Origin: Brevinematales bacterium
GTDB taxonomy: Bacteria; Spirochaetota; Brevinematia; Brevinematales; Thermospiraceae
Direction: 5' to 3'
Assembly: GCA_026417555.1 (NCBI GenBank)
Contig: JAOADA010000003.1
Location: 1 to 64,000, forward strand
DNA length: 64,000 nucleotides
Shown: in pieces, positions 1 to 64,000 of the stretch
Layout of the letters: each line of letters starts with the position of its first letter
Position numbering within the stretch: position 1 is the first letter of the stretch
Program-made: the position numbers and the translations under genes
Notes under the pieces: model-generated
The model's database searches: none
What the model was told of the DNA's origin: nothing
The model's input: the letters and a program-made list of their open reading frames with translations, nothing else

Positions 1-210
1 CTTTTCTGGACATTTCAATATTCCTCCCTGAATAAAATTAATAAAATAAATTATTTTTTCTTCAATAAGAGAATCCAACCCTAATCCCATTCCAAATAAG
101 GGAGCATCATTATCAATTTCGTCTTTCTCAAGATCAAGATTTAGCTGCTCAATCAACAAACTTTTCACCCTTTCCAAAATATCCTTTCGCTCTGCAATAT
201 AACTATTCAT
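1..210 (-). CDS. Acyl-carrier-protein-like protein, partial (runs off left edge)
   Basis: Reading leftward from ATG at 210, preceded by a GGAGG site, 70 codons stay open to the window edge. Residues about 39-48 read LFGMGLGLDS, the classic 4'-phosphopantetheine attachment motif of acyl carrier proteins, with the Ser as modification site. The helix after this motif normally has a DALEL-like pattern. Here it reads LIEEKIIYFINF, which is not typical, and neither other frame restores it. A second possible start with its own GGAGG lies at 13. The stretch is more AT-rich than the rest of the window. It could be a divergent carrier protein for a specialised lipid or secondary product, or a decayed one. 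The family call rests on one motif and is moderate. Confidence 0.5.
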   Translation of the reverse strand, partial: MNSYIAERKDILERVKSLLIEQLNLDLEKDEIDNDAPLFGMGLGLDSLIEEKIIYFINFIQGGILKCPEK

Positions 211-632
211 TTTCTCCTCCACTTTAGTGATAAATAATTATAAAATGAAAAAAAAGTCAAGCATTCGCAGATATTTTTGTATTTCATTGATTTCATTGAT
301 CCCCTTGCACAAATAAAATGTATGAGAGAAAGGCATAAGAAATCGAAAGCAAAAAAAACGAAATTAAGATAAACACCTTCACACTTATTAGAAGTAGAAT
401 AAAATTCTATATCCCTTATCCCACCAGATCATACCCATAGCCTGCCAGGCTGTCAAGGGGGAATGTGGGGATGTTTCAAAAAGAGATGGTGGAAGGGGAA
501 AACACGAAAGATATCCAGGGGGGGAGTTTTCCTCTCTAAGAAAGGTGTCCTGAAAAATCCGTAAAAATTTCACTTTTTTGTATTTTTCTTCGTATAAATA
601 AAAAATAATCTTCTCTTTCTAGGAGGAAAATA
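211..632. other. Divergent intergenic region, AT-rich
   Basis: This 422-base gap lies between the leftward carrier-protein-like gene and the rightward amylase. I see no convincing gene. It holds a short palindrome, TAGAAT-AAA-ATTCTA, at 395-409, a tandem TTTCATTGA repeat around 281-300, and a TTGCACAA half-site at 305-312. That half-site resembles the repeats upstream of the second amylase at 61099-61133, but a single copy is weak evidence. Confidence 0.5.
569..598 (+). promoter_or_regulatory. Possible weak promoter of the GH13_6 amylase
   Basis: TTCACT at 569-574 and TATAAA at 593-598 are separated by 18 bases and lie just upstream of the amylase ribosome binding site (AGGAGG, 621-626). The -35 match is poor (4 of 6), so this is tentative. 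Confidence 0.35.
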
Positions 633-3092
633 ATGGTCTTCTCTTCTTTTTTGAAAAAGTTTGGTGTTTTTTTCTGGCTTGGGGTTTTGTTTCTCGGTTC
701 TTGTGCCACCCCACCCCAACCCCCACAACAAAAGACAGACCAATCCCCTCCCACAGTCTCTATCAGTAGCCTCTCAAGCTCCTCTTCGTCGTGCACCGTT
801 ACCGTTTCCTATCAAGATGAGAGTGGGGTAAAAGAGGTATCTCTTTCCATTCTGAAGCCAGGTTTTGTTACCAATATAACTCACACCCTTTCCTCAACTC
901 CTCTCCAGGGAAGTGAAAGCTTTACGGTCCTTTTGCCTGTAGGAAGCTATACTCTCTCTGCTTCGGCGACAGACAAAGGGGGAAACGTGGGTACCACCCC
1001 TACAACCAACATCACTATCACCTCTCCTGATACCCTTCCTCCACTCCTTGAGATCCTCTCTCCTACCAATGGCCAAACGGTAGGAGAAACAGTCACTCTC
1101 ATTCTCTCCCTTTCTGACAATAGTCTCCTTGACTTTTTCTTCTATGAAAAAAATGGGAGCTCAAACTCTTATACCCTGTCCACTCCCAGCACAAATCTCT
1201 CCCTGGTTCTCCCTCTTGAAGAAGGCACCAATCGGATATACCTGTGTGTATACGACAAGGCTGGCCAAAAAACTAACACTCTTCTCTTCCTCATTTCTGA
1301 TAGGGACACTCCAGAGATTTCTATCCTCAGCCCTCTCTCAGGAACCCTCACCAACTCTTCAGCCCTTTTCATTACCGGCACAAGTTTTGTTTCCACAGGT
1401 CTCATCACCGTTGTCCAACTCAGCCTCAATGGGGGTGCTTGGCTTACAGCAAGTGGGACGACAAACTGGAGCTATAGTCTTGGTTGTAGCGAAGGCTCCA
1501 ATCTCATCCGTGCCCGAGCTATCTCTTCTACAGGGAAAACCAACATTGCCCAAATCAGTGTGACCATAGACACTATTCGTCCGATCCTCACCTTCACCAG
1601 TCCTTCTTCAGGGATAACCCTCTCCAATACCTCGGTAACCATCACAGGAACAGCAAGTGACAGTGGTACAGGGGTTGTGGCAACCTACCTCAAAATCGAT
1701 AACGGAAACTTTTTCCCTGTAGGGACCACTTCTTTTAGTTACTTGGTGAATACTCTCTCAGAAGGAAGTCATACAGTAGCCGCCTATGCGATGGATGCCG
1801 CAGGAAACTTTTCCCTTACCAATACCCTCAACTTTACTGTGGTGCTTGTTACCAACACCAATGTGTTTGGATACACAGAATACACCAATCCAAACTACAA
1901 TGGGAACGGCTATGATATCATCCTTCAGGGATTCCATTGGAGTGCCACCAACAGAAATTGGTGGACAACCCTCGCGACGAACGCTCCTTCCATAGCATCG
2001 GCAGGGTTTACGATGGTATGGTTTCCTCCTGTTTCAGATAGCGCTGACAATAATGGATATCTTCCTCGTCGTTGGTATACCCTTGCGTCGTGTTACGGCA
2101 ACGGGAGTTCTCTCTCAAATGCTGTCAGTAGTCTCCGGTCACTCGGCATCAAAGTCATCGCTGACATAGTTATCAATCATCGGGTGGGAACTGCCAACTG
2201 GGCTGATTTTACTGATCCAGCCTTTCCCAACAACAATGCTGCTGTCTGTAGCGATGACGAATGGAAAAACAATGGGGGAAATCCGACGGGGGCCTTGGAT
2301 ACAGGAGCAGGATATGAAGCAGGTCGTGACCTTGACCACACAAACCCAGATGTCCGTTCTTCTATTATTGGATGGATGCGATGGCTAAGAAGAATCGGCT
2401 TTGACGGATGGCGATACGATTATGTGAAAGGGTATCATTCTCGATATAATAGCAATTACAATGAGGCAACAAAACCGTATTTCTCCGTAGGAGAACTCTG
2501 GCCAGACATTTCTGGAGACTATTATGCGTCGGGAAGCGCTATCAACTATCACCGTCAGGCACTCATGAACTGGATAGACAATTCTGGGGGAACCTCTTCT
2601 GTGTTTGATTTCACTACCAAATGGCAGCTCATGCTGGCGGTTGAACGGAACGAATACTGGCGTCTCAAGGATCCAGAGGGAAAACCTATAGGAGCTATAG
2701 GGTGGTGGCCAGCCATGAGTGTGACCTTTGTGGACAATCATGACACAGGATATTCCCCCGGTGGTGGTCAACATCATTGGCCATTTCCTCAAGACAAGCG
2801 TGAAATAGGATATGCCTACATCCTCACCCATCCCGGAATTCCATGTGTCTATTGGTATGACTATTTTGAGAGTGGAAACTCCCTCAAAAACACTATCACT
2901 ACCTTGATCGCTATTCGAAAATCTCAAGGTATCCGTTCCACAAGCCCTATCACCATTCTCAAGGCTGAAGCTACAGAATATGTAGCCCTCATCAATAGCA
3001 ACACTATCGTGAAACTCGGTCCTGGAATGAGCTTCACTACCAACTGGACACTGGCCGCTTATGGAAACAATTGGGCGGTATGGACCAATTAA
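633..3092 (+). CDS. Secreted lipoprotein alpha-amylase, plant-type GH13_6, with four Ig-like domains
   Basis: Endo-acting hydrolase of alpha-1,4-glucans, predicted to be anchored outside the inner membrane. The start has AGGAGG seven bases upstream. The N-terminus is a lipoprotein signal peptide with lipobox LGSC. About residues 38-404 are four consecutive Ig-like beta domains of roughly 90 residues, probably spacers or carbohydrate-binding stalks. The catalytic TIM barrel covers about 412-760. It shows DIVINHR (region I), GWRYDYVKGY with the nucleophile Asp near 595, VGELW with the acid/base Glu near 621, and FVDNHDT with the third Asp. The C-terminal beta sheet ends YGNNWAVWTN. The order, the GWWPA segment before FVDNHDTG and the ending closely recall cereal alpha-amylases, which places it in GH13 subfamily 6. 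It is monocistronic, with a hairpin immediately downstream. Confidence 0.93.
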   Translation: MVFSSFLKKFGVFFWLGVLFLGSCATPPQPPQQKTDQSPPTVSISSLSSSSSSCTVTVSYQDESGVKEVSLSILKPGFVTNITHTLSSTPLQGSESFTVLLPVGSYTLSASATDKGGNVGTTPTTNITITSPDTLPPLLEILSPTNGQTVGETVTLILSLSDNSLLDFFFYEKNGSSNSYTLSTPSTNLSLVLPLEEGTNRIYLCVYDKAGQKTNTLLFLISDRDTPEISILSPLSGTLTNSSALFITGTSFVSTGLITVVQLSLNGGAWLTASGTTNWSYSLGCSEGSNLIRARAISSTGKTNIAQISVTIDTIRPILTFTSPSSGITLSNTSVTITGTASDSGTGVVATYLKIDNGNFFPVGTTSFSYLVNTLSEGSHTVAAYAMDAAGNFSLTNTLNFTVVLVTNTNVFGYTEYTNPNYNGNGYDIILQGFHWSATNRNWWTTLATNAPSIASAGFTMVWFPPVSDSADNNGYLPRRWYTLASCYGNGSSLSNAVSSLRSLGIKVIADIVINHRVGTANWADFTDPAFPNNNAAVCSDDEWKNNGGNPTGALDTGAGYEAGRDLDHTNPDVRSSIIGWMRWLRRIGFDGWRYDYVKGYHSRYNSNYNEATKPYFSVGELWPDISGDYYASGSAINYHRQALMNWIDNSGGTSSVFDFTTKWQLMLAVERNEYWRLKDPEGKPIGAIGWWPAMSVTFVDNHDTGYSPGGGQHHWPFPQDKREIGYAYILTHPGIPCVYWYDYFESGNSLKNTITTLIAIRKSQGIRSTSPITILKAEATEYVALINSNTIVKLGPGMSFTTNWTLAAYGNNWAVWTN

Positions 3093-3101
3093 AGACATCA
3101 T

Positions 3102-3150
3102 TTTTCCATGAAAAGCCCCCTCACTGAGATACGGGGCTTTTCATGGAAAA
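3102..3150 (+). terminator. Terminator hairpin after the amylase
   Basis: Perfect 18-base inverted arms, 3102-3119 and 3133-3150, carry an AAAAGCCCC/GGGGCTTTT core. The T stretch lies inside the right arm (CTTTT) and no separate T-tract follows. Confidence 0.7.
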
Positions 3151-3328
3151 CAAAAGAAAAAGATCTTTGGTGGTGTGCTCCCATAACCTTCCCCTCGAAA
3201 AAGAATCGTCGGATAAACCAAAACGCACACAAATTCGCCTCCTATTGAGAAAACCCTCTCAGAATATCCCCCCTTGCGAACCCTAAAAACACACGAAGCC
3301 TGTCATATCAGAATCTCTCCAAGAAAAT

Positions 3329-3357
3329 TTGACATTTCTCTTTATCTTCTGTATCTT
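3329..3357 (+). promoter_or_regulatory. Sigma-70 promoter of the YugP-like gene
   Basis: TTGACA (3329-3334), a 17-base spacer and TATCTT (3352-3357). Transcription would begin near 3364, so an ATG at 3363 would not be usable, which supports the downstream start at 3393. Confidence 0.75.
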
Positions 3358-3392
3358 TTTTTATGAAAAAGAGATTTCCAAAAGGAGGTTGT

Positions 3393-4073
3393 ATGTATCC
3401 TTTTTTCTATGATCCAAGTATGCTCTTTCTTCTTCCTGCTCTCCTTTTTGCAGCGTGGGCTCAGTGGAAGGTTCAACATACGTTTGCCAAGTATAGTATC
3501 AAACCAAGCCAATCGGGAAAAACGGCAGAGGATATAGCATATCAGATCCTGTTGCAACACGGAATCCAAGACGTTATCATAGAACATACACCGGGACAAC
3601 TTACCGATCATTATGACCCTCGATCCAAAATCCTGCGTCTCTCTGACGCCACCTATGGAAGTGATTCCATTGCAGCCCTGGGAGTCGCTGCTCACGAGGC
3701 AGGACATGCAGTCCAGCATGCACGAGCCTTTATCCCCTTGGTACTTCGCAACCTTATTTATCCTGTGGCTGCTTTTTCATCATACATGGCTTTTCCCCTC
3801 TTTTTCCTGGGCCTTCTGATGGGATTACCCTTTCTCATTAACCTGGGTATCTATCTTTTTGCAGGGACAGTAGCCTTCCATGTAGTGACTTTGCCTGTTG
3901 AAATCGACGCAAGCCGCCGGGCTGTCGCTGCTCTCAAACAGGGATACATGGACGAAAGAGAACTCCGGGGAGTCAAATCCGTACTGACAGCAGCCGCTCT
4001 TACCTATGTGGCTGCCACATTGATGGCTCTTTTGCAACTTTTGCGTCTCTTGTGGCTCCGAAACAGAGAATAA
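3393..4073 (+). CDS. YugP-family zinc-dependent membrane protease
   Basis: A 226-residue integral membrane protein of the neutral zinc metallopeptidase family typified by B. subtilis YugP. The zinc motif HEAGH lies at about residues 101-105, followed by hydrophobic segments around 118-165 and 195-220. The N-terminal MYPFFYDPSMLFLLPALL matches the usual family start and a first membrane helix. I chose ATG 3393 because AAAGGAGG ends five bases before it and the promoter would start the mRNA near 3364. The family is widespread in Firmicutes and spirochaetes and its physiological substrate is not established. It has its own promoter and a hairpin downstream, so it is probably a single-gene unit. 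Confidence 0.88.
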   Translation: MYPFFYDPSMLFLLPALLFAAWAQWKVQHTFAKYSIKPSQSGKTAEDIAYQILLQHGIQDVIIEHTPGQLTDHYDPRSKILRLSDATYGSDSIAALGVAAHEAGHAVQHARAFIPLVLRNLIYPVAAFSSYMAFPLFFLGLLMGLPFLINLGIYLFAGTVAFHVVTLPVEIDASRRAVAALKQGYMDERELRGVKSVLTAAALTYVAATLMALLQLLRLLWLRNRE

Positions 4074-4100
4074 ATTCTCCCCACCCCATTCCCCAAAAGA

Positions 4101-4135
4101 CCCTTTCGTGGACATGTCCTCTTTCCACGAAAGGG
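4101..4135 (+). terminator. Terminator-like hairpin
   Basis: CCCTTTCGTGG at 4101-4111 pairs perfectly with CCACGAAAGGG at 4125-4135. No T-tract follows. It lies between the protease gene and the next promoter. Confidence 0.5.
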
Positions 4136-4192
4136 TGTGGCCTCCCCGGCAGAGAGGCAGAGGGAAAACCCCGACCTCAGGGGAGTATCTGC

Positions 4193-4221
4193 TTGCATTT
4201 TTTTTAGATTTGCTCTATACT
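4193..4221 (+). promoter_or_regulatory. Promoter of the rodZ-rimO-pgsA-pgpA-fur operon
   Basis: TTGCAT (4193-4198), a 17-base spacer and TATACT (4216-4221). Transcription would start near 4228, forty bases before the first gene. Confidence 0.7.
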
Positions 4222-4267
4222 TAAAAAAGAGGGTTTTCTATTCAAAAATCCCTAGCAAGGAGTATCC

Positions 4268-5362
4268 ATGGCCGAAAAAAAGACCGTGGGGGATATGCTA
4301 AGTGAGGCCAGACGAGAAAAGGGGCTCTCTCTGGATGAAATTGCCCGAGAAACCAACATCTCAAGGGCGTATTTAGAAGCGTTTGAAAAAAACGATTTCT
4401 CCGTGTTTCCAGCCGAAGCCTATGTGGTAGGTTTTTTGAAAACGTATGCTGAAATTCTAGACCTGGATGCCACTACCCTTATCAGTGCCTACAAGCACCA
4501 GATTCAACTTGACCAGGAAGTTCCGCTGGAAGAACTCGTGGGTAAGCGCATTCCATGGTATGCTCAGATATCTCCTTCCCTCTGGAGACAGATCATTATG
4601 ATCAGTTTAGGGTTGATTGTCTTTTTTGGACTCGTCCTCATCTTTATTCAGATAGCAAGTTCCTCCCCAGCCAACCGTCCTACCAGTGGGAGAAGCCTCT
4701 CTCACTTCTCAGAGGCCACCCTCCCTCTCCTTAGCCATCAAAAATTCAAAGTGGGACAGGATTTCTTCATCACGAACGCAAAAAACAAAACTATCCATGT
4801 CGTCTTTGAGAAACAAAACCTCGACAAATCCCTCCTCGTTCAGATCAATGGTCGAAAATACAATCTCAAACAACAAGAGGTTTTTGCCTTGGATACCGAT
4901 GGAGACTCCCAAAATGATTTTGTCCTTGAGATCCTCTCAGCCAAACCCCAGGCTATTCGGGTAAATGCTTCTCTTTTGCAAGCCGATCAAACCCTCGCTT
5001 TCAAAAGTATTCTTGGCATCAATTCCCAGTTCATGGAAGGCCACATCGCTCAGGAAAATCTCCTCTATACGGCTAACGAGATGGGAGAGATCCCCATTAA
5101 AATTCAAGGCATAGACACTGGTTTTTGCCAGCTTGTCGTCGACAATAACGAACCAGAAACACTTCAGATTGAACGGGGATTCTCCAAGGAAGTGAGATTC
5201 AAACAATATATCATCCTTTCGTTAGGAAATGCTGCCGCTGTAAAACTGTTTGTCAATAACCGAGAAGAGAACGGTGGAGGATGGGGCGAAGTCAACAAAA
5301 GCATCATCTATTGGAAAAAAGAGCGCAATCGTTACAATCTCGTTCGCACTTTCTTGCGGTAG
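4268..5362 (+). CDS. RodZ-like helix-turn-helix membrane protein
   Basis: A 364-residue bitopic membrane protein. Residues 1-80 form a RodZ-type helix-turn-helix domain (MLSEARREKGLSLDEIA and RAYLEAFEKNDF), which in the family contacts MreB. A single membrane helix spans about 109-131. The remaining 230 residues should be periplasmic and do not look like the standard RodZ DUF4115 domain to me. It is the first gene of an operon: rimO begins 14 bases after its stop. RodZ next to pgsA is a common bacterial arrangement, here with rimO between. Its likely role is linking the MreB scaffold to the cell wall machinery. The N-terminal call is solid and the periplasmic part is uncharacterised. Confidence 0.82.
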   Translation: MAEKKTVGDMLSEARREKGLSLDEIARETNISRAYLEAFEKNDFSVFPAEAYVVGFLKTYAEILDLDATTLISAYKHQIQLDQEVPLEELVGKRIPWYAQISPSLWRQIIMISLGLIVFFGLVLIFIQIASSSPANRPTSGRSLSHFSEATLPLLSHQKFKVGQDFFITNAKNKTIHVVFEKQNLDKSLLVQINGRKYNLKQQEVFALDTDGDSQNDFVLEILSAKPQAIRVNASLLQADQTLAFKSILGINSQFMEGHIAQENLLYTANEMGEIPIKIQGIDTGFCQLVVDNNEPETLQIERGFSKEVRFKQYIILSLGNAAAVKLFVNNREENGGGWGEVNKSIIYWKKERNRYNLVRTFLR

Positions 5363-5375
5363 GAGGAAAAGCTCT

Positions 5376-6698
5376 TTGAAAAAGGTCTTTCTCGATGCCC
5401 TCGGATGCCCAAAAGCCCTTGTTGATGCTGAAAGAATAGCCTACTTTCTCCAAACACATGACTATACTCTTGTTTTTCATCCAGAAGAGGCAGATATTAT
5501 CGTCGTCAACACCTGCGGCTTTATTGAGGACGCCAAACAAGAATCCATCGATACTCTCCTGAGCTATGTTGAACTCAAAAAAAACAATCCCTCCCTTGAG
5601 ATTGTAGCTACAGGATGCCTCACAGAACGTTATAAACAAGAACTTCTCTCCCTTATCCCAGAGATAGATCACGCTACAGGGGTCAAGGATCCTCATTTGG
5701 TGCTGGAGGCTCTTCAGAAACCTTCCTACACTGATACTCGTGCTTACACAGATATCCATTGGAAAACAGAACGTTCTCTTGTGTTTTCTGGTTTCGCTTA
5801 TGCCTATCTCAAAGTCTCTGAGGGATGCAACCGTGCGTGTGGTTTTTGTGTCATTCCTCACATCCGTGGCCCCCAGCGTAGTCGTCCGATGGAGGACATT
5901 GTAGAGGAGGCCCGTTTTCTTCGGGATCAAGGGATTGAAGAACTCATCCTCATCGCAGAAGATACCACAAGTTATGGGCTTGATCTCTATGGGAAGCGTT
6001 CCCTTTCGCTCCTTCTTCCACAATTGGTGGAAGTGGGGTTTCCTTGGATCCGTATCATGTACCTTTACCCAGAACCAGAGGTGCTCACTCTTGTAGCGAT
6101 GATGAAAGACTACCCTCCTCTTGTTCCGTATATTGACATTCCCCTACAACACGCAAGTGAACGTATTCTCCTCTCTATGAGGAGAGGGGGCAGTCCTACT
6201 GAGCTTCTTTCCTATCTTGACAAGATACGCAATATCATCCCTGATATTGCGATTCGATCAGCCTTTATTGTAGGGTATCCTGGAGAAACCGAAGAAGACG
6301 TTGAAATCCTTGCTCGCTTTCTTGAAGAAGCCCAACTTGATAGAGTGGGTTTTTTTGCTTACTCGGACGAAGAAGGGAGCTTTTCCGCCACCCTTACTCC
6401 CAAGATAGCCAAAAAAACGCTCAAAGAAAGAATCTCCTATCTCGCCTCTGTACAAAAGGCTATCTCTGAGAAACGGCTTTCTCGTTTCATAGGAAAAACC
6501 CTTCTCTGTATTGATGAGGGAAAACAAAAAGTCATCCGGGGAAAACCCTATCGCTTCCTTCGTACCCCCTATGATGCCCCTGATATCGATGGGGGGGTGT
6601 TTGTGCCTTGGGATGATTCTCTTGAAGGAAAAATCTTTCACCGTGTCCATATCGAGGCTTTAGAGAAGTCGTATGATCTTAAGGGGACAATCGTATGA
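5376..6698 (+). CDS. rimO: Ribosomal protein S12 methylthiotransferase RimO
   Basis: A radical SAM enzyme that adds a methylthio group to the conserved Asp of ribosomal protein S12. The N-terminal UPF0004 domain begins KKVFLDALGCPKALVDAE, typical of RimO rather than MiaB, and carries further Cys residues in NTCGF and ATGCL. The radical SAM cluster motif CNRACGFC (CX3CX2C) sits near residues 151-158. A TRAM-like segment closes the protein. The start is judged to be TTG at 5376, because AGGAGG lies at 5361-5366 and the family N-terminus begins exactly there. The open frame extends upstream but overlaps rodZ without homology. Its last bases overlap pgsA (ATGA). The length of about 440 residues is normal. 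Confidence 0.94.
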   Translation: MKKVFLDALGCPKALVDAERIAYFLQTHDYTLVFHPEEADIIVVNTCGFIEDAKQESIDTLLSYVELKKNNPSLEIVATGCLTERYKQELLSLIPEIDHATGVKDPHLVLEALQKPSYTDTRAYTDIHWKTERSLVFSGFAYAYLKVSEGCNRACGFCVIPHIRGPQRSRPMEDIVEEARFLRDQGIEELILIAEDTTSYGLDLYGKRSLSLLLPQLVEVGFPWIRIMYLYPEPEVLTLVAMMKDYPPLVPYIDIPLQHASERILLSMRRGGSPTELLSYLDKIRNIIPDIAIRSAFIVGYPGETEEDVEILARFLEEAQLDRVGFFAYSDEEGSFSATLTPKIAKKTLKERISYLASVQKAISEKRLSRFIGKTLLCIDEGKQKVIRGKPYRFLRTPYDAPDIDGGVFVPWDDSLEGKIFHRVHIEALEKSYDLKGTIV

Positions 6699-7324
6699 GA
6701 AGAGCAGAGCTTTTCACCCTTCCCAATATCCTCACCTATCTCCGGATAGGGCTTATTCCTTTTATTGTGGGATTGATTTTCATCAATTCCTGGGAAAGCC
6801 TAACACTTGCTTTTGTGTTGTATGGGATTTCTGCCCTCACAGATACCTTTGATGGCATTATTGCACGAAAGCTTAATCAGTCTACTGAATGGGGGGCCTA
6901 CATTGATCCTCTCGCTGATAAATTTCTTGTGTGGGCTGTGTATGGAGTATTCTGTACCCTTCCTTTTCTTCATATCCCGTGGTATGTTGTTCTCCCTCTT
7001 TTCTTGAGGGATATTTTTGTCACGTGGCTCCGAGGATACGCCAAACGTCATGGGTTATCTTTCAAGACTTCCTTCGTAGCCAAGGCAAAAACCACCTTTC
7101 AGATGATAGGCATCACGTTGATTATGGGATTCATGTGGGTTCTCAAAAGCCTCGCTCGCTGGATATACCAAAGTCCCCTCGGTTACAGTGAGGTTATACG
7201 TCGTCTCCGTCTTCCAGAATGGGTGGAGTACTTTCCTCTCAGCTTGACAATCCTCATTGTCCTCTTTACCCTATACACAGGGTGGGATTATTACCAAAAA
7301 ATGTCTCCCGGAGGAAAAAAATGA
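6695..7324 (+). CDS. pgsA: CDP-diacylglycerol-glycerol-3-phosphate 3-phosphatidyltransferase
   Basis: Makes phosphatidylglycerophosphate from CDP-diacylglycerol and glycerol-3-phosphate, the committed step to phosphatidylglycerol and cardiolipin. The CDP-alcohol phosphatidyltransferase signature DG-X2-AR-X8-G-X3-D-X3-D is complete, from DGIIARKL through GAYIDPLADK, at about residues 53-75. It has several membrane helices and normal length (209 residues). The start overlaps the rimO stop by four bases and the stop overlaps the pgpA start by four bases, so translation is probably coupled. The next gene encodes the phosphatase that acts on its product. Confidence 0.94.
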   Translation: MRRAELFTLPNILTYLRIGLIPFIVGLIFINSWESLTLAFVLYGISALTDTFDGIIARKLNQSTEWGAYIDPLADKFLVWAVYGVFCTLPFLHIPWYVVLPLFLRDIFVTWLRGYAKRHGLSFKTSFVAKAKTTFQMIGITLIMGFMWVLKSLARWIYQSPLGYSEVIRRLRLPEWVEYFPLSLTILIVLFTLYTGWDYYQKMSPGGKK

Positions 7325-7818
7325 ACACGATAAAGAATGCTTTGCACGGTATCGTAGACTTTCTTGTTACAGGTTTTTACACGGGGTATTTTCCCTTTAT
7401 GCCAGGCACTTTTGGGAGTCTGGTGGGAGTGCTTCTCTTTGTCCTTCTTTCCCCCTTAGGGATATGGTTGTACATTCTCTGGGGAGGGCTTCTCCTTCTT
7501 GCTATCCCTATCACTACCTATGCCGAAAAACACCTCTACGCCAAAAAAGATCCAAGCGTTATTGTGATTGACGAAGTAATAGGAATGATAGCCACCCTTT
7601 TCACCTTTCCCTTTCAGGGGGATTTCGAGAGCTGGAGATACATCATCTTGGGTTTTCTTCTTTTTAGACTTTTTGACATCACCAAGCCTACCCCTATCGC
7701 TTCCCTTCAAAAGATCCATGGGGGGATTGGTGTCATGATCGATGATCTCTTTGCAGCCCTCTATGCCAATGTCATTCTTCAGATTGTCCGTTTTGCCCCT
7801 TCTGTCCTCCCTCTTTAG
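7321..7818 (+). CDS. pgpA: Phosphatidylglycerophosphatase A
   Basis: Dephosphorylates phosphatidylglycerophosphate to phosphatidylglycerol, directly after PgsA in the pathway. The PgpA signatures MPGTFGSLVG (about residues 26-35) and VIVIDEVIGM (about 79-88) are present, with four membrane segments. The start at 7321 follows GGAGG and overlaps the pgsA stop (ATGA). The frame stays open upstream to 7219 but only overlaps pgsA there. Length 165 residues, as expected. Confidence 0.92.
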   Translation: MNTIKNALHGIVDFLVTGFYTGYFPFMPGTFGSLVGVLLFVLLSPLGIWLYILWGGLLLLAIPITTYAEKHLYAKKDPSVIVIDEVIGMIATLFTFPFQGDFESWRYIILGFLLFRLFDITKPTPIASLQKIHGGIGVMIDDLFAALYANVILQIVRFAPSVLPL

Positions 7819-7820
7819 CT

Positions 7821-8243
7821 ATGAAACAGAAACCCTCCCTTCTCCGGCAAAGAATTATGCGTCTTTTTGAAAACCAAGCCCCCTATCCTCTCTGTGTTCA
7901 TGATATCCACCAGCATTTTCCCCACGTTCACAAAACATCTATTTATCGCGCCTTGGAATACCTTCAGAAAGAAGGGCTGGTAGAGAGTTTTGTTCTCCCT
8001 TGTACACAAATGGGAATCCAAACCTATTACCTCTCAAGCCATCACCACAACCATTTCTTTCATTGTGAACAATGTCACCGTTTCTTTCCCCTCACCAGTT
8101 GTCCTCTCCCCCAGGAGGTATTTGCGAAACCGTATCACGTGAGCCAGCATGTGTTTTATCTGGTGGGCATTTGTCCTGAATGCTTTTCCCATAACAGTCA
8201 AAACTCCGTCGATGATACGGAGAAAGCCCATAACGAACAATAG
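7821..8243 (+). CDS. Fur-family metal-responsive regulator
   Basis: A 140-residue winged-helix repressor of the Fur/Zur/PerR family. The DNA-binding half shows the recognition pattern VHKTSIYRALEYLQKEGLV. The metal half has the histidine-rich stretch SSHHHNHFFHCEQCHRFF and a second CPEC pair near residue 122, the structural zinc site. Which metal it senses cannot be told from sequence, though the His/Cys-rich region would suit zinc or iron. It starts two bases after the pgpA stop, so it belongs to the rodZ operon. Its last 152 bases, including the CPEC codons, overlap the 3' end of rnhB on the other strand. Confidence 0.88.
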   Translation: MKQKPSLLRQRIMRLFENQAPYPLCVHDIHQHFPHVHKTSIYRALEYLQKEGLVESFVLPCTQMGIQTYYLSSHHHNHFFHCEQCHRFFPLTSCPLPQEVFAKPYHVSQHVFYLVGICPECFSHNSQNSVDDTEKAHNEQ

Positions 8244-8802
8244 CCTCCCGGTGCGTTTTTGTTGGATACCCACGATTGTTCTTCCATCCATATACAGGAT
8301 ACTCTTCATGAAGCATATCCATAATCTTGTCTCTCTCTACCTTGGCAATTATAGAAGCCGCGGCAATCACAAAAGAACGCTGATCTCCCTTGACAAGGGG
8401 AAAAACAGGACACGACAAAGAAAGGGGCATCGCATCGATTAGAACACCATCATAGGGAAATTTGGCTTGTTGAAGGGCCTGAAGCATCGCCTTTTGGGTG
8501 GCTCTATAGATATTGATCCTATCAATCTCTGTGTTTTCTACGCTTCCTACACCTATAGCCAAGGCACACTCGTGTATCTTTTCATAAAGCACAAAGCGCT
8601 GACGAGGAGTCAGCGCTTTGGAATCATACACACCAGGAAGAGAGGGAAGAGCCTCGAGATCAAAGATAACTGCTGCAGCTACCACTGGGCCTGCCAAAGG
8701 ACCACGCCCCGCTTCATCTATACCTACCACAAACCGATGACCCTTTTCTCGAAGTTCCCTTTCATAAAGAAACAAATCCACACCAACAGGGCGTGGGGAC
8801 AT
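8092..8802 (-). CDS. rnhB: Ribonuclease HII
   Basis: Endonuclease cutting the RNA strand of RNA/DNA hybrids and removing single ribonucleotides. The active-site block GIDEAGRGPLAGP is near residues 27-39, with LIDAMPL and DKIMD supplying further acidic ligands. The family homology ends around HRRSF. The remaining 30 or so residues (to EDNW) are a non-conserved tail encoded opposite the 3' end of the fur-like gene. It is the last gene of rpsP-rimM-trmD-rplS-rnhB, four bases after rplS, with GGAGAAGG before the ATG. Confidence 0.93.
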   Translation of the reverse strand: MSPRPVGVDLFLYERELREKGHRFVVGIDEAGRGPLAGPVVAAAVIFDLEALPSLPGVYDSKALTPRQRFVLYEKIHECALAIGVGSVENTEIDRINIYRATQKAMLQALQQAKFPYDGVLIDAMPLSLSCPVFPLVKGDQRSFVIAAASIIAKVERDKIMDMLHEEYPVYGWKNNRGYPTKTHREAIVRYGLSPYHRRSFDCYGKSIQDKCPPDKTHAGSRDTVSQIPPGGEDNW

Positions 8803-8805
8803 ATT

Positions 8806-9270
8806 CTATACCTTCTCCTCAAGAACAGCTGAACGACCAAATCTGCCACGAAGATAGGTGAGTTTTGCTCGGCGAACACGCCCTCGACGTACAACTTCTA
8901 CCTTGGCAATATAGGGGGAATGCAAGGGAAATACCCTTTCAATAGCTACCCCATAACTCACTCGACGTACGGTAAAACTTCGTCGTGGGCCAGCATTTTG
9001 GAACATCATGACCACTCCCTCGTAGGGCTGGATACGTTCCTTGTCCCCCTCTTTGATCTTGACATGGACACGAACTGTGTCACCCACATGAAAGACAGGG
9101 AATTTCTCCGTGTTGTTTTGCTCTGCCAAAAGAGCCTTCTCCACCTCATCCAGGCGGTTTTTCTTGGGAAGGCCTGCCAGTTTAGAGGCCAAAGCCTCTT
9201 CTCTTGCTTTTCGAGCCTCAGCACGCTTCTGCTTCAGCTCATGTTTATTCGCTTTCGTGTTCTCGGCCAT
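8806..9270 (-). CDS. rplS: Large ribosomal subunit protein L19
   Basis: The L19 core begins near residue 56 ([16 protein letters not shown]) and continues through RIQPYEGVV and the usual basic end, [11 protein letters not shown]. The protein is 154 residues, about 35 longer than typical L19, because of a charged Lys/Glu/Ala-rich helical N-terminal extension. AAAGGAG precedes this ATG, so the extension appears real. The gene overlaps the trmD 3' end by 26 bases. Confidence 0.94.
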
Positions 9271-10045
9271 CTTTCCACTCCTTTACTGTTTTTTGTATCA
9301 CTCTCAAAAACTTCCGTAGTCTCTCATTTCTCTTGCCAAGTTGCTTGAGACGTGTCCCTTCTGGGAGTTCCGGGCTATACTCTGCAAATACATCCGGACG
9401 CCGAAGGTAGGTTTTGGCCACAGCATTCTCGTACCTCCACGTGGCTATGGCCTGATGGTTCCCACTCTTGAGTACTTCTGGCACTCCAAGCCCCTCAAAC
9501 TCAGACGGCTCAGTATAGTGATCATACTCAAGAAGCCCAGCCTCAAAACTCTCTCCTTCCACAGCCTCCGTCTCGAGCACCTCCCCTACAAATCGGGTAA
9601 CTGCCTCAATAACGCAAAGGGCAGGAAGTTCTCCTCCCATCAGAACAAAATCCCCCAGCGAGATCTCCCTATCCACATACCGGGAAATAAAACGACTGTC
9701 CACCCCCTCATATCGAGCAGCAATCAACACTACTTGTGGAAGTAGAGAGAGTTCTCTCGCTACAGCCGCTGTGAAACGCTCGCCTTGGGGAGAAAGAAGC
9801 ACAACCTGCCCCCCCGGTCTTTTCAAGCGTTTCACCACCTCAGCAAGGGGTTCTGGACGAAAAAGCATCCCCTTTCCATGCCCTACAATAGGGGCATCTA
9901 TCCGTCCACCCTTGAAGGGCGAAAACTCCCGTAGTTGATGGACCTCCACCGTTACCCTTTTTTCTTCAATCGCTCGACGGAGGATACCTTTGCGAAGGTA
10001 CGGCTCCACCACCTCGGGAAATATTGTTACCACATCAAAACGCAT
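9245..10045 (-). CDS. trmD: tRNA (guanine-37-N1)-methyltransferase
   Basis: A SPOUT-family methyltransferase that modifies G37 next to the anticodon and prevents frameshifting. It starts [17 protein letters not shown], with [23 protein letters not shown] and the SAM-binding trefoil knot [13 protein letters not shown]. Length 266 residues. It begins one base after the rimM stop, and its C-terminus runs over the start of rplS. Confidence 0.95.
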
Positions 10046-10564
10046 CTACAACAACTCGGAAAGATGCTCTGCCTCCACCTCTTTTGCCACAACATCTACC
10101 CGAACAAAATACCGCTTTTCATATGGCACAGCCAAGCTCTTTCCACTTGCCATTTTTATCACAAACAGCGTCCGCTGTCCTACTTCAAAGAAATTCTCAA
10201 CCACACCAAAAACCTCTCCGTGGTATCGCACCTCACACCCCAAGATATCCTTGATGTAGTACTCTCCTTCAGGCAATTGAGGAAAGTCTTCCTGGCGCAC
10301 ATAGATAGTTTTCCCTACCAGTGTTTCCGCCGCTGTCCTATCCTCCATGCCCACAACCTTGGCAACGTAAGCCTTTTGGTACTCCCGGATCTCAGCAAAA
10401 GATACCTCTCTGTACCCACCGGGAAACTTCCTATCCTCTACAAAAAACCTCTCAAAGGCCTGAAGATCATCTATCTCATCTACATACCACTGGACCTTGA
10501 TATACCCTTTCAATCCGTATGGTCGCGTAAAACGACCGATCACAACCAGTGGTGTCTGTACCAC
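10046..10564 (-). CDS. rimM: Ribosome maturation factor RimM
   Basis: A 30S assembly factor that binds S19. The N-terminal barrel starts VVIGRFTRPYGLKGYIKV and the C-terminal PRC-barrel contains YYIKDILGCEV. The only good start is GTG at 10564, four bases after the rpsP stop. The KH-domain gene often found between rpsP and rimM is absent here. Confidence 0.93.
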   Translation of the reverse strand: MVQTPLVVIGRFTRPYGLKGYIKVQWYVDEIDDLQAFERFFVEDRKFPGGYREVSFAEIREYQKAYVAKVVGMEDRTAAETLVGKTIYVRQEDFPQLPEGEYYIKDILGCEVRYHGEVFGVVENFFEVGQRTLFVIKMASGKSLAVPYEKRYFVRVDVVAKEVEAEHLSELL

Positions 10565-10567
10565 CTT

Positions 10568-10807
10568 TTATGCCCTCTTTGCCTTCTTGGCGAGATTCTT
10601 TACCACATCAGTGGGAATAGCCCCTTTCTTCACCCACTCCTCATAGCGAGCCAGGTCAAGGTTTGTCTTCCCCTCTTCTGTGGGATGATAATACCCAAGA
10701 CTCTCAATATATGCCCCATCTCTGGGAGCACGACTATCCACCACAACAATACGATAGTAGGGCTGTTTAGCCTTTCCCATGCGAGTTAAACGAATATGGA
10801 CTGCCAA
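10568..10807 (-). CDS. rpsP: Small ribosomal subunit protein S16
   Basis: An S16 of 79 residues, AVHIRLTRMGKAKQPYYRI and onward. The start is TTG at 10807, because AGGAGG (10814-10819) sits six bases upstream and family members begin with this segment. The frame extends five codons further only by running through the ribosome binding site. First gene of the ribosome-maturation operon, under a full-consensus promoter. Confidence 0.93.
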   Translation of the reverse strand: MAVHIRLTRMGKAKQPYYRIVVVDSRAPRDGAYIESLGYYHPTEEGKTNLDLARYEEWVKKGAIPTDVVKNLAKKAKRA

Positions 10808-10836
10808 AGGTAGCCTCCTCAAGATTTTGTCTATGT

Positions 10837-10865
10837 ATTATAAAGGAAACCCTCAAGGATGTCAA
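10837..10865 (-). promoter_or_regulatory. Full-consensus promoter of the rpsP operon
   Basis: On the minus strand TTGACA (10860-10865), exactly 17 bases, then TATAAT (10837-10842). Start of transcription near 10830, a very short leader. Confidence 0.88.
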
Positions 10866-10954
10866 GTAAGAGAAGAAAACCTCTTCAATACACCCACGCT
10901 TTGCATACCCACACGAGAAAAAAAATCTCCCGCATGGCATTCGAAAACAATATT

Positions 10955-12316
10955 TCACCCCTTCAGCATCTGGCGAAGGGTATCTCCCACCTCGCGAAGC
11001 CACTCGTCACTGGTAGATTCTCCAATCAGACGCACAATCGGCTCGGTATTGGACGTTCTCACATGCACCCAAAGCCTCTCCTCCCCCCTTGCAAGATCCA
11101 TACGAATCCCATCAAGAGTAGTAAACGAAGCCTCTGGAAATACCTGAAATAAGCGTTTTTGAAGGGTATCCATATCAATAGTCTGAGGAAATTTTTCCTT
11201 GAGAGAAAAAAGCCTAGGAAAATCTTCTACCAACGAAGAAAGGCTTTTGTCAGACATAGCCATAGCCTCAAGCACCAAAGCAATACCTACCAGGCTATCT
11301 CGACCAAGGTTCGCTCGTGGATAAATCACCCCACCATTTCCCTCTCCACCAATAACAGCCCCATACGTCTTGATACCCTCAACCACATTCGCTTCTCCTA
11401 CTTTGGTGTAGAAACAGGACTGCCCTACCTTTCGAGCAAACATCTCACTCAGAAGGGATGTGGAGAGATTGACCACCACAGGACCTGGTGTCTTTGACAA
11501 CACATGACGAACCGCCAAGGCCACTGTCCACTCTTCACTGAGAAGACGACCCGTTTCATCAGCCATCACCAACCTATCCGCATCGGGATCCTGAGCAAAA
11601 GCCACATCCGCGTGATGTGACAAAATATGCTCGGAAAGATGAGAGAGATTGGCTGGTGTAGGCTCAGCTACCCGGGAAAACTCCCCCGTAAGCTCTGTAT
11701 TTACTCCGATGACAGTACATCCCAAGGCCTCAAGAAGTTTCGTAGTTATTGGTCCACCAGCACTATTGACTGGATCCAAAACCACGGTATAACGTTTTTT
11801 TTGGATGATTTCTGTATTCACAACAGAAAGTACCCGTTCGATGTGAGCCTCAACCAGGGCCTCTGTTTTCATGGTAGTTCCTATGTCTCGCCATGAAGCA
11901 TAGGGGAAATCCCCCCCCTTCAGAGCCAAAAGATGTTCAAGGTCCTTTTCTGTTGTGAACGTCCCACCCCGAACAACAAACTTGAGGGCATTCCACTCAA
12001 TAGGGTTATGAGAGGCCGTAAGGACAATTCCCCCATCAAGATTCCACTCTCGCACACCAAAGAGGACAGAGGGTGTTGGGACAAGCCCCGCATCCAAAAC
12101 ATCAATCCCCAAGGCATTCAACACACTAGCCACATACTGGGAAATCACCGGCCCCGTCTTCCGCCCATCACGCCCAAGAAGAACCTTTACCCGTCCTCCT
12201 TGGCTTCTTTCGAGAAGCATCTTTCCAAAGGCTTCGGTATATTCACGAAGCACATCAAGGGTGAGACTCTCTCCCCAAATACCCCGTATTCCAGAAACAC
12301 TTACCTTTAAAGCCAT
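10955..12316 (-). CDS. Phosphohexomutase (phosphoglucosamine/phosphomannomutase family)
   Basis: Alpha-D-phosphohexomutase moving phosphate between C1 and C6 of a hexose phosphate. The phosphoserine loop LTASHNPIEWNAL is near residues 90-102, the metal loop is DPDADRLVMADE, the sugar-specificity loop EGNGGVI, and the phosphate-binding loop near the C-terminus SNTEPIVRL. The N-terminus KVSVSGIRGIWGESL is typical of GlmM/ManB-like enzymes. Glucosamine-phosphate (cell wall precursor) or mannose-phosphate are both possible. ATG 12316 lies two bases after the ileS stop, so the two genes are cotranscribed. A separate long-form phosphoglucomutase exists at 26649-28370, which makes a GlmM-like role plausible here. 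Confidence 0.87.
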   Translation of the reverse strand: MALKVSVSGIRGIWGESLTLDVLREYTEAFGKMLLERSQGGRVKVLLGRDGRKTGPVISQYVASVLNALGIDVLDAGLVPTPSVLFGVREWNLDGGIVLTASHNPIEWNALKFVVRGGTFTTEKDLEHLLALKGGDFPYASWRDIGTTMKTEALVEAHIERVLSVVNTEIIQKKRYTVVLDPVNSAGGPITTKLLEALGCTVIGVNTELTGEFSRVAEPTPANLSHLSEHILSHHADVAFAQDPDADRLVMADETGRLLSEEWTVALAVRHVLSKTPGPVVVNLSTSLLSEMFARKVGQSCFYTKVGEANVVEGIKTYGAVIGGEGNGGVIYPRANLGRDSLVGIALVLEAMAMSDKSLSSLVEDFPRLFSLKEKFPQTIDMDTLQKRLFQVFPEASFTTLDGIRMDLARGEERLWVHVRTSNTEPIVRLIGESTSDEWLREVGDTLRQMLKG

Positions 12317-12318
12317 CG

Positions 12319-15090
12319 TTATCCCTTCATTTTCTTCACAATTGGCGCACACCGCTCACAGAGATCAGGATATTCCGACACTTTGCCAACATGAACAGAA
12401 TAGTTCCAACATCGAGCGCACTTGCTCCCATCCGCTCGCGTAGCCTGGACTCTCACATTGTCATCTTCTGCATCAGGAGAGGAGACGGTAGTATACTCTA
12501 CCTGAGACACAATAAAGAAAAATCGAATATCCTCCCTATATTTTGCCAGCAATTCCTTCGTATAGGGGTTCTTGGCCTCAAGAAGGATTTTTGTCTCAAG
12601 GGAACCCCCAAGATCACTCTCCTTTGTTCGCAAAACCTCAATAGCCTTCAAAACACTCTCCCGGATCTCAAGGAGAGCCTTGAAATCCTTTGAAAGGTTT
12701 TCGTTTTTCCACTCGGCAGGAACCACTGGCCAATCCTGAAGCAAAACACTCTCCCCTTCTCCACGAGCAAAATAGGTCTGATACACCTCTTCCATGGTAA
12801 AAGACAGAATAGGGGCAAAAAGAATTGTCATCACCCGAAGTATTTCGTAAAGAACCGTTTGGGCCGAGAGTCTCTCGATACTCTCTCTTTCATAGATATA
12901 GAGTCTATCCTTGAGAATATCCAAATAAAAAGCACTAAGATCCACCGCACAAAAGTTGTAGAGTTCACGAAATCCACGATAAAACTCATACTGATCAAAA
13001 AACCTTGTTACTCTCTCAGTGAGCTCAGCAAGTTCTGAAAGCATGTAAGCATCCACTGGCTTTAGCTCAGAAAGGGGAATTCTCTTGTCCTGAGCAAAAC
13101 CATCAAGGTTCCCCATAATGAAGCGGAAGGTATTTCTCACCTTGCGATAACTATCCACCGCTTTCTGGATGAGATTCGTTCCTATACGGAGATCCCCACG
13201 ATAATCCTCTGTCACTACCCACAAACGAAGTACATCAGCCCCAAACTTGTCATAGACCTCTTTTGGGGAGACCGCATTCCCGAGACTCTTGTGCATTTGA
13301 CGGCCTTGTTCATCAAGTACCCACCCATGGGTAATGATGGCTTTAAACGGGGCTTTCTCTTTGATGGCCACAGATGGCCAGAGTGACGCCTGAAACCAAC
13401 CACGATACTGATCATTCCCTTCAAGATATACATCCGCAGGAGAATGCAACAGGGGATGCTTGTCGAGCACAGCAATATTACTCACTCCAGAATCAAACCA
13501 CACATCAAGAATATCCGTTTCTTTTCGGAAGGTTTTTCCCCCACAGTTGTGACATACCGTGCCAGCCGGCAAAAGTTCCGTGGGTTCCCTATCGAACCAC
13601 ACATCAATCCCATGCTCATGGATAAGTCCGATAATATGATCAATGGTGCGCTTGTCAAGATGGGGTTCGTTACAATATTCACAATAAAACGCAGGGATAG
13701 GTACACCCCAATGGCGTTGACGAGAAAGACACCAATCTGGTCGGTCTTTGAGCATATTTTCAATACGGGTTTGTCCCCACGCAGGAATCCACTGAATATG
13801 GGGAAGTGTTTCAAGGGCTTTCTTGGCCAGGGCAGGATCCGAAACCTTAAAAAACCACTGAGGTTTAGAACGAAAGATGATAGGTTTCTTACACCGCCAG
13901 CAGTGAGGGTAACTATGGTCTATGTCCGCTCTCGCATAGAGCCTGTCCTTTCTCATTAACAAAGCAATAATCTCCTCATTGGCCTTGAAGACATTCATTC
14001 CCTCAAATTCAGGAACCTCAGCCGTGAATTCTCCTCGATCATTGACAGGAGAGAGCATTTCAAGCCCCGTTTCTTTTCCGATAAGGTAGTCTTCCATACC
14101 ATGTCCGGGGGCCGTATGGACAATCCCTGTACCGGTATCCATGGTCACATGCTCTCCAAAAACAACCCGAGAGTGTCTTTCTTTCCAAGGGTGCATTACT
14201 TCGAGGGTTTCAAGATCCCGTTTGGAGAGGGGAACAATCTCCCCCGGTTTTTTCCCCTTGACCGAAGCCACTGAAGAGAGAAGTTTCTCAGCAACAATGA
14301 GATACTCTTCCTCAATCTCTGCTGCCACATAGTTCTCCTCTGGATGAAAAGAAAGCCCTGTATTGGCTGGGAGAGTCCATGGCGTTGTCGTCCAAATAAG
14401 CACAAAGAGTTTCTTCTCTTGGAGAGAAGTAACGGTATGTTTTATCACAGGGAACTTCACATAAATAGACGGAGAACGATGATCATGATACTCAATCTCT
14501 GCCTCAGCCAGTGATGTTCCACAATGAAGACACCAGTGGACCGGACGAAGACCACGGTAGATAAGCCCCTTCTCCACAATACGTCCAAAAGCCTCTACAA
14601 TGGCTGCCTCATATTCATGAGACATAGTGAGATACGGGTTTTCCCAATCTCCAATGCACCCAAGGCGTCGAAACCCATCCCGCTGGATACCAACATACTT
14701 CTCTGCGTACTTACGACACTCCGCTCGAAGTTTTTTGACAGGAATCTCGTGGGCTTTTCCCCCCAGCTGATCAACCACTTTGAGCTCTATGGGAAGCCCA
14801 TGACAATCCCACCCTGGCACAAAGGGGGTTTTGTATCCTCGAAAAAACTTATACTTCACAATCATGTCTTTGAGAATCTTGTTGAGTGCCGTCCCAAGAT
14901 GGATCTCTCCATTGGCATAGGGTGGACCATCATGCAATATAAATGTGGGAGCATGAGCACGCTTCTCCAGTTGCTTAAAGTAGATACGGTTCTTCTCCCA
15001 CATCTCAATAATCTTGGGCTCTTTTTCCACCAGATTTGCCTTCATCGAAAAGGGTGTATTGGGCAAATTCACTGTCTTACTATAGTCCAT
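12319..15090 (-). CDS. ileS: Isoleucyl-tRNA synthetase
   Basis: Class I synthetase charging tRNA-Ile. The HIGH-type motif is in DGPPYANGEIHLGTAL near residue 55. The editing domain follows, then the KMSKS-type loop, which reads GRQMHKSLGN, with His where the first Ser usually stands. A C-terminal zinc ribbon (CARCWNY ... CERC) is complete. Length 923 residues from ATG 15090, chosen because GAAGGAG precedes it and the family N-terminus begins DYSKTVNLPNTPF. It heads a two-gene unit with the phosphohexomutase. Confidence 0.96.
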   Translation of the reverse strand: MDYSKTVNLPNTPFSMKANLVEKEPKIIEMWEKNRIYFKQLEKRAHAPTFILHDGPPYANGEIHLGTALNKILKDMIVKYKFFRGYKTPFVPGWDCHGLPIELKVVDQLGGKAHEIPVKKLRAECRKYAEKYVGIQRDGFRRLGCIGDWENPYLTMSHEYEAAIVEAFGRIVEKGLIYRGLRPVHWCLHCGTSLAEAEIEYHDHRSPSIYVKFPVIKHTVTSLQEKKLFVLIWTTTPWTLPANTGLSFHPEENYVAAEIEEEYLIVAEKLLSSVASVKGKKPGEIVPLSKRDLETLEVMHPWKERHSRVVFGEHVTMDTGTGIVHTAPGHGMEDYLIGKETGLEMLSPVNDRGEFTAEVPEFEGMNVFKANEEIIALLMRKDRLYARADIDHSYPHCWRCKKPIIFRSKPQWFFKVSDPALAKKALETLPHIQWIPAWGQTRIENMLKDRPDWCLSRQRHWGVPIPAFYCEYCNEPHLDKRTIDHIIGLIHEHGIDVWFDREPTELLPAGTVCHNCGGKTFRKETDILDVWFDSGVSNIAVLDKHPLLHSPADVYLEGNDQYRGWFQASLWPSVAIKEKAPFKAIITHGWVLDEQGRQMHKSLGNAVSPKEVYDKFGADVLRLWVVTEDYRGDLRIGTNLIQKAVDSYRKVRNTFRFIMGNLDGFAQDKRIPLSELKPVDAYMLSELAELTERVTRFFDQYEFYRGFRELYNFCAVDLSAFYLDILKDRLYIYERESIERLSAQTVLYEILRVMTILFAPILSFTMEEVYQTYFARGEGESVLLQDWPVVPAEWKNENLSKDFKALLEIRESVLKAIEVLRTKESDLGGSLETKILLEAKNPYTKELLAKYREDIRFFFIVSQVEYTTVSSPDAEDDNVRVQATRADGSKCARCWNYSVHVGKVSEYPDLCERCAPIVKKMKG

Positions 15091-15125
15091 GGATAACTCC
15101 TTCTCATAGAAAAACATTTCTTTTT

Positions 15126-15154
15126 ATTATACGGCAAGGACAAAAGAAATGCAA
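15126..15154 (-). promoter_or_regulatory. Promoter of ileS
   Basis: Minus strand TTGCAT (15149-15154), 17-base spacer, TATAAT (15126-15131). It overlaps an ATG on the plus strand at 15149, one reason for rejecting that ATG as a start. Confidence 0.75.
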
Positions 15155-15239
15155 AAAGAACCATCCCCTCAGGGTATCAAACCAGCACCTCATATTTTTC
15201 TTGCCTTGAGTATCCGGCATGGCCAGGATTTTTCTTTTC

Positions 15240-15268
15240 TTGACAATCTCTGGGCTACCCTTTACTCT
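15240..15268 (+). promoter_or_regulatory. Promoter of the 15299 gene
   Basis: TTGACA (15240-15245), 17-base spacer, TACTCT (15263-15268). Predicted start near 15275, just upstream of the chosen ATG at 15299. Confidence 0.6.
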
Positions 15269-15298
15269 ATGGCAAGAGAATTTTTGAGAGGTGGTTCT

Positions 15299-16780
15299 AT
15301 GCGGGGATGTCTTGTGGGAATGGTTCTCCTGAGTTTTTTGGTACCGGCTTTTGCTCTGGACAAGGTATTGTATCTTGCCCCACCTCAACCAGAGACGACG
15401 ACAACCAATTATCCTCAACAGGAAGCAACAGGGTACTTCATTCACGAGATCCTCACATACAGTCTTGCTGCCCTCTCTGAATGGGCTGTCGTCACAGAAT
15501 TGCCTACCAATAGACAAGCCATGCTTCTTTATCGTTTAGAGACCACGTATGCCTTCTCTGGGCCAATCCAGAAACCAGTATGTCTCTATTCTTTCCGATT
15601 GTACAATGATCGCAATGCTCTCATCCTCCACACAAATACCATTGCTGATATTCGATATGGAATATTTGATGCTGTGGATGTAGCTGTCTTCTCCACAGGA
15701 AAAGCCTTAGGAGAAGACCTCTCACAGTATACTTTTCTCACTCTGATCATCCCTGATATTGGGGATGAAACCTATGGACTCTACCTGAATAAAACCAAGA
15801 TACTTGATCTCACAAACACCATCCCCCTTTCCCAACACTATCGATTGGCCACGGGAAAACCCACCCTCATCTCCGTACGAGAAAAACCCTCCCTTCATAA
15901 CCTTTGGTTAGGCCGAACCCTCTGGCAGACCAATATCACCCTTCTTCAAGGAGATACTCCCTCTTTTCCCATTCCTCTGGTCTCTGTTGTCACTATTGCT
16001 CCTCTGAAGACAGAACTTCTTTTTTTCCCACAAGGCAGCTATACCCTTTCTCTTCGATTCACCAATAGTGATCAGGCTTTTACCAATCTTATCCTCTCTT
16101 CACAAAAAGAAAGCACCCTTGCCCTCCCCCTGGGAAAAACCGTATTTCTGGATCTCCAGTACACACCAAAGGGTATATCAGTGGCAAAGGATACGCTTGT
16201 ACTTAAAAAAACCTCTCTTTCCTATCAACCCGTGGACACCTACCAGACCCGTCCTTTCTATGTGGCGTGTGATATAGGCACATACGTTTCATCGCCAGAG
16301 ACATGGAAATACCAAACATTTCCCTTTATACGCCTTGGAATAACGCTTTTCTATTATCCCTCTATGAACCAACGTATAGGAGTGGGTTTTGCCCCGCAGG
16401 TGATGGTTTTCCCTCAAGATTTTCCTTTTGTGCCAGAAGAACAATCCCTCTCCTCTCTCTTTGTCACATGGGGCTGGTATCCCTTCAACAAGAAATACCA
16501 GACATTTCGTTTTTGCCTTGAGTTCACCGCAGGATGGCAAAAAGGAAATTTTCTTATCACAGAGAGAGAGCCCCAAAACCCCATTCCTCCTGAAGTCAAG
16601 GAACAGGTGAGCCACATCTTCAATGCCATGACCACAGGAGCCATATTCGAAGCCTCTCCCTCTCTAGAGATAGGTCTCGTAAGCCTCGGAGTATCGTTAT
16701 GGGTAGCTCCCAGAAATCACCCCCTGGCAGGTAACCTCACCCTTTCAGGGATAGGGTTTTTTCTGAAGACAATCCTCTAA
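15299..16780 (+). CDS. Exported protein of unknown function, barrel-like C-terminus
   Basis: I do not recognise the family. The protein has 493 residues from ATG 15299, which is preceded by GAGAGG and encodes a clean signal peptide (MRGCLVGMVLLSFLVPAFA). The frame is open 50 codons further upstream, but that part lacks a signal and overlaps the ileS promoter. The mature N-terminal third may be an alpha/beta domain. The middle contains short beta repeats. The last 170 residues have alternating aromatic/hydrophobic strands (FIRLGITLFYYP, SSLFVTWGWYPF, FRFCLEFTAGW) that look like an outer-membrane barrel. It is convergent with the PEGA gene, with only two bases between the stops and no terminator visible. 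Probably an envelope protein; no function can be assigned. Confidence 0.7.
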   Translation: MRGCLVGMVLLSFLVPAFALDKVLYLAPPQPETTTTNYPQQEATGYFIHEILTYSLAALSEWAVVTELPTNRQAMLLYRLETTYAFSGPIQKPVCLYSFRLYNDRNALILHTNTIADIRYGIFDAVDVAVFSTGKALGEDLSQYTFLTLIIPDIGDETYGLYLNKTKILDLTNTIPLSQHYRLATGKPTLISVREKPSLHNLWLGRTLWQTNITLLQGDTPSFPIPLVSVVTIAPLKTELLFFPQGSYTLSLRFTNSDQAFTNLILSSQKESTLALPLGKTVFLDLQYTPKGISVAKDTLVLKKTSLSYQPVDTYQTRPFYVACDIGTYVSSPETWKYQTFPFIRLGITLFYYPSMNQRIGVGFAPQVMVFPQDFPFVPEEQSLSSLFVTWGWYPFNKKYQTFRFCLEFTAGWQKGNFLITEREPQNPIPPEVKEQVSHIFNAMTTGAIFEASPSLEIGLVSLGVSLWVAPRNHPLAGNLTLSGIGFFLKTIL

Positions 16781-16782
16781 AC

Positions 16783-18009
16783 CTACTCATACAGTCCTTC
16801 GTTTGTGAATATCTCCACCGTATCGTCCATGAAATTACAAATGGCCAGATGGGTATGATCAGAGGTCAGCGCTATTCCTATGGGTTGATTGCCTACCTCA
16901 AACTCCTCGACTAACCGATAATTCCCATAACTATCAAAAATCTGGATCCGCCCATTTTTTGGACTTCGAAGAAGATACCCCTTTGGATTATCCGGCCCCC
17001 GGGTACTGATATAGATATAACGGTTTTTGGGGGAAAGTTTAAGATTATTGGGATGAACCCATGTTGGTACCCTTGTGGCAATAACATCTTTTTTGAGATC
17101 ATAGACAACAAAATGATTCCGCCGCAGGTTGTTAATAAAGGCTATCTGTCGGCCATAGTCAGCACGAAATCGCCCATTGGATCCCCCCCCATTATGAACA
17201 AAACTCACCTCTTTATGGCCATTTTGCCTATCGTATTTGGCAATGTGACCGGACTCATAAAAAACCACATACAGATATCTTCCATCCTCTGAAAACCCCA
17301 ATCCTCGCGGAGAAACTCCTCGTGTCTTCACCCGCCCAGCATAGGTATAGTTACTCACCACAAAGTACGTCACATCATGACTGAGCCAGTGACTCACATA
17401 GTAGTATATCCCATCGGGGGTAAATTCTCCTACCTTGGTCCAATTTCCATGAGAAGCAAAGTTTGTTTTAAGGGTAAACGTCTGGGTATCCAATACAAAG
17501 ATCCACCCTTGGGTGTGCATTTGGGTGAACCAATACTCTTTGCCATCAGGGGTGAACACCCCCTCAACAAGACCTTTGTACGGACGCCGGTATTCCGGAA
17601 TCATAACCTCAGAGAGCCTTCTCGTGCGAAGATCATAGATCTCAATCTTCGGAGCATCGAGAAGAGAAATATAAAGATATCTATCATCAGGTGAAAAGAG
17701 AATATCCTTTGGCTGACGCCCTGTTTTAAAACGCTCCACAAATCGAAAATGCGAATTGGTAGAGAGAAGTCTAGCCCATACCTTGGCCGGAGGACTCACC
17801 TCCTGGGTCCACGACTTATATCCCGCCTTGTGAAGAGTGACTGTATAGAGCCCTGGTACAAGGTTGGTTTGAAAAGGGGTTTTTCCCACCCTTTCACCCC
17901 CAAGATACACATCAACCCCCACCGGCACACTTTCCACACTCAAGGGAATTGCTCCTCCCACCGCAACCCACCCCACAAGCCCAAACCACAAGCCTAAGAA
18001 TCGAAGCAT
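16783..18009 (-). CDS. Exported PEGA-domain beta-propeller protein
   Basis: A 408-residue exported protein. A signal peptide is followed by a PEGA domain at about residues 23-85 (VESVPVGVDVYLGGERVGKTPF ending near AGYKSW), a small beta domain common in bacterial surface proteins. From about 92 to the end come repeated blades of the type LFSPDDRYLYISLLDAPKIEIYDL, matching YVTN/SMP-30-like beta-propellers. Its likely role is binding a ligand or protein outside the cytoplasm. The ATG at 18009 shares its A with the TGA of the upstream cNMP-binding gene, so translation is coupled. It is the last gene of the four-gene cyclic-nucleotide operon. Confidence 0.83.
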   Translation of the reverse strand: MLRFLGLWFGLVGWVAVGGAIPLSVESVPVGVDVYLGGERVGKTPFQTNLVPGLYTVTLHKAGYKSWTQEVSPPAKVWARLLSTNSHFRFVERFKTGRQPKDILFSPDDRYLYISLLDAPKIEIYDLRTRRLSEVMIPEYRRPYKGLVEGVFTPDGKEYWFTQMHTQGWIFVLDTQTFTLKTNFASHGNWTKVGEFTPDGIYYYVSHWLSHDVTYFVVSNYTYAGRVKTRGVSPRGLGFSEDGRYLYVVFYESGHIAKYDRQNGHKEVSFVHNGGGSNGRFRADYGRQIAFINNLRRNHFVVYDLKKDVIATRVPTWVHPNNLKLSPKNRYIYISTRGPDNPKGYLLRSPKNGRIQIFDSYGNYRLVEEFEVGNQPIGIALTSDHTHLAICNFMDDTVEIFTNEGLYE

Positions 18010-18662
18010 CAATCTTCCTTCTCTTGAAGTTTTCGCTTGTTTTTGACAAGTCGATAGATATCAGAGAGGTTTTTCACGACTATCTGATCCCCTCGTCTTT
18101 CTATCCTTCCCATGTTGTGGTAACGCATGATGTATTTCTCACACTCCCTCACCTCAATCCCACACCAATGGGCCACACTCTCGACTGTTACGCCTTCAAG
18201 TATGATAGGATCAGGTTTGTTGTAGGTAGCAGGAACAATACCTTTAAGTTCACACAGCATCAGAAGGGTATCCAATACCTTTGCCTCATCATCTTTCAGA
18301 GAGAGAATCTCAAGCTTCCGTGTAGCATCAAAAATACGTTTGCTAAAAATCTTGATCAACGAAAGTGCCCACTTGGGATTACTCACCAAAAGTTCATAAA
18401 AATTCTGTTTCTGAAGCACCACAAGACGAACAGCCGTCTCTGCAATAGCCGTGGCATTTCGAGGGGCATTGTCAATGATAGCCATTTCTCCAAAAATGGC
18501 CGGTGGCTCAATGATGTCAAGGGTTTTTTCCCGATTATCCTGGATCTTGGTGAGACGAATCTTGCCCTCTTTGATGATATAAAACTCATCCCCCGGTTCA
18601 TACTCACAAAAGATGATATCTCCCGCATTGTAGCTTCGCTCGAATTTCTCCAACGCATCCAT
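18009..18662 (-). CDS. Crp/Fnr-type cyclic-nucleotide-binding protein
   Basis: A 217-residue protein with an N-terminal cNMP-binding beta roll (about residues 10-120). Its phosphate-binding cassette FGEMAIIDNAPRNATAIA retains the Glu and Arg that hold cyclic nucleotides in the family. The C-terminal half (about 135-205) carries helices such as VTVESVAHWCGIEVRECEKYI that resemble a winged-helix DNA-binding domain but diverge from classic Crp. It could be a cAMP- or cGMP-responsive regulator. It sits three bases after the cNMP/TPR gene and overlaps the PEGA gene. Confidence 0.85.
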   Translation of the reverse strand: MDALEKFERSYNAGDIIFCEYEPGDEFYIIKEGKIRLTKIQDNREKTLDIIEPPAIFGEMAIIDNAPRNATAIAETAVRLVVLQKQNFYELLVSNPKWALSLIKIFSKRIFDATRKLEILSLKDDEAKVLDTLLMLCELKGIVPATYNKPDPIILEGVTVESVAHWCGIEVRECEKYIMRYHNMGRIERRGDQIVVKNLSDIYRLVKNKRKLQEKED

Positions 18663-18665
18663 GGC

Positions 18666-19706
18666 TTACAACCCCTCCATCCGCTTCTTTGCTTGCCTCG
18701 AGAGATCATCAATCGGAGGAAGCATCACAATTTTTTGAAGAATAGCCTTTTCATTGGCCGGCTGACCAAGAGAACGGTAAATATCAGCCAACACAAAAAG
18801 TATCTGTTTGACCGTCGGTGGGTCCTTCACCTCTTTGAGAAACTGATTGGCGGTTTCCGCACATTCGTTCAACTTTTTCTGTTTGAAGAGCACAGACACC
18901 AACAGAACTTTTCCCTTCAACACCATAGCTGGATCGACGTGAGAAAGGTCCTTCTCCAAAAAGGCTCGGGCCATTTTTTCCGCATTCACGTAATCCCCCC
19001 CCTCACAAAAGGCCTTTGCCTTGTAGAAAGCATCCATAGCCTCTTTTGTCCCCAACACCGAGTGGGCATTCGTGAGGTTTTGAGAGGTATCCTGCACAGT
19101 GACTGTGACACTCTCCACCGTTGTGGTTTCCATAATCTTTTCGAGGGGTTGATAACTTTTGAGAAAACCCGTCTTGAGAGCATCCTGACATATCTGGATA
19201 CGATATTCCGCCTCTTTTGCCAAATTGGTATGACCATAGTGTTTGAGATACCGCTCATACACTTGAATGGCCTGAGGATACTTCTTTTGATTGAGATAAT
19301 ATTCTCCTATCTTAAAAAGCCCTATATTGGGAGCATAAATCACATTGTTCCCAAGATAATTGTTCACCTTGATACCAAGATTCCGAAGCTGCCCAGAAAA
19401 AACCCTGAGAAGCTTTTTCATGAGTTCTACATTGGTAGCCACATAGGTCTCAAACTCCGTAGCCTTAAACTCAATCGTTACCACATCGGTAATAGCCTCC
19501 GCCATCTCCCCTCGAGTATGACCAATGATGGCTGATTTCAACCCAAAAAACTCCCCTATCTGTACAGGCTTATGAAGTTTTTCTCCTGTCTCGGGCTCAG
19601 TAAAGGTGAGTTCAACCTCTCCTGCCTTGAGAATATAGAGGGTATCCCCAACCTCGTGATCAAAATAAATAACAGAACCGGATCGAAAACGCTTTTCTAT
19701 GGGCAT
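18666..19706 (-). CDS. Cyclic-nucleotide-binding domain protein with TPR-like repeats
   Basis: A 346-residue cytoplasmic protein. Residues about 8-110 form a cNMP-binding beta roll. Its binding cassette is altered (IGEFFGLKSAIIGHTRGEMA), with the usual Glu position not conserved, so ligand binding is uncertain. Residues about 135-330 are helical TPR-like repeats (IGEYYLNQKKYPQAIQVYER, FYKAKAFCEGGDYVNAEKMA). No DNA-binding or catalytic domain is seen, which suggests an adaptor. Its start overlaps the upstream amidohydrolase by ten bases and the stop is three bases from the Crp-like gene. Confidence 0.83.
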   Translation of the reverse strand: MPIEKRFRSGSVIYFDHEVGDTLYILKAGEVELTFTEPETGEKLHKPVQIGEFFGLKSAIIGHTRGEMAEAITDVVTIEFKATEFETYVATNVELMKKLLRVFSGQLRNLGIKVNNYLGNNVIYAPNIGLFKIGEYYLNQKKYPQAIQVYERYLKHYGHTNLAKEAEYRIQICQDALKTGFLKSYQPLEKIMETTTVESVTVTVQDTSQNLTNAHSVLGTKEAMDAFYKAKAFCEGGDYVNAEKMARAFLEKDLSHVDPAMVLKGKVLLVSVLFKQKKLNECAETANQFLKEVKDPPTVKQILFVLADIYRSLGQPANEKAILQKIVMLPPIDDLSRQAKKRMEGL

Positions 19707-20953
19707 ACCGCCATCCCCTCTGGCAGAATGATGGGAAAGAACGGCAACTGTTTCGCAAAACCCAATTTTTTACATATCTCTCGATAAAAGTGAATAGGTT
19801 TTCCTATAACAATCCTCTCCTCTCCGGCAATAAGTACCTGCTGGTAATGATGAGAAAAACGCGAAAAGAATGGCAAAAAGTGACTACTCCCATACAACGG
19901 TACCCCATCCCGTATCACAAGCCGCACATCGGCAAGATCTGCCCGAACCAGGGTTTCATAGGGATTATGAGAGTTTCCCCCACGAATAACCGTAAAATGG
20001 GCACGAGCATTTTCCGTTATGCGTCCCTGATCAAACAGCCGAAGCGCCCGAGCCGCATTCACGGTTACCATCCGAACAAGGACAGCAGGATCCAGCCTCT
20101 CCTGATAAAGTTTTTCATAAAGGCTTGAGGCAAACTGCATCTCATCGAGAAGATGAAGGCCTCCAGACATAGGAGAATCTGTGCCAAGGGCTACATTGAC
20201 ACCCGCCTCAAGCAGGTGTTTGATAGGAGCCGTTGTTTGGAACATATAGTAATTTGAAGAAGGACACCAGACAAGATTGGCTTTCTGTTTTGCCAGTATC
20301 TCTATATCTTTTTCACTGAGACTTATTCCATGAATCAGCACCGTATACTCATCTAGCGCCCCCATCTCCATGAGAATATCCACTCCCATGGTCGCTTCCT
20401 CATCAAATCCCTCTTCCAAGTGGGTGATAAAGGGAATATTCCGTTCTTGAGCCTCTCGATGCTCAAGAGTTATCCCTCTCCCCCAGCGTAAATCATAGCT
20501 CGAACATTCATGCTCAAGGGTATACTCTGAGAGTACAAAAATAGGCAACCCATGAATCAAGGGCTCATTCACCGCATGGGGCATGTGATCAGAGACGACA
20601 ACTACCCCTGAGATGAGGTTTTTGTACGCCCCAAGCCAGTAGAGATCCTGGTTAGAAAGCCGACTTCTCTCTTCATAGAGAGGATGACTTTTGAGATCAT
20701 TATCCCACGGATACCAATTAAGATAAGGCCCTTTGCCAACGCGGGGATAATACGTTCCTAACAGATGATCGTGGGCATTGATAAGCCCCGGGAAGAGGAT
20801 ATCCGTTTTTTCGAGCGAAAGTACCATATCCACACGAGGCATATCCTTGCCCATGTGGACTATCTTTTTTGTTTCTGTATCGACAACAACAGCCGTCTCT
20901 TGCAGGATAAAATCCGGGGTAACAACCGTCCCCCCTTCTATCGCGTATCTCAT
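19697..20953 (-). CDS. Amidohydrolase-superfamily deaminase-like enzyme
   Basis: A 418-residue metal-dependent hydrolase related to the cytosine/guanine/S-adenosylhomocysteine deaminase group. The first metal pair is in FPGLINAHDHLLG. Further ligands are HLEEG (His and the catalytic Glu), LIHGISL (His) and ALGTDSP (Asp), in the right order for a mononuclear zinc deaminase. The substrate cannot be read from sequence. ATG 20953 follows an AGG-containing leader; the frame continues upstream without homology. It is the first gene of an operon with two cNMP-binding proteins, which makes a nucleotide-related substrate worth testing. Confidence 0.85.
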   Translation of the reverse strand: MRYAIEGGTVVTPDFILQETAVVVDTETKKIVHMGKDMPRVDMVLSLEKTDILFPGLINAHDHLLGTYYPRVGKGPYLNWYPWDNDLKSHPLYEERSRLSNQDLYWLGAYKNLISGVVVVSDHMPHAVNEPLIHGLPIFVLSEYTLEHECSSYDLRWGRGITLEHREAQERNIPFITHLEEGFDEEATMGVDILMEMGALDEYTVLIHGISLSEKDIEILAKQKANLVWCPSSNYYMFQTTAPIKHLLEAGVNVALGTDSPMSGGLHLLDEMQFASSLYEKLYQERLDPAVLVRMVTVNAARALRLFDQGRITENARAHFTVIRGGNSHNPYETLVRADLADVRLVIRDGVPLYGSSHFLPFFSRFSHHYQQVLIAGEERIVIGKPIHFYREICKKLGFAKQLPFFPIILPEGMAVCP

Positions 20954-21030
20954 CCTTATCACAATTCCCTTTCGTCTCTTTTGTATTGTCGGAAAAAGCA
21001 AACGATAACTTGAAAGTTGAAAAAAAGATA

Positions 21031-21062
21031 TCAAAAAACAGGGGCCACCTTGCGGTAGCCCC
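21031..21062 (-). terminator. Intrinsic terminator of glgP
   Basis: Minus strand GGGGCTACC-GCAA-GGTGGCCCC (21041-21062), followed by TGTTTTTTGA (21031-21040), just after the glgP stop. Confidence 0.88.
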
Positions 21063-21069
21063 GGTATAA

Positions 21070-23538
21070 CTATTTGAGAATATGGTCTTCGGCTTTCCAG
21101 ATATCTCTGTTATACTCAAGGATAGTCCTATCGCTAGAGAACTTGCCCATCCTTGCCACATTGAGAATAGATTTTCTCGTCCAACTCACCTGATCAAGAT
21201 AAGCCTCAGAGACCTTTTTCTGGCAATCAGCATACATCTGAAAATCTGCCAAACACAAATAGGGATCTGTATACAAGAGATTGTCAACAAGAGGTTTGAA
21301 GAGATTGGGATCCTCACCCTGGGAGAAATACCCACTCGCGATGAGATCAATCACCTTGCGGATGTTGGGATTGGTTTCATAATAATGGTAAGGATGATAC
21401 CCCTGCTTTTTGAGAGCCTCAACCTCTTCTACCTTGAGACCAAAGATAAAGATGTTGTCCATGCCGACTTCTTCTGCAATCTCCACATTGGCCCCATCCA
21501 ATGTCCCTATAGTAAGCGCTCCATTGAGAGCAAACTTCATATTTCCTGTCCCACTTGCCTCTGTTCCCGCCGTAGAAATCTGTTCAGAGAGATCAGCCGC
21601 AGGGAAAATCTTTTCCGCCAGTGATACCCGATAGTTGGGAAGGAAAACCACCTTCATTTTGTTTCCTACCACAGGATCATTGTTCACCACCCTGGCGACG
21701 TTATTGATAAACTTGATGATGAGTTTGGCCATAAAATAGCCAGGGGCTGCCTTGGCTCCAAAGATAAATGTTCTTGGCACAAAGTCCATCGAGGGATTTT
21801 CTTTGAGCTGGTTATAGAGATGAACAATATGAAGAGCATTGAGAAGTTGACGTTTATACTCATGGAGACGCTTCACTTGCACATCAAACATCGAATTCAC
21901 ATTCACCTCAACCCCACACTCCTCAGCAATAATCTTGGCAAGACGCTTTTTGTTCTCAAGCTTGATTGCCTGCCATTCCTTTTGAAAAGCCTTGTCGTCA
22001 GCAAATTTCTCAAGTTCACGAAGTTTGGAAAGGTCCACCGTCCACGCATCTCCAATCTTTTCGATAATAAGAGATGACAAGGCTGGATTGGACTTGAGAA
22101 GCCATCGACGAGGAGTAATTCCATTGGTTTTGTTGTTGAAACGCTCGGGAAACATCTCATAAAAATCATGAAAGAGTTCCTTCTTGAGAAGCTCCGTATG
22201 AAGGGCCGCTACCCCATTGATAGAATGGCTTCCTACCGTGGCAAGCCATGCCATACGGACATACCGCTCGCCACTCTCGTCAATGAGGGACATCCTTCGA
22301 AGCCTGTCCACATCCCCTGGGAAACGACGACTCACCTCAGCCAAAAAGTCCGCATTGATCTTGTAGATAATCTGCATATGACGAGGAAGAAGCTCTTCCA
22401 TCATAGCCACAGGCCATTTCTCGAGGGCTTCAGGCATGAGGGTGTGGTTAGTATAGCCAAATACCTGTTGAGTAATACTCCAGGCCTCATCCCAGGGCAG
22501 ATTCTCCTCATCCACAAGAAGCCGCATAAGTTCAGCTACCGCAATAGCAGGATGGGTGTCATTGAGTTGGATAGCCACCTTCTTGGGAAAGTCCTTGAAA
22601 TCCTTGTGGTGCTTTTTATAACGACGAAGAATATCCCAAAGCGAAGCAGCAACAAAGAGATATTGTTGTTTGAGACGAAGAATCTTGCCAGCCACACTGT
22701 TGTCATTCGGATAGAGAACCTTGGAGATATTTTCGGAGAGATTTTTCTCTTCCACAGCGTCTATATAATTCCCCGCATTAAAGTCATGAAAATCAAACTC
22801 ATTGGTAGCCCGAGAGGTCCAAAGACGAAGGGTATTGACCACATCATTCTTGTAACCAGGCACGGGAACATCAAAGGGAATAGCCAAAACATCCTGGGTA
22901 TTCTCCCAAAGGTACTTCTCATTGCCCTTCTCGTCCTTTACGACACGCACATTGCCATAAAAACGTACACGAAGCTGAAACTCGCATCGTTCAATCTCCC
23001 AGGGATACCCCAGTTTTAGCCAATCATCTGGTTCCTCAACCTGATAACCATTGACAAATTTCTGGTTGAAGATGCCATAATCATAGCGAATCCCATAGCC
23101 ATATCCGGCCATCCCAAGTGTAGCCATAGAATCCAAGAAACAGGCCGCCAAACGACCCAAACCCCCATTTCCAAGACCGGCATCCTTCTCTTCTTCACGG
23201 AGTTCGGCAATATCAAGCCCCAACTCCTTCATGGCCACCTCAGCCTCTCTCTCAATACCAAGGTTCACAAGGGCATTTCCCAAGGTTCGCCCCATGAGAA
23301 ACTCAAGCGAGAGATAATACACACGTTTCACATCTTTGTTATAATAGGTTTGCTGGGTCTTGATCCAGCGATCAAAGAGCATATCACGCACCGTGTAGGC
23401 TAAGCTGAGAAAGTTATCATAGTCCGTCGCTGTATACTCATCCTTGGCAAGTGAATAGTGACGATGTCGCAGAAACCCCTCTTTGATTCTATCCACCAAC
23501 CCGCGGTCCACACCCTGTGAGGTTGTCTTTTTCGGCAT
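21070..23538 (-). CDS. glgP: Glycogen/alpha-glucan phosphorylase
   Basis: Phosphorolysis of alpha-1,4-glucans to glucose-1-phosphate, a PLP enzyme of family GT35. The PLP lysine is in [14 protein letters not shown] near residue 667. The N-terminal half carries [16 protein letters not shown] and [15 protein letters not shown] as in other bacterial phosphorylases. Length 822 residues from ATG 23538, preceded by AAAGGAG. The frame extends upstream but without homology. It has its own promoter and terminator. With the two amylases and phosphoglucomutase in this window it completes a route from alpha-glucan to glucose-6-phosphate. Confidence 0.95.
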
Positions 23539-23585
23539 ACCACACTCCTTTTCTTTTTGGATTTTGGGTAAAATAGGGTGCGGAT

Positions 23586-23614
23586 ATTTTAAGGGAAAAG
23601 AAAACAAATTGCAA
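23586..23614 (-). promoter_or_regulatory. Promoter of glgP
   Basis: Minus strand TTGCAA (23609-23614), 17-base spacer, TAAAAT (23586-23591), 48 bases upstream of the ATG. Confidence 0.65.
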
Positions 23615-23742
23615 ATTCAAGCCCCCTCCACCACCTTTGCCTCCATAGGATCCCCTATGCCCCAAGAAAAAAATAAAAAAGAGAGGGTTTTTCATACCAA
23701 ATCCAACAAAAAAAATACCAAAAAACAAATATTTTTCTTTAT

Positions 23743-23772
23743 TTGACAAAAATTCATGAAAAATTCTTGTAT
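23743..23772 (+). promoter_or_regulatory. Possible promoter of the 23841 outer-membrane gene
   Basis: TTGACA at 23743-23748 is clear. The -10 is poor: TTGTAT at 23767-23772 with an 18-base spacer. The rest of the 23539-23840 gap is AT-rich and shows no gene. Confidence 0.35.
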
Positions 23773-23840
23773 TATTCACCGTCTTTTCATGGTTTTCCCT
23801 TATCCTACCTGTGAAAATTTCCACAAAAAGGAGGAAAATA

Positions 23841-25409
23841 ATGTGGAGAAAATTTCAAGGTATAGTTTTTTTGGTGTTGGCAGTGGGTGTCCCTCTCTGG
23901 GCTAATCCCCAGACAGATTCTGTTCAGAGGCAGTCCACAGCCCGCGAATTCAAAAACGATGTCGATTGGGCAGTGGATCCCTTTGATGTGAAAAAGCTCA
24001 AACAAAGCTTTTTTGCTGCCGCTGGCAGAAACATCAATACTTCTTCTCTCTCGTATTTTCAGCTTACCGCGGGTCTTGTAAAGGTGTTGCCCTTTAATGT
24101 GGGATTCTCCTTCTATGATAGCGAGTCACTCTTCGTCACCAACAATCCTGCTCACCGTACCAATCTCAATTTTTCTGGTGGATCGGACCAGAATGTGACA
24201 AGAACCGTCTCCGAACACAAGTGGCTTGCTGACAACAGCAGTCGTATCTTTGCCCTAGCGGCAGACCTGTCTGCCATTGGCCTTCCTTTAGGGGTATCAT
24301 ACCGCATCGCGTATAGTGGAGCTAACACGACAAATGCCACCTTCGCTATCGATTTTGCTAACCAAGCTCTTGGGGCTGTAAGTACCTCTTCGGTAGTAGA
24401 AACCTATACCACAAACGACAACCAAGTCCTGACGAGAACAAAAACAACCTATGGAGAAGGGGCACACGACGCCGCCACCCTTGAGAACATCTTGACTCTC
24501 GGGACAAAGATTGGTGAACTTACTCTCTCGGTACCTTTGACAGTCTCTGTAGTCGGAACAGCCCAAAAAGCCTCCTACGAGCAAATCGTCGAAAACCCGG
24601 CTGGCACCACGATATCAAAAGATACAGCCAATCTCTCTATTGACAACAAGAATTTTCGCATTCGGTTGTTCCCTCGTCTTGGGTTTACGCTGGTAAAAGG
24701 AACAGATATTGAAGTAGCTCTTTCAGCTGAATACTTTCTCCCACGAAACCCCAAATATCATACCTATAAAAGGGTGGTAGAAAACATCCCCGCCGACACG
24801 GTAACCAACACAGAGGGTACCAAGGAGAGAAAAAGCTACCTTCATCTCCCTCTTGGTTTGGAAATCGTTGTAAAACAATCCTACAAACTTGGAGATGCCC
24901 TCTCTCTCAAAGGTCGAGTAAGGGCTAACCTCAATTACACCCTTGTCAATATTGATCATGAAGAGGTACAATCCACTGAGACCAAGGTTGCCGGTACCGT
25001 GACCAGTTCTGAAAAAATCATCATCAAGGATCTCTACAACACCAACACCATTTCCTCCACTGTCTCTATGCCTCTTGGTGTCGAGTATGCTCTCCAAAAG
25101 TGGCTTGTCCTTCGCATGGGAACGACTTTCTCTTACGGGGTAACGTGGCGTTGGGCAAAACAAACCCGGGAAAAACCTTCGCGTGAGGTAAACGGGACTC
25201 CTGCTCCTATTGATGGAACTTCGTATGATCCCGTGAATGTTTTGGACTCTTCCTATAGCTTTTCTTCCACCTCATCTACTACCTTTAACCTCGGTCTTGG
25301 TTGGTTGGCCACTGACAATTTCCAAATGGATTTTGGTTATGAGTTCGGTGGAACAGGAGATATCTTTAGTCTCAGCCAGTGGAGACTTGAGGCCATCTAT
25401 CGATTCTAA
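23841..25409 (+). CDS. Outer-membrane barrel-like protein of unknown function
   Basis: Family not recognised. A 522-residue exported protein with signal peptide (MWRKFQGIVFLVLAVGVPLWA) and a perfect AAGGAGG before ATG 23841. The mature part is rich in amphipathic beta strands (VLPFNVGFSFYD, LPLGLEIVVKQSYKLGDAL, TTFNLGLGWLATDNFQMDFGYEFGG) and ends WRLEAIYRF, the terminal Phe expected of BAM-inserted outer-membrane barrels. Short polar loops rich in Thr/Asn separate the strands. It is monocistronic with a textbook terminator, so it may be an abundant porin or surface protein. No function is assigned. Confidence 0.75.
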   Translation: MWRKFQGIVFLVLAVGVPLWANPQTDSVQRQSTAREFKNDVDWAVDPFDVKKLKQSFFAAAGRNINTSSLSYFQLTAGLVKVLPFNVGFSFYDSESLFVTNNPAHRTNLNFSGGSDQNVTRTVSEHKWLADNSSRIFALAADLSAIGLPLGVSYRIAYSGANTTNATFAIDFANQALGAVSTSSVVETYTTNDNQVLTRTKTTYGEGAHDAATLENILTLGTKIGELTLSVPLTVSVVGTAQKASYEQIVENPAGTTISKDTANLSIDNKNFRIRLFPRLGFTLVKGTDIEVALSAEYFLPRNPKYHTYKRVVENIPADTVTNTEGTKERKSYLHLPLGLEIVVKQSYKLGDALSLKGRVRANLNYTLVNIDHEEVQSTETKVAGTVTSSEKIIIKDLYNTNTISSTVSMPLGVEYALQKWLVLRMGTTFSYGVTWRWAKQTREKPSREVNGTPAPIDGTSYDPVNVLDSSYSFSSTSSTTFNLGLGWLATDNFQMDFGYEFGGTGDIFSLSQWRLEAIYRF

Positions 25410-25433
25410 CCTTTGCCTCCGAATGGACCACGT

Positions 25434-25460
25434 GGGACCGCCTCAGGCGGTCCCTTTTTT
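25434..25460 (+). terminator. Intrinsic terminator
   Basis: GGGACCGCC-TCA-GGCGGTCCC (25434-25454) with TTTTTT at 25455-25460. Confidence 0.93.
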
Positions 25461-25500
25461 GTCCTAGGAGAAGACCTAAGAATGAATACCCACAAGCCCC

Positions 25501-25534
25501 AAAAAATAAGGCCACGGTTTTCGCAACCATGGCC
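25501..25534 (-). terminator. Intrinsic terminator of pgcA-leuB
   Basis: Minus strand GGCCATGGTT-GCGAA-AACCGTGGCC (25510-25534, one G-T pair), followed by TTATTTTTT at 25501-25509. Confidence 0.88.
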
Positions 25535-25559
25535 TCACTCAACATCCCAAAAGAATACC

Positions 25560-26633
25560 CTAGGAAATATACCCTGCCACCATATCCCCCACCTCTGTTG
25601 TGGAGTATCCCATTTTACCCGCAGAAAGACTCTTGAGTTTGGTGCAAGTGGTGGCTACCGCCTTCTGGATAGCTTCAGCAGCCTGGTGTTCCCCAAGTTC
25701 ATCAATCATCATTCGTGCTGCTTCAATAGCCGCAAGAGGGTTGATAACATTCTTGCCTGTGTATTTTGGGGCAGACCCACCAATAGGTTCAAACATTGAG
25801 ACGCCCTCTGGGTTGATATTTCCCCCCGCAGCAATCCCCATTCCCCCTTGGATCATCGCCCCAAGGTCAGTGATAATATCCCCAAAGAGGTTCTCTGTCA
25901 CAATAACATCGAACCACTCAGGATTCTTGACAAACCACATGGTAGTAGCATCCACATGAAGATAATCACGGGCAATATCAGGATATTCTTTCTGTCCCAT
26001 CTCTTCAAAGGCACGAAACCAAAGATCTCCCGCATAGGTGAGAACATTGCGTTTATGAACAAGGTGAATGGGTTTCGTAGCATAGGAAGCACTCTGTTGA
26101 TTGCGACGTTTCTTGAGCTCGAAAGCATACTTGAGACACCGATCCACAGTTTTTCTATCATACACCATCACCTGGGTGGTAATCTCATCAGGGGTCCCCA
26201 CCTTGGTAGCCCCACCATGACCAGTATAGATCCCCCCCGTGTTTTCTCTAATCACCACAAAATCAATGTGTTCCGGGGTTTTGTCCTTGATGGGAGTTTC
26301 TACTCCTGGGTAGAGCTTCACCGGTCGAAGGTTGATATACTGATCAAGATCAAAACGGATACGAAGCAGTAAACCCTTTTCAAGGATACCTGGTTTCACA
26401 TCAGGATGACCAATGGCACCAAGATAAATCGCATCATATCCCTTGAGTTCCTCGATTTCCTCGGCATCAATGATTTTTCCCGTCTTGAGGTAGCGTTCCC
26501 CCCCAAAATCATACGTATGAAAGTCAAACGAGATCCCATACACATGGCTCACAGCATTGAGAACTTTCAACCCTTCCCGAATCACCTCTGGACCTGTTCC
26601 ATCACCAGGAATGACGGCAATCTTATACGCCAT
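25560..26633 (-). CDS. leuB: 3-isopropylmalate dehydrogenase
   Basis: NAD-dependent oxidative decarboxylation of 3-isopropylmalate in leucine synthesis. The beta-decarboxylating dehydrogenase fold is clear: IAVIPGDGTGPEV, the substrate-loop segment GILEKGLLLRIRFDLDQYINLRP, the HKRNVL region, and DVIVTENLFGDIITDLGAMI with the metal-binding Asp residues, then MFEPIGGSAPKYTGK. The GILEKGLLL/YINLRP form resembles actinobacterial LeuB. A tartrate or homoisocitrate relative cannot be fully excluded. It begins 15 bases after the pgcA stop, so both share a transcript. leuA lies far away at 46588; leuCD are not in this window. Confidence 0.82.
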   Translation of the reverse strand: MAYKIAVIPGDGTGPEVIREGLKVLNAVSHVYGISFDFHTYDFGGERYLKTGKIIDAEEIEELKGYDAIYLGAIGHPDVKPGILEKGLLLRIRFDLDQYINLRPVKLYPGVETPIKDKTPEHIDFVVIRENTGGIYTGHGGATKVGTPDEITTQVMVYDRKTVDRCLKYAFELKKRRNQQSASYATKPIHLVHKRNVLTYAGDLWFRAFEEMGQKEYPDIARDYLHVDATTMWFVKNPEWFDVIVTENLFGDIITDLGAMIQGGMGIAAGGNINPEGVSMFEPIGGSAPKYTGKNVINPLAAIEAARMMIDELGEHQAAEAIQKAVATTCTKLKSLSAGKMGYSTTEVGDMVAGYIS

Positions 26634-26648
26634 GATACCCTCCTTGTG

Positions 26649-28370
26649 TTATCCTTGAATATACGTCAGAAACGCCTGGCGAAGCGTTTCATGCTTATGT
26701 TCTACAGCTGGCATATCATCAAATTTGCCTCGTGTCGTAAAATAGAACTTGATCTTTGGCTCCGTTCCAGAGGGACGAGCCACCACCTTGGCACTATCCG
26801 ACAGCTTGAGTACCACGACATCTGAAGAGGGAAATCCCGTCTTCCCTCGGATGGTCCCTGTGGTCATATCAATAATCTCATCTGTTTTCATGTCTTGTTT
26901 TTCAAGGACCTTCCATTCACCAATAGTCGTTGGGGTTTTGTTGCGGAGTTTGTCCATCATGGCCTTGATCTGAGCAAGCCCATCAAGGCCTGTGAGAGTA
27001 AGAGATTTCTGGCTTTCTTTATAAAAACCGTAGGTTCGGTAAATATCATACAAAACATTGAGAGCCGAGGTTCCTTGAGATTTGTAGTAGGCTGTCAACT
27101 CAGCAAACATGGTAACCCCCATAATAGCATCTTTGTCTCTCACAAAATCCGCAAGAAGAACACCATGGCTCTCTTCACAACCAAAGATGAAATTTTTGCC
27201 TTCTTGTTCAAACTGTCGTATCTTGAGCCCAATCCACTTAAAACCCGTCAAAACCTCAGCCATCCCTATGTGATGATGTGTGGCAATATCGACAATCAAA
27301 TCTGTAGTAACAATCGTTTTGACCATCCAAGGATTGGGGGGAAGTTTTTTCTCCCTGGCAATATAGTAGGCCAAGAGAGTGGCAATCTGGTTGCCATTCA
27401 AAAGAACCATCTTGTTATTCCTGTCACGCAAAGCTACCCCCAGTCTATCAGCATCCGGATCAGTGGCAATAAAAATATCATAGCCATGATCAGCCGCATA
27501 CTGCATTCCTTCTTTCATTGCCTCAGTTTCTTCAGGATTGGGATATGGTGTGGTAGGGAAATTTCCATCTGGACGCGCCTGTTCTGGAAGAACATGAACA
27601 TGCTGAAACCCCCATTGTCTGAGAGCCTCAGGAATAATTTTATACCCTGTGCCATACAAAGGAGAGTAGCAAATCTTTACTCCAGAGGACGCAGCTACCT
27701 CAGAATGAAGAGAAATGGTTTTGATTCTCTCGAGGTAGAGGGCATCCATTCTGCTGTCAATACTCTCAATACGATGTTGGGCCTTGGCCTCCTCAAAGGG
27801 AAGATACCTCACTTGCGAGAGTGAAGAGATCTTTCTGACCTCTTCAATAATGCCTTTGTCCACAGGAGGCGTCACTTGACAGCCGTCATCCCACATTACC
27901 TTGTATCCATTGTATTCTTTGGGATTATGTGAGGCTGTAATCATCACCCCTGCTTGAGCTCCAAGTTCCCGTACAGCAAACGAAACCATCGGGGTAGGAT
28001 GAATATCTTCGTAGAAATAGACCTTGATACCATTGGCCGCCATCACAGAGGCTGTTTCCATAGCAAAAACGTCCGACATCAGACGAGAATCCCGACCAAT
28101 AACCACTCCTTTGGCGGGATCACCCTTGGCACGGATATAGTTTGCCAATCCCTGGGTGGCTTTTCGGACGACGTAGCGATTCATACGATTGGTACCAGCC
28201 CCGATGATACCCCGAAGCCCACCTGTACCAAATTCAAGTTCTGTGTAGAACCTGTCCTCAAGTTCTTTTTCGTTACCGGCATCAACAAGTTCCTGAATCT
28301 CCTGCCGAGTAGCCTCATCATACTCCGCCCCAAGCCACTCTTGAATACGCTTCTGAATCTCCTGATTCAT
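26649..28370 (-). CDS. pgcA: Phosphoglucomutase (long PgcA-type)
   Basis: Interconverts glucose-1-phosphate and glucose-6-phosphate (possibly also mannose phosphates). The catalytic loop is MITASHNPKEYNGYKVMW, the metal loop DPDADRLGVAL, the sugar-binding loop GCEESHGVLL, and the phosphate loop RPSGTEPKIKFY. At 573 residues it is the long PgcA/PGM2-like form, unlike the shorter mutase at 10955. The start is ATG 28370 after GGAGG. It would take up the glucose-1-phosphate released by glycogen phosphorylase. Confidence 0.92.
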   Translation of the reverse strand: MNQEIQKRIQEWLGAEYDEATRQEIQELVDAGNEKELEDRFYTELEFGTGGLRGIIGAGTNRMNRYVVRKATQGLANYIRAKGDPAKGVVIGRDSRLMSDVFAMETASVMAANGIKVYFYEDIHPTPMVSFAVRELGAQAGVMITASHNPKEYNGYKVMWDDGCQVTPPVDKGIIEEVRKISSLSQVRYLPFEEAKAQHRIESIDSRMDALYLERIKTISLHSEVAASSGVKICYSPLYGTGYKIIPEALRQWGFQHVHVLPEQARPDGNFPTTPYPNPEETEAMKEGMQYAADHGYDIFIATDPDADRLGVALRDRNNKMVLLNGNQIATLLAYYIAREKKLPPNPWMVKTIVTTDLIVDIATHHHIGMAEVLTGFKWIGLKIRQFEQEGKNFIFGCEESHGVLLADFVRDKDAIMGVTMFAELTAYYKSQGTSALNVLYDIYRTYGFYKESQKSLTLTGLDGLAQIKAMMDKLRNKTPTTIGEWKVLEKQDMKTDEIIDMTTGTIRGKTGFPSSDVVVLKLSDSAKVVARPSGTEPKIKFYFTTRGKFDDMPAVEHKHETLRQAFLTYIQG

Positions 28371-28640
28371 GGCTGCCTCCACACCTCTTGAATAAAGTGA
28401 GATAGAGTATACCATAACTCCTAGAAAAATGCCATTTTTGAGCGACTTGTTCTAAAAAATTGATCCCCTTTTCTCTGAAAGATTCCCCCAGAAGTTTTTC
28501 ACCACAGCACAAAGAATGCCCCAAACCATCACCCACATCTCACCTGAGAACAACCTCTTCAAAAAATATCCCCCGTTTCTTCTTCAACCTCTCACCCTCT
28601 CCCACGGTATCATGACATAGGCTTGTGAGTAGAAAGAAAT

Positions 28641-28669
28641 TTGACTTTTTTTCTCGTGCTCTCTATACT
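28641..28669 (+). promoter_or_regulatory. Promoter of the rimP-nusA-infB operon
   Basis: TTGACT (28641-28646), 17-base spacer, TATACT (28664-28669). Start near 28676. An ATG at 28641 lies inside this promoter and is not a gene start. Confidence 0.85.
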
Positions 28670-28685
28670 ATACTCAGGTGAGTAT

Positions 28686-28711
28686 GGAGTCGGTGGCCCG
28701 ACTCCTTTTTT
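28686..28711 (+). promoter_or_regulatory. Leader terminator/attenuator before rimP
   Basis: GGAGTCGG-TGGC-CCGACTCC (28686-28705) followed directly by TTTTTT (28706-28711) forms a complete intrinsic terminator between the promoter and the first gene. It starts about ten bases after the predicted transcription start. Read-through must be permitted for nusA and infB to be expressed, so it is probably a regulatory attenuator. Confidence 0.75.
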
Positions 28712-28727
28712 ATTACCGGAGAAAAGG

Positions 28728-29207
28728 ATGCGAGACAAAGAACTTGAGATTGTGAAAGACACCGTAGAGACACTGGGTTTTGTGTTGGTGGACGCTTTTT
28801 TTCAGGGTGGGCGCAGGCCGACCTCTCTGACGGTAGTGATTTACAAACACAATGGCGAAATCACCAGTGCTGATTGTGAAACAGTATCCCAGGTTCTTGC
28901 CCAACGGCTTGCCGTAGAGGTAGGGTTTGATCACGAGTATGCCCTTCTCGTGGAGTCCCCTGGTGTGGAAAGGAAACTTAAAAGTCCCTATGAAGTGGCT
29001 ATCTTTCAAGGGAAAACCATGCGCCTTGTGGTGAAAAATTTCCAGGAATATGGACTTCGTGATTCGGTGGTCCTCACAAAGATTGAGAAAGTTGAGGGCA
29101 ATACCCTTGTGTTTACCTACGAAGGGAAAACCTATGCCATCCCCTGGGAGAGATTCAATCAGGTAAAACTCCATTTTGATATAAAAGAGTATTTAAAGGA
29201 GGAGTAG
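28728..29207 (+). CDS. rimP: Ribosome maturation factor RimP
   Basis: A 30S assembly factor. ATG 28728 follows a GGAGAAAAGG leader. The 159-residue protein has the N-terminal alpha/beta domain with DAFFQGGRRPTSLTVVIYK and the motif LLVESPGVERKLKSPYEV, then the C-terminal SH3-like barrel ending in KEYLKEE. First gene of the classic rimP-nusA-infB-rbfA order, four bases before nusA. Confidence 0.93.
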   Translation: MRDKELEIVKDTVETLGFVLVDAFFQGGRRPTSLTVVIYKHNGEITSADCETVSQVLAQRLAVEVGFDHEYALLVESPGVERKLKSPYEVAIFQGKTMRLVVKNFQEYGLRDSVVLTKIEKVEGNTLVFTYEGKTYAIPWERFNQVKLHFDIKEYLKEE

Positions 29208-29211
29208 TTCC

Positions 29212-30588
29212 ATGGCTCTTTTGGATTATCTGGCAGAGTTTGCCAAAGAAAATAAGATTTCAAAAGAATTGGGTGAAAAAATTCTTGCCGAGGCCTTTCT
29301 CACTCTCTATAGGCGGAAATTCGGCAAAGAATACTCCAACATGGAGATCCACATAGACAGAAAGCTTCACATCTATCAGGTCAAAAAGGTTGTCGATGTG
29401 GTAACAGACCCGGTCACCCAGATTAGCGTTGAGGATGGCCTCAAATACACAAGAAAGAAAACCCTTCAGAGTGGCGATGAAGTAAAAGTCCCGCTTGATA
29501 TGGAGGAATTCACTGACAGGCAAGGGGTGATGGTTCTCAAACAAGCCATCAAGCAAAAACTTGTTGAGGTTCAGAGAGATTGGATCTATAGCGAGTTTAT
29601 CACCCGACAAGGGGCGTTAGTCAATGCCAAGATCAAATCCAAGACAGACAAACCCATCCCTGGTTACCTCGCCATGCTGGAGTGGAGGGACGCTGAGGCT
29701 TTTCTCCCTCTTTCAGAAACCATCCCTGAGGAGGAGATCCGACCAGGAACAACGGTGAGAGCCATTCTTCTCAAGGTAAATCCAGCTTCCACATCATTTT
29801 CTGAACCTCAACTCATTCTCTCACGGGCATGCAAAGAAATGGTCATCGAACTCCTCAAACTGAACATCCCAGAACTCATGGATGGCACCTTTAGTATCAA
29901 AGCGATTTCCCGAAAACCGGGAGAAGTAACCAAAGTCGTGATCCAATCCACCGATGATTCTCTTGATCCCGCCAGTGTTACTATAGGAAAACAAGGTGTA
30001 CGTATCAAACCTATTCGGGCAGAGATCAACGATGAACGAGTAGAGATTATCCGTTACTCTGATGACATCAAAGAACTCATCAAAAATGCCGTTATGCAGA
30101 GCCGTGTCCTTCGTAACCGCACAGCCGAGGTCTACCATGTAGAGCTCCACCCTGAGGAGAAATTGGCTCGTGTCGTGGTTCCTGATGAATTTGTTGCTCC
30201 TCTCATCGGGAAAAAAGGAACACACCAACGGATGCTCGAAGAAGTAGTAGGATATCGGATCAGCTTTGTTCCCTACACTGAGTTTCAAGAAAACCTCGCC
30301 CAAAAACAAAAAGAAGTGGATAGAATTCTTGGACTTAGCGAAGTCGAAGAAGCAGAGGTTGAGCTTGTCGAAGAAGAAAGCATCCCCCTCGAAATGCTTC
30401 CCTTCTCACGGGAACAGATCAAAACACTCCACAAGGCAGGGTTTACTGATGTGGCTGAGATTATTGAGAAGTGTTACTCCATTGAACGACTTGCAGAGGT
30501 GTGCAATATCTCAGTAGATGAAGCTGTGGCTATCTGGCAGGTGATTAAAGACAACATTACCATCGAAGACGAGGTTGTTGAAGAATAA
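29212..30588 (+). CDS. nusA: Transcription termination/antitermination factor NusA
   Basis: Binds RNA polymerase and nascent RNA and modulates pausing, termination and antitermination. Order: N-terminal polymerase-binding domain (about 1-125), S1 domain (about 135-200), two KH domains (about 205-345, with VTIGKQGVRIKPIRAEI and LIGKKGTHQRMLEE), then a short acidic linker and one helix-hairpin-helix-like segment (FSREQIKTLHKAGFTDVAEI). Length 458 residues. A strong AAAGGAGGAG precedes it. Its possible action on the terminator at 28686-28711 would give autoregulation. Confidence 0.95.
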   Translation: MALLDYLAEFAKENKISKELGEKILAEAFLTLYRRKFGKEYSNMEIHIDRKLHIYQVKKVVDVVTDPVTQISVEDGLKYTRKKTLQSGDEVKVPLDMEEFTDRQGVMVLKQAIKQKLVEVQRDWIYSEFITRQGALVNAKIKSKTDKPIPGYLAMLEWRDAEAFLPLSETIPEEEIRPGTTVRAILLKVNPASTSFSEPQLILSRACKEMVIELLKLNIPELMDGTFSIKAISRKPGEVTKVVIQSTDDSLDPASVTIGKQGVRIKPIRAEINDERVEIIRYSDDIKELIKNAVMQSRVLRNRTAEVYHVELHPEEKLARVVVPDEFVAPLIGKKGTHQRMLEEVVGYRISFVPYTEFQENLAQKQKEVDRILGLSEVEEAEVELVEEESIPLEMLPFSREQIKTLHKAGFTDVAEIIEKCYSIERLAEVCNISVDEAVAIWQVIKDNITIEDEVVEE

Positions 30589-30612
30589 GGCTGGGCTACG
30601 AGGAGGAAGAGT

Positions 30613-32952
30613 ATGTCCGAAGAGAAAAAGAAAATAGTGATTAAGAAGAAAATCAAACTCAAAACCCCACCCGCAAAAGCGGAGGAAAAACCACAAGAAA
30701 CAGACAAAACGGCCCCCACACCTTCACAAGCAAAGCCAGCTGTTTCTCAAGGAGCCGTGACAAAAGAGGGACAAAAGCCTTCCTCTCAAGGTTTCTCTTC
30801 CCCTCGTCAGGGAAATAGACCCCCACAAGGAGGGAGGGATAATCGTTCCCGTGAAGGACAACCTCGAGAAAACCAATCCCGTGAGGGTCAACGTCCCTCT
30901 CAAGGGAAACGTTTCACCCTCGATAAAAGTCGTCAAGGAGGACAGCGTTCAGAGAGACCTTCTTCTCCCCAAGGACGTCCATCATCAGGAGGAGAGAGAC
31001 GCAGTGGATTCGCTCCCCAACAACCCTTCTCAACTGGAAAAGAGACAGAAAATAGAACCAAAGGACGCATCCCTGATCACAAAGCCAAGTCAACCGATGT
31101 CCTCAAAGAAAAGGACATGAGCGAGCAAGAAGAGATCTTCTTCTCCAAGATACAAGATCCCAAGAAAAAAGCTAAAAAAGAATACGCCATCCCTGAGAGT
31201 ATCGAGATTGGTGAGGTTATTACCGTCGCAGAACTCGCAAGAAAGATGAACCTCAAGTCTGCCGAGATCATTCAAAAACTCCTCGAACTTGGGATGACTG
31301 CAACGATCAATGATACCCTTGATGCAGATACAGCTACCATTGTCGCCAATGAGTTTAATTGTCAGGTGGTCGTAAGAAGTCTCAAAGACGAGGTAGAGAT
31401 ACGAGAAACAGAAGATAACCCAGAGGATCTCAAGCCCCGTATTCCTGTTGTCACAATTATGGGCCATGTGGATCATGGCAAAACCAAACTTCTCGATGCC
31501 ATCCGAAAAAGTAATGTTGCTGAACATGAAAGTGGAGGTATCACCCAGCACATTGGTGCCTACAAGGTAAAAACCCCAAAAGGAGAGATAACTTTTCTTG
31601 ATACTCCCGGTCACGAGGCCTTCACAGCCATGCGGGCCCGTGGAGCAAATGTCACAGATATTGTCGTGCTCGTTGTCTCTGCAGTCGAAGGAGTGATGCC
31701 ACAAACCATTGAGGCTCTCAACCACGCCAAGGCCGCCAAGGTACCAATTATTGTAGCCGTTAACAAAATAGATCTTCCCGATGCTTCTGTAGATAGGGTG
31801 AAACAGCAACTCAGTGAAGAAGGCCTTCTCCCAGAGGAATGGGGAGGAGACACAATGTACGTTTCTGTTTCAGCCCTCAAGAAAATTGGCATCGAGGAAC
31901 TTCTCGAGGCTATTCTCTTGCAAGCGGAGGTTATGGAGCTCAAAGCAAACCCTGACAAACCAGGAGTCGGTTATGTGATTGAATCCAAGATGGACATTGG
32001 CCGCGGCCCCGTGGCAACCATCATTGTAAAAAATGGTTCCATCCGTATCGGTGACTCTTTTGTCGTCGGAACAACCATGGGAAAGGTGAGAGGGATGTTT
32101 GACGATGCAGGCAACAAAGTGTCTGTAGCGTATCCCTCGTATCCTGTGGAGATTATGGGCTTCGATGCTGTACCCGAGGCTGGAGACAAGTTTCATGTGG
32201 TGGCGGATGAAGACTTTGCCAAACAGATCGTGGCCAAAAGACTAGAACTCAAACGGATTGAAGAAACCAAACGCGTCAAGAAGCTCCAGATGGAGAGTGC
32301 TATGGAACAACTCTCTATGGAGGACATCAAAGAACTGAAGGTAATCATCAAGGCTGATGTTCAGGGGTCGGTAGAAGCCATCAAACATGCCCTTCTTAAA
32401 ATTGACAATCCTGAGGTCAAGATTTCCATCCTTCATGCGGCTGTAGGGGCTGTACTCGAAAGTGATGTGATGCTTGCAGAGGTTTCTGGTTCACAGGAAG
32501 GGGCTGCGGCGATCATTCTTGCCTTCCGAGTACGGGCTGATGCCATGGCCAAAGAGAGAGCAGAACGCCAAGGGGTGACCATCAAACGTTTCAACATCAT
32601 CTATGAGCTCACGGATTACATCGAAGGCCTTTTGAAAAACATGCAAACAATAGAGTACAAAGAAACGGTCATTGGGACAGCCGAAATACGAGAGGTTTAC
32701 AAAATCAGCGGCGTTGGAAAAGTTGCAGGATGTTATGTGACACAAGGCTTTATCCGACGAGCCGAAGAAGTGCGTATCTATCGCGAAGGAGTCCTGGTGT
32801 GGTCGGGGAAACTTCTGGCACTCAAACGTTTCAAAGACGATGTAAGTGAGGTCCAGGAAGGGTTTGAGTGCGGTATGTCGTTTGTGAACTATGAAAACTT
32901 CAAGAAAGGGGATATTGTGGAGTGCTACAAACGAGAAGAGGTGAAGAAATAA
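30613..32952 (+). CDS. infB: Translation initiation factor IF-2
   Basis: GTPase delivering initiator tRNA to the 30S subunit. 779 residues. Residues about 10-170 are a low-complexity Gln/Arg/Gly/Pro/Ser-rich region with repeated REGQ-like units. An IF2_N domain lies near 190-245 ([21 protein letters not shown]). The G domain starts near 278 with G1 [11 protein letters not shown]3 DTPGHEAF and G4 NKIDLP, followed by domains II-IV. The start follows GAGGAGGAAGAGT. Confidence 0.96.
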
Positions 32953-32967
32953 CCCCAGGGAGCAGGT

Positions 32968-33372
32968 ATGGCAACACGAAGAAGAATTGAGCGTCTCAAC
33001 AAAACCCTCATGAAGGAAATCGCTGAAGTGATCATGACAGAGGTCAAAGACCCTCGACTCACCAGTATGGTTTCCGTACTCGAAGTTGATATGAGTGAGG
33101 ATATGCGACATGCCAAGGTGATGGTAAGCATCTACGGTGAAAAGAAATCTGACAATATCAAAACCTTTGAGGCTCTTGAATCCTCGGCAGGCTATATTTC
33201 TTCTGTCGTCAGCAAAGCCCTCCGACTCCGTTATGCCCCAAAACTCTCCTTTGAGTGGTCAAAGGCCATGGCAGTTGCTGATGAGATGGGACAAAAGATC
33301 AAAGAAGCCATGAAACAAGTCCGTCCTGAAAGTGAAGAAAGTGGGTCAGGAGATGATGAAACGGAAAAATAA
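32968..33372 (+). CDS. rbfA: Ribosome-binding factor A
   Basis: A KH-fold 30S maturation factor, 134 residues. The family pattern RIERLNKTLMKEIAEVIM, VKDPRLTSMVSVLEVDMSED and LRYAPKLSFEW is evident. It sits 15 bases after infB with GGGAG before the ATG. The C-terminal tail is acidic (SEESGSGDDETEK), and its last codons overlap the start of nrnA. Confidence 0.93.
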   Translation: MATRRRIERLNKTLMKEIAEVIMTEVKDPRLTSMVSVLEVDMSEDMRHAKVMVSIYGEKKSDNIKTFEALESSAGYISSVVSKALRLRYAPKLSFEWSKAMAVADEMGQKIKEAMKQVRPESEESGSGDDETEK

Positions 33373-34360
33373 AGGCGCTCCCTTCTTTTTCCGTTTACAC
33401 ATGTGGTGGATACTTCGAAGGTATCACCGTTTTTTGGTCACTACCCATGTCCGCCCCGACGGGGATGCTATAGGAAGTAGCCTCGCCCTTGTGTCTTTTC
33501 TCACGTCCCAAGGGAAAGAAGTCTCGCTTGTTCTTGAGGAACCTCTGGATCCGAAGTATGCTTTTCTTTCTTTTCCCCCATCCATCGTGGTGTGGAAAGA
33601 AGACCTCCCCCCACCCCCACGAGATGTGGCGTTTGTCCTGGATAGTGGAGATCTCTCCCGTGTTGGAAAAGTATATACCTGGCTCTCCAAAACCACGATC
33701 ATCAATATTGACCATCACAAAGATAATACCTTTTTCGGCCATATCAATTGGGTTGATCCCCTCGCCTCCAGTGTAGGAGAAATGCTTGCTCGCTGGCTAG
33801 GAAAACACGCCAAGGGAGAAATAGCCCAATCGCTTTTTGTTTCTATAGCCACAGATACGGGTTTCTTCAGATTCCCAAATGCTCACCCCTATGTGTATCG
33901 AATAGCAGCGGACCTCTTAGAGAGAGGGGCATCACAAACGCTGGTGTATGAACGAATCTATCAGAATCGTCCCTACGGGTTTCTTCTCCTTGTCGAAAAA
34001 CTTCTCAGCCATCTTGAACTCCACATGGAGGGAAAACTTGCAATAGGATACGTATCTTTTGAGGATATGACCTCTACCCATTGTTATGATACTGAAGGAC
34101 TCTTAGAATACCTTGCCCTCATTGAAGGGGTCACCGTATATGTCCTTCTCAAAGAAAAGGAAAAAAACCAAATCTCTGTCAGTTTCCGGACCAAGGCTGA
34201 CTACGACATGGGACTTCTTGCCAAAGAATTTGGTGGAGGAGGACATGCCAAGGCAGCTGGGTGTTTGGTAGAAGGCAATATCCTTCAATGGAAACAAACC
34301 ATCCTGGAAACAACCGTCCGGTACCTGGAAAGATATGGAGAAAAACTCTCAAGCGTCTAG
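33353..34360 (+). CDS. nrnA: DHH/DHHA1 phosphoesterase, NrnA-like
   Basis: Predicted to degrade nano-RNA oligonucleotides and/or pAp or cyclic-dinucleotide products. The DHH domain has THVRPDGDAIGS, DSGDLSRVG and NIDHHKDNTFF (metal ligands). The DHHA1 domain ends with FGGGGHAKAAGC. About 335 residues. Two ATGs (33353 and 33356) follow GGTCAGGAG; the frame also runs upstream to 33332. It overlaps the end of rbfA, which suggests coupled translation, and NrnA in the nusA-infB operon is a known arrangement. Confidence 0.88.
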   Translation: MMKRKNKGAPFFFRLHMWWILRRYHRFLVTTHVRPDGDAIGSSLALVSFLTSQGKEVSLVLEEPLDPKYAFLSFPPSIVVWKEDLPPPPRDVAFVLDSGDLSRVGKVYTWLSKTTIINIDHHKDNTFFGHINWVDPLASSVGEMLARWLGKHAKGEIAQSLFVSIATDTGFFRFPNAHPYVYRIAADLLERGASQTLVYERIYQNRPYGFLLLVEKLLSHLELHMEGKLAIGYVSFEDMTSTHCYDTEGLLEYLALIEGVTVYVLLKEKEKNQISVSFRTKADYDMGLLAKEFGGGGHAKAAGCLVEGNILQWKQTILETTVRYLERYGEKLSSV

Positions 34361-34499
34361 ATCCTCACCGTTTTGAGGATGGAAAATACCCACTCCTCCC
34401 CTTGTCCTCAAAGAAACCCCTCAAGGCGAAAAAACGCTTAAGCCTTTTTCTTTCTTTTATGGGCAAGAGACTCCTCAAAAACCACCACGTGAAAAACAC

Positions 34500-35696
34500 T
34501 CACGCTATAGTCTGCAAAAATTCCTGAAGGAGCTTCTGATTTCGGATGCGACTATCCCAGACAGTTTGAATAAGTGTGGTCGCTTCTTCGGAAAGTTGTC
34601 TATAAAGCGTTTCGTCTTGAAGAAGGAGAAGCACATTCTCAGCAAATTTTTCAATATCAAAACAAGGTGTTTTTATCACCCCCATAGGATAATACGTTTT
34701 CAACGCCTCTAAATCAAACGAGACCCCTGGTAGACCAAAGGCCATACCTTCTGCCATTGCCATTCCCCCACTATCATACGTAGCTGGGTGAAGCATGACC
34801 CGGCTTTGCGCAAAAATACGATACTTCTCTTCTCCCAAAAGAGTCCCTAAGAAATCTACATTTTTCTCAAGTCCATACAGGTGTACCTTTTGCTCCATCT
34901 CTGTCCTTAGCGGCCCATCCCCAATGATCGCAAGTTGAGCCATGGGCCTCTTCTCGACAACTCTTTTCCATATTTCGATGAGTTCAAGACACCCTTTTTG
35001 GTAGTGAAGTCTTGCCATAAAGCACCCATCATATGATTTCCGAAGCTGGCGGAACAGGGGTTTCAATGGCTCAACTTCATGCATACAGACAAACCCTTGA
35101 ATGACCATCACCTTTTCAGACGCTCTCTGTTTTGTGACAAAACGTACCTTGTCCGGTTCTGAAGTGACAAAAACCCTATCAGCAAATAGTTTTATCAGCC
35201 AGTACATAGGGAGCTGCGTGAGATAATAAAACAAACCACGAAGAAAGTTTTTCCCCTTGTATGGGGAGTTCTTGGCCCATGGTGGCGGCGCAAAAAGATA
35301 AAAACCCGCCACCCAAAGAAGACGGGGATAACGAAGCTTCATAAGAAACGCAGGAATGCTATCAGGCCAAAAATCAGAAGAAGAATATACAATATCACCC
35401 TCCTGGTAACGGTATTGCCTCAATACCCATTGGATTCCCTTCCACGTCCTTTCAAGAATATAGGACGCATGGTGAAAAAGAGAGTCATGCCGTTTCACCG
35501 TGCTCTGCAAGAGAAAAGTATGAGGGACAGTAACCTGCGTCTTGTGTAATACATGAAGATAATCATCTGCAGAAACCACAAAAACATCAAAGGCCTCCTG
35601 CCAATACCGAAGAATTTCTGTGGAGATACGATCCCCACCACTCAATGCTCCTTCCCCAATATAGGAGAGACTGATAAGAAAAAATCGCCTTTTCAC
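34500..35696 (-). CDS. GT4-type glycosyltransferase
   Basis: Last gene of the glycan operon, 398 residues. The C-terminal half has the GT-B nucleotide-sugar domain: GCFMARLHYQKGCLELIEIW, AIIGDGPLRTEME, and the acid patch YDSGGMAMAEGMAFGLPG, where the usual E-X7-E is D-X7-E. The N-terminal half is less typical. Sugar donor and acceptor unknown. Its start overlaps the upstream GT4 gene by four bases (ATGA). Confidence 0.87.
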   Translation of the reverse strand: MKRRFFLISLSYIGEGALSGGDRISTEILRYWQEAFDVFVVSADDYLHVLHKTQVTVPHTFLLQSTVKRHDSLFHHASYILERTWKGIQWVLRQYRYQEGDIVYSSSDFWPDSIPAFLMKLRYPRLLWVAGFYLFAPPPWAKNSPYKGKNFLRGLFYYLTQLPMYWLIKLFADRVFVTSEPDKVRFVTKQRASEKVMVIQGFVCMHEVEPLKPLFRQLRKSYDGCFMARLHYQKGCLELIEIWKRVVEKRPMAQLAIIGDGPLRTEMEQKVHLYGLEKNVDFLGTLLGEEKYRIFAQSRVMLHPATYDSGGMAMAEGMAFGLPGVSFDLEALKTYYPMGVIKTPCFDIEKFAENVLLLLQDETLYRQLSEEATTLIQTVWDSRIRNQKLLQEFLQTIA

Positions 35697-36856
35697 CGCG
35701 TGTACTCCGGATCAAGATGAGAGAGAATTTCCTCAAAGTTTTTTTCGCTATAGTAGCGCTCAATATAAGGGCGTGCGTTTTGTTGAAGCCTTCGGAAAAG
35801 GTTTTTGTCGTTTTTTAGCATGAGAAGAGCGTGTATGAAATTTTCTTTTGTGGGTTCAATAACCATTCCCACATCTGGCGTAACTACCTCAGGAATACCT
35901 CCCTTCTTGCTTCCTATAACAGGGGTGCCACACGCCAGGGCCTCCAATATGACCCTCCCAAACCCCTCCTCATACATCGAGGGAATACAGAATACATCTG
36001 CAGCATTGTAAAATTGAAAAAGCTCTTTATTCTCTCTCTTTCCCCAAAAGGTCACATTGGGGAGTGGATGATTGAGGAGAAAATCCTCCTCTGGACCTGT
36101 TCCCACAAACCAAAATAACATGTCTCTTTCCGATTGCATTTCCTTGGCTACTTCCCAAAGAAGCTTAAATCCCTTGATTGAGATAAGTCTCCCCACAAAA
36201 AGCACAACAAACTGAGACCCCGACAATTTAAAGAATTCTTTTGCTTCTTCTTTTTTTCTCATGGGAAAATTCTCTAACTGTATCCAACAATGGAAACGGT
36301 GAAGCACCTTCTCAGAAAGCCCTATATGACGAAGTTGTATTCGAGAACCCTCTGAAAGACAAAGGATCACATCCGCAGAGTGCAAAATCCACGTGGTAAA
36401 TTTTGCCGTGAGAGATTGAGAAGACATAGGATAAATTGCATGTGTAGCCACAACAATCCTTGCCTTCGTGAAAATATACTTCAACCATTTGGCCACAAGG
36501 GCACTACTGAGACCATGGGCGTATATAACATCCGGTTCCTGAACTTTGAAAAGACAGAGGAAAAGAGTACGAAAAAACAAATAAGGAACCAAATAAAGAA
36601 ATTGCAAAAACGGCAGCCGCTCCAAGATATGGAAGAGATTCCCAAACCACCAATGACGATAAATAGTAACATTGCCCACAACCTCTTTCTTTGAGTAGGT
36701 GGTGAGACCTCGCGTGACAATAGGTTTATACGTAGACACCGTAACTCGATACGCAGGATATTTCACAAAAGCCCTCACAAGATCGCTCATATGGGTTTCC
36801 ACCCCACCAACATCAGGAGGAAAGGTAGGAGAAAGAAGAAGAATATGTTTAGCCAT
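35693..36856 (-). CDS. GT4-type glycosyltransferase
   Basis: 387 residues with both GT-B domains: the N-terminal LLLSPTFPPDVGGVETHMSD glycine-rich loop, then VVLFVGRLISIKGF, FVGTGPEEDFL and the E-X7-E site EGFGRVILEALACGTPVIGS. It probably transfers a sugar onto a growing lipid-linked or surface glycan on the cytoplasmic side of the membrane. One base separates it from the preceding GT2 gene, and it overlaps the next gene by four bases. Confidence 0.92.
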   Translation of the reverse strand: MAKHILLLSPTFPPDVGGVETHMSDLVRAFVKYPAYRVTVSTYKPIVTRGLTTYSKKEVVGNVTIYRHWWFGNLFHILERLPFLQFLYLVPYLFFRTLFLCLFKVQEPDVIYAHGLSSALVAKWLKYIFTKARIVVATHAIYPMSSQSLTAKFTTWILHSADVILCLSEGSRIQLRHIGLSEKVLHRFHCWIQLENFPMRKKEEAKEFFKLSGSQFVVLFVGRLISIKGFKLLWEVAKEMQSERDMLFWFVGTGPEEDFLLNHPLPNVTFWGKRENKELFQFYNAADVFCIPSMYEEGFGRVILEALACGTPVIGSKKGGIPEVVTPDVGMVIEPTKENFIHALLMLKNDKNLFRRLQQNARPYIERYYSEKNFEEILSHLDPEYTR

Positions 36857-36857
36857 A

Positions 36858-37769
36858 TCACTTCCCCTGAAAGGAGTGACCCTTGAGAAGAAAGATCACA
36901 CCTACACAAAAACGTAACACATACATCCCCAACGCAAGAAAAGGATGGCAAAGGAGCCGTTTCCATTTCCCTTTCTCGACAAAGACACCAATATACCGAT
37001 ACCAAAAACCAAATTGTTTTTTGATATCGGGATCATCTTTTCCCCACTTCTGGATATAGGGAGCAAAGTTCATGGTATAGTAACTCTTTTTCGTCAAATA
37101 CCGTCGGAAGGAAAATTCCGATTCATTGTGATACACACAACACAAGGAATAAGGTGGGAAAACCCCTCTCTCTTTGAGAAAATCCCAAAGAGAAAAAGCG
37201 AGCAAAGTGTTTTCCCCCGAGAGAAGAAGATCTATCCGCCCTTTTTGCTTGATTTTTTTGTCTAAGTCCCAGTCTTCAGGACCAGAGAATCGTTCATCAA
37301 ATCCCCCAACTTCACAGAAAACCCCTCTGTGAAAAAATCTCGCTCCATCAATGACTGTCCCATCATAAAATTGACGCTCAAACCGACGAACACGAGACCA
37401 AAATGAACTCCCCAGAACAATCTCCGGAATATGAAGAGCCACAGGATGCCTCTCTTCCATCCACCTCACGCACGCCTCAACAAGAGAAGGTGAAAGAATC
37501 ATATCCGCATCCACATACATGACATACTCTCCCCCCGCTTTTTCTTTCATCCCATAGTTTCTCTGAGCTGACCGTTCTGGACCCTTGAGGTATACCTTCT
37601 CTGTGTAGCTTCGTGCTATCTCCACCGTCTTATCTGTAGAAAAGTTATCCACTACAATCATCTCGATATTTGGGTACGTTTGCTCCCTGATACTCTGAAG
37701 ACAGGGAGTTATATGCTTTTCTTCGTTTTTGGTAGTCACAACAACAGATACGAGTGGATGTTTAGCCAT
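36858..37769 (-). CDS. GT2-type glycosyltransferase
   Basis: 303 residues. A GT-A fold with VSVVVTTKNEEKHI at the N-terminus, NFSTDKT, and the metal-binding DXD motif in YVDADMI, then GGFDERFSGPEDWDLDKKI. The C-terminus has a hydrophobic segment that may sit on the membrane. ATG 37769 follows GGGGGAG; the frame extends upstream into the methyltransferase gene, with which it overlaps by eight bases. Confidence 0.9.
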   Translation of the reverse strand: MAKHPLVSVVVTTKNEEKHITPCLQSIREQTYPNIEMIVVDNFSTDKTVEIARSYTEKVYLKGPERSAQRNYGMKEKAGGEYVMYVDADMILSPSLVEACVRWMEERHPVALHIPEIVLGSSFWSRVRRFERQFYDGTVIDGARFFHRGVFCEVGGFDERFSGPEDWDLDKKIKQKGRIDLLLSGENTLLAFSLWDFLKERGVFPPYSLCCVYHNESEFSFRRYLTKKSYYTMNFAPYIQKWGKDDPDIKKQFGFWYRYIGVFVEKGKWKRLLCHPFLALGMYVLRFCVGVIFLLKGHSFQGK

Positions 37770-38670
37770 TACTCCCCCCCTTATTCGAGGTAGTTTTCTT
37801 GAACACAAAAATCATCGTTTCTCTATCCCCTATTTTTACTATAGGATACAAGAGACGAAGAAACCATTTAAAGAAAAAGGGTACTTCTTTCAAAGACCAC
37901 CAGAGATCCAAGGGATACTCCCACCACGAGGAAAACCCTTTCACCTGAGAAAGAGGCAAATCCTGAATAAGCACTTCCATAGTTTTTTTTGTAGGCCAAA
38001 ACACATGCCGAGGAGAATCAAGATGAAACCAGCCCTTTTTACCAATAGCAAATCCTAAACTCTCCGCCCATGGCAAGGCAACGATAAGAACCCCACCCTC
38101 GCCGAGAAGTTCACACGCTTTCTTGAGATACTTTTTTGGAGAGCAACAATGCTCTAACACATGCCAAAAACTTATGATGTCAAAAGAAGTCTGCCCAAAA
38201 TCCAAAGAAAGAAAATCCCCATGAAAGCAAGGAATATGCTTCTTTTTTATTTCTTCATACCCTATTTGGGAAATCTCCACTCCAAAAGGTTGAAAACGTT
38301 TTGGAGAAAGTTTTTGTAAAAAACTTCCATCCCCAGCCCCTACATCAAGCCAACGAAAAAAACCATGTTTCTTTAATGGAAGAGAGTGCATCTTCAACCA
38401 AAAGCTTATTTTGGAAAATATCGTAGAAAGAAAGGACAAAATACGAGATCTATTCTCTTGATTATAGTAATCAAGAGAATTGTAATATTTGGTATAATAT
38501 TCTTCATCCTGTTTTATGTTTATTTGGTAAGTACCACATCCCTCGCAAAAAAAAACAGGGAAGGTTTCCCTGGAAAGTACATGACGTCCATGGGTATTGT
38601 ATGCTGTCATAATAGGAGAAGCAAGAGGCGAATCACATATCATACACCGGGGAGAACTCGAGGCTTTCAT
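37762..38670 (-). CDS. SAM-dependent methyltransferase with N-terminal zinc ribbon
   Basis: 302 residues. An N-terminal pair of CXXC knuckles (CMICD and CEGCG) is followed by a class I methyltransferase domain with motif I WLDVGAGDGSFLQ near residue 107 and motif IV/post IV FDIISFWHVLEH. This zinc-ribbon plus Methyltransf_23-like layout is common in surface glycan clusters, where it methylates sugars or chain ends. It contains an unusual perfect 13-base inverted repeat at 38452-38480. It overlaps its neighbours by four and eight bases. Confidence 0.88.
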   Translation of the reverse strand: MKASSSPRCMICDSPLASPIMTAYNTHGRHVLSRETFPVFFCEGCGTYQINIKQDEEYYTKYYNSLDYYNQENRSRILSFLSTIFSKISFWLKMHSLPLKKHGFFRWLDVGAGDGSFLQKLSPKRFQPFGVEISQIGYEEIKKKHIPCFHGDFLSLDFGQTSFDIISFWHVLEHCCSPKKYLKKACELLGEGGVLIVALPWAESLGFAIGKKGWFHLDSPRHVFWPTKKTMEVLIQDLPLSQVKGFSSWWEYPLDLWWSLKEVPFFFKWFLRLLYPIVKIGDRETMIFVFKKTTSNKGGSNG

Positions 38671-40124
38671 CCCTTTCTCCTAAAATCCATCAAGTGTCCT
38701 ACCACCTTCATACCTGCCCGCCAAAAATATTTTACATCCTCCAGATCTCGAATGGAAAGAAACTTGCGCACCAAAAACTCCGGATGGAATGCCACAGAAT
38801 ACAACCCCTGAACATATTTCATGAGGGTTTGGGTAGTCATGGGCGTTTTCATCATAGGCTCTCGCATATCGTATCTCTCCCAATCTTCGCTCACCAACCA
38901 ACCATTTTGCCTGCACTCCTCAAAAAGAGGAGTCCCTGGATAGGGAACAACTATCGTTGCTTGCATGGTATAGGCATAGTTTTTGATAAGAAGGTACCGC
39001 CCCAACTCAAGCGTTCGTTTGGCATCTTCTTCTGTTTCCCACGGATACCCAAACATGATGGTAATGTGTGGATAGAGCCCTGCTTTCCGCATGAGTTTGA
39101 CATTTTCTACCATTTCTTCGATAGTTTCTCCTTTTTTCACCCTATCAAGCGTTTTTTGATTTGCCGATTCAATCCCAACCAAAACAAGACGAAACCCTGC
39201 CCTTTTCATAAGTTTCATCTGTTCATAGGTTATAGCCTTCCCCAGACGCATATTACAATCAAGAGTCACCTTCTTGTGATACCCTCGGCGTATCATGCCT
39301 TCACAGAAACTTTCAAGCCATTCCCCAACCGGAAAAGTCCCTGTATCATCCATGATCTCCCTCACATGGTACTTCTCAATCAACATCCCGATTTCATCCA
39401 AGACATCCTCAACGGGCCGCTTGTTAAAACGAGGATAAAGGGTTGTCCAAGAACAAAAGGTACACTGATGATACCAACAATCCCGCCCCGCCATAATATA
39501 TGTGCCCGGCGTATATTTGTAGTTTCCGTTATGATAGGCATAATTCTTCCATTTGGTGAGATCCCGGTCTATCCAGGGAAGAGATCCAAGATCATACGTT
39601 CGTTGAAATGGTCCCGTAGTGACAATCTGCCCACCTTGCCTGTAAAAAAAACCTGGTTCTAAGCGCTCCTTCTTCCCAGAAAGATATTCTACCAGATGAA
39701 AGAGCAGAAAATCATAGTCCCCCCCTGTGAGAATATAGTCCACGGGACAGGCATTCATGGTTTCCTCAGGAAGAGCCGTCACATGATCCCCCATAAGAAC
39801 GATCACAACATCCGGCAGAGACTCTTTGAGTCTTTTCACAATCTCCCAATGATGTTTGATCACAGGGGTTTTTGTCTCCATAGCCACAAGAGAGATTTTT
39901 TCCGTTTTGAGAAAAGAAAACCACTCTTCTAACGTTATCCCCTCAGCAATACCATCAAGCCACACCACATCATAGCCTTTCTTCTTGAGGAGTGTGGCTG
40001 CACTGGCTGGCACCATAGGATAGATAAACGTAGGATTATTAAACCACTGGAATTGCCTATTTTGGGAAAGTAACGGTACTCCTTTTTCACTATGCAAAGG
40101 GGGATACGTGACTGCAATTCGCAT
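38667..40124 (-). CDS. B12-binding-domain radical SAM enzyme
   Basis: 485 residues. An N-terminal cobalamin-binding Rossmann-like domain (about 1-165; GDHVTALPEETM and DYILTGGDYDFLLFHL) is followed by a radical SAM domain. The cluster motif is GRDCWYHQCTFCSW near residue 217, with spacing CX4CX2C instead of the usual CX3CX2C. ETEEDAKRTLELGRYL and YPGTPLFEECRQNGWL are typical of the class. Members perform methylations at unreactive carbons or C-C bond chemistry. In this operon a sugar or lipid-linked intermediate is a reasonable substrate guess. It starts three bases after the GT2 gene stop. Confidence 0.9.
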   Translation of the reverse strand: MRIAVTYPPLHSEKGVPLLSQNRQFQWFNNPTFIYPMVPASAATLLKKKGYDVVWLDGIAEGITLEEWFSFLKTEKISLVAMETKTPVIKHHWEIVKRLKESLPDVVIVLMGDHVTALPEETMNACPVDYILTGGDYDFLLFHLVEYLSGKKERLEPGFFYRQGGQIVTTGPFQRTYDLGSLPWIDRDLTKWKNYAYHNGNYKYTPGTYIMAGRDCWYHQCTFCSWTTLYPRFNKRPVEDVLDEIGMLIEKYHVREIMDDTGTFPVGEWLESFCEGMIRRGYHKKVTLDCNMRLGKAITYEQMKLMKRAGFRLVLVGIESANQKTLDRVKKGETIEEMVENVKLMRKAGLYPHITIMFGYPWETEEDAKRTLELGRYLLIKNYAYTMQATIVVPYPGTPLFEECRQNGWLVSEDWERYDMREPMMKTPMTTQTLMKYVQGLYSVAFHPEFLVRKFLSIRDLEDVKYFWRAGMKVVGHLMDFRRKG

Positions 40125-40127
40125 ACC

Positions 40128-41096
40128 TTACCTCTTCAGTTCTTTGGTAAAAAGTCCTCGGAGAAAAAACCATCCATAGGTGAGATGAGAAGCAAAAATA
40201 CCCATAGCCGTGGCCACTCGTTCGAGAGGTGTCCTGCCAGCACCAAAGAGAAGTGCCCCCAAAAAATAGATTGCCATTATCCCCCCATAGACCCACCAGA
40301 GAGGAGAGTACACTATCCCTCCCAGCCAACCACACCCTACCCCAACGAGAAAAAAAGAGGGAAGAAGATAGGGAAGTTTGAGCGAGGTTTGAGGATAATG
40401 TTTGGCAAAGAAACCCCGATGAAGAGCATAATTGGCAATCTGACGAAAATGATGAGGAAAAAGGGATCGACGATGGTGCCACACCACAACCTGAGGACTG
40501 TAGAGGATACGATAACCGGCTTCTTTGATAGCCAAGCAAAGCTTTGTATCCTCCCCAGGATAATAGGTAGAATCAAACCCTCCGACCATCTCAAATACTT
40601 TTTTCTTCACAATCAGGTTCACCGATGGAAGATCATAATCCTCATGGAGATCCCCCACAGGAATATAGCGTTTCCGGTAGCCACCACTCATCCACAAAGA
40701 AGCATAAATATACCCCGAAAGCCGCTGAGACAAACTATCCGAGGGAGGGGTCACACCTGGCCCACCCACCGCTCCAACCTCATCTGAGGAAGTGAGAATA
40801 TCTACCGCTTGAGAAAGCCACTGAGGGTCCGGATACGCATCATCATCTGTAAAGGCAAGAATACTCCCCCTGGCAAATTGTGCCCCTAAATCTCGTTTCT
40901 CAGCAGGTCCAACAGGTCCCGAGGGAAAAATACGGATATCCAGCGTTTGAGAAAGGGCTTCTTTCTCTTCTTCATCAGGGAGGAGAATGATCTCAAAAGG
41001 ATGGTAATCAAGACGTTCATAATACGGTATAGCCTCACGAATATAGTGATTGAATCTCTTGAGAGGAATAATAACAGAAACCAGTGGTCGAGACAA
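40128..41096 (-). CDS. GT2-type glycosyltransferase, membrane-anchored
   Basis: First gene of the glycan operon, 322 residues. GT-A motifs are VSVIIPLKRFNHY, ILAFTDDDAYPDPQWL (DXD) and GEDTKLCLAIKEAGY. Two or three C-terminal hydrophobic segments (YLLPSFFLVGVGCGWLGG, WWVYGGIMAIYFLGALLFG) anchor it to the membrane. The start is TTG at 41096, with AGGAGG (41102-41107) five bases upstream and no competing ATG nearby. Confidence 0.9.
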   Translation of the reverse strand: MSRPLVSVIIPLKRFNHYIREAIPYYERLDYHPFEIILLPDEEEKEALSQTLDIRIFPSGPVGPAEKRDLGAQFARGSILAFTDDDAYPDPQWLSQAVDILTSSDEVGAVGGPGVTPPSDSLSQRLSGYIYASLWMSGGYRKRYIPVGDLHEDYDLPSVNLIVKKKVFEMVGGFDSTYYPGEDTKLCLAIKEAGYRILYSPQVVVWHHRRSLFPHHFRQIANYALHRGFFAKHYPQTSLKLPYLLPSFFLVGVGCGWLGGIVYSPLWWVYGGIMAIYFLGALLFGAGRTPLERVATAMGIFASHLTYGWFFLRGLFTKELKR

Positions 41097-41123
41097 AAGA
41101 TCCTCCTCTATTTTTCACTCCAT

Positions 41124-41152
41124 ATTATAGGAGTTTTTGGACAGTTTGTCAA
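41124..41152 (-). promoter_or_regulatory. Full-consensus promoter of the glycan operon
   Basis: Minus strand TTGACA (41147-41152), 17 bases, TATAAT (41124-41129). It is the only promoter I find for the six genes down to 34500, which overlap or abut. The 41153-41373 stretch beyond it shows no gene. Confidence 0.88.
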
Positions 41153-41373
41153 AAAGAAACGCCCAAGAAAATACGTCTTTCCAAAGTGGCTCTTTCCCCA
41201 AAAAACATTTCATGAAAAACCCTTTCCATGCCAGAAACACATGAAAAAACCTTCACTCCCCAACTCCCCTTCCAATGCTTCCATAGGATACCTCTCATCC
41301 CTGGGAAAAAAGAGAAAAGAAAACCTTTTTGTCCATACAAGAGTCAAAACACCTCATGGCCTCAAAGATTTCT

Positions 41374-41402
41374 TTGCTATTTTTGGCTTTTCTGTGTATA
41401 AT
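41374..41402 (+). promoter_or_regulatory. Promoter of the AAA ATPase gene
   Basis: TTGCTA (41374-41379), 17-base spacer, TATAAT (41397-41402). Transcription near 41408, 24 bases before the ATG. Confidence 0.65.
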
Positions 41403-41431
41403 ATAATGTGAAGTTGAAAAGGAGTGTATAC

Positions 41432-43540
41432 ATGGATATTTCTTCGCTTCTCTTTGCCGTTTCTGAAGCCCTTTTTGTCAAATATAGCCGTTTTCTCGAT
41501 GAGAATCCCGGAAACAAAGAAAAACAAGCAAAGCCTGCCCTCAAGATTCCCCTCTCCTTTTACAAGAAGGCTTTCCGTATGGCGAGCAAAATCATGCCCC
41601 ATCTCACGTATGAAGAAAAAAAAGTAGTGCTTCTTCTTTTTGCTGGCATGACACATGAAAAACCCCAACACAATCTCTGGGATCTTGTGAGATTCTTTCA
41701 TAGAACTCCTACAAAGCAGCTTGAATTTCTCTCTCGTCTCCTTTCAAAAAAGCATCACCTCTATACTGACAACTGGATGATCCTTCAGGGTGGATGGCCG
41801 CCAGAAAACCAGATGGGAGAATTTTTTAGTATCCCTGATTACCTCTCTACGATCTATCATCATCGTGTGACTCTCAATGTCATAGGATATGCCAAGCTCA
41901 TCAAAAACCTTCTCCCAAACACACGATCCCCTGCCCTTCCTTTTTTTATCAAAAAGGGAAAATATACCACCCTTTCAGCTTTTTTACGGGATATTGAGAT
42001 CCTCTTTTCTCATGTAAAGTTCTACAAAACCCTGGTCAATGAGTCTCTCATAGATCCTCCCACGCTCCCATGGTTTGATGGAGAACCTTTTTGTGATATG
42101 GTGGACACTATCAAAGAGAACATGGGACTCGACGATGATACCTTTCCTATTCCGCCATATCTCCTTTATCCCTCGGTGAGTATTCTTTACACAGAAACCT
42201 TTGAAAAATACCGGGCTATGTGGGTGTTTTATTTTTATCTGGTATATCTTGTCTTCATACGTCAAGATACCCAACAGAGTGTGGATCATGCCATCCAGAT
42301 GCTTTGTATCCTACCAGAGGAAATCTCTCTCGTGTTATCCTTTTTCCAGCCTGATGGCATCTTGTGTAAAAACTCTCTCATCAAATTTGTTTCCCGTGAC
42401 TTTTTCACAGAGGAAGAGGAATCAGAAGAACCAAATCCCTTCAAAGATATCCTTTCTATCTTCTCGAAAAACTTTGAAGTCAATAGAGACGATTTTTACA
42501 AACTGATCAACTTCTTCCTCGATCGCAATGAAGCTCTTAAAGAGAGACTGACAAAGCATATCCCGCCTATCAAAGAACAGGAAAAAACCCCAGAAGAAAG
42601 TTCCTCCCAAATTGACCTCGACTGGCTTTTTGATACCTCCTCAAAAGAAACAGAACCCATACAAAAAGAAAACACCACATCCGTCATCACCGTCGAGAAA
42701 AAGGAAACCCTCTATGAGATTATCAAACCCAACATCAATCTCAGCAAGATTATTCTCGACGAAGAGGTGAAACAGGAGCTTCTGAATGCCGTAGATATGA
42801 CGAAGACAATGAAGGTGTTAAAAAAATGGGGGGTGAAGCCTTCTTTGGCACAAAAAGAAGCCTCTTCTGTGAAAATTCTTCTCTATGGTATCTCTGGTAC
42901 GGGGAAAACCATCACGGCTCAAGCCCTTGCGGGTGAGGCACATGCCAAACTCTTCAAGGTAGATGCTGCAAACCTGGTGAGTTCTTTTGTAGGTGAATCT
43001 ACAAAGAACGTGAAAAGGGTGTTTGAGGAGTATTATAACTATGTGAAAAGCTCCAAGGAGACAGTCTTTTTCTTCATTAATGAGGCAGACCAGCTTCTCA
43101 GTTCTCGAGGGATGATCCATCAGGCAGCGGACAAAGAATACAACCAGATGCAGAATCTCCTCCTTGAGGAAATAGAGAACTTTCAAGGGGTATTCATTGC
43201 CACCACCAACCTCATTGAACTCTTTGACGTGGCATGGAACAGACGTTTCAACATCAAGATACGGTTTGATGTTCCTCGGTATGAGACACGGCTCAAACTC
43301 TGGCAAGTCCATATCTCAGAAAAAATGCCTCTCGCTTCAGATGTCAATCTGGAAAAACTGGCTGAATATGAACTGGCCGGGGGATCCATTGCCAATGTGG
43401 TATATAACGCTGCGAGAAAGGCAGCAGCCCGAACCGGAAGTGAGCAGGTGATTACCCAAAAAGATTTTCTTGATGCTATCGACAAGGAGATGAAATCTAT
43501 CCTCGGACTCTCCTCCAAAAAGGTGGGATTTAATCGATAG
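41432..43540 (+). CDS. AAA-family ATPase with long uncharacterised N-terminal region
   Basis: 702 residues from ATG 41432 (AAAAGGAG upstream). Residues about 1-430 are helical with no domain I recognise, and end in an acidic, Gln/Glu/Thr-rich linker. The AAA module follows: Walker A GISGTGKT near residue 490; Walker B FFFINEAD, in which the usual Asp-Glu is Asn-Glu; sensor 1 GVFIATTN; the arginine-finger region WNRRFNIKIRFDVP; and a small C-terminal helical lid (GGSIANVVYNAARKAA). Such single-AAA proteins usually form rings that remodel proteins. It is cotranscribed with the 43549 gene, eight bases downstream. Confidence 0.85.
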   Translation: MDISSLLFAVSEALFVKYSRFLDENPGNKEKQAKPALKIPLSFYKKAFRMASKIMPHLTYEEKKVVLLLFAGMTHEKPQHNLWDLVRFFHRTPTKQLEFLSRLLSKKHHLYTDNWMILQGGWPPENQMGEFFSIPDYLSTIYHHRVTLNVIGYAKLIKNLLPNTRSPALPFFIKKGKYTTLSAFLRDIEILFSHVKFYKTLVNESLIDPPTLPWFDGEPFCDMVDTIKENMGLDDDTFPIPPYLLYPSVSILYTETFEKYRAMWVFYFYLVYLVFIRQDTQQSVDHAIQMLCILPEEISLVLSFFQPDGILCKNSLIKFVSRDFFTEEEESEEPNPFKDILSIFSKNFEVNRDDFYKLINFFLDRNEALKERLTKHIPPIKEQEKTPEESSSQIDLDWLFDTSSKETEPIQKENTTSVITVEKKETLYEIIKPNINLSKIILDEEVKQELLNAVDMTKTMKVLKKWGVKPSLAQKEASSVKILLYGISGTGKTITAQALAGEAHAKLFKVDAANLVSSFVGESTKNVKRVFEEYYNYVKSSKETVFFFINEADQLLSSRGMIHQAADKEYNQMQNLLLEEIENFQGVFIATTNLIELFDVAWNRRFNIKIRFDVPRYETRLKLWQVHISEKMPLASDVNLEKLAEYELAGGSIANVVYNAARKAAARTGSEQVITQKDFLDAIDKEMKSILGLSSKKVGFNR

Positions 43541-43548
43541 GGGTTACC

Positions 43549-44343
43549 ATGAGTTGGGTTTTGGTTGGGGGACTCGGGTATGAAAGAGAGCTCTGGGAAC
43601 GATTAGAGAAACCCTCTTTCAAGGTTGTAGGAACAGCCTATCTTTTGGCTACAGAGTCTTTCTCCCCTGCTCCCTGGGCAGAGGTAGCTTTTGCTGAGTA
43701 CCTCACCCACAACTATGCCGGCCTTGTAGCAGAGTCAGAGGGAATCCTTCATCTCTCCCAGAGTCTCTTCTCCTGTTATCTTGCCATGGATCTCGCCCTT
43801 GCCTACCATAACCCCGCCTGGATTTTTCTTCCCGGAAAGCCCTGGAGACTTTTCTTCCTCTCGGAGAAAGAAGGGGGATGTCTTGGATGTGTGGAACCGT
43901 ATCACTCCCCTCCTCCAGCCCTGGTATGGGAGAGGTTTTCCCTTGATTGGTTTGATACTCTCGCTGCCCATTGGAAGACCCCTCCTCATCAAAGTACCCT
44001 CTGGGAGGGAAAAAAAACATACCCACTAGAGAAAAATCCCCACTGCCCCCTTCATCGCAAAGAACAACCTTACCTCTCAGGAAAAGAACAATTGGTCGTT
44101 GCTGTCTCCTGTGGAGAAAATTCTGTTGCCATCACTCCTTCGTTTGAGAAAAAGATAGATCTTTCAGTATATCAAGAGATGATTCGGCCCTTTGTCCGAA
44201 TCCGAAAAACCAATCCCTTCTTCCTAGAGATAGAATACGAACGTTTCCTCTGTCTGGTTTTTCGGCAAGGAAGGTTCATCGTCAAGGGAACGAAAGAAAA
44301 AAACACAGCGCTTTTTCTCTACCGGCAACTTGTGGGAGTATAA
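43549..44343 (+). CDS. Degenerate ThiF/MoeB (E1-like) protein, putative
   Basis: 264 residues. The C-terminal part resembles E1-like adenylyltransferases: a zinc-knuckle-like GGCLGCVEPYHSPPP (about 109-123), a second pair CPLH instead of CPXC (about 168), and a terminal segment CLVFRQGRFIVKGTKEKNTA with LYRQLVGV, close to the usual end of MoeB/ThiF relatives. The N-terminus VLVGGLGYERELWERL could be a decayed nucleotide-binding loop. The catalytic Arg-rich NLXRQ segment and paired Asp residues of active E1 enzymes are not seen. I infer a non-adenylating pseudo-enzyme working with the AAA ATPase upstream. The assignment is moderate at best. Confidence 0.5.
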   Translation: MSWVLVGGLGYERELWERLEKPSFKVVGTAYLLATESFSPAPWAEVAFAEYLTHNYAGLVAESEGILHLSQSLFSCYLAMDLALAYHNPAWIFLPGKPWRLFFLSEKEGGCLGCVEPYHSPPPALVWERFSLDWFDTLAAHWKTPPHQSTLWEGKKTYPLEKNPHCPLHRKEQPYLSGKEQLVVAVSCGENSVAITPSFEKKIDLSVYQEMIRPFVRIRKTNPFFLEIEYERFLCLVFRQGRFIVKGTKEKNTALFLYRQLVGV

Positions 44344-44371
44344 AAAACTTCCCCAAAAGCCGTGCTCCCTC

Positions 44372-44400
44372 TTGACAAATGAGACCATTTGCCTTAAAAT
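44372..44400 (+). promoter_or_regulatory. Promoter of tRNA-Phe (and possibly rpmH-rnpA-yidD)
   Basis: TTGACA (44372-44377), 17-base spacer, TAAAAT (44395-44400), about 30 bases before the tRNA. Confidence 0.75.
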
Positions 44401-44430
44401 AATATTCCCAAATGTGGGGAAACTGAATCT

Positions 44431-44503
44431 GCCGAGATAGCTCAGTAGGTAGAGCGGAGGACTGAAAATCCTTGTGTCCGTGGTTCGATTCCACGTCTCG
44501 GCA
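44431..44503 (+). tRNA. tRNA-Phe (anticodon GAA)
   Basis: A 73-base cloverleaf: acceptor arms GCCGAGA (44431-44437) and TCTCGGC (44496-44502), discriminator A, a D-arm with AGCTCAGTAGGTAGAGC, anticodon loop CTGAAAA, and T-arm GTGGTTCGATTCCAC. CCA is not encoded. A run of seven T follows the next G (44505-44511), which may give partial termination. Confidence 0.97.
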
Positions 44504-44532
44504 GTTTTTTTATTAAGGCAAAGAGGTATGGT

Positions 44533-44679
44533 ATGAAAAGAACCTATCAACCCAGTAATATCAAGCGCCGTCGTACTCATGGTTTTCGTGCCAGGATGAA
44601 AACAAAAGATGGCCGGGCTATCCTCAGTCGTCGTCGAGCCAAGGGTCGAAGAAAACTCACCGTGTCTGATGAGTTTTAA
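44533..44679 (+). CDS. rpmH: Large ribosomal subunit protein L34
   Basis: 48 residues, [20 protein letters not shown] and onward, ending [10 protein letters not shown]: a typical L34. It lies 29 bases after tRNA-Phe with no separate strong promoter, so cotranscription is likely. A modest AAGAGG site precedes the ATG. The last 11 bases overlap the start of rnpA in another frame. Confidence 0.96.
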
Positions 44680-45019
44680 GTGGGATCGATCTCATCGTTT
44701 GAAAAAAGAGCCCTTCATTCGCCTTGTCTACACTCAGGGCACCCGGGTGAAAATGCCGCATGGGGCCCTTTTTTTTCTTCCTCAAGAGGAACTCAAAGTG
44801 GCTATTAGTGTTTCAAAAAAGACAGGCCACGCTGTTATTCGAAACCGTCAGAAGCGTCTTGCGAGGGAGTTTTTCAGACTCTGGCAACATCATTTTTCTC
44901 GTCCCTATTGGATAATGTTTGTCATCTATCACCCTTATCGCCATCTTTCGGATATGTCCTCTGAGGTGTATGAAGCATGCGTAAAGGCAGGCATCTTTCC
45001 ATGCGATCTCTCTTCCTAG
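44669..45019 (+). CDS. rnpA: Ribonuclease P protein component
   Basis: Protein subunit of RNase P, which matures tRNA 5' ends. 116 residues from ATG 44669: [17 protein letters not shown], then the RNR signature in [20 protein letters not shown]. The ATG lies within the last codons of rpmH and has no good ribosome binding site, so it is probably translationally coupled. The frame extends back to 44609 inside rpmH. Confidence 0.92.
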
Positions 45020-45312
45020 GTCTCATTCACCTCTATCAGCGGTATGTGTCCCCTCATCTTCCACAGTCATGCCTCTACTTCCCTTCCTGTTCTCATTATA
45101 CAGAAAAAATGATCCATAGGCATGGAATCATCAAAGGTGTGCTTGGGGGAACACTTCGGATTCTTCGATGCCAGGGATGGTTATTCCAGGGAGGAGATGA
45201 CCCTGTACCAAGATCTTTCTCGTGGAAACGGATTTTTAGCCGGTATCTCTTTTTCTGGAGATGGAGACAAAAAGACTACCCAAAACAAAGAAAAGAGAAA
45301 AAACCATGTTAA
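45001..45312 (+). CDS. yidD: Membrane protein insertion efficiency factor YidD
   Basis: A small amphipathic protein that assists YidC-dependent insertion. Conserved core: LYQRYVSPHLPQSCLYFPSC, SHYTEKMIHRHG and RILRCQGWLFQGGDDPVP. I prefer ATG 45001; a second in-frame ATG at 44977 is possible. Both overlap rnpA. The tail after DPVP is basic and longer than usual. The yidC gene that often follows is not here. Confidence 0.9.
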   Translation: MRSLFLGLIHLYQRYVSPHLPQSCLYFPSCSHYTEKMIHRHGIIKGVLGGTLRILRCQGWLFQGGDDPVPRSFSWKRIFSRYLFFWRWRQKDYPKQRKEKKPC

Positions 45313-45429
45313 CGCTACCTTTCCTCCAAAGAAAAACTCTTCTCCCATCTTTTTTTCAAAAATATCTCTGTATGAGAAGATCCCCCCTCTCCTTCCTGGC
45401 ATGCACCAAAAAACACATGAGGAAGAAAT

Positions 45430-46371
45430 ATGTTAGATTGGATACTCATCAGTGCAGGTTTGTTTCTTTTTGAACTCGTGGCCAGTATTGACAATGTGAT
45501 AATCAATGCTGATGTCCTATCCCCCCTTTCTAAGAAGGCCAAGCGATGGTTCATGGTGTGGGGACTTTTCTTTGCGGTATTTTTTATTCGAGGGTTGGTG
45601 CCATGGTTTATTCTCCATATGAGTACCCCTGCCCTTCCTTTTTGGGAAATTGTCGATTTTGCCCTCTCGCACGACCCCATGGTGGAAAAACACTTTGCCC
45701 AAGCCAAACCTCTTCTCATGTCCTTGGGAGGGACATTTCTCCTTCTCGTCTTTTTTCATTGGCTTTTTTTAGAGGAAAAGAACCCTACCTTTGCTTATGA
45801 GAAGTTTTTCCAACAACGGGGGATATGGTTTTTTGTCGTTGCCGCAAGTATTGTTGTGGGGATTATCGTGGGATCATATCGACTCAATATCTCTCTTGCT
45901 CTCGGAAGTATTATTGGATCCAATCTCTTTTTCTTTGTGCATGGTTTTAAGACAACCGCCGAACAAAAGGAGAAAGATCTCCGTCACCAATCATCAGTAG
46001 AAATGAGCAAACTTGTGTATCTGCTTGTCATAGATATGGCGAATTCCATCGACAGTGTCTTTGGAGCGTTTGCTTTCACCTTTTCTCTTCTTGTGATTTT
46101 TTTCGTGAATGGTTTTGGAGCCCTCATTATTCATCATCTCACCTTCACCAATATCCGACGAGTACGGCGATACAGATTCCTCAAACATGGGGCAATGTAT
46201 GCTACACTCCTTCTCGGCAGTATTATGCTTCTGAAAGCATTTTCGGTTCATGTGCCAGAATGGATTATACCCCTGGGGAGTTGTGGGGTTATTGCTGTCT
46301 TTTTCTTTCTCTCTCTCGCAAACAAGAAATCCAGAAGACACCCCCTCTCCAAAGGGAAACATGAAAATTGA
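45430..46371 (+). CDS. DUF475/TerC-superfamily integral membrane protein
   Basis: 313 residues with about eight membrane helices. Two internally related motifs, FELVASIDNVIINADVL near residues 14-30 and DMANSIDSVFGAF near 200-212, carry the acidic/Asn residues typical of the TerC/DUF475 group and suggest an inverted-repeat transporter fold. TerC relatives are linked to metal (Mn) export and co-translational metalation; the role of DUF475 members is unproven. GGAAG precedes the ATG. It lies 117 bases after yidD. Confidence 0.83.
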   Translation: MLDWILISAGLFLFELVASIDNVIINADVLSPLSKKAKRWFMVWGLFFAVFFIRGLVPWFILHMSTPALPFWEIVDFALSHDPMVEKHFAQAKPLLMSLGGTFLLLVFFHWLFLEEKNPTFAYEKFFQQRGIWFFVVAASIVVGIIVGSYRLNISLALGSIIGSNLFFFVHGFKTTAEQKEKDLRHQSSVEMSKLVYLLVIDMANSIDSVFGAFAFTFSLLVIFFVNGFGALIIHHLTFTNIRRVRRYRFLKHGAMYATLLLGSIMLLKAFSVHVPEWIIPLGSCGVIAVFFFLSLANKKSRRHPLSKGKHEN

Positions 46372-46396
46372 GAGACACCGTTTTCTTCAACAAAAT

Positions 46397-46425
46397 TTGC
46401 TTTTTTCCGATGGTTGGAGTATAAT
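46397..46425 (+). promoter_or_regulatory. Promoter of leuA
   Basis: TTGCTT (46397-46402), 17-base spacer, TATAAT (46420-46425). The predicted leader before leuA is about 155 bases. Confidence 0.7.
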
Positions 46426-46447
46426 AGAATGCGTGAGGAGAAACATT

Positions 46448-46480
46448 ATGGGGCTTTTTGGCATTTCTGTACAGGGATAA
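46448..46480 (+). CDS. Possible leader peptide upstream of leuA
   Basis: Ten codons, MGLFGISVQG, with a GAGGAG site eight bases upstream, located just after the leuA promoter. It contains one each of Leu, Ile and Val codons but no run of Leu codons as in classical leu attenuators. It is followed by a hairpin at 46516-46536. Speculative. Confidence 0.35.
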   Translation: MGLFGISVQG

Positions 46481-46515
46481 ATAAGCATTCGTTTGGTATC
46501 TATCTTTATAGTATC

Positions 46516-46536
46516 CTTTGGGCGTTTCGCCCAGAG
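46516..46536 (+). promoter_or_regulatory. Leader hairpin upstream of leuA
   Basis: CTTTGGGCG-TTT-CGCCCAGAG, nine pairs with one G-T. A TTTTT run follows nine bases later (46546-46550), so terminator activity would be weak or conditional. Confidence 0.5.
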
Positions 46537-46587
46537 TAGAGAGTATTTTTCTCACCCCATGAAAACATAAAGAAAAGGAGATGATCC

Positions 46588-48111
46588 ATGGCAAACAGAG
46601 TCTATATATTTGACACCACCCTGAGGGATGGAGAACAATCCCCAGGGGCGAGTATGGGTATAAACGAAAAACTCAAAGTGGCTTTGCAACTGGAAAAATT
46701 AGGCGTTGATATTATTGAAGCGGGTTTTGCTGTCTCTTCTCCTGTCCAATTTGATGCCATCCAACTCATTGCTCAAGAGGTAAAGACCCCCATTATTGCC
46801 TCTCTTGCCAGGGCTGTAGAAAAGGACATTGACGCCGCCGCTCAGGCACTCAAAGAAGCAAAACGCAAGCGTATCCACACCTTCATCGCTACCTCGCCCA
46901 TTCACCGTGAATTCAAACTCAAAAAAAGCCGTGAGGAGATTCTCAAACAAGCGGTATATGCCATCCAGTATGCGCGTCAATACACCGAGGATATCGAATT
47001 CTCTGCCGAGGACGCCACCAGAACGGAGCTTGATTACCTCGTGGAGGTTGTCACAGCCGCCATTGAGGCCGGAGCAACGACCATCAACATCCCTGATACT
47101 GTCGGATATACTGTTCCCTCTGAATTCACACGTATTATTCGTACCCTCAAGGAGAAAGTTCCCAATATCCACAAAGCCACTCTCTCTGTCCATTGTCATA
47201 ATGACCTCGGCCTCGCGGTAGCCAATAGTCTCGCCGCTATAGAGGCTGGAGCCCGTCAAGTAGAGGTTTCTGTCAATGGGATTGGAGAAAGAGCAGGCAA
47301 TGCCGCAATGGAAGAAATTGTGATGGCTCTCGAACTCCGCAAGGACATCTTTGGGGTCGAAACAGGTATCATCACCCAAGAGATCTACAAAACAAGTCGC
47401 CTCATTGTCTCTGTTACTGGGATTCAAGTACAACCTAACAAAGCTATTGTGGGCAAAAACGCCTTTGCTCACGAAGCCGGAATCCACCAGGATGGTGTAC
47501 TCAAGGAGAGGAGAACTTATGAGATTATGAAACCTGAACAAATTGGCCGCTCTCACTCAGAAATTGTATTGGGAAGACATTCTGGCAAACACGGCCTCCA
47601 GGCGAGGTTAAAAGAATTGGGATACGATATCCAGGGAGAAGATTTTGACAAGGTTTTTGCTCGGTTTACTGAGGTGGCGGACAAGAAAAAGGCCGTATAC
47701 GACGATGAACTCATTGCAATTGTTTCTGAGTGTTTGGCTATCGACCTCCCAGAGATGCTTTTCCTTGAGCATGTCCAGATCATGAGCGGAAGCAACACCC
47801 TCCCAACAGCCACAGTAGAACTCAAGAAGAACAATCGTACTATCCGAGAGGCTGCCATTGGGAATGGACCGGTGGATGCCATCTACAAAGCCATCAACCG
47901 TATTGCGGGAATCTCTCCAGAACTCGAGGATTATGGTATCTCTTCTATCTCCATAGGTCAGGATGCCATGGGAGAAGCCATGGTTTCTCTCAAGTACGAG
48001 GGAAGAATATATTCAGGCCACGGCTCAAGTACTGATGTGCTTGTAGCTTCAGCCAAAGCCTATCTCAATGCGATGAACAAAATCCTCTACCTCGAAAAGA
48101 AAAAATCCTAA
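46588..48111 (+). CDS. leuA: 2-isopropylmalate synthase
   Basis: Condenses acetyl-CoA with 2-ketoisovalerate, the first committed step to leucine. Catalytic barrel signatures are FDTTLRDGEQSPGASM, HCHNDLGLAVANSLAAIEAG and VSVNGIGERAGNAAMEEI. The C-terminal LeuA regulatory domain (about 370-507) ends with YSGHGSSTDVLVASAKAYL, so Leu feedback is likely. AAAAGGAGATG precedes the ATG. 507 residues, as in bacterial LeuA. Close relatives such as citramalate synthase are possible but the overall form fits LeuA. Confidence 0.92.
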   Translation: MANRVYIFDTTLRDGEQSPGASMGINEKLKVALQLEKLGVDIIEAGFAVSSPVQFDAIQLIAQEVKTPIIASLARAVEKDIDAAAQALKEAKRKRIHTFIATSPIHREFKLKKSREEILKQAVYAIQYARQYTEDIEFSAEDATRTELDYLVEVVTAAIEAGATTINIPDTVGYTVPSEFTRIIRTLKEKVPNIHKATLSVHCHNDLGLAVANSLAAIEAGARQVEVSVNGIGERAGNAAMEEIVMALELRKDIFGVETGIITQEIYKTSRLIVSVTGIQVQPNKAIVGKNAFAHEAGIHQDGVLKERRTYEIMKPEQIGRSHSEIVLGRHSGKHGLQARLKELGYDIQGEDFDKVFARFTEVADKKKAVYDDELIAIVSECLAIDLPEMLFLEHVQIMSGSNTLPTATVELKKNNRTIREAAIGNGPVDAIYKAINRIAGISPELEDYGISSISIGQDAMGEAMVSLKYEGRIYSGHGSSTDVLVASAKAYLNAMNKILYLEKKKS

Positions 48112-48122
48112 ACATACCCCTC

Positions 48123-48146
48123 GGGCAGGGCTTGAAAGCCCTGCCC
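48123..48146 (+). terminator. Hairpin after leuA
   Basis: GGGCAGGGCT (48123-48132), loop TGAA (48133-48136), AGCCCTGCCC (48137-48146): a perfect ten-pair stem 12 bases after the stop. There is no proper T-tract, so it may act as an RNA stabiliser as well. Confidence 0.65.
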
Positions 48147-48180
48147 TCCCCTTGAGCAAGGTATTCTCACGCCTGGGTAT

Positions 48181-48209
48181 TTGTATTTTCCGTTTTTTTG
48201 TGTTACAAT
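48181..48209 (+). promoter_or_regulatory. Promoter of murD
   Basis: TTGTAT (48181-48186), 17-base spacer, TACAAT (48204-48209). Confidence 0.6.
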
Positions 48210-48235
48210 AGAGTGATATGTTTTAAGGAGGTTGT

Positions 48236-49561
48236 ATGCGATATCTTCTTGTCGGTTGGACACGACGAACCTCATTTGCCACTGCCAAAGCCCTCCTTGC
48301 CCGTGGACATGAGGTGTTTGTTTCAGACACTGTAAACAACGAAGAAAAACAGGCTCTCCTCCGAGAGATCTCTCACCCTCGCCTCTTTGGTCTTTTGGGA
48401 AGACAGGAAAAGGAAATAATACAAGAGATCCGCCCAGATGTGGTTCTTCCCAGTCCTGGGGTGCCGCTTACGATACCCCTTGTCCAAGAGGCGAAAAAAC
48501 ACGGTATTGAGGTCTATGGAGACATAGAACTCTTTTATCGCTTGCATCCCGAGGTATACTACTATGGGATCACAGGAACTGATGGAAAGACCACAACGAC
48601 AACACTCGCTCATGCCCTCATCAGTGCTTATAAGCCAGCGTTAGTAGGGGGAAATATTGGACTTGCCATCTTCGAGCATGACGCAGCTGTATCAAACATC
48701 AAAGAAATGGTTCTGGAACTCTCAAGTTTTCAGCTTGAAGAGATCGTCCATTTTCGGCCAAGAATTGCCGCGTTTCTTAACCTTGCCGAGGATCATCTTG
48801 ATCGCTATCCTGATATGAATGCCTATCTGGAGGCAAAGAAACGGATTTTCATGAATCAAACTGCTGACGACATAGCTATCGTGAATGCGGATAGTCCCTA
48901 TTTTGATCATATCATTGAAGGGGTTAAAAGCCGTATCCTCACCTTCAGCCGAAAGAAAAAAGCCACTATCTTTTTCCAAGATGGGGGAGTATATTATGAG
49001 GACAAGCTTCTCGTGAGGCAAGACGATCTTCTCCTCAAAGGTGTTCACAATATAGAAAACGTCATGGCTGCTTCCCTTGTTGCCCTTTCTGCAGGTGTTC
49101 CAAGAGAGTCGCTCCAAGAAACACTTCGTAACTTTCGAGGCCTCGAACATAGATTAGAACTTGTAACAGTGTATAATGGAGTAGAAATATACAATGATTC
49201 CAAGGCCACCACAGTCAATGCCCTTCAGAAAGCCCTCGAGAGTTTTGATAAGCCAATTGTCCTTATCGCTGGGGGGCTTGATAAGGGGCTTGATTTTACC
49301 CTTGTACGAGATCTCATCCATGAAAAAGCCAAAGCTGTTCTCCTCATTGGAGAAGCCAAAGACAAAATCGACACCGCCTGGCAGTTTCCACACACCATAA
49401 AGCTTTCCTCTCTCGAAGAAGCTGTAAATCAAGCTCTTCAGATAGCCAAAAGCGGAGACGTCGTGCTCTTTTCTCCAGGTTGTGCAAGTTTTGACATGTT
49501 CAAAAACTACGAAGAGCGGGGGAAATCTTTCAAAACCCTGATTTCTTTGGCCATAAAATAA
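48236..49561 (+). CDS. murD: UDP-N-acetylmuramoyl-L-alanine--D-glutamate ligase
   Basis: Adds D-Glu to the peptidoglycan precursor. Three Mur ligase domains: an N-terminal UDP-binding part (LVGWTRRTSFATAKALLARG), a central ATPase with GITGTDGKTTTTTL near residue 112 and LELSSFQLEEI, and a C-terminal part with EIYNDSKATTVNALQKALES and LLSPGCASFD-like FSPGCASFDMFKNYEERG. 441 residues. AAGGAGG precedes the ATG. It stands outside any mur/fts cluster here. Confidence 0.94.
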   Translation: MRYLLVGWTRRTSFATAKALLARGHEVFVSDTVNNEEKQALLREISHPRLFGLLGRQEKEIIQEIRPDVVLPSPGVPLTIPLVQEAKKHGIEVYGDIELFYRLHPEVYYYGITGTDGKTTTTTLAHALISAYKPALVGGNIGLAIFEHDAAVSNIKEMVLELSSFQLEEIVHFRPRIAAFLNLAEDHLDRYPDMNAYLEAKKRIFMNQTADDIAIVNADSPYFDHIIEGVKSRILTFSRKKKATIFFQDGGVYYEDKLLVRQDDLLLKGVHNIENVMAASLVALSAGVPRESLQETLRNFRGLEHRLELVTVYNGVEIYNDSKATTVNALQKALESFDKPIVLIAGGLDKGLDFTLVRDLIHEKAKAVLLIGEAKDKIDTAWQFPHTIKLSSLEEAVNQALQIAKSGDVVLFSPGCASFDMFKNYEERGKSFKTLISLAIK

Positions 49562-49790
49562 TAACACTTCCAAAAAATCCCGGGGCATAGGACTCAGTTT
49601 TCCCCTTTTGAGAACAGGGGTATAGGTGAGAGACATCCATGTTTTGTGAGTTTTTCTCCTCAGAAAAGACCATACCATTTTCTCTCTTCAAAAACGCACC
49701 CCACAGGCCAGGGGAGAAAGAGGTATTTATACAGGGGGTTGTTACGAAATAAGGTGGTTCTTCTCTCTCAAAAATCTCGAAGAAAAATTT

Positions 49791-49819
49791 TTGACTTTGA
49801 AAGATAAAAATATTATAAT
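49791..49819 (+). promoter_or_regulatory. Promoter of ccdA-tlpA
   Basis: TTGACT (49791-49796), 17-base spacer, TATAAT (49814-49819). Confidence 0.85.
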
Positions 49820-49842
49820 ATATTCATGCAAAAGGAGGGCGT

Positions 49843-50577
49843 ATGTCTTTAGCACTACTTGTCTTTTTTTCCATTGCGGGTGGTATACTGACGTTTGTGT
49901 CTCCCTGTATCCTTCCTATGATCCCGATTTATCTTGCCTATATGTCTGGTACCACCTATGGTGAGAAACCTGTATCCCTTCGCTGGACACTTCTCCGCAC
50001 GAGTGCCTTTGTGGTAGGATTCACTGTGATCTTTGTTCTTTTTTCTGTTGTGTTCTATGTTGTCTTTTCTTCTCTTTCTTTTGTCCAACAATGGATACAA
50101 CGCCTTGCTGGGATAGTGATCATGATTATGGGATTTCATTTTCTCGGTATCATTCGAATAGCATTTCTTGACCAGGAAGCAAAACTCCACTTTGACGGAG
50201 ACAAAACGAAACCCTGGGGAAGTTTTCTTCTGGGGGTATCCTTTGCTGCTGGATGGAGCCCGTGTATTGGTCCCATCCTCAGTGCGATCCTGTTTTCGGC
50301 TGCAACCACCCAGAATCTTGCCCTGATGATTCTTCTTCTTGTACTCTTTTCAGCTGGGTTAGGAATTCCATTTCTCATCATGGGTATCTTTATCACCTCA
50401 GCAGGAGGATGGGTGCGTTCTCTGAAACGCTTCTTTCCCATCGTGGAAAAAACGAGTGGGGTTCTTCTTGTGGTACTCGGACTTTTGTTGGTAGTAAACA
50501 CCATGAGTCTGATCTCCCAATGGTTATACCAGGTCCTTCCCCAACTCGGAAAACTAGAATCTATCTTTGTAAAATAG
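49843..50577 (+). CDS. ccdA: CcdA/DsbD-type thiol-transfer membrane protein
   Basis: 244 residues, six membrane helices. It moves reducing equivalents from cytoplasmic thioredoxin to extracytoplasmic thiol proteins. The two redox cysteines lie in LTFVSPCILPMIP (helix 1) and AAGWSPCIGPIL (helix 4), the hallmark of the CcdA family. GGAGGG precedes the ATG. The thioredoxin-like partner starts ten bases after its stop. Confidence 0.92.
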   Translation: MSLALLVFFSIAGGILTFVSPCILPMIPIYLAYMSGTTYGEKPVSLRWTLLRTSAFVVGFTVIFVLFSVVFYVVFSSLSFVQQWIQRLAGIVIMIMGFHFLGIIRIAFLDQEAKLHFDGDKTKPWGSFLLGVSFAAGWSPCIGPILSAILFSAATTQNLALMILLLVLFSAGLGIPFLIMGIFITSAGGWVRSLKRFFPIVEKTSGVLLVVLGLLLVVNTMSLISQWLYQVLPQLGKLESIFVK

Positions 50578-50587
50578 GAGGAAAACA

Positions 50588-51103
50588 ATGCAAAAGAAAC
50601 ATCTTATAGGGATCATGGTAGGGTTTATCTTCCTGGGAAGTGGAGGATTGATTTTCGCCATGGGGAAAAAAGCCTCAAAGGAGAATTTTCCTCTCGCCCC
50701 CCTCTTTTCAGAGCCTACCATCTTTGGAGACTCCGTCATTCGGCTTGAGGCTTACCGTGGAAAGGTGGTACTTCTCAATTTCTGGGCCACATGGTGCCCC
50801 CCCTGTCAGGCAGAGGTTCCTGACCTGATCCGCCTCCACAGAGACTTCGCCGATAGACTCGTCGTCATCGGGGTCTCCCTTGACCGTGGACCAGGAGCTC
50901 GGGAAATTGTGCAAGATTTTTACAAAAAGTTTGGCCTAAATTATCCCGTGATCATGGGAACAGACCAAATGGTCATGCGATATGGAGGGGTATCGGCTAT
51001 CCCCACTTCGTTTGTCATTGACAAACAGGGAAGAATCGTAGAAAAAATTGTCGGCCTACGAAACTATAGTACCTTTCTTGATGCGGTAAAGATCTGGTTT
51101 TAG
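50588..51103 (+). CDS. TlpA/ResA-like membrane-anchored thioredoxin
   Basis: 171 residues: an N-terminal membrane anchor (about 4-26), then a thioredoxin fold with NFWATWCPPCQAEVPDL (redox CPPC near residue 70) and the cis-Pro loop SAIPTSFVIDKQGRI. It is likely reduced by the CcdA protein encoded upstream and in turn reduces cytochrome c apoproteins or other envelope disulfides. AGGAGG precedes the ATG. No cytochrome c maturation genes are nearby, so the target is open. Confidence 0.92.
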   Translation: MQKKHLIGIMVGFIFLGSGGLIFAMGKKASKENFPLAPLFSEPTIFGDSVIRLEAYRGKVVLLNFWATWCPPCQAEVPDLIRLHRDFADRLVVIGVSLDRGPGAREIVQDFYKKFGLNYPVIMGTDQMVMRYGGVSAIPTSFVIDKQGRIVEKIVGLRNYSTFLDAVKIWF

Positions 51104-51156
51104 ATACTTTTTGCACCAGCCCTTTCTCCCTATCAAGACCCTTGGAAAAAATAAAA

Positions 51157-51187
51157 GAAGGCCTATCCCGCAAAGGGATAGGCCTTC
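51157..51187. terminator. Bidirectional terminator
   Basis: A perfect 13-pair stem GAAGGCCTATCCC/GGGATAGGCCTTC with a GCAAA loop lies between the convergent tlpA-like gene and the symporter. T-rich stretches flank it in both directions (better on the minus strand). Confidence 0.8.
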
Positions 51188-51230
51188 TTCACATCTTTCT
51201 TTTTCTCGTTCTTTTCAACGAAGAAAAAAG

Positions 51231-52571
51231 CTACCTCATTCCCAATTTTTTCCCTACACCACCCCCAAGGGCCACTCCCAAAGCCCCCAAAAAGCCATAC
51301 ACCGCAAGTATCTTGTCAGGTTTAAACCAGGGCCCCAACCCTGTCAAAGAGAGAATACCCCCTCCAGCACCTATAACCATCGCCACCATCATCCAAAGAG
51401 GACGAATCTCTCTTTTTCCAGAAACAAGAATTGCCACCGCCATCACAGGAACCGCCGCCGGCACATAGAGACTATACACATTAAGAAGCATCTGCAACAA
51501 CGGCGTATTCAAAAGAGCCAAACCAATAGCCAGTATCCCAATACCAATAATAGCCACCTTGATCCCGATCACACTCTTTCGCCCAAAAATATCCTGGTTC
51601 CATATCGTCGCTGAAGAAAGAAGCGTAGTATCCGCAGAAGAGATCAAAGCAGACAAAATACCAAATGCCACCACAACCTGCCCTATCACCCCGGCCTTCT
51701 CTCCTACCAATCGTAACAGAGCTACTCCTTCGCCAGGAGTGAGAGAAGCCGCCATAACCCCCACCCAAGCAATAGCAAGGGCCAATGGCACAAGCCCCAC
51801 CGCAGCCAAAGCCACAGCTTTCCGGGCTGTTTTTCCATCACGGGCACAAAAAGCCCGCGAGAACATATCCGGGCCTATAAAGTACGCTCCCCCTGTCAGC
51901 ACAAAATAAATCACAAGATCCTTTATAGTAAATCGATCATTAAGAAGAGAAAACCCCACCTGATAGGATCGCCTATCCCCTAATCCAAGAAGTAAGGGAA
52001 GCCCCACCGCCAGAAGAATCAATATAAACTGCCAACGGTCTGTTGCCATAACCGAGACCTGCCCTCCCACAAGAGTATACACAATCATCACAAGGGCACT
52101 CCCAGCAATAAGTATTCTCCCATCCACCTCAGGCCAAAACACATTCATGACTGTCCCCATAGCCTTGAATTGTGCTGCTACAATGCCAATCCAAGAAATC
52201 GCCACCACACAAGCCATAAACACACCCGCAGGCTTTCCTACAAGCTTTTCTCCAAGCTGAGGCAAAGTAGTGACCTCCATTTCCCTCACCCGATGTGTCA
52301 AGAGCCAAGACTGTAACCCTAAACCCACAGCCCCCACACCTACCCACCAAAAGACAGGCCACCCCATATAGGCTGCAGCATTGGTCATTCCCAATAAAGC
52401 CGAAGCACCAATCGCTGTCGCAAGAAGAGAAAACCACACAAGCAAAGCCGTTTGCCGTCTCCCCGCTACCACATAATCCTCATAACTATGGAGCTTTTTT
52501 CGCTTTGCCCATGCTAACCAAAGAAACCCAGCCCAATACAGAACAAAAAACATCTTCACCCAGGTCATCAT
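51231..52571 (-). CDS. Sodium:solute symporter (SSS family)
   Basis: 446 residues with about 12-13 membrane helices. The family core is present: YVVAGRRQTALLVWFSLLATAIGASALLG, a region around LPQLGEKLVGK, YTLVGGQVSVMATDRWQF and SALISSADTTLLSSATIWNQDI (the conserved Ser/Asp sodium-site region). The solute (sugar, amino acid, carboxylate) cannot be told. AAGGAGG precedes the ATG. Single-gene unit. Confidence 0.9.
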   Translation of the reverse strand: MMTWVKMFFVLYWAGFLWLAWAKRKKLHSYEDYVVAGRRQTALLVWFSLLATAIGASALLGMTNAAAYMGWPVFWWVGVGAVGLGLQSWLLTHRVREMEVTTLPQLGEKLVGKPAGVFMACVVAISWIGIVAAQFKAMGTVMNVFWPEVDGRILIAGSALVMIVYTLVGGQVSVMATDRWQFILILLAVGLPLLLGLGDRRSYQVGFSLLNDRFTIKDLVIYFVLTGGAYFIGPDMFSRAFCARDGKTARKAVALAAVGLVPLALAIAWVGVMAASLTPGEGVALLRLVGEKAGVIGQVVVAFGILSALISSADTTLLSSATIWNQDIFGRKSVIGIKVAIIGIGILAIGLALLNTPLLQMLLNVYSLYVPAAVPVMAVAILVSGKREIRPLWMMVAMVIGAGGGILSLTGLGPWFKPDKILAVYGFLGALGVALGGGVGKKLGMR

Positions 52572-52600
52572 ATCTCCTCCTTAAAAATGTTAACTATTAA

Positions 52601-52629
52601 ATTTTAGTGTTGACAAATAAAAAAGTCAA
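52601..52629 (-). promoter_or_regulatory. Promoter of the symporter gene
   Basis: Minus strand TTGACT (52624-52629), 17-base spacer, TAAAAT (52601-52606). Confidence 0.65.
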
Positions 52630-52795
52630 GTCCCCCTTTTCCGAAAACTCTTCCCACGAGAAAATTTTCCCTACGGAGACAACGAGAAACCATAGACCTC
52701 TTCCTCTCACCAAAACCAAAGAAAAAAGAAAAATTTTTACATAAAAAGAACCTTTCCCCCACCCACCGAGATCCCCCCATTCTTCTTTTTCTTCT

Positions 52796-53333
52796 TTATT
52801 TAATATCCTTATCCTCCAATTTTTGAGCAATGAGAAAATGATGATGAGAAAAAACCGACAATGGTGTTTGACTTATGAGAGCATCAAAAACCCCATAAAA
52901 AGGAGAAAAATAGTCCATAATTTTTTGTAATTTCCCAGGAAAGATCTCCGGCAAAAAGTCCGTAAAGGTATAATAGACAATTCTACACTTTGCAAGCAGT
53001 TATATTATCCCAAAAATGTTGTTGTGCTTTCTTTCCTACAAGACGAAACACTTCTTGTACTTCCGTATTCTCTTTTTGATAGATATCTATCCCATACACA
53101 TAATACCCCAAAGAAGCTAAAAGGAAACTTGTTAAACCAGAGCCACATCCTACATCACAAATCCTCAAGGGAGGGGGACAAAAATCTCTCACTTTGGAAA
53201 AAATTCTATAAAACCCATCGGTATACAATCTCGCGTGAAATAATAAAGAAGCAGGATCTATTTTTTCCCTAAGAAGGGCCTCTTTAAAACTCTCCAATAC
53301 CTGACAAAACTCAGCGTATTTCCACATCTTCAC
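52796..53333 (-). pseudogene. Frameshifted SAM-dependent methyltransferase
   Basis: From ATG 53333 a frame encodes a methyltransferase N-terminus with motif I ICDVGCGSGLTSFLLASLG near residue 58, but stops at TAG 52983-52985. Immediately beyond, a frame offset by one base reads RIVYYTFTDFLPEIFPGKL and continues to a stop at 52796-52798 ending QKLEDKDIK, a natural-looking C-terminus. Removing one A from the AAA codon at 52989-52991 would join the two. Even joined, the product is only about 178 residues and lacks the usual middle motifs, so an internal deletion seems likely too. A sequencing error could account for the frameshift but not for the short middle. Confidence 0.7.
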
Positions 53334-53353
53334 TCTCCTCTTTCATGATCCTC

Positions 53354-53394
53354 AAAAAAATAAAAAAACAGCACGGGTAAAAACATACCCGTGC
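53354..53394 (-). terminator. Intrinsic terminator of the mini-unit
   Basis: Minus strand GCACGGGTA-TGTTTT-TACCCGTGC (53371-53394) followed by a T-rich run to 53354. Confidence 0.9.
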
Positions 53395-53403
53395 ACAGGT
53401 TTC

Positions 53404-53502
53404 TTAAAAAAAACCAACCCGAACCCAAGAGTTTCTCTCACTAAAATCCCCTGTAACCCATACCGTACCGTTTTTTTTGAGCGCAAGACTAAAAAATCTC
53501 AT
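53404..53502 (-). CDS. 32-codon RCC1-like mini-ORF, possibly leaderless (or small RNA)
   Basis: MRFFSLALKKNGTVWVTGDF, ending RVGFF. The SLALKKNGTVWVTG segment matches one strand pair of an RCC1-type (regulator of chromosome condensation) repeat, found in many copies in longer bacterial surface proteins. It is tightly framed by a full-consensus promoter, whose predicted transcription start is the A of the ATG, and a perfect terminator. There is therefore no ribosome binding site. It could be the remnant of a larger RCC1-like gene, a leaderless micro-protein, or part of a roughly 150-base small RNA. Confidence 0.5.
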   Translation of the reverse strand: MRFFSLALKKNGTVWVTGDFSERNSWVRVGFF

Positions 53503-53508
53503 AAAGGC

Positions 53509-53537
53509 ATTATACCTTTTTCCCTCCTAAATGTCAA
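53509..53537 (-). promoter_or_regulatory. Full-consensus promoter of the mini-unit
   Basis: Minus strand TTGACA (53532-53537), 17 bases, TATAAT (53509-53514). The seventh base after the -10 is the A of the ATG at 53502. Confidence 0.85.
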
Positions 53538-53617
53538 ATTTTTTCCCCCAGAGAAAGACTCTTCCAAACCTTAAAAAGTCCCTATGAAAGTCAAGCATCC
53601 TCTAGGAGAGTCCCTCG

Positions 53618-53646
53618 TAGACAAAATGTGGAAAGTATGGTATACT
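53618..53646 (+). promoter_or_regulatory. Promoter of yjbQ
   Basis: TAGACA (53618-53623), 17-base spacer, TATACT (53641-53646), 18 bases before the ATG. Confidence 0.7.
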
Positions 53647-53663
53647 TTTTCCAAGGAGAAGAT

Positions 53664-54077
53664 ATGAGAGTCATCCAACAATCGTTTATCCTCTCCACCT
53701 GTCGGAGAGAAGAACTTGTCGATATTACCCAGGAGGTGAAACAGTTTGTGTCGCAAAGCCGTATAACCACGGGAGTATGTCATGTGTATGTTCAGGGAGC
53801 CACCGCTGCTATCATGATCCAGGAAAACTGGGACTTTTCGGTACAAGAAGATGTGCTCTCCCTTCTGAAAAAACTCATCCCTCAGGGCGTATGGAAACAC
53901 GACACCCAAGATGGCAATGGGGATGCCCATCTCAAAGCCGGGATTGTGGGTCCTTCAGAGACCATTCCCATCATCAACTCTCGATTAGGACTTTCTCAGT
54001 GGCAAAACATCTTCCTTTGCGAGTTTGATGGACCAAGGCAAGAGAGAAAAATCGTTGTCACCCTCATGGGAGAATAA
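53664..54077 (+). CDS. yjbQ: YjbQ family protein (UPF0047)
   Basis: 138 residues, the whole UPF0047 domain. Family members have a thiamin-phosphate-synthase-like side activity and no agreed role. Conserved ends are AIMIQENWDFSV, DGNGDAHLKAGIVGPSETIP and WQNIFLCEFDGP. The usual HTT segment reads GAT (VQGATAAIM), so the conserved His of E. coli YjbQ is missing; I believe this is a recurring subgroup. ATG 53664 follows AAGGAGA. It is convergent with recF, with six bases between stops. Confidence 0.88.
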   Translation: MRVIQQSFILSTCRREELVDITQEVKQFVSQSRITTGVCHVYVQGATAAIMIQENWDFSVQEDVLSLLKKLIPQGVWKHDTQDGNGDAHLKAGIVGPSETIPIINSRLGLSQWQNIFLCEFDGPRQERKIVVTLMGE

Positions 54078-54083
54078 CCTATC

Positions 54084-55136
54084 TTACGAAAGTTTTTCTC
54101 CTTTTTTTCCCAAAGGAAGCTCAATCAGATCATACGTTTTTGGACCAGGGACCAATTCTCTTGCATATACTGTCCAGACCCAGGGAAAACTTTCCCAAAA
54201 AAGAGCAAGAAGCATTTTTTGTCTCTCTGGATCCATCTCAAGCATCACATCATCAAACAAAAGAAGGGGAAGCCTCGCCTCATCCCGCAAGAGTGTAGCC
54301 ACCACCAGCTTCAGAAGAAGAGCCACTGCCCTTTTTTGCCCCTGCGAGGCTATAGGACGAAAAGCCCTCTCCTCAAGTCGAATCTCAAAGGTATCACGAT
54401 GGGGGCCTATGAGAGTATATCCTTTCTGGGCTTCCAAAGCTTTTATCCCCTCAAGGGCCTTCCCAAAACTTTCTCTGGTGCTACTCTCAATCCGAAAGGT
54501 ATTGAGCATACGAAGCTCAATCTGACCACCATAGAGCTCTCGATAATACTCTCTCAATCGAGAGGAAACTTGTCGAAGGAAAATGAGTCTTTTTTCGATG
54601 ATCTGGCTCCCAAATTCAACCAATTGCCTATCCCATACCCTCGCCTCCCGAGGATCCGTGCGAAGCTGGGTATTCCTCTGACGAAGTACACGAAAGTATG
54701 CCAACCACGTTTCACGATACGCTGGATCAAGCACAAAAAGCATCTCATCTAGGACTTTTCGCCGACCCTCAGCCCCTCCATAGAGAAGAAGGGTGTCCTC
54801 AGGTAAAAAAAGAATCACAGGGTGATGACGACGATACTCTGTGGCTGTGACTGTTTTGCCATTTTTCCTATACAATCTTGCTGAAAGGCTATATCCAAAG
54901 TGATACTCGTCATGATAAAAATCTCCCTTGAGAGAAAATCCTTGTCCCCCCCAGGAAATAGCTTCCCCTAGAGAAGGGGTGCGAAAAGACTCCCCTGTAA
55001 GCCACACCGAAAGCGCCTCAAGAAAATTGGTCTTTCCACTCCCATTGGGACCAACTATCACTGTTTTCTCGGAAATCTTGTCAAAAAAAGCCTCAGGATA
55101 ACTCCGAAAGCCAGTTATCTCAAGAGAGGTAATCAT
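54084..55136 (-). CDS. recF: DNA replication/repair protein RecF
   Basis: SMC-like ATPase that loads RecA at gaps. Walker A GPNGSGKTNFLEAL near residues 29-42, the ABC-type signature PIASQGQKRAVALLLKL and Walker B LPLLLFDDVMLEMD near the C-terminus. 350 residues. The start overlaps the thrC stop by four bases. Here recF is coupled to thrC instead of dnaN/gyrB. Confidence 0.9.
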   Translation of the reverse strand: MITSLEITGFRSYPEAFFDKISEKTVIVGPNGSGKTNFLEALSVWLTGESFRTPSLGEAISWGGQGFSLKGDFYHDEYHFGYSLSARLYRKNGKTVTATEYRRHHPVILFLPEDTLLLYGGAEGRRKVLDEMLFVLDPAYRETWLAYFRVLRQRNTQLRTDPREARVWDRQLVEFGSQIIEKRLIFLRQVSSRLREYYRELYGGQIELRMLNTFRIESSTRESFGKALEGIKALEAQKGYTLIGPHRDTFEIRLEERAFRPIASQGQKRAVALLLKLVVATLLRDEARLPLLLFDDVMLEMDPERQKMLLALFWESFPWVWTVYARELVPGPKTYDLIELPLGKKGEKLS

Positions 55137-56668
55137 GACTGAGGGGGTATTTTTTTGAGTTTGAGATGCTTTTTAGAGAGCAGTTTACGTTCCAGATAGC
55201 TCTTTCCCTCCTGAGGAGAAATATGTTCCTTGTGCAAAACAGGCAAGCCCTCTAGAGACATCACCGCTCGATGAGGAAGAAGTTTTGTTTTCTCGCATAT
55301 TTCTTTCAATGCCTCAAATTCATTGTGAGGCGGCTCCTCATCAAACAAAGCCCTATATATCGCTTCATTAAATTTGAACGGAGAAGCCGTACTTGCCACT
55401 AACACTGGAACACGATCCTCATGCTCTTCCCAATACTGTTTGAGGGCATGATACCCCACCGCTGTATGGGGATCAAGAAGGTATCCCTCCCTCTCATAGA
55501 CCTCACGGATAGTGGTGAGGGTTTGTGTTTCCCCTGTCCAATACCCCCGCATAACGGCATGAATCTCTCTCAAGGTAGTTGCATCTACTTTGAATTTCCC
55601 CCTCTGTTGCAGCTCTATATACCAATTTTGGATCTTCAAGAAATTGTGTTTGGTCACCTCAGCAAGAAAACGCTCAAGATTGGAAGAAACAAGAATATCC
55701 ATCGAAGGGCTGTAGGTTTTGTAAAATGGGCGTTTACTGTCATACATTCCCGTTCGGAGAAAATCCGTGAGAACATTGTTTTGGTTTGAGGCACACACTA
55801 GCCGACGAAGAGGAAGCCCCATCTCCTTGGCGTAGTAGGCAGCAAGGATATTGCCAAAATTTCCGGTAGGAACGACCACATCAACCTCATGCCCTATGCC
55901 AAGCCCAAGACTTTGAATTAATTTCACATATCCCCATACATAGTAGACTATTTGAGGAGCCAATCTCCCCCAGTTGATCGAATTTGCTGAAGAAAGCTCA
56001 TACCGACGATTTGACAATCTTGCTTTGAAATCCGTATCGGAAAAAAGGGTTTTGACCATTCCCTGACAATCATCAAAATTCCCCTCAACTGATACCACGT
56101 GAGTATTGATACCCTCTGTCGTGAGCATTTGCATTTTTTGAACTAAACTCACCCCTTCATCAGGGAAAAAAACATAAATCTCCGTACCAGCAATATTTTT
56201 AAACCCCTCAAGGGCCGCCTTCCCTGTATCGCCTGAGGTAGCCACAAGGATCACGGTTGTAGTTTGCTTCCCTAGTTTCTTCTTCGACAAAAGAAGCCAG
56301 TGAGGAAGAATTTGAAGAGCCATATCTTTAAAAGCAGCTGTTGGTCCATGCCAGAGTTCAAGAATCCCAACACCGTTTGAGAGAAGTCTTACAGGAGCAA
56401 TCTCAGGCGTATCAAAGGTCTGAAGATTGTACGCCTGTCGAAGAGAAACCCGAAGTTCCTCCTCAGTATATGCTCCCTCCCCTTCGCAAAAGTAAGGAGC
56501 AAGAACACGGTACGCCACCTCATGGTAGTCTGCCCTGGAAAAAGAAAACACATCCACCTGAGGAATTTTTTCGGGCAAAAAAAGCCCCCCTTTTGGCACC
56601 ATCCCTTCAACAATAGCCTCACTGATACCAACCTCGGGATAGTTTCCCCTCGAACTAATGTATCGCAT
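55133..56668 (-). CDS. thrC: Threonine synthase
   Basis: PLP enzyme converting O-phosphohomoserine to threonine. The PLP lysine is in GPTAAFKDMALQILPH near residue 113. Further motifs are VATSGDTGKAALEGF and VPTGNFGNILAAYYAKEMG. At 511 residues with N-terminal MRYISSRGNYPEVGISEAI, it is the E. coli-like class. GGGA lies before the ATG. It heads thrC-recF. Confidence 0.94.
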   Translation of the reverse strand: MRYISSRGNYPEVGISEAIVEGMVPKGGLFLPEKIPQVDVFSFSRADYHEVAYRVLAPYFCEGEGAYTEEELRVSLRQAYNLQTFDTPEIAPVRLLSNGVGILELWHGPTAAFKDMALQILPHWLLLSKKKLGKQTTTVILVATSGDTGKAALEGFKNIAGTEIYVFFPDEGVSLVQKMQMLTTEGINTHVVSVEGNFDDCQGMVKTLFSDTDFKARLSNRRYELSSANSINWGRLAPQIVYYVWGYVKLIQSLGLGIGHEVDVVVPTGNFGNILAAYYAKEMGLPLRRLVCASNQNNVLTDFLRTGMYDSKRPFYKTYSPSMDILVSSNLERFLAEVTKHNFLKIQNWYIELQQRGKFKVDATTLREIHAVMRGYWTGETQTLTTIREVYEREGYLLDPHTAVGYHALKQYWEEHEDRVPVLVASTASPFKFNEAIYRALFDEEPPHNEFEALKEICEKTKLLPHRAVMSLEGLPVLHKEHISPQEGKSYLERKLLSKKHLKLKKIPPQS

Positions 56669-56857
56669 ATGTTTCCCTATTTCTCTTTGTGGCTATAAGT
56701 ATAAGCCAAAAAAAACAAAAATGCAACTCCCCTGTCTTTTCGCTTCAAAAGAAGCCACTTCATCACTCTCTCCCCTCTCACACGCTACCACACTCACGCC
56801 TCTTGCCGAAAAGACAGTCCCCTTTCTCGTCTTGTACCAGAGTCCCTTTCCTCACAC

Positions 56858-56887
56858 GTTTCCCCTCTCCTTATGGAGAGGGGAAAC
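56858..56887 (-). terminator. Strong hairpin after the OmpA-like gene
   Basis: A perfect 13-pair stem GTTTCCCCTCTCC/GGAGAGGGGAAAC with four-base loop, ten bases after the stop at 56898. It has no T-tract on either strand. Confidence 0.55.
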
Positions 56888-56897
56888 CAAGAGGGAA

Positions 56898-59800
56898 CTA
56901 TCGTTTTTTTCGTATGAAAAACTCTACTCGCCGATTTCGGGAACGGATCTCATCCCGTTGATCCTTTGTCATCTCGGGGGTTATAGCCTTGTAAGGCCTA
57001 CTTTCTCCATACCCAGCCCACACCAGTTTTTCAGCCGGAATCCCTCGGGCGACCAAATAGTCATACACCGCTTTGGCTCGCCTTTCTGAGAGCTGTTTAT
57101 TAAACGTAGGGGTTGGACCAGGAAGATCATCCGTATGCCCAGACACCTCGATAAAGAAATCTTTCGTCAATCCATACCTTTCTGGCTGAGTAAAAAGCCT
57201 CTGGAAAACCTCGATCACCCTATTGAGATTCTGTTGACTCTGAGGGGTAAGGGTAGCAGAATTCAGAGCAAACCGAATACTACTCATCCGTATACGGAGT
57301 CCATCTGGTGTTCGCTCTACCAACACACCCGTCGTAAAGTTGGTTTGATAGGTATTGGTATGACCGACGATATCGACGGCCTGAACGGTAAGGGTATAGT
57401 CCTGTACGGATTCTACAAGTTCCCCATCATCACCTATCCCATTCCAGGAGACTTTTTCCTCCCAAAGAGAAAGAGGATCTGCAAAGGATTTCGTCCACCG
57501 TTTAATCAGAAGAGGAGCCATATTCTCTCGCACCTTATGGATGGAGGTCGTGAAAGAAGAAAGCCCTGCCAGATCCCAAAAACCCTGGCCGATCTCCATC
57601 ACGTCATTCTCTCCATCTCCGTCAGGCGTAAACACGAGTGGTGAAAAGGCTACCGTAACACGCGGCGGTTGGCTATCTACGATGATATCCTCAAGCTCCG
57701 CACGGATATAGTTTCCATCAAGATAGGTAAGATTCCAGCGGACGGTATAATACCCATCAGGCACAACCCCTCCTCCTTCATTTTCTCCTCGCCAAATCCA
57801 CTCTTTTTTCCATATATTGGTACTCATTTGATAGAATACCTTTCCCTGCTGATCAAGGAACTGAAGTTCATTGAGTTCAATACGATTGGTTTCTGTGGTT
57901 TTTCCTGTAACAAGAAGAGGGATTCTCCCGGGAACAAGAACTGTATCATTCACCTCAAATTCAAGCGCGGGAAAAGCCCTCACCAACACCACATTTGAGA
58001 TCCATTCCACGGTTGTATTCGAAGAGGCATCCCGACTCACAGTTTGAATATGATAAAAACCCTCAGGGAGATCTTTTCCCTGATTGTCCTGTCCATTCCA
58101 GACAAAACGAGAAAAGAGAGGACCTCGCCATTCCACACTCCGTACTATCCTTCCTGAGGAATCCAGAAAAAGCATGGAGTAGGTATCGTTCGATCGTCCT
58201 TCAGGTTTTGCCTCAATCACTAACACATCCCTTCTTCCGTCCCCATTGGGAGAAAAAGCTGGTCTCTCCAGAGAAGGAGAAAACCGAGGAGGCACACTAT
58301 CCACTTCAAGGGTTTTAGGACTACTCTGGGGGTTCTGGCCGTCTTCGTAGAGAGCTGTCGCCTGGTAGGTATACGTGCCATCTCTCAGATTGCCAAGAGG
58401 GACCTTTATCCGTGAGAGCCATTGGTTGGTTGTGAGACTATAGACAAGCCGATTGTCTTCCCCTCGAAGGGTAAACTCCAAAATTTTTATTCCTGTGGGA
58501 TTGCCCTCTATAGCAAAGAGAACATCGGATTGCAATCTTGGAGAAACATACGCCTGAGAAGTCGTCACGGAGAGCCTTTCTCTCCCTGTGCGTAACGTCA
58601 CCACGACATTGGTCTGAGCACGATGACCCACCGCATCCTCTGCCTCAAGAACCACGGTATATTTTCCTTCAGGAAGAGGGGAAAGCCTCGCATCAAGCCC
58701 TGTCCATTCAAGAGAAGAAGGCCACTCAGAAGCAGGTTTTTGGTCATAAAAGACGACACGCCCCCCCTCATCAAGGAGAGAAAGCGTTACCCTATCATTC
58801 GAAGAGGCCTGGATATCAAAAGCCATAGGGAGCGTCCGTTGTCTCGAATCAGGCAAGGGAGAAAAAATCGTATAGGGCAAGCGCACAGAAACAAGCGGTG
58901 GGGTATTGTCAAGCACAACTGACACAGGTTCCGAGAGAGGCTGATTGCCACTCTCATAAAAAAGCTGCAACCTTGCCGTATACCTTCCATCGGGACACAC
59001 ATTCCCCTTCTGGTCCCTTCCATCCCACGTCAGGGTTGAGGGAAGAGGACTTTTTCCACTCTGGTACCAGATGACTCTCCCCCCTGCATCCTGAATCATC
59101 AAACGCCAATTGGTGAGCCATTCCTCGCTTGATACCCGGGGAGTCAAAATAAACACATCCCCTTTCCTTGCTGAAAAAGCTTCCTTCGAAGGAACAATCA
59201 AAACATTTTCGATGGTACGTACTAAGCGAACAGGAGCAGAAAAAAAAGCCGTATTGCCTGCCTCACTTTCCAATTTTACCGAAACTTCATACATCCCCTC
59301 TGGGACAGGACCTGATTTCCCTGTACCATCCCACGCCAACGTTAGGGGAAGTCCCTCTTCATTCGTCCAAGCAGACTGAAAAACAGGAGACTGTTTAGCA
59401 TCCATCACTGCAAAAAGTAACCGATCACCGGGAAGACTTTTGACGTTCGTCAGAGAAACCACAAGGACATCCTGAATAGCATCTCCATTCGGAGAAAAAA
59501 GAGGAGAAGAAAGAGAAGCGGCTACCTCTCGACGGAAGGTATCTAACACAATAGTTTGCCAAGAAGACAAAGTTTCATTCTCATTGAGATCTTTCGCCCG
59601 TATCCTATACCGATACCTCCCATCAGGAAGAACGTTGCCCTTTGCATCCCTTCCATCCCATATCACAGAGGATGGAACCTCTATTCCCCTATCAGGGGTC
59701 ACTAATCTCTCAAAAATTTGCTTGAGACTCAGGCTTCGACTCTCAAAGGGTTGCCAACTCTGAAATTTGCGTATGATGGTATTTTTTTCATCTACAATCT

Positions 59801-60848
59801 CGACTTCCCATCCAGAGAGTTTCCCATTGTCAGCAATAAAAAGAGGAATAGCTGCCTCATCCTTCACCCCATCCACATTGGGCGAGAAAAAGATCACAGG
59901 ATTGGTTTGAACCACAGGTGGGGTATCATCGTACTGTCCCCACGCTACCGAAACCATCAATCCATGAGAGAGAGAAGTCCCCCCCTGAAGACCATACCAA
60001 AGGTGGACCTCTGTGTATTCTGACGAGGGTGTTTTGCCAAGACGTACCAACAGATTGGTATTCTTCCGGTCCACCGCAAAGCCACCACGAAGTCCAACAC
60101 CCATCATATATCCCCCTCCCACTGGAAGTCCTACCCCTCCCAGGGGAAACTGATACCCCGCCGATACAAGCACAGCATCAAAAAAGGTGTGCTTCATTCC
60201 CACACCCCACATCAGGGAAAAAGGACTCACACTCACCCCCCCATCACTCTGGAGCCGTAGTTCATACCCATCAAACACCAGGGGCGAAAACCCACCTCCT
60301 ATCATGATACCCAGCGGCTTCCAGGGAGTCCCATCAGAAAGCCTTGTACTCACTCCTATATTTTTCACCACAAGTCCATAATCCCAATGATAGAACCCTA
60401 TTCCTCTTCCCTCTCCCCCTCGCTGAACCATACCCACATCCCCCATCAAAAATCCTCCCCCATTTACCCCCCCTCCCTCTATTTTTACGCCGAGAGAAAA
60501 CCATCGTGAAATAGCCCGGGACCATAGGATCTCTCCAGAGAAAAGCGAAGTCTGTCCCCCAAGATAAGACACCCTGGCCCCAAGGTGACCCAGAGAGGTA
60601 GGAATACCCCCCTCCACCCTATACAACACTTCTCTCCCTATCCCCTCCACAGAAAACCCTGTATGAAGGCGCGTCATATTATAAAGCGCGGGATTCACCC
60701 ACGCCGAATCATCACTTATCCCTGTATACCCTGCGGCCTGCCCACTCACTCCATACCCAAGAAATGCCCTCTCACTCCCATCCGGCAAAGAAAGTGCTAT
60801 CCCCCAAAGAGGAAAACATAACCAGAAGAGCATTTTATATCCTTTCAT
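56898..60848 (-). CDS. Giant envelope protein: barrel-like N-terminus, FlgD-type Ig repeats, OmpA C-terminus
   Basis: 1316 residues. Signal peptide, then about residues 25-310 resembling a PorV/PorQ-like outer-membrane barrel (FLGYGVSGQAAGYTGISDDS and AWVNPALYNM). About 320-1150 carry repeated FlgD/gliding-type Ig units with the recurring FSPNGDG-like motif (FSPNVDGVKDEA, FSPNGDAIQDVL, FSPNGDGRRDVL, FTPDGDGENDVM) and WDGRDAKGNVLPDGRYRYRI-type strands. The last 140 residues are an OmpA peptidoglycan-binding domain (EVSGHTDD, LSERRAKAVYDYLVARGI, GYGESRP, NRRVEFF). It probably spans from outer membrane to peptidoglycan. ATG 60848 follows GAGGAGGAG. It is monocistronic under its own promoter. Confidence 0.85.
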   Translation of the reverse strand: MKGYKMLFWLCFPLWGIALSLPDGSERAFLGYGVSGQAAGYTGISDDSAWVNPALYNMTRLHTGFSVEGIGREVLYRVEGGIPTSLGHLGARVSYLGGQTSLFSGEILWSRAISRWFSLGVKIEGGGVNGGGFLMGDVGMVQRGGEGRGIGFYHWDYGLVVKNIGVSTRLSDGTPWKPLGIMIGGGFSPLVFDGYELRLQSDGGVSVSPFSLMWGVGMKHTFFDAVLVSAGYQFPLGGVGLPVGGGYMMGVGLRGGFAVDRKNTNLLVRLGKTPSSEYTEVHLWYGLQGGTSLSHGLMVSVAWGQYDDTPPVVQTNPVIFFSPNVDGVKDEAAIPLFIADNGKLSGWEVEIVDEKNTIIRKFQSWQPFESRSLSLKQIFERLVTPDRGIEVPSSVIWDGRDAKGNVLPDGRYRYRIRAKDLNENETLSSWQTIVLDTFRREVAASLSSPLFSPNGDAIQDVLVVSLTNVKSLPGDRLLFAVMDAKQSPVFQSAWTNEEGLPLTLAWDGTGKSGPVPEGMYEVSVKLESEAGNTAFFSAPVRLVRTIENVLIVPSKEAFSARKGDVFILTPRVSSEEWLTNWRLMIQDAGGRVIWYQSGKSPLPSTLTWDGRDQKGNVCPDGRYTARLQLFYESGNQPLSEPVSVVLDNTPPLVSVRLPYTIFSPLPDSRQRTLPMAFDIQASSNDRVTLSLLDEGGRVVFYDQKPASEWPSSLEWTGLDARLSPLPEGKYTVVLEAEDAVGHRAQTNVVVTLRTGRERLSVTTSQAYVSPRLQSDVLFAIEGNPTGIKILEFTLRGEDNRLVYSLTTNQWLSRIKVPLGNLRDGTYTYQATALYEDGQNPQSSPKTLEVDSVPPRFSPSLERPAFSPNGDGRRDVLVIEAKPEGRSNDTYSMLFLDSSGRIVRSVEWRGPLFSRFVWNGQDNQGKDLPEGFYHIQTVSRDASSNTTVEWISNVVLVRAFPALEFEVNDTVLVPGRIPLLVTGKTTETNRIELNELQFLDQQGKVFYQMSTNIWKKEWIWRGENEGGGVVPDGYYTVRWNLTYLDGNYIRAELEDIIVDSQPPRVTVAFSPLVFTPDGDGENDVMEIGQGFWDLAGLSSFTTSIHKVRENMAPLLIKRWTKSFADPLSLWEEKVSWNGIGDDGELVESVQDYTLTVQAVDIVGHTNTYQTNFTTGVLVERTPDGLRIRMSSIRFALNSATLTPQSQQNLNRVIEVFQRLFTQPERYGLTKDFFIEVSGHTDDLPGPTPTFNKQLSERRAKAVYDYLVARGIPAEKLVWAGYGESRPYKAITPEMTKDQRDEIRSRNRRVEFFIRKKR

Positions 60849-60896
60849 ACAAGACTCCTCCTCAAAAAAGTATTCCCACTAAGAATAATCAATAAT

Positions 60897-60925
60897 ATTA
60901 TAATGACAGGAAAAAACCTTTGCAA
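60897..60925 (-). promoter_or_regulatory. Promoter of the OmpA-like gene
   Basis: Minus strand TTGCAA (60920-60925), 17-base spacer, TATAAT (60897-60902). Confidence 0.75.
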
Positions 60926-61098
60926 AAGAATTTGTTTCCTTCTTCTCCCCATTCACCCAAACCCCTGTATCTTCCCACCAAAGAACCAACGCTTGACCCT
61001 TCCCACATCCTCAGAGATTCCAACATACCAATTACTTTCCTAAAGCTCTCTCTTGTGCTCAAAAAAACCATCTCCCATCACAAGGGGGAAAATGCCTC

Positions 61099-61133
61099 TT
61101 TTTGCACAACATATGTGCAAAATTGTGCAAAAA
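61099..61133. promoter_or_regulatory. Clustered TGTGCAAAA sites, putative activator-binding region
   Basis: TTTTTGCACAA (61099-61109) is the exact inverse of TTGTGCAAAAA (61123-61133). A further TGTGCAAAA (61114-61122) lies ten bases, one helical turn, before the last copy. They sit about 105-140 bases upstream of the sigma-54 promoter, the usual position for an enhancer-binding activator. Confidence 0.6.
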
Positions 61134-61239
61134 ATTTTTTGTAACCGATTCCATTAATATTTTACTTTCTTTTTTTAATTCTTTATTTTGTCTACAAAAT
61201 TTCTTGTAACTTTTTCTCTTTCGAGGAGAAAAACCTTTT

Positions 61240-61255
61240 TGGCACGAATATTGCA
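61240..61255 (+). promoter_or_regulatory. Sigma-54 (RpoN) promoter of the GH13_7 amylase
   Basis: TGGCACG-AATA-TTGCA matches the sigma-54 -24/-12 consensus at every defined position, with GG (61241-61242) and GC (61253-61254) twelve bases apart. Transcription would start near 61266, 34 bases before the ATG. No good sigma-70 promoter is seen nearby. Confidence 0.8.
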
Positions 61256-61299
61256 ATTTTCTTAGGAGAATCTTCGAAAACCGAGAATAAGGAGGGTTT

Positions 61300-62703
61300 A
61301 TGAAGAAGGTATGGTTTCTGATCATCGGTGGGATGATTCTTTCGCTACCTCTCTTTGCAGGGGTGATGATGCAAGGATTTTACTGGGATGTTCCTGCAGG
61401 TGGCACATGGTGGGACACCATGAAGAGCAAGGCCTATGAACTCCGCTACATGGCTGGAGGGTATGGTATCAACCGAATATGGTTCCCCCCAGCTTCCAAG
61501 GCTCAGGGTGGTGGTTACTCTATGGGATATGATCCCCATGACTACTATGACCTTGGACAGTACAATCAGGATGGGACTATCGAAACCCGTTTTGGGTCTG
61601 CTTCTGAACTTCGGTCGGCAATTTCTACCTTCCGTAGCTACGGGATTGATTGTATGGCAGATATTGTTATCAACCATCGTTCTGGTGGGGCAAGTGAGTA
61701 CAACCCTTCAACCGGAGGAAATACGTGGACAGATTTTCGCAATGTCGCGAGCGGAAAAATGAAATGGCAGTACTGGGCATTTCACCCCAATAGTAGTTGT
61801 TCCTATGATGAAGGAGCCTTCGGAGGATTTCCTGATATCTGTCATAGGAATGCTACCGTTACCAATGATATCAAAACATGGCTTTTGTGGATGAAAAATG
61901 TAGCAAATGCAGGATTCGGAAGCTGGCGATGGGACTATGTGAAGGGATTCTCTCCCACAGTGGTCAAAAATCTTGTAGCATGGACAAGTCCTACGTTTAG
62001 TGTGGGTGAGTACTGGGATGCCAACACCTCTACCCTTGACTGGTGGGCCAATGCCGCAAACTCTTCCGTGTTTGACTTTGCTCTCTATTATACCCTGAGA
62101 GATATCTGTAACAATAGTTCTGGTGGTGGGTATCTTCCCAATGTGTTTGACCACAGCAAGAGTTTCGCTGCCAAGAATCCTTGGCGGGCAGTAACCTTTG
62201 TGGGCAACCACGATACCGATGAGATTGTCCGCGACAAGATGATGGCGTATGCGTTCATCCTCACCTATCAGGGATATCCCTGTATCTGGTGGAAGGATTA
62301 CTACAACTATGGTCTTGCTACCGGTGGTGGGGCTGGTTCAGGATGGGGCAATGGGATCAAACAACTGGTTTGGGTACGTGAGAAACTGGGTGGTGGTGGT
62401 CCTCAGATTGAGATCCTCAAGAGCAACGATGGGGACTTCATCATCTACGGAAGCCGTGGATACTCCACCTCTAGCCCAGGATATATTGTGATCATCAATG
62501 ACCATCCCTCTCAGTGGAAGGGTGCGTGGGTCCAAACAGGCAACACCTATCTGAGAGGCAAGACCCTCAAGGCGTATGCGTGGTCTTCTACGGTGAGTGG
62601 CCAAAACTACCAACCTGCCAATAAAGTCTGCGATGCAAATGGTTGGGTTGAGGTGTGGGCTGCTCCTCGTGGGTATGCGGTTTACTCCGTCGATGGACTG
62701 TAA
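61300..62703 (+). CDS. Secreted alpha-amylase, archaeal-type GH13_7
   Basis: 467 residues. Signal peptide MKKVWFLIIGGMILSLPLFA, then directly the catalytic barrel: MMQGFYWDVPAGGTWWDTM, IWFPPASKAQGGGYSMGYDP, ADIVINHR (region I, near 120), WRWDYVKGF with the nucleophile Asp near 212, FSVGEYWD with the acid/base Glu near 237 and FVGNHDTD with Asp near 305. The C-terminal sheet domain ends YAVYSVDGL. The motifs and their spacing are strikingly like the Pyrococcus/Thermococcus extracellular alpha-amylase, placing it in GH13 subfamily 7. AGGAGGG precedes the ATG. It differs from the first amylase by having a plain signal peptide and no Ig domains. It is a single-gene unit with a good terminator. 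Confidence 0.94.
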   Translation: MKKVWFLIIGGMILSLPLFAGVMMQGFYWDVPAGGTWWDTMKSKAYELRYMAGGYGINRIWFPPASKAQGGGYSMGYDPHDYYDLGQYNQDGTIETRFGSASELRSAISTFRSYGIDCMADIVINHRSGGASEYNPSTGGNTWTDFRNVASGKMKWQYWAFHPNSSCSYDEGAFGGFPDICHRNATVTNDIKTWLLWMKNVANAGFGSWRWDYVKGFSPTVVKNLVAWTSPTFSVGEYWDANTSTLDWWANAANSSVFDFALYYTLRDICNNSSGGGYLPNVFDHSKSFAAKNPWRAVTFVGNHDTDEIVRDKMMAYAFILTYQGYPCIWWKDYYNYGLATGGGAGSGWGNGIKQLVWVREKLGGGGPQIEILKSNDGDFIIYGSRGYSTSSPGYIVIINDHPSQWKGAWVQTGNTYLRGKTLKAYAWSSTVSGQNYQPANKVCDANGWVEVWAAPRGYAVYSVDGL

Positions 62704-62737
62704 GCACAAGCATCTTTGAGTTCTCCTTCAATACAAA

Positions 62738-62765
62738 GCCTCGCCTTTGGGCGGGGCTTTTTTTT
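62738..62765 (+). terminator. Intrinsic terminator of the GH13_7 amylase
   Basis: GCCTCGCC-TTTG-GGCGGGGC (62738-62757, one G-T pair) followed by eight T. Confidence 0.92.
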
Positions 62766-62800
62766 CAAAATTTTCTCTTTTCTTTTCTCGAAGAGTACAT

Positions 62801-62829
62801 TTGACATTCTTTTTGCTTCTCTTTAAGAT
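62801..62829 (+). promoter_or_regulatory. Promoter of fabD
   Basis: TTGACA (62801-62806), 17-base spacer, TAAGAT (62824-62829). Confidence 0.75.
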
Positions 62830-62867
62830 AATTCACCTGAAAACAGACCAACACGAGGAGGTGCATA

Positions 62868-63761
62868 GTGGTCGCGTTTGTTTTCCCTGGCCAAGGTTCA
62901 CAAAAGGTCGGGATGGGCAAGGATCTCGTGGAAAAATTCTCTTTTGCAAGAACCATGTACGAAAAAGCCGACAAGGTATTAGGATTTTCCCTCTCGAAAC
63001 TCTCTTTCGAAGGACCAGAAGAGGAATTGACAAGAACAGAGAATGCCCAACCAGCCATTCTCACCTATAGTGTCATTGCCTATCAGGCACTCGTAGAAAA
63101 AGGGATTCTCCCCACAGTAGTGGCAGGGCACTCGTTGGGAGAGTTTTCCGCCCTTGTGGCTTCAGGCATGCTTCCGTTTGAGACCGCTCTTTCCCTCGTT
63201 CGCAAACGTGGGGAACTCATGGCAAGTGCTGACCCAGAAAAAAAGGGTGGTATGGCAGCTGTTCTTGGACTTCCTGCCACTGTGGTGGAAGAGGTATGTC
63301 GCGAGGTCTCTCGTGAGTTTTATGTAGAACCAGTCAACTACAACGCTCCGGATCAGGTCGTTATCTCCGGCCTAAAAGAAGGCATAACCAAAGCCGAGCC
63401 TCTCCTCAAAGAGAAGGGAGCAAAACGGGTCGTTGTCCTAAATGTAAGTGGAGCTTTTCACTCCAAACTCATGGCCGACGCCGCTACCGAGTTCAAAAAG
63501 GTTCTTGAAAGTACGGCTTTTTCAAAACCAAAGTGCAAGGTCATTTCAAACGTGACAGCAAGAGAAGAAGATGAAACCAATATCTCCGAGATGCTTTTTC
63601 GCCAGATTCAAAGCCCAGTAAGATGGGTAGAAACCATCGCTTACATGGAACACATAGGTGTCACAGAAATCGTTGAGGTTGGATTAGGAAATATCCTTGC
63701 GGGTCTCATCAAAAAAATATCCCCCAACCTCTCCGTCAAAAGCTGGACAGAACTTCTCTAA
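62868..63761 (+). CDS. fabD: Malonyl-CoA:ACP transacylase
   Basis: Transfers malonyl from CoA to acyl carrier protein for fatty acid synthesis. FVFPGQGSQKVGMGKDL at the N-terminus, the nucleophile Ser in VAGHSLGEFSAL near residue 89, and VSGAFHSKLM with the catalytic His near residue 200. 297 residues. The start is GTG at 62868, with GAGGAGG five bases upstream. fabZ follows 30 bases later, so this is the beginning of a fatty-acid operon. Confidence 0.95.
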   Translation: MVAFVFPGQGSQKVGMGKDLVEKFSFARTMYEKADKVLGFSLSKLSFEGPEEELTRTENAQPAILTYSVIAYQALVEKGILPTVVAGHSLGEFSALVASGMLPFETALSLVRKRGELMASADPEKKGGMAAVLGLPATVVEEVCREVSREFYVEPVNYNAPDQVVISGLKEGITKAEPLLKEKGAKRVVVLNVSGAFHSKLMADAATEFKKVLESTAFSKPKCKVISNVTAREEDETNISEMLFRQIQSPVRWVETIAYMEHIGVTEIVEVGLGNILAGLIKKISPNLSVKSWTELL

Positions 63762-63791
63762 AAAAGAATCCACAGGAATATGGAGGTAGAT

Positions 63792-64000
63792 ATGGCAAAA
63801 AATTACTACGATATCCATGATATCATGAAGCTTTTACCCCATCGGTACCCCTTTCTTTTGGTAGATAGGGTCATGGAAGTCACAGACAAGGGAGGCTGGG
63901 GATACAAAAACGTTACCATGAATGACGAGTTCTTCCTTGGGCACTTCCCTGGACAACCCATCATGCCGGGTGTGCTCATCATCGAGGGTATGGCACAGTG
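63792..64000 (+). CDS. fabZ: 3-hydroxyacyl-ACP dehydratase FabZ, partial (runs off right edge)
   Basis: Hot-dog-fold dehydratase of fatty acid synthesis. The first 69 codons are present: [18 protein letters not shown], the catalytic His in [17 protein letters not shown] and the catalytic Glu in IIEGMAQ. GGAGGT precedes ATG 63792. The rest lies beyond the window. Confidence 0.93.

Follow-up and report, generated by a model that had tools for sequence, protein, structure and literature searches.

An AAA ATPase with an Asn-Glu Walker B motif is encoded next to a degenerate, MoeB/ThiF-derived pseudo-E1 protein in Brevinematia

Here, we describe a gene pair of Brevinematia in which a classical-type AAA ATPase with Asn-Glu at the Walker B position is encoded directly upstream of a protein that descends from MoeB/ThiF-type E1 enzymes. 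As far as its sequence can tell, the second protein is a pseudo-E1 rather than an active adenylating enzyme. The pair was analysed in a stretch of 64,000 nucleotides from a Brevinematales bacterium (contig JAOADA010000003.1), referred to below as the window, and represents a lineage-specific pairing of two known protein kinds, one of which is strongly degenerate. We tentatively propose that the ATPase is a slow AAA remodeller and that the pseudo-E1 serves as a non-catalytic adaptor or scaffold, which docks via its C-terminal domain.

Results

Both open reading frames that had been claimed for positions 41432-44343 of the window are present on the forward strand. The first (41432-43540) encodes the 702-residue ATPase, starts with ATG at 41432 behind a ribosome-binding site (AAGGAG at 41419) and ends with a stop codon at 43538-43540; an alternative start is possible at GTG 41408. 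The second (43549-44343) begins 8 nt past this stop codon and encodes the 264-residue pseudo-E1. As read from the sequence, glycosyltransferase-type genes lie upstream of the pair on the opposite strand, and tRNA-Phe, rpmH and rnpA are found downstream. Between the window and its nearest relative synonymous sites are saturated, but the two proteins are still 79% and 72% identical, which indicates that neither is a chance ORF.

The AAA module of the ATPase begins at about residue 425-435 and extends to residue 690 (425-690, positions 42704-43501), in agreement with the N-terminal part of roughly 430 residues in the original prediction. Pfam AAA (PF00004) matches residues 482-613 with an E-value of 2e-25 and 90.1 bits against a cut-off of 21.2, and Walker A, Walker B, sensor 1 and the arginine finger all lie in this one module, with the Walker B Asp replaced by Asn. 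Walker A is intact (GISGTGKT, residues 486-493, 42887-42910) and the sequence FFFINEAD takes the place of the usual DE, both as first read, with Asn550-Glu551 at 43079-43084. Sensor-1 Asn593 and an RRF arginine finger (604-606) are also present. Across eight aligned orthologues, no variation occurs in the Walker A residues (G486 and SGTGKT, 488-493), Asn550, Glu551, the sensor-1 Asn or RRF; V698-G699-F700 in the C-terminal tail KKVGFNR (43517-43537) is likewise invariant. The nearest solved structures are those of Cdc48/VCP-like, Vps4, FtsH and proteasome ATPases. A Gly-Phe tail resembling that of the window ATPase, KKIGF, also ends a 1028-aa protein in genome G036 (L051:8864-11950), which combines an N-terminal region with two Asp-Glu AAA modules.

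Between the window ATPase and its nearest relative, identity is 97% in the AAA module versus 67% in the N-terminal 424 residues (41432-42703). This fast-evolving and mainly helical N-terminal region has no match among Pfam or PDB sequence families and is limited to nine Brevinematales genomes among 393 Spirochaetota genomes. The AlphaFold model of the ATPase is mostly of low confidence (pLDDT 65, pTM 0.40). Confidence rises to 74-90 for residues of about 41-120 and 261-320, which have a similar helix/strand order; within this moderate-confidence part, the stretches of about 60-119 and 261-320 run helix-strand-helix-helix-strand, as in a winged helix, and residues of about 369-425 resemble a disordered linker. 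A comparison for internal repeats was not significant (E 0.02, probability 2%), and the winged-helix family PF22977 is matched by none of the N-terminal regions of these ATPases. Tandem winged helices in this region are a lead from the model only.

The Asn-Glu Walker B had originally been taken as a mark of this pair, a claim that has to be given up. Four further AAA proteins with NEAD, two in the window genome and two in a sister genome, have no E1 gene nearby; two of them have IGF as their last residues, and in the other two Gly-Phe comes close to the C-terminus. NE-type AAA proteins are also known from plasmids of Campylobacterota and Bacteroidota, again without an E1 beside them, and those of Aliarcobacter, Prevotella, Segatella and Chryseobacterium combine LLFNEAD with Gly-Phe at or near the C-terminus. 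Asn-Glu as a unique signature is thus ruled out by its occurrence in paralogues and other phyla. AAA relatives from contractile injection systems have DE at Walker B. A single clade of NE ATPases is compatible with a tree test (p-AU 0.152), and a single origin of the NE Walker B is neither shown nor rejected. These comparisons show that the window ATPase is a classical-type AAA ATPase, kin to widespread and apparently uncharacterised bacterial ATPases with NE and a Gly-Phe tail.

Several arrangements of NE-type genes were seen in passing. A tandem pair of further NE-type AAA ATPases with different N-terminal regions is encoded in G000 (C30:3-3021, L049) and in G002 (C54, L050:7968-10782). The G002 pair precedes a DUF2201 metallopeptidase/VWA-like gene and a MoxR-like AAA gene, and the G000 pair adjoins mltG-like and flagellar (flhF, flhA, flhB, fliR-like) genes on the opposite strand. 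On a Chryseobacterium plasmid (L125:2117-3789), the NE ATPase is annotated as two neighbouring genes, an N-terminal part and an AAA part, which may reflect a frameshift or genuine gene fission.

Structure prediction supported an E1-derived fold for the second protein. Its AlphaFold model has a pLDDT of 93.6, and a Foldseek search of the PDB gave 23 matches at E <= 1e-3, all of which are E1 enzymes, led by ThiF (1zfn, 2.7e-6), Uba4, MoeB (1jw9) and UBA5. At the sequence level, Pfam ThiF gives no match to the window protein up to an E-value of 1, and the sole clear match to a curated family is to NF009123 (MoeB/ThiF) with E 8e-12 at residues 164-263, which bears out the earlier reading that the C-terminal segment of ThiF/MoeB was kept; its 45.1 bits fall short of the curated cut-off for membership of 510. 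The same C-terminal segment was found by tblastn in Bacillus and Priestia MoeB/ThiF proteins encoded beside molybdenum-cofactor genes. In profile comparisons with E1 families, the relatives of the pseudo-E1 match real E1s at the strand of the catalytic Asp. The C-terminal part of the ATPase-linked copies matches the extensions of real MoeB/ThiF proteins with an hhalign probability of 98.6%, and the N-terminal part matches real E1s with 45% in the linked group and 95.5% in the unlinked f5 group. Taken together, this shows that the second protein descends from MoeB/ThiF-type E1s with a C-terminal extension, of which it has kept the fold and the C-terminal domain.

The chemistry, on the other hand, appears to be gone. 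Of the motifs expected of an adenylating enzyme, only the Gly-rich loop (GGLG) remains in the window protein; the DxxxxxNLxRQ segment with the arginine finger, the lysine, the Asp of TDN and the catalytic Cys are all lost in the alignment, and with them the residues required for adenylation and for sulphur or thioester chemistry. The loss of the adenylation motifs had been predicted, and because of this loss we regard the protein as a pseudo-E1. Its zinc knuckle (43879-44055) was only partly as first described: its position is kept, but C111-x2-C114 (CLGC, 111-114) and C166-P-L-H169 (CPLH, 166-169) make up a CCCH rather than a CCCC set, and the ligands, kept in most pseudo-E1s, are lost in the relatives G007 and G008.

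The C-terminal domain (44038-44340) contains an invariant Cys188 and the motif KGTKEKNT (246-253). Among ATPase-linked copies, 41% of residues 231-264 are invariant, as compared to 5-20% elsewhere, and KGTKEKNT is identical in all five linked proteins even though their overall identity falls to 31%; unlinked copies have not kept it. The conservation of this region makes it the best hint of a partner-binding surface. As a separate observation, the domain (44116-44340), also in the MoeB/ThiF proteins of L104/L105, shows the strand/helix order of one TBP repeat. TBP models match it weakly (E 0.04-0.25) and TBP is absent from the 50 best Foldseek matches of the pseudo-E1, so that half of a TBP fold is a lead only.

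The survey covered 393 Spirochaetota genomes, including families f1-f5 of Brevinematia. The pseudo-E1 adjoins the ATPase on the same strand in all five genomes of f1 (three) and f3 (two), the two genes being separated by 8, 9 and 1 nt or, in two cases, sharing a 4-bp ATGA stop/start overlap. These pairs sit in four different gene contexts: as read from the sequences, they are flanked by glycosyltransferase genes and rnpA in the window and G002, aroE in G001, genes for a zinc-ribbon-type protein and plsC-type gene in G004, and membrane-protein genes in G007. The predicted linkage therefore stands for f1 and f3, but not throughout. The ATPase is present and a pseudo-E1 not detectable in the four genomes of f2, and a pseudo-E1 occurs without the ATPase in five f5 genomes and one f4 genome (G008). 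The f5 copies follow an HMGL-like gene, with an overlapping start in G013. The f2 ATPase gene (L006:4859-8195, L053, L004, L055) is preceded by an XpaC-like gene (PF10112, E 8e-22); a gene for a 122-aa lipoprotein-like protein occupies the slot of the pseudo-E1, with an ATGA overlap in L006, and is followed by purF. Other Spirochaetota gave partial matches only, of the kind given by real E1s; in G182 and G209 the E1 motifs are intact by reading, and for the others the segment matched and the length served as the guide. The pair is confined to Brevinematia within the set of Spirochaetota genomes searched, and the coupling is real where both genes occur, but not obligate. Linked and unlinked pseudo-E1s are likely of common origin, and the distribution suggests that, of the two proteins, the pseudo-E1 is the older one within Brevinematia.

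Discussion

The two outcomes on which the original prediction had staked itself, an E1-like fold and a conserved linkage, were both found. The E1 side of the pair is better supported than the sequence alone had allowed, and the ATPase side is less unusual than it first seemed. We propose that the two genes form a unit, whose products are probably co-translated. The ATPase would assemble as a ring, and could be expected to bind and hydrolyse ATP, as the catalytic Glu, sensor 1 and arginine finger are intact. Hydrolysis is probably slow, since the Asp that usually takes part in holding Mg is an Asn here. The ring might then remodel a protein substrate, which is picked through the fast-evolving N-terminal part, and the pseudo-E1 might bind the ATPase by its C-terminal domain and present the substrate. 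The cargo of the pseudo-E1 is possibly a ubiquitin-like sulphur carrier or, alternatively, a peptide, as with the degenerate E1-like proteins in thiazole/oxazole peptide synthesis. ThiS-type carriers are encoded in all linked genomes (in G000 at C22:243209 and C32:37562); however, unlinked genomes have them too, and in G008 a pseudo-E1 but no such carrier was detected, so a carrier is only a possible general ligand. Since f2 keeps the ATPase without a pseudo-E1, the ATPase does not need its partner, and since the f5 genomes and one f4 genome keep the pseudo-E1 without the ATPase, a task as adaptor cannot be its sole or original role.

This distribution also fits a second reading, a serious competitor that we consider somewhat less probable, in which both proteins act separately. 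The pseudo-E1 would be an old Brevinematia protein with a task of its own, for example the binding of a sulphur-carrier or ubiquitin-like protein, and adjacency would provide shared expression only. Such a task would suit the solitary copies of either gene, the position behind an HMGL-like gene in f5 with its overlapping start in G013, and the presence of ThiS-type carriers in most of these genomes, G008 excepted. It is harder to reconcile with a pair that persists in four contexts and two families while its flanks change, and with a C-terminal motif that is constrained solely in linked copies.

The Walker B Asn could abolish hydrolysis altogether. If it blocked productive Mg binding, the ring would be a nucleotide-dependent scaffold or switch and no motor. 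Asn550 is invariant and NE is common to several related groups, as expected of a change that is fixed and not drifting, but Walker A, Glu551, the sensor-1 Asn and RRF are just as invariant in the aligned orthologues, and no part of the protein is better conserved than the AAA module, as a working motor predicts. We therefore regard a pseudo-ATPase as unlikely. A similarly low, if anything slightly lower, likelihood is given to a more specific form of the adaptor proposal, in which a catalytically dead E1 is dedicated to an AAA ATPase and recognises a ubiquitin-like sulphur carrier or its conjugates, which would amount to a bacterial analogue of Ubl-directed unfolding with an E1 fold serving as receptor.

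It is very improbable that the two genes constitute an anti-phage defence system like IetAS. PADLOC IetA models do match the ATPase (best E 4e-33), and WYL, DUF262, HipA and nuclease genes occur in the vicinity of related NE ATPases on plasmids. The NCBIfam IteA model, however, scores 105.7 against a cut-off of 510, no better than proteasomal, FtsH and Cdc48 models; the partner is no protease and the pseudo-E1 has no PADLOC match; and the pair shows vertical conservation, its neighbours in the window being tRNA-Phe and rpmH rather than a defence island. Membership in IetA is ruled out by this score and by a pseudo-E1 in the place of the protease IetS. Equally improbable is a pseudo-E1 that retains some enzymatic activity with an altered active site: the GGLG glycines are invariant in linked copies and Cys188 in all copies, but the arginine-finger/lysine segment is deleted, the TDN Asp replaced and the catalytic-Cys segment gone, and Cys188 aligns with the LCGRDT Cys of the real E1 extension and not with the catalytic Cys.

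Returning to the slow remodeller with its adaptor, E1-fold scaffolds devoid of chemistry are known from peptide-modification systems, and we found none reported as the partner of an AAA remodeller. If the complex forms, machinery for sulphur-carrier and ubiquitin activation would once again have been turned to protein recognition. In addition, the pair lends itself to experiments on a conserved Asn-Glu Walker B, a feature present in several phyla. In the literature searched, we found nothing relevant on an ATPase/pseudo-E1 pair, on injection-system AAA proteins with a winged helix or on natural Asn variants of Walker B, and no measurement of the effect of such a variant on ATP hydrolysis.

Each half of the pair has recognisable kin. 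The pseudo-E1 resembles extended MoeB/ThiF proteins (NF009123/PRK12475; Bacillus WP_017417685, Priestia WP_129542530) in its E1 fold, in the position of the zinc knuckle and in a C-terminal domain of roughly 85 residues that carries the motifs C-G-x-x-[ST] and F-x-x-GR-x-x-x-x-GT. In contrast to these, the window protein is about 75 residues shorter, has CCCH zinc ligands and lacks DxxxxxNLxRQ, the lysine, the TDN aspartate and the catalytic Cys. The ATPase resembles the plasmid NE AAA proteins (WP_151029513, WP_237827847) in the NE Walker B (LLFNEAD in the plasmid proteins), the RRF finger, Gly-Phe near the C-terminus and an N-terminal region, of about 300 residues in the plasmid proteins, whereas the AAA modules are 35-38% identical, the partners of the plasmid proteins are HAD, WYL or hypothetical genes, and homology of the N-terminal regions is not significant (E 0.0045, probability 8%). 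Contractile-injection-system AAA ATPases (Aureibacter, Haloferax) have a related AAA module, and a related Nostoc plasmid ATPase carries the PF22977 winged helix. The injection-system ATPases differ in their Asp-Glu Walker B and injection-system neighbours; such genes were found neither on reading through the window's long ORFs nor next to the orthologues. A functional parallel to the proposed adaptor is offered by the TOMM E1-like proteins, E1-fold binding scaffolds, which bind the substrate for an ATP-dependent enzyme (PMC10634744). Their partner is a YcaO enzyme and recognition occurs via a winged-helix RRE, which was not recognised in the window pseudo-E1; here, the partner is an AAA ATPase.
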